Shown here: one piece after another, positions 1 through 26,281 of the stretch
Numbering within the stretch: position 1 is the first letter of the stretch
Layout: the number at the start of each line of letters is the position of its first letter
Virus record (IMG/VR): IMGVR_UViG_3300025828_000159
Location: 1 to 26,281 of that record
DNA: 26,281 bases
Reading direction: 5' to 3' (one strand)
Source of the DNA: a virus
Translations under genes and position numbers: made by a program
The notes under the pieces: model-generated
The model's database searches: none
Seen by the model: the letters and a program-made list of their open reading frames with translations, nothing else
What the model was told of the DNA's origin: nothing

Positions 1-1257
1 CTCTGATCCTACACGAAAAATAGATTGTTCTTCATTCAAATCTACCTTGCGTTTCTGATACTGATTCTTTTCTCCTTTCAATTTATCAACGGATGAACTA
101 TCATGTTTAACATCATTCATCTTATCTGTCAACGTAGAAATTTCATTATTTAATTCTGTGATGAACTGATTGTTAATACGAATCTGTTGATTGCATTCAT
201 TTACCTTTTCATTTAGTTCAGAAATCTGAAGAGTAACCTCTACAATCTCATCTAGCCGTTCCTGTAACTCGGCACTCTTTTCTTTTAATCCATTAATACC
301 ATTCTCGGTCTTTTCTAGGGATTCACGTTTCTCTATAAGAACTTCATCTTTGAAGTGTTGAGAGATATCTTGTTTACATGTTGGACAATTATCATAGTGT
401 TCAAAGAATTGAATATCCTTATTGATTTTCTTTACTTTATCCCGGAGCTTTTGAGCGACATTGCGGATTTCTTCTTTTTGGATTTCAGTCTTGTTCTTGT
501 CTCTGATTCCTCGTTCCAGAGATCCAATTTCGCTCGTAAGATGTTCAAGTGTCCCAGTTTGTATAGCAATTGCTTCCTCGCATACGTGAAGTTTTTCTTT
601 TTTCTGACCGATTGTGTTTTGGACATCGGCGACGACTGATTTAAGATGATTGTTTTCAATTTCTATCTTCTCCTCTAGTAAGTCGATTTGATATTGAGTT
701 TCCCGGATATCATTCTTAGATGTCTGAATCTTTTCCTTTAATAGATTATTCATAGTAGAAAAGATTTGTAGGTCTAGAAGATCCTCAATCACCTCTCTTC
801 GTTGAGCCGCAGTCAATTGCATAAACGGCACAAACGTAGAAGAACCAAGAACAACAACTTGACTAAAAGATTTATGATTCATCTTGAGAATATTCTTTTC
901 AAGAAAATCCTGATAGTCTCTTATAGATGCTGTTTGATTGATAAGATTACCATTTTGATGAATTTCGAAAATATTTGGTTTGATACCACGACGTATCATA
1001 TACTCTTTTTTACCTACCGCCAATTCAATCTCAACAATCAATCCTTTTTGATTGACAGAGTTTAGAAGTTGTGGCTTGTTAATCTTACGAAAAGGTTTAC
1101 CATAAAGAGCAAAAGATAGCGCGTCCAGAACAGTACTCTTACCCGCTCCATTTTCACCAATAATCAATGTAGTCTTATTACGAAGGAAATCAATCTCAGT
1201 AAAAGCATTACCTGTACTGAGAATATTTTTATAACGTATTTTCTTGAACGTAATCAA
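1..1257 (-). CDS. gp46: Recombination endonuclease large subunit gp46 (SbcC/Rad50-like), partial
   Basis: ATPase subunit of the gp46/gp47 nuclease that resects DNA ends for recombination-dependent replication. The 419 codons seen are the N-terminal part; the frame runs open off the left edge. Walker A GENGAGKS is at residues 34-41. A conserved segment near residues 125-160 (VVVLGSSTFVPF, then QRREVIEDLLDL) is typical of phage gp46. Long charged coiled coils follow, with a zinc-hook CPTC at residues 291-294. No in-frame ATG exists near the N-terminus. The best start is TTG at 1257, six bases after a GGAG in the end of gp47, placing the usual FKKIRYKNILS strand at the N-terminus. It is coupled to gp47, three bases separating the gp47 stop from this TTG. 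Family call very likely; start codon inferred. Confidence 0.93.
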   Translation of the reverse strand, partial: MITFKKIRYKNILSTGNAFTEIDFLRNKTTLIIGENGAGKSTVLDALSFALYGKPFRKINKPQLLNSVNQKGLIVEIELAVGKKEYMIRRGIKPNIFEIHQNGNLINQTASIRDYQDFLEKNILKMNHKSFSQVVVLGSSTFVPFMQLTAAQRREVIEDLLDLQIFSTMNNLLKEKIQTSKNDIRETQYQIDLLEEKIEIENNHLKSVVADVQNTIGQKKEKLHVCEEAIAIQTGTLEHLTSEIGSLERGIRDKNKTEIQKEEIRNVAQKLRDKVKKINKDIQFFEHYDNCPTCKQDISQHFKDEVLIEKRESLEKTENGINGLKEKSAELQERLDEIVEVTLQISELNEKVNECNQQIRINNQFITELNNEISTLTDKMNDVKHDSSSVDKLKGEKNQYQKRKVDLNEEQSIFRVGSE

Positions 1258-1260
1258 GTA

Positions 1261-2326
1261 TTACTCCAGTGTCAATGCTTCGTTATATAGATTATGGAAT
1301 AGTGTCTTTAAACGTTTCTTATTTGACTTTGTTTCGATTTGATCGACATAGGTTTCCAACATCTCCATCGTTGACTTTGCCTCATCAATTAAATCATCTT
1401 CATTATCTATATCAAGATTCAACATGTCTTCGATAATCTGAATATTGTGAACGCCACTCTTCTCTAATTTATCGATAAACACGTCGAACATATAAGGATT
1501 AGTCTTATTCTTGACAATGACCTTCATATATGTTTCATTATAACCGGCATAATCAATCTCGTCAACTATTTTTTCAATATTCATATCTACGTCATCATAC
1601 TCGAAACGATAAAACATTGAGTATGGATTTTCAATGAATTCTAGTTCTCTTGTCTCTGTATCAAAGATATGAAATCCCTTTTGGTCATTATAATCACTCC
1701 ATGTAATCTCATATGGACAGCCGAGATAGTGAATGTTTCCATAAGAAGATTTGTGATGAAAATGACCAGATAAGACCATATCAAACTTTTGAAATTCTTC
1801 TGGATCAAATCCTGTATCGCACACAGCGCCACGATGCATCTCGAAACCATTCAATTCAAGATGACCCATCATCACTTGACACTTACTATTCTTTGTCGCA
1901 TCCCAACACTCATTCCAATTATCAGTACAAATCCAAGGCATCAAAAGAATACCACAACCTCCTAGTTGTAACTCTGTTGGTTTGTCGATGAGATTGATTA
2001 GATTGTTATCACCATATAGTTGGTCTAGTGCATTGATATCAAGACTGTTTCGATAGAAGATATCATGATTGCCAATCAAACACCAGAACTTGATATTACG
2101 TTCCATCAATGGATAGATGAAGTCTTGTTTTAGATTGTTTGCTGAGACGAAGTTGATATATTTTCTACGATCTACGATATCTCCTAGATGAATAACATGA
2201 TCAATTTTGTGTTCGTCTAGATAAGGAAAAAAGATATCATTCCAAAACTTAGAGAAATATCTAGCGAATATCTGGCTGTCATTACGAGCCCCAAAAGTGT
2301 GTATCGGTTACAAGTGCAACACGCAT
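1261..2326 (-). CDS. gp47: Recombination exonuclease subunit gp47 (SbcD/Mre11-like), frameshifted near N-terminus
   Basis: Metallophosphoesterase nuclease subunit that partners gp46. From ATG 2326 (AGGAGA upstream) the frame reads MRVALVTDTHF and then stops within three codons. Removing one base from the TTTTGGGG run at 2291-2298 restores an open frame to 1261 that continues GARNDSQIFARYFSKF and holds all expected metal motifs in order: DTH, HLGDIVDRR, IGNHD, GHLELNG, SGHFHH. The repaired protein is 354 aa, close to T4 gp47 (339 aa). The longest intact frame begins only at TTG 2109 and lacks the first two metal-binding motifs. The break lies in a double homopolymer, so an indel sequencing error is the simplest reading; a real mutation or programmed slip is possible. 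The C-terminus ends next to gp46. Confidence 0.9.
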
Positions 2327-2416
2327 TTACCGACTCTCCTTTCTAAAAGAGGTTTGAACTAATCTTACTGCTTGTTTATCAGTAATCATACCAACATTTC
2401 TCATTCTTGTCAACAC
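2327..2416 (-). CDS. Possible micro-ORF between gp55 and gp47
   Basis: An open frame continues from inside the gp55 end to a TAA at 2327, directly adjoining the gp47 ATG at 2326. The stretch outside gp55 encodes a helix-like peptide, TRMRNVGMITDKQAVRLVQ, rich in charged and hydrophobic positions. It has no clear ATG with a ribosome binding site; GTG 2416, TTG 2413 and ATG 2404 are all possible. Its last codons contain the AGGAGA that serves gp47, which suits translational coupling. It may be a true 25-30 residue protein or only a spacer. Function not recognised. Confidence 0.35.
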   Translation of the reverse strand: MLTRMRNVGMITDKQAVRLVQTSFRKESR

Positions 2417-2429
2417 ATCAATTTTTAAT

Positions 2430-2921
2430 TCACTTATTGAACCTCTTTTCTTCAAAGTCACGAATAAAAATACTAGCATTTTCTGTTGCGGCTTCACTGG
2501 ATTTAATATATTCAAAATCCTCACTACTCAAAGCATTCTGAAGATTAAACATTTCAGTTGATTTGTATTTTGTATATAATACTTTCTTTTCTTTTTCTAT
2601 TCTACGTAAAAATGCATAATAGATTATTTGAGTAAAGTATGCAAATGGATTATTAGATTTTTCTGGATTGAAGTTGTCAATATACATAATACTGTTTTCA
2701 ATACCATCGGCAATCATATCTTCTTTGAAAGGGTAATTTATAAAATTGTGTTTATTAGAAAGTTTATACGCTATTTTCATAATACAACTACCAATATAAT
2801 CATTTGGTCGTGGTTTGTCAAGATCTGATGATTCAGCTTTCTCACATGCGTTTTTATACTTTACCATTTCAGAAAAGAACTTCTTATTATCTACGTAATG
2901 TTCACCCTTTGCTTTAGGCAT
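2430..2921 (-). CDS. gp55: Late-promoter sigma factor gp55
   Basis: Divergent sigma-family protein that binds host RNA polymerase core and recognises the T4 late promoter TATAAATA. It is 163 aa against 185 in T4. The central block ADGIENSIMYIDNF followed by NPFAYFTQIIYYAFLRRI (about residues 72-110) is the conserved sigma region 2 signature of this family. The N-terminal part contains an acidic-basic helix and a NDYIGSCIMKIAYKLS segment. Its own near-perfect host-type promoter lies just upstream (2954-2982), so it can be made before late transcription begins. The many TATAAATA elements before structural genes in this window are its expected targets. Confident call. Confidence 0.93.
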   Translation of the reverse strand: MPKAKGEHYVDNKKFFSEMVKYKNACEKAESSDLDKPRPNDYIGSCIMKIAYKLSNKHNFINYPFKEDMIADGIENSIMYIDNFNPEKSNNPFAYFTQIIYYAFLRRIEKEKKVLYTKYKSTEMFNLQNALSSEDFEYIKSSEAATENASIFIRDFEEKRFNK

Positions 2922-2953
2922 TGAAAAACTCCTTACTCCTAAACATAATATTG

Positions 2954-2982
2954 ATTATACTTTGAAAATAAAATGGTGTCAA
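2954..2982 (-). promoter_or_regulatory. Consensus sigma70-type promoter for gp55
   Basis: On the minus strand the -35 box TTGACA (2977-2982) and the -10 box TATAAT (2954-2959) are separated by exactly 17 bases. Both hexamers match the bacterial consensus fully. It lies 33 bases before the gp55 ATG, and an AAGGAG sits between. This indicates transcription by unmodified host polymerase early in infection. Confidence 0.85.
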
Positions 2983-3005
2983 CTAAAATATTTTTAATTT
3001 TTCTG

Positions 3006-3034
3006 TTGACATAGTAGTTGACAGGGTATATACT
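3006..3034 (+). promoter_or_regulatory. Sigma70-like promoter on the opposite strand, divergent from the gp55 promoter
   Basis: The plus strand carries TTGACA at 3006-3011, 17 bases, then TATACT at 3029-3034. A second GTTGACA begins at 3017, giving a 7-base direct repeat 12 bases apart. No plausible plus-strand gene follows. A transcript would run antisense through the 3050-3403 gene and uvsW. It might instead be a protein-binding site, because the same 7-mer occurs inverted at 2977-2983. Promoter activity is inferred only from sequence. Confidence 0.45.
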
Positions 3035-3049
3035 TCTTATTGTCAGCCA

Positions 3050-3403
3050 TCAATGAACAGTATCAGAATCTACTTTGATATCAGTATTCGCTAACTGTAA
3101 ATCAATCTTCTCTGGTAAAGTCTTCTCTATATATTCATCATAACAGTCTTTGATATGTTGTTCTACATAAGCAATAGATAGAATATGAAGTGCTGGAAAA
3201 AAGAAATTTCTAGATTTAGATAGACCATTTAAATATAAGTTAAAGAATACATGATCTTCTGTCCATTCTGTTGAGACAGGATCACGAAGAACGATACCAG
3301 AACTACTAGAAGCAATGAAATTACCAATAATCACTTGGCCAGTAGATAACTGTATAATACGATATGAATCGTTTTTATCAAAATCGTCTTCTGTTATCAT
3401 CAT
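3050..3403 (-). CDS. Small conserved phage protein, possible Sm-like beta fold
   Basis: A 117-residue protein lying between uvsW and gp55. The first 60 residues look like a small beta barrel: a strand with LSTGQVIIGNF, a turn, GIVLRDPVSTEW, then a strand-rich FFNLYLNGLSKSRNFFFP segment. A helical stretch (ILSIAYVEQHIKDCYDEYIEK) and an acidic tail follow. Short proteins of this pattern (L-x-x-G followed by alternating strands) are common in this position in marine T4-like phages, and the fold resembles Sm/Hfq proteins. That comparison is inference from pattern only. The start is the first of two ATGs, 8 bases after GAGG, at the end of uvsW. Function unknown; RNA or polymerase binding would be a guess. 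Confidence 0.7.
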   Translation of the reverse strand: MMITEDDFDKNDSYRIIQLSTGQVIIGNFIASSSSGIVLRDPVSTEWTEDHVFFNLYLNGLSKSRNFFFPALHILSIAYVEQHIKDCYDEYIEKTLPEKIDLQLANTDIKVDSDTVH

Positions 3404-3413
3404 TCTTTATTCC

Positions 3414-4922
3414 TCATATACCAATCTTATACAGTTTATATTCAAATTTCTCTTGATTATATATCTTAACTCTTTCATATAGATGTTTTAGAGTATAGTT
3501 GACTTCCTTACCGTGTTGTAGATCATCACCTATATCAAATAGTGTACATTGATCTTTATTATCTGATACTCTTAAACCTCTACCAATAGACTGTAAATTT
3601 CTTATCTTGCTTTTAGATGGGCTAGCAAATATGATATTGTGTAGTGCTTTGATATTAATTCCTGTGGAGTAGGTACCATACGATGCGATGATAATGGCAT
3701 TCGTTTCTCGTTCAGTAATCTCTCTAATAGACTCACGGGTTTCACCATCAGTCCCACCAAATACAAAGAAAACTTTACGACCTTTCTTAACCTTACTATT
3801 TATCATGTCGTAAAGTTGTTTTCCATGTTTCTCTACATATTGAAATAGTATCAAAGTATTGCCGTCTAGTGATAATGCTAGATTATTGATAAATTCATTT
3901 CTCTTTTGATTTCTAACAATAAAGTCCATCTCATCAGCATACTTCATTTTAGATACTTGTTTTGTAATTTCTTTATCATATTTTAATACAAGTATTTTAA
4001 TACGAAGTTTTGCTAATTGATCATTCTCCATTAGATCTTTTGTTTTTACAAGAGACTTGGTTGGACCAAATAGACCTTCTAATACTAATTGATGGGTTTG
4101 AGAACCATCTAATGTTCCAGTAAATCCAAATCTGTATCTACAATGAGGAAGTTTTTCTAGAATTGATGTAAGAGATTTTGCTTTGAATAAATGTGCTTCG
4201 TCACCAATGACTACACCAAAATGTTGAAACCAAGTCTTAGGCATCTTATAGATTGATTGCCAAGTAGTGATTACCACATCATCTGTAATATTATCTTTCC
4301 AATCTTTTTTACTCGTACCTGTAATCATACGAATATTTAATTTATTACCATAGTCATCAAAGTCTTTAGCCATTTGATGGACCAAAGATATTGTTGGTAC
4401 AATGATAAGTTTTTTATGGGGATAAAATCTAGATAACATGTATATCATCAGAGACTTACCAGAACCAGTTGGTGATAGTAGTAAACACCGATTATTTCTT
4501 ACGGCGTGTACAAAACCATCAATCTGATAGTCTCTGGGAGTTATCTTTAGTTTTAGTCTTTCTACAAATTGACCACACTCAAATGCGGAGAATTCATTAG
4601 ATACATCAGAGTCTTGTGTATCAATAGAATAATTTCTATTCTTGGCGAAAGACTTTACTTCTTCTAGAAGTCCTTTGTAGATTTGTTGGGTATTCAGATT
4701 ATAGAGATATATTTTACCATTCCACATACGAGATTTGTATGCTGGCATGAAGCGATATCCAGGAACATAGAAAGAGAAGTGTTCGTGTATCTCTTGAGCA
4801 ATACCTCTTTCGCAATCAAGTCTTACAAAGACTTCATTATGTTCTTTTACAACAATATCACTGACCGAAGTTTGTGAGGCGGCGCCACTCGATACTATTT
4901 CTAATAATCCAGTTTCTTCCAT
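3414..4922 (-). CDS. uvsW: UvsW RNA-DNA and DNA helicase
   Basis: Superfamily 2 helicase that unwinds branched recombination and replication intermediates and R-loops, shifting T4-like phages from origin-dependent to recombination-dependent replication. It is 502 aa, almost the T4 length. The N-terminal domain contains HFSFYVPGYRFMPAYKSRMWNG, the substrate-binding domain seen in T4 UvsW. Motif I SPTGSGKS is at residues 150-157, motif II DEAH at 241-244, motif III FTGTLDG near 273, and motif VI QSIGRGLR near 442-449. The ATG at 4922 has a GAAGGG upstream and lies inside the uvsY end, so the genes overlap by 65 bases and UvsW carries about 20 residues before the usual family start. Very confident family call. 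Confidence 0.95.
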   Translation of the reverse strand: MEETGLLEIVSSGAASQTSVSDIVVKEHNEVFVRLDCERGIAQEIHEHFSFYVPGYRFMPAYKSRMWNGKIYLYNLNTQQIYKGLLEEVKSFAKNRNYSIDTQDSDVSNEFSAFECGQFVERLKLKITPRDYQIDGFVHAVRNNRCLLLSPTGSGKSLMIYMLSRFYPHKKLIIVPTISLVHQMAKDFDDYGNKLNIRMITGTSKKDWKDNITDDVVITTWQSIYKMPKTWFQHFGVVIGDEAHLFKAKSLTSILEKLPHCRYRFGFTGTLDGSQTHQLVLEGLFGPTKSLVKTKDLMENDQLAKLRIKILVLKYDKEITKQVSKMKYADEMDFIVRNQKRNEFINNLALSLDGNTLILFQYVEKHGKQLYDMINSKVKKGRKVFFVFGGTDGETRESIREITERETNAIIIASYGTYSTGINIKALHNIIFASPSKSKIRNLQSIGRGLRVSDNKDQCTLFDIGDDLQHGKEVNYTLKHLYERVKIYNQEKFEYKLYKIGI

Positions 4923-5298
4923 TGATACCCTTCATTATTTCTTCCAAAACATCAACAATTTCTTGTTGCATAGATATTTTTAAATTCATTTCAATCATTT
5001 CAGAATCTGAATCCACATAATCATTTATATCAGCCTTCAAAATGGTTTTTAACTGGGGTTGTCTACCAATCTCAGTTAAGTCTTCAGGATTATTTAAATC
5101 ACCTCTGAAGTATTCAGATAATGTTTTGGCAAGTTGTTTTTTCTTTAAAAATAGACTTTTGAGTTTAAGTCTTTCTTTATATAATATTGATAGATACTTA
5201 GCATGTAATACGGGAATATTTAAACTTTCTGTATCTAGTTCAACACTATCAATTGGAGCGTCTTTTCTCCAAGCTTCGGCAATATCTTCAATTTTCAA
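4858..5298 (-). CDS. uvsY: UvsY recombination mediator
   Basis: Loads the phage UvsX recombinase onto single-stranded DNA coated by gp32. It is 146 aa (T4 UvsY 137 aa). The N-terminus MKIEDIAEAWRKDAPID matches the family pattern; a basic helical part (YLSILYKERLKLKSLFLKKK) is the expected DNA-binding region, and QLKTILKADIN corresponds to the T4 EMKTVLSAD segment. The C-terminal helix (DVLEEIMKGINGRNWIIRN) matches the oligomerisation end. It heads a uvsY-uvsW unit with its own sigma70-type promoter at 5330-5358. Its last 65 bases overlap the start of uvsW. Confidence 0.9.
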   Translation of the reverse strand: MKIEDIAEAWRKDAPIDSVELDTESLNIPVLHAKYLSILYKERLKLKSLFLKKKQLAKTLSEYFRGDLNNPEDLTEIGRQPQLKTILKADINDYVDSDSEMIEMNLKISMQQEIVDVLEEIMKGINGRNWIIRNSIEWRRLTNFGQ

Positions 5299-5329
5299 GA
5301 TTTAAATCCTTCTTCACGATTAAAAATAT

Positions 5330-5358
5330 ATTATATCACACAGACTCTATTGTGTAAA
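5330..5358 (-). promoter_or_regulatory. Sigma70-type promoter with extended -10 for uvsY-uvsW
   Basis: Minus strand: TTTACA (5353-5358), 17-base spacer, TATAAT (5330-5335) preceded by TGA, making an extended TGnTATAAT -10. It lies across the last codons of the preceding tail gene, 31 bases before the uvsY ATG. This lets recombination genes be expressed independently of gp55-dependent late transcription. Confidence 0.7.
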
Positions 5359-5839
5359 GAGTATATCTAAAAGTAACAGTGGCTTCTAGATAATCAATAT
5401 CAGTAACAGTAGTTGAGAATGTAAGTTCAGATAGAGATTCGGGAAACATATTCTGAAACTTTACACGAAGATTAGGATTATATTTACTTGATAGAATTGA
5501 TAAAGTAGCATCAGATACGTTTCTCTGATTTCTGCTAAGTTGTTGAAAGTTTTTATATTGGTCAAAATTTTCTGGTGATCCTAATCCAACTAACCAATTA
5601 TATATCTCTAGATAATTTATCATATCTTCGTCTACACGAAAAGTCAAGTTAAAAGGAGAGTATGTAATTTTTTCTCCAGCAAGAGGAATATCAGTAAAAG
5701 GATTGGTTTGATTAGAAGTACCAATAGATACTGGAGGTATACTAGCTGATTGTGAAAAATATGACACTGTTGGTATTCTATCTAATACCAATCTGAAACC
5801 TGTCTGTCCTAAAAAGTTTTTGTTATCAGGAGTTGCCAT
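5336..5839 (-). CDS. gp3: Tail-tube-fold protein, probably tail completion/terminator gp3
   Basis: A 167-residue protein between the capsid gene and uvsY, the position where marine T4-like phages carry gp3, which caps the tail tube and stabilises the sheath. The sequence has the feel of the gp19/gp54/gp3 tube-like fold: an N-terminal FRLVLDRIPTVSYFSQSASIP strand-loop, PFNLTFRVDEDMINYLEIYNW as a strand then helix, and a C-terminal pair of long strands (ELTFSTTVTDID, ATVTFRYTLYTIE). Compare VTFSYDF at the end of gp19 in this window. Direct similarity to T4 gp3 is not obvious to me, so the gp3 name rests mainly on gene order. It could instead be a second tube-initiator-like protein. It is preceded by a terminator and a late promoter. 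Confidence 0.7.
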   Translation of the reverse strand: MATPDNKNFLGQTGFRLVLDRIPTVSYFSQSASIPPVSIGTSNQTNPFTDIPLAGEKITYSPFNLTFRVDEDMINYLEIYNWLVGLGSPENFDQYKNFQQLSRNQRNVSDATLSILSSKYNPNLRVKFQNMFPESLSELTFSTTVTDIDYLEATVTFRYTLYTIESV

Positions 5840-5868
5840 ACAATGTATCCTTTATAATATCAACTATT

Positions 5869-5876
5869 TATTTATA
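5869..5876 (-). promoter_or_regulatory. T4-type late promoter for gp3
   Basis: Exact TATAAATA on the minus strand, 29 bases upstream of the gp3 ATG and immediately after the gp23 terminator hairpin. It matches the gp55-dependent late -10 element. Confidence 0.8.
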
Positions 5877-5905
5877 AAAAAAGAGGGGAGCTGAAGCCCC
5901 CCTCT
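5876..5905 (-). terminator. Rho-independent terminator after the major capsid gene
   Basis: Minus-strand hairpin with 10 paired positions, AGAGGGGGGC / GCTCCCCTCT (one G-U pair), a TTCA tetraloop (stem 5882-5905), followed by seven T. It ends the highly expressed gp23 transcript 31 bases after the gp23 stop. Its T-run touches the next late promoter. Confidence 0.92.
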
Positions 5906-5936
5906 AGTTCTCGTTGGGTTAAACCCAATCTTATTA

Positions 5937-7307
5937 TTACATAAGATTTGAAACGGTAACAGTACGATAGTAGATATTCTTTTTCGCAAAAGAGATAGCA
6001 CCATCGGCAGCGGTTGTTGCAAAAGGATTAGCGACGATGCCGTAGCGAGTCTTAAATCCAATTTTTGGCTGGAAGGTATTCTCGCCAACTGCACGAACCA
6101 TCTGTAGTGGAACATATGGGCAGTAGAAGAGACCAGCATCAAATGCGCTTGAACCCTTGTAACCAATGGTGTAGTACTGATCACCAGAGGCGCTTGAGAA
6201 GTATGGGTCAACATAAACGCGGACCCGACCATGTAGCACACCAGCGAAAGTGTTACCTGTATCGTCTACGTTTAGGTTGGAACTGAGTGCTGGAGTGTAA
6301 TCAAGAACACCAGCCATCTGTAGGGCAGAAGCTACGTCTGAACCACAGATTAGAACGTTACCCTTACCACGCCGGGTTGACTTGGCGATTTGGTTAGCGT
6401 CGCGCTCGATCTGGTAGATTAGACCCTTGAAGCGTTCTACTGACCAGCGACCGTTTGCATCAACGTCTAGGTTGAAAGTACCAGAGGTTGTTACGTTATC
6501 CTGAGCACCTGCGGTAGCGGTATAGTTGATTGTACGAACTACTTCGCGGTTGATTTCAGCGAGGATTTCAGCAGATAGGATGTTGGATAGTTCTGTTTCT
6601 GCGTCTAGACCGTGAATAGCCTTTAGATCTTGGGCTAGTTCCATGGTGTACTCAGCTTTAAGGGCGCGAGATACAGCAGTTACAGAGACCTTCTCAACTG
6701 AGAAAGCCATTTGTTGGAATGCGTTCGTAGAACCATCGCCGAGAGCTTCTGCTTCAGCGGTGGTCATGCCAGTGCCGACGGTATACCCAGTACCTGATGC
6801 ACGATCGGTTGGATCGCTACCAGATTGAGCATTATTACCAGCGTCGTTAATAACACCGAGAGATGCAGTATTACCAGAAGCAGAGGCAGAAAATGTGGTT
6901 ACTGCTTCGTTATAGAGGGCTTCGTCGCCACCTTGAGTTGAGAAACGTGAACGCATCGCGAAGATTAGACCTGTTGGACCAGTCATTGGCTGGACACCGC
7001 AGATATCGTATGCGATCATATTTGGCATTGAGCGACGAACTAGTGAAATGAGGACAGGATCGAAAATATCGACTGAACCGTCACTAGCGGTAGAAGAAGA
7101 AGCGCCCATAGCATTAACTGGTGCTGCTTCGCCTAGTAGTGTTGGTGAATGATAACCGCCAGAACCAAAACCCTGCTCACGGGCAGAAATCTCTTGGTTT
7201 TCTAGTAGTTGAGCAACGACAGCACGCTTATGAGGATCCTTGATCTCACCGAGATCTGGATGTTCAAGAACTGGCTGCCACTTCTTGAGTAGTTCTTCAT
7301 TTAACAT
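5937..7307 (-). CDS. gp23: Major capsid protein precursor gp23
   Basis: HK97-fold major head protein, 456 aa. The N-terminal helix-rich propeptide (MLNEELLKKWQPVLEH, then DPHKRAVVAQLLENQE) matches the gp23 family, as do SMPNMIAYDICGVQPMTGPTGLIFAM (part) and the closing FATTAADGAISF. A maturation site fits the gp21 rule (I/L)xE: LGE60|AAPVN, so the mature protein would start at Ala61, close to the T4 position (Glu65). The gene is less AT-rich in appearance than its neighbours, with codon choice typical of highly expressed phage capsid genes. It has an AATAAATA late promoter upstream and a strong terminator downstream. No vertex gene gp24 follows, which is common in marine relatives. Confidence 0.97.
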   Translation of the reverse strand: MLNEELLKKWQPVLEHPDLGEIKDPHKRAVVAQLLENQEISAREQGFGSGGYHSPTLLGEAAPVNAMGASSSTASDGSVDIFDPVLISLVRRSMPNMIAYDICGVQPMTGPTGLIFAMRSRFSTQGGDEALYNEAVTTFSASASGNTASLGVINDAGNNAQSGSDPTDRASGTGYTVGTGMTTAEAEALGDGSTNAFQQMAFSVEKVSVTAVSRALKAEYTMELAQDLKAIHGLDAETELSNILSAEILAEINREVVRTINYTATAGAQDNVTTSGTFNLDVDANGRWSVERFKGLIYQIERDANQIAKSTRRGKGNVLICGSDVASALQMAGVLDYTPALSSNLNVDDTGNTFAGVLHGRVRVYVDPYFSSASGDQYYTIGYKGSSAFDAGLFYCPYVPLQMVRAVGENTFQPKIGFKTRYGIVANPFATTAADGAISFAKKNIYYRTVTVSNLM

Positions 7308-7339
7308 TGGTATTAACTCCTTTTTAGTACCATTATTTT

Positions 7340-7347
7340 TATTTATT
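7340..7347 (-). promoter_or_regulatory. Late promoter (AATAAATA) for gp23
   Basis: Minus strand AATAAATA, one base different from the T4 consensus in its least constrained first position, 32 bases before the gp23 ATG. An AAGGAG ribosome binding site lies between. Confidence 0.65.
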
Positions 7348-7355
7348 AGAAATCA

Positions 7356-8423
7356 TTATTTCTTTACAGTTCTAGAAATAGCAGCGGCGTAGTGTGCCAT
7401 GCTTCCAGTCACCTTCTTACGAACCTCTTCTTCGAGTGGTTCTTCTTCGTCAATAATAGATTCAATCTTATCTTCATCAGCGAAGTAACTTTCCTTAATC
7501 ATGGAAACTTTACCACGATAGTCTTCTTCTGAAACAAACTCAACAGCAGAAGCTAAGTCAGTAAACTTCTCTTTATTTGCAACAGTTAGATCTTCGGAAA
7601 TTTCTGAAACGATAGAATCTTTAACAAGAACTTCAATTTTATCATTGAGTTCAACATTTTTTTCGATTTCCTTGTTAAGGCTTTCTTCTAGTTCATCTAC
7701 CTGATCGGATAGATCGCCTAGAATATCTACCTTATCTTCTGGAATATCAATATAAGATTCTTCGAAAAGTTTCTTTAGACCGCCAATAAATTCTTCAGCG
7801 ATCTCAGTACGAATACCGTTTTCCATAGCTAGACGATTCTCATCGGCCCACTGTTCGACTACGTAGTCAAGATAGGAATCCATCTTTTCTACCATGTCTT
7901 CGTGATTATTTTGAGATTCGATTAGATTATCGGCTTCAATCTTTTCTGATAGTTCGGAGAGCTTTTCATTAATTTTAGTGATTACAGCAGCCTCAAAGAT
8001 TGTGGTTGCTTTATTTTTAAACTCTTCTGAAAGATCTTCGTTGCCGAATAGAGCTTTAACATCATCTTCTAGATCGATGTCATCTCTTGTTACAGTGATT
8101 GGTTCTGAAGTTTTAATATCTTCTAAGATATCTTCTTCGTTTGTTTCAGTCTCTTCACCCATCATCTTTGAATATGCAGAATAAAGATCTTCTTTCTTCA
8201 TACCATGCATTTTTGTCATCATGGCATTAATCATGCCAACCTTTGTCTTGGGTGAATTTCCTTGAGCAACAGGCTTTTTCTCTCCGGCGTCCTTATCAGC
8301 AGGACGTGAGGAGTCCTTCGTTGGTGCAGGATCTGCAACCATTGAGGGATCGCCCATTGAAGCTTTAAATTCCTGAAGATCTTCAGAGTCGTCTTCAAGA
8401 ACTTCTAGATTCTCATCGGACAT
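7356..8423 (-). CDS. gp22: Prohead scaffold core protein gp22
   Basis: Main internal scaffold of the prohead, degraded by gp21 during maturation. It is 355 aa, very acidic and mostly helical. The first 70 residues are disordered (acidic, then PAPTKDSSRPADKDAGEKK), followed by a segment MINAMMTKMHGMKKEDLYSAY, then long coiled coils (residues about 140-290, for example LSDQVDELEESLNKEIEKN). The basic C-terminus HYAAAISRTVKK is the part that in T4 contacts the capsid shell. Several (I/L)xE triplets suitable for gp21 cleavage are present. Position between gp21 and gp23 confirms the call. Confidence 0.93.
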   Translation of the reverse strand: MSDENLEVLEDDSEDLQEFKASMGDPSMVADPAPTKDSSRPADKDAGEKKPVAQGNSPKTKVGMINAMMTKMHGMKKEDLYSAYSKMMGEETETNEEDILEDIKTSEPITVTRDDIDLEDDVKALFGNEDLSEEFKNKATTIFEAAVITKINEKLSELSEKIEADNLIESQNNHEDMVEKMDSYLDYVVEQWADENRLAMENGIRTEIAEEFIGGLKKLFEESYIDIPEDKVDILGDLSDQVDELEESLNKEIEKNVELNDKIEVLVKDSIVSEISEDLTVANKEKFTDLASAVEFVSEEDYRGKVSMIKESYFADEDKIESIIDEEEPLEEEVRKKVTGSMAHYAAAISRTVKK

Positions 8424-8449
8424 TTACACGCTCCTTTTTGTTTTTAAAT

Positions 8450-8457
8450 TATTTATA
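8450..8457 (-). promoter_or_regulatory. T4-type late promoter for gp22
   Basis: Exact TATAAATA on the minus strand in the 50-base gap between gp21 and gp22, 26 bases before the gp22 ATG. Confidence 0.75.
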
Positions 8458-8473
8458 AATTATCATATTTACA

Positions 8474-9118
8474 TTAAAGTTTCTTCAGGAAATCCTCGAA
8501 GATACGCAATTTTGTTTGTTCAAGTTCGGCTTTATTGGCTTTCTTGATATCATATTGAGAACGCTCCACAAATCTTTGTGTCCACTTCCCACCTTCCATA
8601 ATCCATTCAACCCCTTCCATAATACCTTGAACAAATGCATCTGGCGCGGAAGGATCTGCAACGATGTCGGCTGCGGTAGCAAGATAAAAATCTTTTTGTA
8701 CCTCATTGACACCATTTTTCTGTTTAAGAGTACCCATACCTCTTGATGAAACACCAATAGTGGCACCCTCTTTGATTAAGTTTTTTACGATATTACCGTA
8801 AGGTGAATCCATAATCTTCGCTTTACCCATGAAGTTATCTCCATCTTGGTAAAGTTCTTTAATCATATGTGATACTCTTTCAAGATTAATGGTTGGTCCA
8901 CTGGGATGACCTAGTTCACCAAATGCACGATTCTTCATTACATATTCTTTGTTATATCTATTTATTTCTCTTTCAAGAATATCTGTAGGATAGATACGAC
9001 CATTACGGTTCTGTTTGTTGGCCTGCATAAAGATGCCTTCAATATAAAAATCTTTCTCACCATTCTCATTGGCTTCGGTCACATAACCGATGTCAAGTAC
9101 TTCCGTGATGAGTTTCAT
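8474..9118 (-). CDS. gp21: Prohead maturation protease gp21
   Basis: Serine protease of the T4 prohead family (herpesvirus-assemblin-like fold) that cleaves gp23, gp22 and core proteins after (I/L)xE. It is 214 aa (T4 212). The pattern NRNGRIYPTDILEREINRY near residue 37 is characteristic. The likely catalytic His is in GELGHPSG (His71), and the Ser in IGVSSRGMG (Ser124 or Ser125). ADIVADPSAPDAFV (residues about 150-163) is the third conserved block. It follows the small structural gene 9120-9479 with one base between. Confident. Confidence 0.95.
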   Translation of the reverse strand: MKLITEVLDIGYVTEANENGEKDFYIEGIFMQANKQNRNGRIYPTDILEREINRYNKEYVMKNRAFGELGHPSGPTINLERVSHMIKELYQDGDNFMGKAKIMDSPYGNIVKNLIKEGATIGVSSRGMGTLKQKNGVNEVQKDFYLATAADIVADPSAPDAFVQGIMEGVEWIMEGGKWTQRFVERSQYDIKKANKAELEQTKLRIFEDFLKKL

Positions 9119-9119
9119 A

Positions 9120-9479
9120 TTATTCTCCTGACTTCTTATGCATTTTTAAGATAATAACGCCGTTGCCACCAGAAAGTGTAATATCTACGTTCGATGTTCT
9201 TTGTGCGTCATTAAGTTCTAATTGCATTCCACTTGCTTGATAATCATGATATCCACTACCAGCAAATACAGCGACAGTATTAGAACCTCTTTTTACGTTC
9301 CAATTATTTGTACCATCTACGCTCCACATCACTTCTGATATTACCATTTCACCAACAGTCTCACCAATAGCATTGGCTCCTTGTTTACCATTTGCTGTAT
9401 TAAGTTTCAAACCATCAGTAGCAGTAGTTCTAAAAACTACATATCCAGCAGGTTTTTTATGATTATTTGTTACTGGCAT
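9120..9479 (-). CDS. Small beta-rich structural-type protein next to the protease
   Basis: 119 residues from ATG 9479, which shares one base with the upstream stop (TGATG) and has AGAGGA 7 bases before it. The sequence is strand-rich with no membrane segment: VISEVMWSVDGTNNWNVKRG, TVAVFAGSGYHDYQASGM, then NVDITLSGGNGVIILKM. The W-x-v-x-R-G-x-N-T-V pattern followed by G-x-G resembles small virion-associated proteins in marine T4-like head clusters, as I recall them. Its location between two head-assembly genes supports a role in the head, but no activity can be assigned. A decoration or core component is a guess. Confidence 0.75.
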   Translation of the reverse strand: MPVTNNHKKPAGYVVFRTTATDGLKLNTANGKQGANAIGETVGEMVISEVMWSVDGTNNWNVKRGSNTVAVFAGSGYHDYQASGMQLELNDAQRTSNVDITLSGGNGVIILKMHKKSGE

Positions 9480-10504
9480 CACACTGTCCTCTTTGCAAAT
9501 GTAAGCATATTTTTATAGGATTTTTCATCTTTCATCATTTCACTTTCCATACGCTTACGATTTTCCGGATTTAATTCTTTGAGAACAGCATTGAATGCAA
9601 CGGCATCTTCTTTTGTTACCTTTACTGACTTGCCGTTCTCTAATTTAATTGTTCCTGCTTTTACTGCTTCTTCAATAAACTCAACTTCTTCTTTTGCTAA
9701 ACGCATTTGAAAAGCAACCTTTTTACCATCAGAAGTCATACCTTCAGTATCGGTTCCTTTGTATAATTTAAATCTTCTTTTTACTGTGACCTTTAAACCA
9801 TTTGAATCGGTAACTCTATCAAATTTACCACCAATAGGATATTTTGTTGTATCATAGAAACCAACTCCCTTTGGTAGAGTAACTACTTGTTCTGCTTCAT
9901 CAATAAACTCAACTTCTTCTGCCATTTTCCAATATTTACTAGCAATAGCATCTCTTTCTTTTTGGTCTTTATACTCTATGTGACCTTTCATATCATGTCG
10001 CTTATTGATGTCTTGAATTTTCTTGACTTCAGCAGGAGTACCAAAAGACTGGGCAAGTTTTAGAGCAACTAGACCATGTTCGTTACGATCTTCTAAATCA
10101 CGAAGTTGTTTCTTCGTAACTTTCTTGGCTTCATCAAGTTCAACTTCTTCTTTTACAGAACCTGCCTTGAAGTCACCCTGTCTCTTATCACCTTTACGAA
10201 GAGGTGTTTTTGTAATTTTCTCTCTAAACTTAGCAAATTTTACGTCACCAGAAGTACCTTGTTTTACTACTGGTTCACCAGGATGTTCAACACCTTTATG
10301 TTTGTTGTGTGATGTCTTAGCTACATGTTGATCTTCTGGAGCAGCTGGATGATTGCTTACTTCAACAGAGTGTAAATCAACAAACTCAATCTCACCATCA
10401 GATCTAGGCTGATATTCTAGTGCTTCTTCGTCGTCATCTGGATCGACAACATAATCGTCAGCGCCAGCTTCTTGGATCTTTCTGAGTTGTTTAAGCGTTT
10501 TCAT
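9479..10504 (-). CDS. Prohead core precursor with four maturation-protease sites
   Basis: 341 residues from ATG 10504 (MKTLKQLRKIQE), chosen because GAGGAAG lies 7-8 bases upstream; an earlier in-frame start at 10540 lacks one. The protein carries four exact (I/L)xE|A sites of the gp21 type: IQE12|A, LDE125|A, IDE203|A and IEE279|A. The last three sit in near-identical EEVE[L/F] contexts. Cleavage would give a 12-residue leader, an acidic 113-residue piece, two basic pieces of 78 and 76 residues (residues 126-203 and 204-279), and a 62-residue helical C-terminal piece (ending LTFAKRTV). Such basic products could stay inside the head as internal peptides like those of T4. It lies between gp67-like and the protease genes and overlaps the former by 14 bases. 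Processing is inferred. Confidence 0.8.
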   Translation of the reverse strand: MKTLKQLRKIQEAGADDYVVDPDDDEEALEYQPRSDGEIEFVDLHSVEVSNHPAAPEDQHVAKTSHNKHKGVEHPGEPVVKQGTSGDVKFAKFREKITKTPLRKGDKRQGDFKAGSVKEEVELDEAKKVTKKQLRDLEDRNEHGLVALKLAQSFGTPAEVKKIQDINKRHDMKGHIEYKDQKERDAIASKYWKMAEEVEFIDEAEQVVTLPKGVGFYDTTKYPIGGKFDRVTDSNGLKVTVKRRFKLYKGTDTEGMTSDGKKVAFQMRLAKEEVEFIEEAVKAGTIKLENGKSVKVTKEDAVAFNAVLKELNPENRKRMESEMMKDEKSYKNMLTFAKRTV

Positions 10505-10673
10505 AAGAATCTTCCTCGGAACTGTATAGAGTAGATGCAATACGCATTTTCTCTGAATCTATTTTTTCGTTTGTTTTGAATGCAAGAACATCATTAATAA
10601 TATCTCTAAACTTAGAAGTCTCGTTGTTTTCCAAATGCCGTAAAGCATCACTTAAACTGTCTTGTGCATCCAT
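10491..10673 (-). CDS. gp67: Prohead core protein, gp67-like
   Basis: 60 residues from ATG 10673, which has AAGGAG 7 bases upstream; a second ATG two codons earlier is too close to that site. The pattern ALRHLENNETSKFRDIINDVLAFKTNEKID (short segments), then KMRIASTLY and an acidic tail, parallels T4 gp67 (helix, small-residue helix, ID-x-x-K-x-x-IA, acidic end). gp67 is a minor scaffold protein that is cleaved during head maturation. The location between portal and protease genes agrees. The match is short, so the name is probable but not certain. Confidence 0.7.
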   Translation of the reverse strand: MDAQDSLSDALRHLENNETSKFRDIINDVLAFKTNEKIDSEKMRIASTLYSSEEDSYENA

Positions 10674-10691
10674 AGTCATTCTCCTTTCATT

Positions 10692-10708
10692 TATTTATAA
10701 TATTTATT
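10692..10708 (-). promoter_or_regulatory. Tandem late promoters for the core-protease unit
   Basis: Two late-type elements on the minus strand: AATAAATA at 10701-10708 and TATAAATA at 10692-10699. The first is 27 bases from the gp67-like start and better placed; the second is 18 bases away. They would drive gp67-like, the core precursor, the small protein and gp21, which are tightly packed or overlapping. Confidence 0.65.
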
Positions 10709-10711
10709 ATA

Positions 10712-12469
10712 TTAAGTAAAATAAGGTACTTTATAACTAGTTCCACCAATATTAAACGTTAAATAACCGTTTGGATTGGCTACTATACTATCATCTGGAG
10801 TTAGTGTTCCTAATGATGTTGTTACATCGCCTGGTGTTGCTGTAATTGTAACATTGGCTGAAGAAAATTTACTAGCAATACTACTTGTTACAGTAGTAGC
10901 AAAGTTAGGATCATCTCCTAAAGCTGTTGCTAACTCATTTAGTGTATCTAGAGTGCTTGGTGCAGAGTCTACTAAATTTGTAATTTCTGTTCTAACAAAT
11001 GCTGTAGTAGCGATTTGAGTTGTATTGGTCGCCGCCGCTGCTGTAGGAGCTGCTGGGGTTCCTGTAAATGTTGGTGATGTTATATTTGCTTTAGTAGCAA
11101 TATAAGAGTTGGTATTTGCTAAAGCGGAATTGAAGGTAGATGTACTTACTTTAGTCGCAATATAACTATTGGTATTAGCTAAATGTAATAAAGTATTAGC
11201 AGTATGCGCTGCTTCTCTTGTTTCTACAGCGGCAATGTAACTATTGGTATTAGCTAATGCTGTTCTTTCAGTAGCAGAAACGGTAGCAATATAAGAGTTG
11301 GTATTGGCAAGAGTTGTTTGGAATACAGTATTTGTTACATATGTGCCACCTACCGTTGATTCTGTTTGTACTGCTGTTACACTACCACCCTCTACAGTAG
11401 CGTACCAACCACTAGAGTTAGCGAAAAGAGAAGAGTTATTACCAACATATATTGTGCCGCCAGAAATATAAAGATCTCTAAATTTCTTTGAAGAAGTACC
11501 TAAGTCATAAGTTTCATCTTGATCTGGTATAATATGTTGAGTTGTAATTGTAGTAGTAAACGTATTAGGACTAGGAACAGTATTTGCTTCCCACTTACCT
11601 TTAGTGGCATTATATACTAATGCTTGACCGTCTGATGGACTTTTAACAGTATTATAGTCCACATCATCTAGACGATGTAACCAAACTTCACCAGATCCAG
11701 AAGATCCACCACTTCTACTAGATAATGCTAATCTTGTTACTTGAGCACTTATAGAATCTCTAAAGTTTTTTAAGCCTTCTTCTAGTTCTTGTTTAAGAGG
11801 TTTTAGATCAACAAGTCTACCATCTGCCCCCGGCGGTCCGATTGGACCTGGGATCCCTTGTTCGCCTCTATCACCTTTATCGCCCCTGGGTCCAACAGGT
11901 CCGATATCGCCTTTTTCACCTGGGACTCCTTTTTCTCCTTTTTCTCCTTTTTCGCCCTGTGGTCCTTGAATCCCTTGAATACCGACTGGTCCTCTAGCGC
12001 CCACATCGCCTTTATCGCCTTTATCACCTTTATCTCCTTTCGGTCCTTGTGGACCCGCAATACCTTGTTCACCTTGAGGTCCTACGGGACCGACTGGACC
12101 TTGTTCACCAAGATCCCCTTTTGGTCCTCTACCGCCTCTTGGTCCAACAACTTCACCAACTTCTAGTTGTTCGCCATCAGAGAAATTTAAGATTAAACGA
12201 TTTTCGAATATTCCTGCTTTGAGTATAGCATTGCCAGCGTCACCTTTATCTCCTTTGTCTCCTTTCTCACCTTTAGGACCAACGGCTTCTACAATGACAG
12301 ACTCAGCAGCATCACCACGATCACCCTTTGGACCTTGCGGTCCAGGTGGTCCTTCGATAGTTTTGATCTCTTCTATCTCTTCACGTAGTTCTTTTACGTT
12401 TTTAGAGATTTCTTGTTTAGCGAGTTTTAGAGATGCTGCTAATAACTTGGCGTTTTCTATGTCTTTCAT
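10712..12469 (-). CDS. Collagen-like fibre protein
   Basis: 585-residue mosaic fibre. Residues 1-39 form a helix or coiled coil that probably trimerises. Gly-X-Y runs occupy 40-54, 64-78 and 109-216, the last being 36 uninterrupted triplets; a short strand-rich insert (81-108) lies between. Next comes a helix, then a phage-fibre block with DDVDYNTVKSPSDGQALVYN and ETYDLGTSSKKFRDLYISGG. Four LANTNSYIA repeats, SPTFTGTPAAPTAAAATNT and a C-terminal NIGGTSYKVPYF follow, all typical of tail or head fibres. The ATG shares one base with the gp20 stop (TGATG) and has GAGGAA upstream, so synthesis is coupled to the portal gene. T4 has no such gene here. It is likely a head- or neck-attached whisker, but a tail fibre is possible. 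Confidence 0.88.
   Translation of the reverse strand: MKDIENAKLLAASLKLAKQEISKNVKELREEIEEIKTIEGPPGPQGPKGDRGDAAESVIVEAVGPKGEKGDKGDKGDAGNAILKAGIFENRLILNFSDGEQLEVGEVVGPRGGRGPKGDLGEQGPVGPVGPQGEQGIAGPQGPKGDKGDKGDKGDVGARGPVGIQGIQGPQGEKGEKGEKGVPGEKGDIGPVGPRGDKGDRGEQGIPGPIGPPGADGRLVDLKPLKQELEEGLKNFRDSISAQVTRLALSSRSGGSSGSGEVWLHRLDDVDYNTVKSPSDGQALVYNATKGKWEANTVPSPNTFTTTITTQHIIPDQDETYDLGTSSKKFRDLYISGGTIYVGNNSSLFANSSGWYATVEGGSVTAVQTESTVGGTYVTNTVFQTTLANTNSYIATVSATERTALANTNSYIAAVETREAAHTANTLLHLANTNSYIATKVSTSTFNSALANTNSYIATKANITSPTFTGTPAAPTAAAATNTTQIATTAFVRTEITNLVDSAPSTLDTLNELATALGDDPNFATTVTSSIASKFSSANVTITATPGDVTTSLGTLTPDDSIVANPNGYLTFNIGGTSYKVPYFT
11094..11309 (-). repeat. Four LANTNSYIA-coding repeats
   Basis: Four copies of a roughly 28-base unit coding LANTNSYIA[T/A] lie at about 11094-11121, 11153-11181, 11229-11256 and 11282-11309, with 32-48 base spacers. 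They probably form a repeated rung in the fibre shaft. The DNA similarity could also promote recombination that changes fibre length. Confidence 0.8.
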
Positions 12470-14118
12470 CAGACTTCCTCATCATCATTCATCTCTATAT
12501 TTTCTAATAAGGATGTCATTTTACTAACGAGTTTTTTATCTTCTTCTGACATTTCTATTGGTTGAAATTCTTCTATTACTGTATTCGCGTTTATAGATTC
12601 CATTGGAGTATCATCTTGATTGTTATCTTCATCATCATTCATAGGACTATCAGGATCATCAGATTCTTCTTTGATCTCTTTATCCATCTCTTCAATATCC
12701 TCTTCAGACATTTGAAGAATGTTCTTACGAACCCAAGCCATTGAGTAGTATTTACCAACAAAACCATCAATCTCATTGGCAAGAGATAGTCTTTCTCTTA
12801 ATACTTCTGCTTCTTTTAATTCAGCAAAATAGTTATCATGAGCAAACTCGTAGTAGATATCTTCACGAATTTTTTTCCAATCTTTTCTTGATATTACACC
12901 TTTTAGAACTAACTGTATTTCTAAAAGATTATCAAATAGATGTGAAAATCTATTTCTAAGTCTTTTTATAAACTTGGAAAATTTTAACTCATCGCGAGTA
13001 ATTTCTGTAGATCTACCAAGATTAAACTGATTCTCTGCTTCCATACGTGTGACAGGAACATTCAGAGACTTGTAGAGTTTACGACGGAAATAATCTACAT
13101 CGTCCATCTCTCCAAGATTTTGACCGCCTGGAAGTGTAGTAATCTCGGTGCCTCTACCACCTTCTCTACGAGGAAGCCAGAAATCTTCTAACATTGTCAT
13201 AAACTTACGATCATCTCTAACTTCACCAGTCGAAGCATCATAGACAAGACGATTCTTATGTTTTGTCATCATGTCTTGTAGATATTGTTCAGCCTTCATC
13301 TTTGGAAGATTGCCTACATCGATATAAAATATTCTACGTTCTGGTGCACGAGATAAACGATAGATTACAGTTGCGTCTTCTAACATTCTAAGTTGATTCA
13401 ATGGTTTGATTGCTTTGTTAAGATATCCTAGTACAATCTTATTTGATGGATCGTTTATACCACTTGTAACATGACAGATAGAATCTTTAGCGATCTTTAC
13501 CGCGTTTTGAGCGCCTGAAGAAGTAATCCCTTTTGGATGATAGATGTAGTACTCGTTGAACCCTTTCTCAACTGTTACCCTTGTACGAGGATGAGTTTCA
13601 GTTATTTTTTCACGTATCTTTTTAATTTTTCTAGGGTCTATTTTACGAAGTTCTTGTATACCATTCCTAGGTTTTGATTCGTTGACGAGTATGTGATAAT
13701 ATAAACGTCCATCAACATACCATTGTTTGAATATGTCATATCCTTGATTATTGAAGTCGAGAAGTTTTAATACGTTATAAAATTCTTCTCTAACTTTGTT
13801 TTTAAAAGAAACAGAGTATTCCAAATCATCAAGAACAATGTCTATTGGGTTTTCATTGTCCAATACGATTGATTCGTTTACGATATCTTCGATGGCGCTA
13901 TCACATTCTGGTTGCATAGACATTTCGCGATAACGTGTTACTAGTTCTCCTTCAGACTTAGCAGAACCTTCTAGATCTACATAAGTACCATAAACACCAC
14001 CAGCAGCGACTTCTACCGCGCCGTCTTCAAAATTAGGTGCAACAAAGGATTTTACATTTTTTTCTTGTTGTTCTTGATTAGATTTCTCTATCTTAAAACC
14101 AAATAGCTCTACTGCCAT
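12469..14118 (-). CDS. gp20: Portal vertex protein gp20
   Basis: Dodecameric portal through which DNA is packaged and to which the neck attaches; 549 aa (T4 524). Recognisable blocks are SMQPECDSAIEDIVNESIV near residue 67, KIDPRKIKKIREKI near 182, DPSNKIVLGYLNKAIKP near 222, RAPERRIFYIDVGNLPKMKAEQYL near 258 and DVDYFRRKLYKSLNVP (LGEMDDVDYF context) near 340. The last 80 residues are strongly acidic (ESDDPDSPMNDDEDNNQDD). It starts a new unit with a late promoter at 14152-14159 after the gp19 terminator. The stop codon overlaps the collagen-like gene. Confidence 0.96.
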   Translation of the reverse strand: MAVELFGFKIEKSNQEQQEKNVKSFVAPNFEDGAVEVAAGGVYGTYVDLEGSAKSEGELVTRYREMSMQPECDSAIEDIVNESIVLDNENPIDIVLDDLEYSVSFKNKVREEFYNVLKLLDFNNQGYDIFKQWYVDGRLYYHILVNESKPRNGIQELRKIDPRKIKKIREKITETHPRTRVTVEKGFNEYYIYHPKGITSSGAQNAVKIAKDSICHVTSGINDPSNKIVLGYLNKAIKPLNQLRMLEDATVIYRLSRAPERRIFYIDVGNLPKMKAEQYLQDMMTKHKNRLVYDASTGEVRDDRKFMTMLEDFWLPRREGGRGTEITTLPGGQNLGEMDDVDYFRRKLYKSLNVPVTRMEAENQFNLGRSTEITRDELKFSKFIKRLRNRFSHLFDNLLEIQLVLKGVISRKDWKKIREDIYYEFAHDNYFAELKEAEVLRERLSLANEIDGFVGKYYSMAWVRKNILQMSEEDIEEMDKEIKEESDDPDSPMNDDEDNNQDDTPMESINANTVIEEFQPIEMSEEDKKLVSKMTSLLENIEMNDDEEV

Positions 14119-14151
14119 ATTTTCATTTCCTAAAATGTATTTTGTTTTATC

Positions 14152-14159
14152 TATTTATA
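14152..14159 (-). promoter_or_regulatory. T4-type late promoter for gp20
   Basis: Exact TATAAATA on the minus strand, 33 bases before the gp20 ATG and directly downstream of the gp19 terminator. Confidence 0.8.
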
Positions 14160-14174
14160 AATGAAGATAAACAT

Positions 14175-14208
14175 AAAAAAACGGTGGTCTCATAGAAACC
14201 ACCGTTTT
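14175..14208 (-). terminator. Rho-independent terminator after gp19
   Basis: Perfect 11-bp stem AAAACGGTGGT/ACCACCGTTTT (14178-14188 with 14198-14208), 9-base loop, followed on the minus strand by a T-run. It lies 20 bases after the gp19 stop. The flanking A/T runs would let it work partly in both directions. Confidence 0.92.
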
Positions 14209-14227
14209 AATACTCTACAAACTAATA

Positions 14228-14788
14228 TTAACCAAAGAGCGGGGCAGTTACCTGACCTACAACACCTTGACCAGCTTGCCAGAAATCGTAAGAGAACGTG
14301 ACATCAAAAGTTTCAACGGCGTCGTTTGTACCCCAATCAAGTGCAATTGCACCAACTGTTAATGGGAACAGACCGACAAAGTTGTAAGTTCTGATTGGTT
14401 CTCCAGTTTTAGCAAATTGTGTAACAGTAGCATTTGACTTGTACTGTGCGGCTTGCGCTAGAGCGGTAGAACGAATGTTTGTTTGTAGTCCGTTGATTGC
14501 ATTTGACCAACGTTCCATTCCATCGCGGATTAGGAAGTCTTCGTCATTCATGACTGTAACTGTCCAATCAGCGAAAACTCTGTTACCAGCATATTTGATC
14601 TGCCGACCGAAGTAGTTGACTGTAGCTACGCCAAGAGTTGCTTCGGGAATCTGAGCTGCCTGAACCATGAATGAGGTCTTAATAAATGAACCACGGTCAA
14701 CTGGATTGTCAATGGTTACTTGAAACAGATTGGGGCGAGCACCACCACCAGTTAGCTGTCCTTGAAACCCTGCAATATTAAATGCCAT
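14228..14788 (-). CDS. gp19: Tail tube protein gp19
   Basis: Monomer of the inner tail tube; 186 aa (T4 163). The N-terminus MAFNIAGFQGQLTGGGARPNLF, a middle QIKYAGNRVFADWTVTVMNDEDF and the C-terminal FDVTFSYDFWQ strand are the family pattern. It is the distal partner of the sheath gene: gp18 ends 32 bases upstream, and its own TATAAATA sits in that gap. A strong terminator follows, so tube protein can be made in excess from a short transcript. Confidence 0.94.
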   Translation of the reverse strand: MAFNIAGFQGQLTGGGARPNLFQVTIDNPVDRGSFIKTSFMVQAAQIPEATLGVATVNYFGRQIKYAGNRVFADWTVTVMNDEDFLIRDGMERWSNAINGLQTNIRSTALAQAAQYKSNATVTQFAKTGEPIRTYNFVGLFPLTVGAIALDWGTNDAVETFDVTFSYDFWQAGQGVVGQVTAPLFG

Positions 14789-14812
14789 TTTATGACTCCT
14801 TATCTTTACTTT

Positions 14813-14820
14813 TATTTATA
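14813..14820 (-). promoter_or_regulatory. T4-type late promoter for gp19
   Basis: Exact TATAAATA on the minus strand, 24 bases before the gp19 ATG, abutting the gp18 stop codon. Confidence 0.78.
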
Positions 14821-16749
14821 TTAAACTTGACCAACAACTTCACTAAATTCAACACCAGTGCGGCCAGCTACGAAGTTTAGTTGAATAAAGTTGATTGACC
14901 GAGAGGGTTTGATAAAGATATCGCCAACAAATTCATTACGATCAATAACTTCAAGAGTATTGTTTGTTTCGTCACAAACAACTCTGAAATCTGTGATACC
15001 ACGGCGACCTTGTACGTCACGGAGTAATGGTTCTACAAGATTTACAAAGTTAGCTCTTGTAAACTCATCGTTGAATTCAAAGAGTGTAAACTTAGAAGCA
15101 GTAGAAATAGCTTTCTCTAGTACAATAAAGAGACGGCGAACATTGATACGATCAAATGCGCTTGGTTTAGCAAGAAGTGTCTTATCACCAAATAGTACAG
15201 TTCCTTGTCCTGGGAATGTAGTAATTGGATTGATGCCCTTCTTATAGAGTTCATCCCTTTCAGCTTTATTAGGTGTGAACGCCATTTTAACGACATTCTT
15301 GATTTGACCACGGTTGAAACCAGCAGGTGAATACCAAGGATCACGAAGATTGTCTGTCCGAGCCATCGTTCCTGCTACATCACCATTAGCTGGAATGTAA
15401 CGATATACGTCATTGTACTTGTCGTATTGATACTTCCAACCAGAGTCCATGATACCATATGAACTTGATGGTAGAGTATCACGATAAGCAATGATGTCTT
15501 CTGTTTCTGAACCAGCGTAGAGACGATTGTCTACAACGTCTGTTTTCTCTGGAGAAATAACAGCAACACAGTCTTTACGAACTTCACATATTTGTTCGAT
15601 AAGATAACGCGCTCTTACAGCATTAGCAGAAGCGCCAAGAAGTATTGTTACGTCTACTTCTTCAGCGTTTTTGAACTTGTCATATCCTAAGAGATAGTTA
15701 GCACTGGTTGGTGTATTACCATCGCGTCCGTTTACAAACGAACTGGTCTGTACATCGGTATCACCAACAAAGGTAACACCAGAAGCTTTCTTACCAGCAT
15801 TTGTATTAGAAGCATGATGTTTAGTCCACCATACATACTGTGACCGATTATTAATAACATCCTTATAGTAATTACTACGTCCATCTTCTGTCTTAGCATC
15901 AGATGCCATAGAAACGGCTGGAAATACTTCAATAACTTGATTCTTTACACCAGTCCATTCACCATCTTCATCTACTACAGCGATATGCATTTCATCAGCG
16001 GTTGCACTAGCAGTATTAGCATATGTTGAAGTTCCTGGTGCAATATCAAAGAAGTTGTAGAACTCCCAATAACGAGTTGCAGCATAACCACTAACAGTGT
16101 TGCCAGTATACTTTCTTTCAAGTGTTAGTACTGTTGAGTTGGCAATAGCAGAAACACGAACTTTTTCTTTATCTGGACCAATTTCTAGTAGGTCACCAAC
16201 AACTAATTGTGTATCAAAGAAAGTAGATGTACCGGTAACAGCAGTTGTTTGTGTGGTTACAGCAATCGTACCAGCGATAGAATTTGACCATGCTTGTGCG
16301 CTTGGACATACAGAGATTTTGAGAGAGTTACCCAATTCCCCTGGATATTTTGCAACCCATTCACCAACATTTGAGATACCTGTAGAATAGTTATCTTCGT
16401 AGTCATCTTCGTTTTTGATGACAGTGTTTAACGTATTTGCAGCGTTTGTTGTTGCATTACGTGCTGAGGTGGCCACAGAACTGTTACCAGTTGCTACAAC
16501 ACGAACTACCTGTAATGCATTTGAATATGAGAGGAAGTTAGTTGCTGTGAAGAAGTCTTCCGCAGTATTTGCGTTAGGTTTCTGGAATGTGCTTACAAGA
16601 GCGGTTTCTTGGGAAACTAAAACTCTCTTATCTACTGGACCCCACCGAAAATGTCCAGCAATAGCACCAATAGATGTTGATACAGCGGGTACAACAGTAG
16701 TAAGATCAATCTCACTAACGTTGACGCCTGGAGAAACTTGGAATGCCAT
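14821..16749 (-). CDS. gp18: Contractile tail sheath protein gp18
   Basis: Contractile sheath subunit, 642 aa (T4 659). The start MAFQVSPGVNVSEIDLTTVVPAV is the standard sheath N-terminal arm, with TSIGAIAGHFRWGPVDKRVLVS after it. The C-terminal core contains DKTLLAKPSAFDRINVRRLF, LFEFNDEFTRANFVNLVEPLL and GRRGITDFRVVCDETNN, the conserved part that forms the interlocking sheath mesh, ending FIKPSRSINFIQLNFVAGRTGVEF (part). The central 150-450 region is variable, as is usual for surface domains. AAGGAG precedes the ATG, and a late promoter lies further upstream. Confidence 0.97.
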   Translation of the reverse strand: MAFQVSPGVNVSEIDLTTVVPAVSTSIGAIAGHFRWGPVDKRVLVSQETALVSTFQKPNANTAEDFFTATNFLSYSNALQVVRVVATGNSSVATSARNATTNAANTLNTVIKNEDDYEDNYSTGISNVGEWVAKYPGELGNSLKISVCPSAQAWSNSIAGTIAVTTQTTAVTGTSTFFDTQLVVGDLLEIGPDKEKVRVSAIANSTVLTLERKYTGNTVSGYAATRYWEFYNFFDIAPGTSTYANTASATADEMHIAVVDEDGEWTGVKNQVIEVFPAVSMASDAKTEDGRSNYYKDVINNRSQYVWWTKHHASNTNAGKKASGVTFVGDTDVQTSSFVNGRDGNTPTSANYLLGYDKFKNAEEVDVTILLGASANAVRARYLIEQICEVRKDCVAVISPEKTDVVDNRLYAGSETEDIIAYRDTLPSSSYGIMDSGWKYQYDKYNDVYRYIPANGDVAGTMARTDNLRDPWYSPAGFNRGQIKNVVKMAFTPNKAERDELYKKGINPITTFPGQGTVLFGDKTLLAKPSAFDRINVRRLFIVLEKAISTASKFTLFEFNDEFTRANFVNLVEPLLRDVQGRRGITDFRVVCDETNNTLEVIDRNEFVGDIFIKPSRSINFIQLNFVAGRTGVEFSEVVGQV

Positions 16750-16794
16750 TTCTTACTCCTTAGATTAAAACGAACAAAGATATCATTTTCTTTT

Positions 16795-16802
16795 TATTTA
16801 TA
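16795..16802 (-). promoter_or_regulatory. T4-type late promoter for gp18
   Basis: Exact TATAAATA on the minus strand, 45 bases before the gp18 ATG. The spacing is longer than for other late promoters here but still workable. Confidence 0.7.
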
Positions 16803-16842
16803 TTTTTAACGTTTTTAATAAACTTAGTTAATAAATAGAAAT

Positions 16843-17043
16843 ATGAGAAAAACGGAAGAAACCAGACATAAAATGAGTCTTGCTAAACTTGGTAAACCCA
16901 AGTCTAAAGAAACTCGTATTAAGATGAGTAAGGCACATATGGGCAAATCTCATAGTGAAGAAACTAAAAGAAAAATTAGTGAGAGTATGAAAAAGAAGTT
17001 TCAATCTGTTCTATTCGTTGATCCATGGTCTACCAACGATTAA
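16843..17043 (+). CDS. Orphan NUMOD3-repeat protein, likely homing-endonuclease remnant
   Basis: 66-residue ORF, the only credible plus-strand gene. It consists almost entirely of three tandem 17-residue units: TEETRHKMSLAKLGKPK, SKETRIKMSKAHMGKSH and SEETKRKISESMKKKFQ (residues 4-54). This is the NUMOD3 DNA-binding module found at the C-terminus of GIY-YIG and HNH homing endonucleases. No nuclease domain is present. The last 11 residues and stop run 14 bases into the antisense of the gp17 end. There is no clear ribosome binding site. It fills the gp17-gp18 spacer, a kind of site where homing nucleases commonly sit in T4-like phages. It could be a degraded relic or a functional small DNA-binding protein. 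Confidence 0.7.
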   Translation: MRKTEETRHKMSLAKLGKPKSKETRIKMSKAHMGKSHSEETKRKISESMKKKFQSVLFVDPWSTND

Positions 17044-18658
17044 TAAACTGGTCTTTAAGATCTTCTAGACTGTAAGGATCGTTTACGATCATTTCTGCAT
17101 CATTTGCCGCATCATATCTAAAACCAAACGGTAACATATCTTCTTCCATCATAGATTCTTTATCTTCTAGTATTCTTTTTCTAATATCAGTGTTTGTAAG
17201 TTCTTTGAAATAATCTTGTCTTACAAGCCATCCAAATAATACTAGACACATTACTAAATCGTCGTGATATCCTTCATCGGCTTCAAAAGATTCCTTCTTA
17301 CTAATGAAATTAGATAACTCTTCAATTATGTCAAAATCTTGTATAATAATTTTTTGATTCTCTACCATATCTTTTAAGGTAGAACAACCAATTCTTTTGA
17401 CTTGTTTTGTAGTTCTTACACCATATTGTGGTTTATTGCCAAATCCACTACCAATAATTTGACCAGATCTACCTCTCATATTTGTCATGAAAATATTTTC
17501 ATATTCCAAGTCTCTATAAAGAGTAGAAGCAACTTGTTCGCCAATATCATTTATTTCAACTAAAACAAAAGCATTGTTAAAGTTCTTAGCTACATTATAT
17601 ACTAACTCTGGATATAAAATAGGTGAAATAGTAGAGTCTTTGAATTTAGCGACAACTCTATATGGTATCTGTGTGATATCGATAACAGTGAAAGCTGAGT
17701 TATCTCCACCAACGCCACGAGATGTATCGACAGATATTACATACTCGTGTTTTTCTTTTATATCTTCATACTGATCAAATCCATTTTTTGAAAATTTAGG
17801 GTTGACAAAGGTCAAATTTCGGAGTATATTTACATTGATGAGTGTATTACTACTACCTAAGAATTCGCAAGCAAACTCTTGATTAAAATCTTCTTCACTT
17901 GTATTTGCTATTTGTTCTTCTTTCCACTTCTCATCTCTTCCTGGTGTTTCCCACCAATCAACAGCAATTGGTATAAACTTACTGCGTTCTTCTTCAGCCT
18001 CAACCCACATCTTGTAGAAATGATTCATACCCGATGGTGTAGAGACTATAATCATTTTAGTCTCTTGACCAGATGAGATTGTAGGATAAACAGACTTAAA
18101 GAACTCACTAGCAATACCATGAGGAACGAAAGCAAATTCATCTAGAAAGACAAGAGAGAATGATTGACCACGAGCAGCAGAACCCGTCGTAGATGTAGCG
18201 AGAATTTTTGATCCATTTTCTAGTTCAATAGAACCTTTATTCCATACAGCAATACCTTGTTGCATCCATAAAGGTAGATTCTCATATGCTTTCTTTAATC
18301 TATCAAGAAGTTCTCTAGCCAATTCTGCCTTATTGGCAAGTAATGCTACGTTTTTATTTTCATTGAAAAGAACATAATGAAGAATAAATCCAATGACCGC
18401 AGTTGATTTACCAGACTGTCTCGGCATCTTTGTGATAACAAAACGATTATTATGAAAAGTATTGATCATTCGTTCTTGATATGCATATAGATCTAAAGGA
18501 ATAAGACCTTTATCTACATGAACAATCTTGACATAATTTTTTACAAAGTATATTGGATCCTGAGCACACTTAATGTACTCTTGAATTTGATCTTGAGTAA
18601 ATTCAATATCAACACCGATCTTTTTTAGATTCGGATTACTTAAATAAGCATCAGACAT
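17030..18658 (-). CDS. gp17: Terminase large subunit gp17
   Basis: ATP-driven packaging motor and headful nuclease; 542 aa from ATG 18658, which overlaps the preceding stop by 8 bases (an upstream in-frame TTG would add 7 residues). Walker A MPRQSGKS places Lys at about 84; Walker B LVFLDEFAF has Asp173-Glu174; the coupling motif STPSGMNHF follows. The RNase H-like nuclease has ISVDTSRGVGGDNS (Asp about 311), VLVEINDIG (Glu about 368) and GYHDDLVMCLVL near the C-terminus. The pattern is complete, so it should be active. It is separated from gp16 by two small inserted genes. Confidence 0.97.
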   Translation of the reverse strand: MSDAYLSNPNLKKIGVDIEFTQDQIQEYIKCAQDPIYFVKNYVKIVHVDKGLIPLDLYAYQERMINTFHNNRFVITKMPRQSGKSTAVIGFILHYVLFNENKNVALLANKAELARELLDRLKKAYENLPLWMQQGIAVWNKGSIELENGSKILATSTTGSAARGQSFSLVFLDEFAFVPHGIASEFFKSVYPTISSGQETKMIIVSTPSGMNHFYKMWVEAEEERSKFIPIAVDWWETPGRDEKWKEEQIANTSEEDFNQEFACEFLGSSNTLINVNILRNLTFVNPKFSKNGFDQYEDIKEKHEYVISVDTSRGVGGDNSAFTVIDITQIPYRVVAKFKDSTISPILYPELVYNVAKNFNNAFVLVEINDIGEQVASTLYRDLEYENIFMTNMRGRSGQIIGSGFGNKPQYGVRTTKQVKRIGCSTLKDMVENQKIIIQDFDIIEELSNFISKKESFEADEGYHDDLVMCLVLFGWLVRQDYFKELTNTDIRKRILEDKESMMEEDMLPFGFRYDAANDAEMIVNDPYSLEDLKDQFINRW

Positions 18659-18998
18659 ATCTTCTAAAAATTCTATCAAACATTAAAGCGAGTAACATAG
18701 CAGCACCTGCGGTCAACATAGATTCTGTATATATGCCATCATAACGAGATGGATGACTTAAAATATCAGCAACAAGAGTGGCAAATCCAGTTAAAGCCAA
18801 TGCAAACCATTTACTATGATTTATATTAAATAAAGATAACATTACTGTAAGTACTAAAGCAATCACTGCTGTTTTACTTGCTGTTATAAAATGACTTAAT
18901 GTAAGTACAGTTAAGTCTCCTTGAACCATACAAAGTAAACATGCTAAAAACGGTTCTAGAAACTTTTGTACAAAATAATCGTAATTAGTTTTTATCAT
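18651..18998 (-). CDS. Small multi-span membrane protein
   Basis: 115 residues with three clear hydrophobic spans (about 43-57 AVIALVLTVMLSLF, 65-82 FALALTGFATLVADIL, 93-110 LTAGAAMLLALMFDRIF) and a weaker one at 14-30. It ends in the basic RRYV tail, and there is no signal peptidase site. It overlaps the MscS-like gene upstream by 14 bases and gp17 downstream by 8, so the three are translated together. Size, span number and basic tail would suit a holin or other membrane modulator. No family was recognised, and T4 has nothing at this site. Confidence 0.75.
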   Translation of the reverse strand: MIKTNYDYFVQKFLEPFLACLLCMVQGDLTVLTLSHFITASKTAVIALVLTVMLSLFNINHSKWFALALTGFATLVADILSHPSRYDGIYTESMLTAGAAMLLALMFDRIFRRYV

Positions 18999-19458
18999 CT
19001 TTGTTTTTTAACTTCTCTATTTCTTCTGCGTTTTTTGCAATATGATTATGATTAGAATCAATCTTTTCATCTTGTGCAGAATCAATCATTCTTTGTAATC
19101 TTCTACCTTTTTCTTCTTCACTATCTTTGTGTAATTCAGGATCGACTACTTTTTCTAACTTTAAAAATGGTATTCTTTCATTTGGTACATATCTCCATGT
19201 ATATCCTTTATCACTGAATACACCAAATACTGTTTGTTTCATACCAACTTTTACAATAATAGCATCTGAACCATCAAGAATAACTTTATCACCTTCATTG
19301 AAGGCTCGGTTCATTTGAAACGCCATACCTTTGGCAAAGTTAGTTACAAAGTCTTTTAACATAAACGCAATGATTGCTGATACTAGAACAGCAATCCATG
19401 GAAGAATCAGAGTTGTCAAGTCTCCACTGAGAGAATTAATCGACTGAACTTCTTGCAT
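18985..19458 (-). CDS. Short MscS-like membrane protein
   Basis: 157 residues. One transmembrane span (about 17-34) leads into a segment matching the pore helix and beta domain of MscS channels: L-K-DFVTNFAKGM, then RAFNEGDKVIL, VKVGMKQT and YVPNERI (residues about 34-96). The spacing fits the family pattern N-x3-G...R-F-x2-GD-x-V...V-G-x3-T...PN. The first two MscS transmembrane helices and the alpha/beta cytoplasmic domain are missing; a charged helix (about 113-157, EKGRRLQRMIDSAQDEK) replaces them. AGGAG precedes ATG 19458, which lies inside the gp16 end (23-base overlap). Phage channels of this type could affect membrane tension or lysis; the role is unknown. Confidence 0.72.
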   Translation of the reverse strand: MQEVQSINSLSGDLTTLILPWIAVLVSAIIAFMLKDFVTNFAKGMAFQMNRAFNEGDKVILDGSDAIIVKVGMKQTVFGVFSDKGYTWRYVPNERIPFLKLEKVVDPELHKDSEEEKGRRLQRMIDSAQDEKIDSNHNHIAKNAEEIEKLKNKDDKN

Positions 19459-19837
19459 TTTTTTCTCCTTGAATAAGTTTTTGAAGATCAGCAGTTGAAC
19501 CTACAAATAATGCATTGGTTACATTCTGCGGTTTATCTTCTTTTGTCTGTAATATATCTTTCTTTTTCTTAGCCAACTCAAGGAGATCTTTGTTTGTATC
19601 AGTTAATGTTTTAAGTAAATTTGTCGCCACTTCAAATGCTCTTGGAGATTCACTCTGTCGAGCAATTTCCATAACTCTATCTAAATCACCCATTCCAGAG
19701 TCAATTAGATCTCTTAAATTACGTCTAGCATAGTCGTAATCATCTTCTATTTGTTTATTAATATTAGGTTCTATAACCTCCACTTCATTAGGAGGATCTA
19801 TGTTTAGTACATGACTGAATTTAGAATCGAAACTCAT
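19436..19837 (-). CDS. gp16: Terminase small subunit gp16
   Basis: DNA-recognition subunit that regulates gp17; 133 aa (T4 164). The core is a helical pair: IEDDYDYARRNLRDLIDSGMGDLDRVMEIARQ (two pieces), then SPRAFEVATNLLKTLTDTNKDLLELAKKKKDI, the typical central coiled-coil oligomerisation region of this family. The short C-terminal tail ends NALFVGSTADLQKLI, matching the gp17-binding end in relatives. It overlaps gp15 by 4 bases at its start and the MscS-like gene at its end. Confidence 0.9.
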   Translation of the reverse strand: MSFDSKFSHVLNIDPPNEVEVIEPNINKQIEDDYDYARRNLRDLIDSGMGDLDRVMEIARQSESPRAFEVATNLLKTLTDTNKDLLELAKKKKDILQTKEDKPQNVTNALFVGSTADLQKLIQGEKNARSSVD

Positions 19838-20682
19838 GGTTGTTGATCACTTCCTGTTCTTGGATTATATATCAAACCGTCTGTATAGAAGAAGGTATTC
19901 GAAGCAAATCCATAATTATCATTTACATCAATTAAACTTCTATCAATAGACGCTGCACTATTTGTAGTAGGCGCGCCATTAGCTAATAATCCAGGAACAG
20001 TAACAAGACGACTTGACCTTGGAGTATTTAAGGCTGTATTAGCATGTAGATCAATCTGTATTCTTGTAATTGGTCCGCTGTTTGTAGTTGGTCCGTATAG
20101 ATAACCTTTTAAAGTAAAATTGAAGTTCCAGATAATAGTTCTTCTAGTAGAATAATCACCATCATATACATCCTCAAAATCTATACTATTCAATATAATT
20201 GGTATATCCATAGTTATATTCATAGATGGTATTAGATTTACTGATACGTTCCATTCTGGTTTAAAATATGGAACAATTTGTTCTACTATTTGTGTACCAT
20301 CATCCGCATTCTTCACAAACGCTGATAACACAAATGTAATATCATAAGGAACAGGTGTATATTGTGTTCTCAACTGAGTATTATCAGATGTGATAATATA
20401 ACTATTCTTTTGAGTGGAGTTTATTTTTCTCGTAGAATCATATGTAAGGCCGGTCAACTCAAATCCAAGACGTGGAAGCGATATAGCAACTTCTCTATCT
20501 AGATCTGGATTTGTATCTAGTCTGACAAGAAATTTTTGTTTGGGTCCATACGCTAAAGGAACAGCAAGTGTTTGTACTCTATTACCGTTCGAATCCGTTC
20601 TTACAAGTTGGATATCATTGAATAATGATCCGAATACTTGAACATAACGTCTAATTGTACCGTGATAAAAATACTCAAACAT
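19834..20682 (-). CDS. gp15: Tail sheath terminator / neck protein gp15
   Basis: Caps the sheath and joins tail to neck; 282 aa (T4 272). The N-terminal block FYHGTIRRYVQVFGSLFNDIQL and the LPRLGFELTGLTYDSTRKIN segment (residues about 70-90) are conserved in gp15. YDITFVLSAFVKNADDGTQIVEQIVPYF (in parts), SIDFEDVYDGDYSTRRTIIW and NFTLKGYLYGP follow in the usual order. The last 50 residues are variable. Overlapping stop and start codons link it to gp14 and gp16. Confidence 0.94.
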   Translation of the reverse strand: MFEYFYHGTIRRYVQVFGSLFNDIQLVRTDSNGNRVQTLAVPLAYGPKQKFLVRLDTNPDLDREVAISLPRLGFELTGLTYDSTRKINSTQKNSYIITSDNTQLRTQYTPVPYDITFVLSAFVKNADDGTQIVEQIVPYFKPEWNVSVNLIPSMNITMDIPIILNSIDFEDVYDGDYSTRRTIIWNFNFTLKGYLYGPTTNSGPITRIQIDLHANTALNTPRSSRLVTVPGLLANGAPTTNSAASIDRSLIDVNDNYGFASNTFFYTDGLIYNPRTGSDQQP

Positions 20683-21542
20683 CAGAACCTACCCTCTGAC
20701 CATGGATCTTTTTCACTAAAATCAATAATATCGTCTTCTAGTATATTAGATTTATATACAGTATCATTATCTGCTTGTGCATCAATTGTAGAAATTTGGA
20801 ATTCTTGTACGATACCATCACCATCTTCAGCTAGTAGAACTTCGCCATCTTCAAGAAGTGTTTGATAGAAAGTTTGATCAAGTGAATATTGATCTTCAAC
20901 AATATCAATCTCACTATATCCAGTATCAAGTTTTTCAGAACTATAAGAAAATAATTCACAACGTAAATCATATGTCTGTAATCTACCGGTTTGATAAAAA
21001 ATCTGTTCGTGTTCAACAAACTTGATCTCAAATATCTTATCAACCATTGGAAAATAGATTAGATCTCCTTCTAATGGACGATTAGAACTGATTGAGTATC
21101 CATTAGCAGTGCCTGCTTCTAGTACGATAGATTCTGTCTCATTGTTCCCTGTGAGAAACTGTCTTGATGGAACAGCCGTATTTGCCTGTTCTGTAAGTAG
21201 ATTATAACCTACTTCTGTCATCAACTTTTCTGTACGAATCTGATCAAATCTTTTACGAGCAAGAGTGAAAGTCATCTCATCTCGTATCTGTAAACCGAAT
21301 CTTGAGAGTAGATCACCTTCTCCTTCAAATCCTTCCACGTTTTTGATATACATCTCAACATCAGCAGCGGTTGTAAACTTCATCAGTGGATCTTCACCGA
21401 ATAAGTTATCTCTCGCTACGATTGTTTTTGGAATGTACTTTACATCATGACCATAGATCTTGATAGCCTCAATCGTGAGATCTTCAACTAGGTCTTGCTC
21501 TCTGGCGTATGAGAAGTTATTGAAATACTTATTCGTCGCCAT
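20682..21542 (-). CDS. gp14: Neck protein gp14
   Basis: Head-completion protein forming the neck collar with gp13; 286 aa (T4 256). The N-terminus NFSYAREQDLVEDLTIEAI, IYGHDVKYIPKTIVARDNLFGEDP (parts) and the block LLSRFGLQIRDEMTFTLARKRF are diagnostic. RPLEGDLIYFPMVDKIFEIKFVEHEQIFYQ (parts) near residues 135-165 is the second conserved region. The acidic C-terminal 40 residues are typical. It lies 3 bases after gp13. Confidence 0.94.
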   Translation of the reverse strand: MATNKYFNNFSYAREQDLVEDLTIEAIKIYGHDVKYIPKTIVARDNLFGEDPLMKFTTAADVEMYIKNVEGFEGEGDLLSRFGLQIRDEMTFTLARKRFDQIRTEKLMTEVGYNLLTEQANTAVPSRQFLTGNNETESIVLEAGTANGYSISSNRPLEGDLIYFPMVDKIFEIKFVEHEQIFYQTGRLQTYDLRCELFSYSSEKLDTGYSEIDIVEDQYSLDQTFYQTLLEDGEVLLAEDGDGIVQEFQISTIDAQADNDTVYKSNILEDDIIDFSEKDPWSEGRF

Positions 21543-21545
21543 AAT

Positions 21546-22289
21546 TTATCCAATCATATCATGGACGGGCAATGAATAACTCGTAATCATTTCATCTTCT
21601 AACTTATTAATTTCTTCTCTTGCTTCACCTAGAATACGAACACCGTCAAATTGAATTCCTCCTGGAAGTTGAATACCTTGAAACTTAGATAGATTTTCGC
21701 CCCACTGTCTTTTAAATAAAGCAGTCGAATATCTAAGTAACCATCTATCACCCCAAACATCTGTATATGTATTTGGATCTACTGTGCGATAACAATCAAT
21801 GATGATGTATTCATCTACGAGAACATCTGTTTCCCAATCCATATCAATATAAAGTCGATCTGTGTGACGGTTGAAACGAATAGGTTTCTTACCAACAAAG
21901 ATTTCTTCAAGCATTTCTACATGTCTCATAGCGTTCACATAAGGAACATATGAAGCACTAGAAAAATCAAAAAGATCGTTTAGATGAATTTGATATCGAA
22001 TATTGAATAGATTTGAACTATTAATAGAATCCCCAATATCAAACACTCTCACGATCCCTTGAATATTTTCTGGGATAGAGATGTATTTGTTGGTTTTATC
22101 TGAAGAAGTAATTTGATGTTTTAAATAAACATGTTCTGTACCATCGTAATGATAATCACGATAGTATTGTAATGCTTCGTCAATTCTATCCTCTAGTTGT
22201 TCGTCATCAACGTTGATATCTATAACTGGAGAACCTAGATTTCTAAGGCAATATTGTTTATGTTGTTCTCTGGTCGCAGGAATAGCCAT
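21546..22289 (-). CDS. gp13: Neck protein gp13
   Basis: Head-completion neck protein that binds the portal; 247 aa, shorter than T4 (309) but usual for marine relatives. It begins ATREQHKQYCLRNLGSPVIDINVDD, then EDRIDEALQYYRDYHYDGTEHVYLKHQIT (parts). The middle NIRYQIHLNDLFDFSS and DMDWETDVLVDEYIIIDCYRTVDP (parts), and the ending KRQWGENLSKFQG / QLPGGIQFDG, match the family. It opens the neck-terminase unit with a TATAAATA promoter upstream. Confidence 0.94.
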   Translation of the reverse strand: MAIPATREQHKQYCLRNLGSPVIDINVDDEQLEDRIDEALQYYRDYHYDGTEHVYLKHQITSSDKTNKYISIPENIQGIVRVFDIGDSINSSNLFNIRYQIHLNDLFDFSSASYVPYVNAMRHVEMLEEIFVGKKPIRFNRHTDRLYIDMDWETDVLVDEYIIIDCYRTVDPNTYTDVWGDRWLLRYSTALFKRQWGENLSKFQGIQLPGGIQFDGVRILGEAREEINKLEDEMITSYSLPVHDMIG

Positions 22290-22317
22290 AGTACCCTCTT
22301 TGTATAAGTCTTATGAC

Positions 22318-22325
22318 TATTTATA
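22318..22325 (-). promoter_or_regulatory. T4-type late promoter for gp13
   Basis: Exact TATAAATA on the minus strand in the 48-base gap after the oxygenase gene, 28 bases before the gp13 ATG. It probably serves gp13 through gp17. Confidence 0.78.
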
Positions 22326-22337
22326 ATGTTTATATTG

Positions 22338-23039
22338 TTATTGCCATTTAGGTCCACGTAACCAAATAACAAGACTTCTACGAATACCATTTGTTACTGG
22401 TTTTACTCTATGATATGTAAAAGAAGGAAAGAATAATGCTGAACCTTTTTCTTTAAAGTGTGGTAGTTTAATAGGTTCCATTACATTATAACCATCAAGA
22501 TTTAGTTGTTCTTCACGATTTTCTTCTTTTTTTTCTTTTAATGATAACAACTCAAATTCTCCACCATCATATTCACTAGGGTCTGTCAATTGAATACTAC
22601 AACTGATTTTACGAACGGTATTTTTTAGAATATGATCTTCTGGATAATCGGGTTGTAATGTTCTATCATTTACAATGGTATCTGTATGCCAGTGATAATG
22701 ATTTTGGTCACCATAATATATTGTATATTGAAATGGCTCTATAGCAGTAATGTTGTAGTTCCATCCACTTTGTTGATTGACATCAGCGATTGTTGGACGA
22801 ATCATAGAATATAGTTCTTCATTATCATGCCAAGATACTTTGTTCTTACGAATAGTATGATTGGCGTTTTCTGGATTATCAATACCATATGTTAACGCTT
22901 CTTCTTCTTCACTTTTTTCACAAATCTCACGAATACGCATAATCTGTTCAGGCCAGAATAAAGTTTCATAGTACCAATACCAATTATTTTCAAATGTAGT
23001 TGTTAGAATTTGACCTTCATGACCAATATTTATTGACAC
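22338..23039 (-). CDS. PKHD-type Fe(II)/2-oxoglutarate oxygenase (AT-rich copy)
   Basis: 233-residue hydroxylase of the prolyl-4-hydroxylase-alpha-like PKHD group. Iron ligands are His118-x-Asp120 (HYHWHTD) and His210 (TYHRVKPVTNG); Arg220 is placed to bind 2-oxoglutarate. Conserved flanks are LFWPEQIMRIREIC, RKNKVSWH, EPFQYTIYY, SIQLTDPSEYDGGEF and VIWLRGP. An inserted charged loop lies at 125-190. The substrate is unknown; marine T4-like phages often carry such enzymes. It lies one base after another oxygenase and is clearly related to the GC-rich gene at 23851-24456, which has the same blocks in the same order. Confidence 0.88.
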   Translation of the reverse strand: MSINIGHEGQILTTTFENNWYWYYETLFWPEQIMRIREICEKSEEEEALTYGIDNPENANHTIRKNKVSWHDNEELYSMIRPTIADVNQQSGWNYNITAIEPFQYTIYYGDQNHYHWHTDTIVNDRTLQPDYPEDHILKNTVRKISCSIQLTDPSEYDGGEFELLSLKEKKEENREEQLNLDGYNVMEPIKLPHFKEKGSALFFPSFTYHRVKPVTNGIRRSLVIWLRGPKWQ

Positions 23040-23040
23040 A

Positions 23041-23748
23041 TTATTCTCCAGACTCTTCAGTTCGTTTTACGATAGAGAAACGAATCTTTCTATCATTATC
23101 CGTCGTTTCCATTAATTCTTTATAATATTCACTTTTACCAATAGGTTCAATGAATAACTGTTCTCTGCGATCATATGCAAACTGTTGAAAAGGACCAAAA
23201 CAATCTACATAATGTAGAAATAATTGACATTGCCAATCTGTTGTTTTAGGTGGATTAAACTTTTCTCGCCAATGCGGTACGTCACATCCACGATAAATCA
23301 TTGCTTCTTTAGGTTGGACAGAAACAGGCATTCTTACTGTTAAGTCATCTGGATCTGCATACCAGATAGGCCAGTCAAACTTCCCAGATTGTCCTAGATT
23401 GATTGTAACAGAGATTTCACAAGAAGGTCTATCAGAATGATAGCGTAATTCTTCACCAGGACCATATACACGCATGTAGGTATATGTGGGTAAGAGTTTT
23501 AAACCTGTAAGTTCTTCCATTTTAGGAAGACAATCAACCATTACATATTCACACATAGGTTGTCCATACCAAGCCTTAGAGTTGATGGGACATTGTGAGT
23601 CGTTTAGTTTATTTTCAGTATCTTCTTTTGCTAATTTAACATATTCATCTGAGATAATTTTAGCGACATCGGCGTCTACAAAGTCATCTACTGCTAGGTA
23701 TTTCTTCTTTTGAAAATAATATACACCAGCACTATTACGAAGTTTCAT
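23041..23748 (-). CDS. Second Fe(II)/2-oxoglutarate oxygenase, different subfamily
   Basis: 235 residues. The core has His104-x-Asp106 (ELRYHSDRPSCEISVTINLG) and His159 (IYRGCDVPHWRE), an order and spacing typical of the cupin-like dioxygenase fold. The C-terminal part DWQCQLFLHYVDCFGP continues the barrel. The region before the iron site contains AWYGQPMCEYVMVDCLPKMEEL. It is unlike the neighbouring PKHD enzyme in sequence, so the pair is not a recent duplication. ATG 23748 has GGAG 7 bases before it, and an extended -10 promoter lies upstream. Substrate unknown; a protein or nucleotide modification is possible. Confidence 0.85.
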   Translation of the reverse strand: MKLRNSAGVYYFQKKKYLAVDDFVDADVAKIISDEYVKLAKEDTENKLNDSQCPINSKAWYGQPMCEYVMVDCLPKMEELTGLKLLPTYTYMRVYGPGEELRYHSDRPSCEISVTINLGQSGKFDWPIWYADPDDLTVRMPVSVQPKEAMIYRGCDVPHWREKFNPPKTTDWQCQLFLHYVDCFGPFQQFAYDRREQLFIEPIGKSEYYKELMETTDNDRKIRFSIVKRTEESGE

Positions 23749-23767
23749 TCATTTTCTCCATTTAAAA

Positions 23768-23796
23768 ATTATACCACATCACATTATATATAATAA
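23768..23796 (-). promoter_or_regulatory. Possible extended -10 promoter for the oxygenase pair
   Basis: Minus strand TGGTATAAT (TATAAT at 23768-23773) fits an extended -10; the -35 position TTATTA matches only three of six consensus bases. It is 19 bases before the ATG at 23748, near the right limit of the AT-rich part of the window. Confidence 0.4.
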
Positions 23797-23850
23797 TATT
23801 TTAACCAAGGCTACGGATTCCCGAGTGAAGCGTGGGGAACAATACCACAA

Positions 23851-24456
23851 TTATCGCCAAGGTGGACCCCGGAACCAGCAGACCAGGGATTCCCGTTTTC
23901 CGCGGGTCAAGGGCGTGACTCGGTGCATCGCGTTCGACGGGAAACAGACAATCGACCCCGCCTCTTTCGGGAAGGATATTGGCACGGGGCGAAGCTCATT
24001 GTCACGCATCGTGAGCAGTTCGAGTTCGCAGCCGTCGTAATCTTCCGGATCGGACAATTGCACCACACAGGTTACCTTGCGAATGTTCCCTGTGGGGGCC
24101 GCGGTAGATCCGCCTGAATCGTCCGAGTGCCACGTATAGTGATCTTGTGTCTCCCGGTAGATCGTGTATTGCAGGGGCTCGATCTCGCGGATATCGACGT
24201 CCCAACCGGCCGCGCGAAACACGTGATTTTGAATCGGGCGGACAAACCGAAAATCTTCCTCCCGAGACAACCACCGCACCTTGTTCTTGCGAACATCCGG
24301 GCCGTCGCCACCCGAGGTAGATGCTTCTTCCTCCGAGACGTCTCTCGCCAATCGGCGAAGTTCCATGACCTGTTCTGGCCAAAACCACCGGCGGTGATAC
24401 TGAAACCAGACCGGGCTATTGATCGCCCCGAGTCCTTGCCCATCGAGCCCAATCAT
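23851..24456 (-). CDS. PKHD-type Fe(II)/2-oxoglutarate oxygenase (GC-rich copy)
   Basis: 201-residue homologue of the enzyme at 22338-23039. Ligands are His110-x-Asp112 (HYTWHSD) and His178 (NAMHRVTPLTRG), with Arg188 for 2-oxoglutarate. The shared blocks are WFWPEQVMELRRLA, VRKNKVRWL, EPLQYTIYR, VVQLSDPEDYDGCELELL and VCWFRGPPW. It lacks the roughly 30-residue charged loop of the AT-rich copy. Codon use is strongly GC-biased, so the two diverged in different genomes. The start ATG overlaps the sulfotransferase stop by 4 bases. Substrate unknown. Confidence 0.88.
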   Translation of the reverse strand: MIGLDGQGLGAINSPVWFQYHRRWFWPEQVMELRRLARDVSEEEASTSGGDGPDVRKNKVRWLSREEDFRFVRPIQNHVFRAAGWDVDIREIEPLQYTIYRETQDHYTWHSDDSGGSTAAPTGNIRKVTCVVQLSDPEDYDGCELELLTMRDNELRPVPISFPKEAGSIVCFPSNAMHRVTPLTRGKRESLVCWFRGPPWR

Positions 24457-25121
24457 ATCATGGGTCGCACTTCGTGAAGGTTCCGGTGATTTAGCACGTA
24501 GCTTGCACCGCTGGTGTCTATGCTCGGTGCGGACAGATCATATCGATGCGGCGCGAGGTCTAAGAACGTCTCTACGTCTCGCAGGGTATTCTCCGGCTCG
24601 CGGATCCAATCCTCATATTCGAGCACGAGCCAACTTTTTGAGCGGATCGCCAGCGATAGCTCCGTCGTTTGAGCAAAAACCCGTGCCTTCGAGATGAACT
24701 GATCCACCTCTCGTGCATCCATAGTTGATGGCAACGCGTCTCGGAACGATTGCTCTATTTCCGCGAACGGCCGCCGGACATAGATTAGCGGTAAGTCTTC
24801 CCCGAACACGTCGAGGAACATATTTCGATTGGCCAGCGTGCTCCAGTGCCCGCTTTTGTCCAGCGCAAAAGTCTTAGCGCTACAGGATCGAAAGAACGCG
24901 TCCGCCGTCCCTCGGAAAAACTGAGACATGCCCTGTCTGACTTCAACGGAGGATAGCTCTATCGAAAAATTTCTGTCCGTGTAGAGTTCGTATTGCCTCC
25001 ACAACAACTCCACCAAGGGCGACTGAAACGGCACGTACAAATCCGGGTGCTGATTGAGCATGGCGGAGAATATCGTGGTTCCACTACGGGGCGTACCGGT
25101 GATCGCGCCTTTGAGTATCAT
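24453..25121 (-). CDS. Sulfotransferase-family protein
   Basis: 222 residues. It begins MILKGAITGTPRSGTTIFSAML: the GTPRSGTT loop (residues 9-16) is the 5'-phosphosulfate-binding site of PAPS-dependent sulfotransferases. LIYVRRPFAEIEQSFRDAL (about residues 111-129) fits the 3'-phosphate-binding motif with its Arg and Ser. LVLEYEDWIREPENTLRDVETFLDL near the C-terminus matches the usual closing helix. It would transfer sulfate from PAPS to a sugar, lipid or tyrosine. In a phage it could decorate fibre proteins or cell-surface glycans; this is inference from context beside an adhesin. It overlaps the neighbouring genes by 4 bases at both ends. Confidence 0.85.
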   Translation of the reverse strand: MILKGAITGTPRSGTTIFSAMLNQHPDLYVPFQSPLVELLWRQYELYTDRNFSIELSSVEVRQGMSQFFRGTADAFFRSCSAKTFALDKSGHWSTLANRNMFLDVFGEDLPLIYVRRPFAEIEQSFRDALPSTMDAREVDQFISKARVFAQTTELSLAIRSKSWLVLEYEDWIREPENTLRDVETFLDLAPHRYDLSAPSIDTSGASYVLNHRNLHEVRPMI

Positions 25122-25528
25122 TCCCAGACTTTCAACTGTTCGTTCCAGGTTTTACAAGTGAAGGTTCCCTGTTCCGGATTACCTTCATCCGGCATTCCTT
25201 TCGGCGGCACCCACCGCGCGATTTTTTTATCCAACACCCACGAAGGGTACGGCTTGTCGCTGTCGAGAAACAGATCTTCCGCGGCGTCGTACTTCCCGCC
25301 CACCCGAGCGAAGTTGCCTCGCTTTGGAGATTTCCCTCGACGATGAACGCCGTTCTTCATGTTAAACGACGTTTGTTTGAAGGTGTTTTTGCTGCCCGTG
25401 ACGCGCTGGCAAAAATCGATGCCAATATCTTCGTTCTCCTCGCCAAAAACGTCGAGCGTGTCTTCGTCCGCAACGACGATGACATTGACCACATTCCCGT
25501 CAGAATCTATTTCCGCAAAGTGAGCCAT
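25118..25528 (-). CDS. Small phage fibre-associated protein (MAHFAEID family)
   Basis: 136 residues of a type I recognise beside tail-fibre genes in many marine phages. The N-terminus MAHFAEIDSDGNVVNVIVVAD is the hallmark, followed by IGIDFCQRVTGSKNTFKQTSFN, ARVGGKYDAAEDLFL and DKPYPSWVLDKKIARWVPP. The latter echoes the common PYPSWVLD-x-x-x-W-x-PP motif. The end TWNEQLKVWE is also typical. No enzyme motif is seen. Function is unknown; a structural or adhesin accessory role is likely from context. It is preceded by a short duplicate of its own start at 25532-25558. Confidence 0.8.
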   Translation of the reverse strand: MAHFAEIDSDGNVVNVIVVADEDTLDVFGEENEDIGIDFCQRVTGSKNTFKQTSFNMKNGVHRRGKSPKRGNFARVGGKYDAAEDLFLDSDKPYPSWVLDKKIARWVPPKGMPDEGNPEQGTFTCKTWNEQLKVWE

Positions 25529-25531
25529 CTT

Positions 25532-25558
25532 TTAATCCAATTCCGCTAAGTGAGCCAT
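25532..25558 (-). other. Duplicated gene-start remnant (8-codon ORF)
   Basis: Minus strand ATG GCT CAC TTA GCG GAA TTG GAT TAA encodes MAHLAELD and stops. It is nearly identical to the start of the following gene (MAHFAEID), whose ATG is only 3 bases after this stop. Its ATG shares one base with the stop of the glycine-rich gene (TGATG). It looks like the leftover of a second MAHF-type gene deleted by recombination, or a leader peptide coupling the two genes. Confidence 0.75.
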
Positions 25559-26281
25559 CAGGGCACCGTGAACGTCCCGGTTGAGTTGAATTCGTGTATG
25601 TAGTGCGTTGGAGTTTGGGTTTTGGTCCCACCCGATATGTCCGCCGGAGCATTTCCATAGGTGGGGTCGTTTTTGGGATATCGAACAACCACTTTACCCG
25701 AGCCCCCCGCGCCGCCAGGAGTGGAGGGAGAGGTCGCGCCGCCGCCGCCGCCGCCGGTATTCGTCGCCCCCACTTCCGGCCCGGGCGTCGGGTTCCCGCC
25801 GTCTCCGCCGCCACCCGTGCCGCCGACGCCATAGTTAGGATCCCCGCCTGCGCCGCCGCCCCCGCCGCCTGCGTAGTTGACCGGCGAGCCCGTGTAATCG
25901 TTGGGCGAACCCGCGCCACCAGGACCGCCGCTGTTTGCGGGAGAAGGACCAAATGTTCCCGCGGAGCCCGCGGCCGCTTTTCCGCCGCCCCCGCCGCCGC
26001 CGCCAATGGCCCCGCCGCCGGCCCAACCCGCGCCCGGCCCCCCAGGGTTCCCTTGCCCCGCGACCCCGGTGCCACCGCCAGTGGGAGCGTACATGGGACC
26101 GCCGCCCCCGGATCCACCCGGCACGCCTGTTGACCGAGCGCCTGGATTTCCGCTTCCTCCGCCCCCACCAGCAGACGTGACCGGCGCGGGCCCGTGCCCC
26201 CACACACTATTTCCTCCAGAACCGCCGATAACATCCGGGGACGAAGCCGGGGGGCCAGACGCCCTTCCCGCAGCCCCGCCC
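25558..26281 (-). CDS. Glycine-rich tail-fibre adhesin, C-terminal part (partial)
   Basis: Open frame from the right edge to TGA at 25558, about 240 residues seen; the start is outside the window (GTG 26205 is internal). The sequence is dominated by poly-Gly runs (up to 8) mixed with Pro, Ala, Ser and Asn, as in phage adhesins that form polyglycine-II lattices at the fibre tip. The C-terminal end has the recurrent motifs GGSGKVVVRYP and HYIHEFNSTGTFTVP. Base composition is extremely GC-rich. Host-receptor binding is inferred from resemblance to glycine-rich fibre tips. The small MAHF-type gene downstream is a common companion. Confidence 0.82.
   Translation of the reverse strand, partial: GGAAGRASGPPASSPDVIGGSGGNSVWGHGPAPVTSAGGGGGSGNPGARSTGVPGGSGGGGPMYAPTGGGTGVAGQGNPGGPGAGWAGGGAIGGGGGGGGKAAAGSAGTFGPSPANSGGPGGAGSPNDYTGSPVNYAGGGGGGAGGDPNYGVGGTGGGGDGGNPTPGPEVGATNTGGGGGGATSPSTPGGAGGSGKVVVRYPKNDPTYGNAPADISGGTKTQTPTHYIHEFNSTGTFTVP

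What the first reader, a model, noticed from the sequence alone, without database searches (positions are those of the whole stretch)
9479..10504. Core precursor with four regularly placed (I/L)xE|A protease sites: a possible internal-peptide polyprotein
Seen: IQE|A, LDE|A, IDE|A and IEE|A, the last three in repeated EEVE[L/F] contexts, split the protein into five pieces; two central pieces of 78 and 76 residues are basic. Known: gp21 cuts after (I/L)xE in T4 core and internal proteins. Inference: one gene delivers several DNA-binding or injected peptides in fixed ratio, unlike the separate internal-protein genes of T4.
Basis: partly seen in the sequence, partly recalled or inferred. Interest (0 to 1): 0.65.

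Follow-up and report, generated by a model that had tools for sequence, protein, structure and literature searches.

The report
Modular capsid polyprotein with swappable cassettes
A T4-like virus of aquatic bacteria carries, beside its head protease gene, one gene for a chain of small proteins joined by what look like that protease's cutting sites; in related viruses the links of the chain are swapped in and out exactly at those sites, which suggests a refillable cargo packed into the virus head and probably injected into the host.

Summary
The minus-strand ORF 9479-10504 (341 aa) has exactly four (I/L)xE|A sites where 0.24 are expected by shuffling (P about 5e-5). It lies between the portal and gp21 protease genes. 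In IMG/VR relatives the N-terminal region and a C-terminal domain stay put, while zero to about eleven unrelated cassettes of roughly 40-110 aa appear between them, joined at KEEVE(L/F)(I)(D/E)E|A. In the cleanest pair (L017/L011) the genes differ by one 264-nt cassette flanked by 24-nt repeats that encode KEEVELDE. The site before the C-terminal domain is kept (28/31 Glu at P1) although upstream sequence is unrelated. The S77 protease was found in 34 of 35 such records, and the capsid protein has a matching LLGE|A site. Cassette cores are strongly basic (94% pI > 9), like T4 internal proteins, and the N-terminus resembles T4's capsid-targeting sequence. In cyanophage S-SCSM1, proteins with similar leaders and junctions were found in virions. 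Cleavage, retention and injection of this protein are inferred, not shown. Main rival: a multi-cut core scaffold like T4 gp22 or gp68. Best call: a new modular variant of T4-type internal capsid proteins.

The parts
9479..10504 (-). polyprotein ORF, 341 aa plus stop
   Evidence: homologues
10469..10504 (-). 12-aa leader MKTLKQLRKIQE|A, resembling the T4 capsid-targeting sequence MKTYQEFIAE|A (IPII/IPIII)
   Evidence: T4 sequences; PMC9026906
10469..10477 (-). site 1, IQE|A
10130..10468 (-). N-terminal region, residues 13-125, acidic, predicted disordered, conserved in close relatives
10130..10153 (-). site 2, junction KEEVELDE|A
9896..10129 (-). cassette 1, residues 126-203, four-helix bundle; also found in proteins of other architecture
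9896..9919 (-). site 3, junction EEVEFIDE|A
9668..9895 (-). cassette 2, residues 204-279, low-confidence beta; follows the first junction directly in L010
9668..9694 (-). site 4, junction KEEVEFIEE|A
9482..9667 (-). C-terminal domain, residues 280-341, basic, folded, kept in the family members that reach the C-terminus
8474..9118 (-). gp21-type prohead protease (Peptidase_S77), presumed processing enzyme
   Evidence: co-occurrence
5937..7307 (-). major capsid protein gp23 with N-terminal site LLGE|A after residue 60 (bond at 7127/7128)
7356..8423 (-). gp22-type scaffold with (I/L)xE sites
9120..9482 (-). 120-aa ORF between the polyprotein and gp21, no (I/L)xE|(A/G/S) site; positional counterparts in Mosig, HTVC008M and S-SCSM1
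10491..10679 (-). 62-aa ORF at the gp67 position
12469..14118 (-). portal gp20

Best explanation
The gene encodes a modular internal-capsid polyprotein. (1) The leader MKTLKQLRKIQE works like a T4 capsid-targeting sequence and brings the whole chain into the prohead core [inferred from sequence]. (2) When the prohead matures, the neighbouring gp21-type serine protease cuts after (I/L)xE at the end of the leader and at each KEEVE(L/F)(I)(D/E)E|A junction [sites and protease shown, cutting inferred]. This releases an acidic N-terminal piece, one or more small basic cassettes and a basic C-terminal domain from a single precursor. (3) The mature cassettes stay with the DNA and are ejected with it into the host, as T4 IPI, IPII and IPIII are [inferred]. 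(4) Cassettes are gained, lost and exchanged between phages by recombination in the short repeats that encode the cleavage junction, so any inserted cassette arrives already flanked by cutting sites [precise cassette gain/loss shown, recombination route inferred].
For: Sites exceed chance. Homologues keep both ends and swap the middle at the sites. L017 versus L011: 381 nt identical on the left, 3 mismatches in the last 213 nt on the right; the difference is one 264-nt cassette unit including one extra copy of a 24-nt repeat encoding KEEVELDE. In 31 non-redundant junctions before the C-terminal domain, P1 is Glu in 28, P3 is I/L/V/M in 29, P1' is Ala in 24; 24 fit [ILVM]xE|[AS] against a 0.9% background, while positions P9-P12 are unconserved. 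The same cassettes recur beside different neighbours. S77 protease found in 34 of 35 family records. Major capsid proteins of the window and close relatives carry LLGE|A, and T4's own gp23, gp68 and IPs show the same grammar. 120 internal cassettes: median 82 aa, core pI 9.8, 94% above pI 9, against a window gene median of 4.95. AlphaFold shows separately folded cassette 1 and C-terminal domain, with sites in low-confidence stretches or at domain edges. Virion mass spectrometry of S-SCSM1: ORFs 89-93 are virion proteins; ORF91 starts MKSFLQFLKE|A and ORF92 holds a KEEVELDE junction.
Against: No cleavage, retention or injection data exist for this protein. The virion mass-spectrometry support concerns a different locus in another phage. 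T4 gp68, the positional counterpart, leaves no copies in the mature head (PMC9026906). One cassette (in L007, L013, L014) lacks a site on its left side, and a few junctions have M or E at P1'. Homology ends fall inside junction motifs only 15% of the time against 5.4% at random, so many boundaries in the wider set are not this motif.
Confidence: 0.68

Rival explanations
1. Multi-cut scaffold: the protein is a core scaffold at the gene 68 position, cut at many sites so that it can be cleared from the head, like T4 gp22. Cassettes only tune core size or assembly; nothing is delivered.
For: Position between portal and gp21 as T4 67/68. T4 gp22 has many (I/L)xE sites and is degraded; gp68 leaves 0 copies in the mature head (PMC9026906). 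A cassette-free positional counterpart exists in phage phiM12.
Against: Sites lie between folded domains rather than scattered. Pieces of 60-110 aa are folded and basic. Unrelated cassettes are swapped wholesale, which a scaffold should not easily tolerate. The same kind of chain occurs away from the head operon, in blocks whose S-SCSM1 counterpart is virion-associated.
Confidence: 0.2
2. Uncut multidomain protein: EEVELDE is only an acidic linker or docking peptide repeated between domains (for instance binding the capsid or the core), not a protease site.
For: P7-P4 (EEVE) are also conserved, beyond what a (I/L)xE|A protease site alone needs.
Against: Pattern matches the T4 rule at P3, P1 and P1'; P2 tolerates D, E, G. 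Caulobacter phage Cr30 keeps (I/L)xE|(A/S) with another flank, such as SEEMINE|A. Nearly every family record has the protease.
Confidence: 0.09
3. Repeat-driven recombination relic: the short DNA repeats promote domain shuffling with no role for cleavage; conservation reflects DNA homology.
For: Identical 14-24 nt repeats at junctions within single genes, at least 60 nt in L055.
Against: Across lineages codons differ (GTT/GTC/GTA, GAA/GAG, CTT/CTG, EEVEFI versus EEVEL) while the peptide is kept; the site is kept also in cassette-free members.
Confidence: 0.03

Closest known systems
T4 internal proteins IPI, IPII, IPIII and Alt
   Same: short N-terminal capsid-targeting leader ending in (I/L)xE|A; gp21 processing; small basic cargo; variable between relatives
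   Different: T4 uses one gene per cargo with a single cut; here several cargos lie in one chain with a predicted cut at every junction
T4 core proteins gp67, gp68, gp22
   Same: gene position between portal and major capsid protein; (I/L)xE sites; gp67 and gp22 leave small fragments in the head
   Different: no sequence homology to gp68 found; T4 fragments are small peptides, not folded exchangeable cassettes
SPN3US head ejection (E) proteins cut by gp245
   Same: capsid-internal cargo processed by a T4-like prohead protease (PMC7411985)
   Different: N-terminal propeptides removed once; not chains of swappable cassettes
Polyvalent proteins (Iyer et al. 2017, PMC5512222)
   Same: several domains delivered in one polypeptide, compared by the authors with polyproteins
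   Different: known enzymatic and anti-defence domains, released by embedded peptidases; here small domains without recognised function, with cutting predicted by the head protease in trans
Virion NMNAT/cytidylyltransferase block of cyanophages (S-SCSM1 ORF89-93, S-SM1 T4-GC190)
   Same: leader MKSFLQFLKE|A, KEEVELDE junction in ORF92, detected in virions
   Different: different locus; no sequence homology to the window ORF shown; not described as polyproteins in the passages read

Membership tests
gp21 (S77) substrate of T4-like phages | (I/L)xE|(A/G/S) sites | tested here: met
   four sites, P about 5e-5; same grammar in this phage's major capsid protein and T4 substrates
gp21 (S77) substrate of T4-like phages | S77 protease in the same genome | tested here: met
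   PF03420 E 1.3e-40 next door; 34 of 35 family records
gp21 (S77) substrate of T4-like phages | cleavage at those bonds | not testable with these tools
   needs mass spectrometry or in vitro assay
T4 internal protein (IP) class | N-terminal capsid-targeting leader of about 10-20 aa ending at a gp21 site | tested here: met
   MKTLKQLRKIQE|A versus MKTYQEFIAE|A; resemblance only, targeting untested
T4 internal protein (IP) class | small basic mature protein | tested here: met
   C-terminal piece pI 9.7, cassettes 8.2 and 8.9; 94% of 120 cassette cores above pI 9; the 113-aa N-terminal piece is acidic
T4 internal protein (IP) class | sequence homology to IPI/IPII/IPIII | not tested
   no direct comparison run; no Pfam, PHROGs, NCBIfam or PDB-sequence hit for the ORF
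T4 internal protein (IP) class | present in virion and injected | not testable with these tools
   only indirect: S-SCSM1 block in virions
T4 gp68 orthologue | position between gp67 and gp21 | tested here: met
   a 120-aa ORF intervenes
T4 gp68 orthologue | sequence homology to T4 gp68 | tested here: not met
   hhalign probability 0.1%, E 0.42
Polyvalent proteins | recognisable enzymatic or anti-defence domains | tested here: not met
   no domain found in the ORF by Pfam, PADLOC or NCBIfam

The most novel reading that the evidence does not exclude
A widespread 'cassette polyprotein' system in aquatic T4-like phages: one or more genes per phage carry chains of up to about eleven small basic effectors, each flanked by codons that serve both as prohead-protease site and as recombination repeat, so phages reload an injected anti-host arsenal by swapping cassettes that are automatically packaged and released.
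Probability: 0.42. Interest if true: 0.87.

Novelty: new variant of a known kind. Interest (0 to 1): 0.72.

Why it matters
T4-like phages are among the commonest viruses in the sea, and many of their virion proteins have no known function. This gives a readable grammar (leader, then cassettes split at (I/L)xE|A) that predicts which unknown genes are packaged and where they are cut. It turns many 'hypothetical proteins' into candidate injected proteins, which can be checked by re-analysing existing virion mass-spectrometry data. It would also be a polyprotein strategy in tailed DNA phages that uses the head protease to free cargo, with the cutting site doubling as an exchange point. No description of it was found in the held library, which lacks most subscription papers.

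Tried and rejected
tblastn of the full ORF and of cassette 1 against GenBank phages: no match. Pfam, PHROGs, NCBIfam, PADLOC and PDB-sequence searches with the ORF: nothing; the one PADLOC row, for relative L053 (Csa3, E 0.009), is treated as chance. Foldseek of the full model against PDB: nothing at E below 0.001; VIA-align rows (Z at most 4.7) cover only the low-confidence cassette 2. Cassette 1 alone: only common helical-bundle arrangements in PDB (Z at most 5.7), weak small phage proteins in BFVD (TM about 0.7, E 0.03). Scan of genome contigs for the C-terminal domain: none. T4 gp68 homology: rejected. The P1 Glu in the logo is fixed by the search pattern and is not used as evidence; anchors on the KxG of the C-terminal domain instead. 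The homology-end test is only modestly positive. Of 50 motif-bearing records only 11 hold S77, probably because most are fragments or carry the chains far from the head operon; records selected by the C-terminal domain give 34 of 35. Literature searches for polyprotein plus prohead protease found no such system.

Full report
What is there. The window is a 26.3-kb IMG/VR virus record holding the structural module of a T4-like phage on the minus strand: terminase, sheath, tube, portal, a collagen-like fibre, a 62-aa ORF at the gp67 position, the ORF of the finding, a 120-aa ORF, gp21 protease (Peptidase_S77), gp22 scaffold and gp23 capsid protein (terminase, sheath and tube by reading and synteny). 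The closest cultured relatives by gp21 are pelagimyophages Mosig and HTVC008M, at 59%. They have only small ORFs at this place.

The observation. The ORF (341 aa, ATG at 10504, minus strand) has four (I/L)xE|A sites, after residues 12, 125, 203 and 279. Shuffling gives 0.24 on average and P about 5e-5. Most other window proteins have none and no other has more than two, so the sites are concentrated here.

Family anatomy. IMG/VR relatives share a leader plus N-terminal region and a 62-aa C-terminal domain. Between them lie: nothing (L016, L017, L018, L041, L042); one cassette (L008/L009, L039, L044, L011); cassette 2 directly after the N-terminal region (L010, contig ends inside it); cassettes 1 and 2 (window, L001, L005); two different cassettes (L014); a tandem duplicate (L258); or about eleven (L271, 848 aa). 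Each junction is of the KEEVE(L/F)(I)(D/E)E|A type with some exceptions. The cleanest pair is L017 versus L011: the first 381 nt are identical, the last 213 nt differ at three places, and L011 has exactly 88 extra codons, a cassette with one extra copy of a 24-nt repeat encoding KEEVELDE. This is precise cassette gain or loss at the junction.

The junction is constrained at the positions a protease would read. Aligning 31 non-redundant junctions by the C-terminal domain, P1 is Glu in 28, P3 is I/L/V/M in 29, P1' is Ala in 24, and P9-P12 are unconserved; 24 fit [ILVM]xE|[AS] against 0.9% per position in the same proteins (larger list). Codons vary between lineages while the peptide is kept. EEVE at P7-P4 is also conserved, which (I/L)xE|A alone does not explain. 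It may be a docking feature or the recombination repeat.

The enzyme. S77 was found in 34 of 35 records carrying the family. The window's capsid protein and those of close relatives have LLGE|A at residue 60 or near it, which corresponds to T4 gp23 LTE|A. T4 IPII and IPIII start MKTYQEFIAE|A and IPI MKTFKEF...ITE|A; the window ORF starts MKTLKQLRKIQE|A. In T4 the first ten residues of IPIII suffice for capsid targeting (PMC9026906).

The cassettes. Over 120 internal cassettes, median length is 82 aa, core pI is 9.8, and 94% exceed pI 9, against a window gene median of 4.95. AlphaFold gives cassette 1 as a four-helix bundle (pLDDT 85 alone) and a folded C-terminal domain, with a disordered N-terminal region. 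Cassette 2 is not modelled well. No cassette of the window has a recognised function. Cassettes recur in chains of other composition, including the cultured Methylophilales phage Melnitz.

A second locus. A near relative of the window (G002, 127 kb) carries away from the head operon a block of genes with leaders MIRFKQFLDLQE|A, MINFKQYLTE|S and MVKFKNHLISE|S, a cytidylyltransferase fusion, and another chain with two junction motifs. Melnitz, Prochlorococcus phage P-TIM68 and Caulobacter phage Cr30 have comparable blocks. In Synechococcus phage S-SCSM1, whose purified virions were analysed by mass spectrometry, ORFs 89-93 of such a block are annotated as virion proteins; ORF91 begins MKSFLQFLKE|A and ORF92 contains KEEVELDE (PMC9602691). 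A cytidylyltransferase was also found in S-SM1 virions (PMC3037559). The authors of PMC9602691 note that such proteins could instead be carry-over. This supports the idea that leader- and junction-bearing proteins are packaged, but it is not direct evidence for the window's ORF.

Mechanism and status. Shown: the sites, their conservation, cassette exchange at them, protease co-occurrence, and the basic nature of the cassettes. Inferred: targeting by the leader, cutting by gp21, retention, ejection, and function in the host. T4 IPI, Ip2 and Ip3 block type IV restriction enzymes (PMC9026906; PMC12373910), so a counter-defence role for cassettes is plausible but untested. The strongest rival is a scaffold that is cut up and cleared, since T4 gp68 at this position leaves no copies in mature heads.

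Novelty. The parts (prohead protease, targeting leader, basic internal proteins) are known from T4. A chain of exchangeable cassettes with a cutting site at every joint was not found described in the held papers. I rate it a new variant of a known kind.

Noticed in passing
window 10712-12469 (-): Collagen-like (GXY) fibre protein sits inside the head operon, between portal and core genes.
   Followed up: partly
window 22338-24456 (-): 2OG-Fe(II) oxygenase-like ORFs (PF13640 in two of three) lie in the same record as the collagen-like protein; a prolyl-hydroxylation link is only a thought.
   Followed up: no
window 24001-26281: GC rises from about 35% to 55-59%, with a sulfotransferase ORF at 24453-25121; could be an acquired segment or a chimeric assembly end.
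   Followed up: no
L194:12957-16441 (G002 72956-76441, -): 1162-aa open frame fusing a cytidylyltransferase, a P-loop/zeta-toxin-like kinase domain and DUF5824, in the block with targeting-like leaders; related to proteins found in cyanophage virions.
   Followed up: partly
L281:7762-9810 (Caulobacter phage Cr30 AGS80949): Chain of cassettes with another junction flank (SEEMINE|A, PINE|S) but the same (I/L)xE core.
   Followed up: partly
L271:1661-4207: 848-aa family member with about eleven cassettes, including several diverged copies of an ELSKKTLGSYxKKAS cassette that also occurs in Cr30 and P-TIM68.
   Followed up: partly
L055:4704-6740: Exact repeat of at least 60 nt spanning a junction and the start of the next cassette, suggesting a recent partial cassette duplication.
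   Followed up: no
window 9120-9482 (-): Small ORF beside gp21; Mosig, HTVC008M and S-SCSM1 each have two small ORFs there, and in S-SCSM1 both (ORF38, ORF39) are annotated virion proteins.
   Followed up: partly
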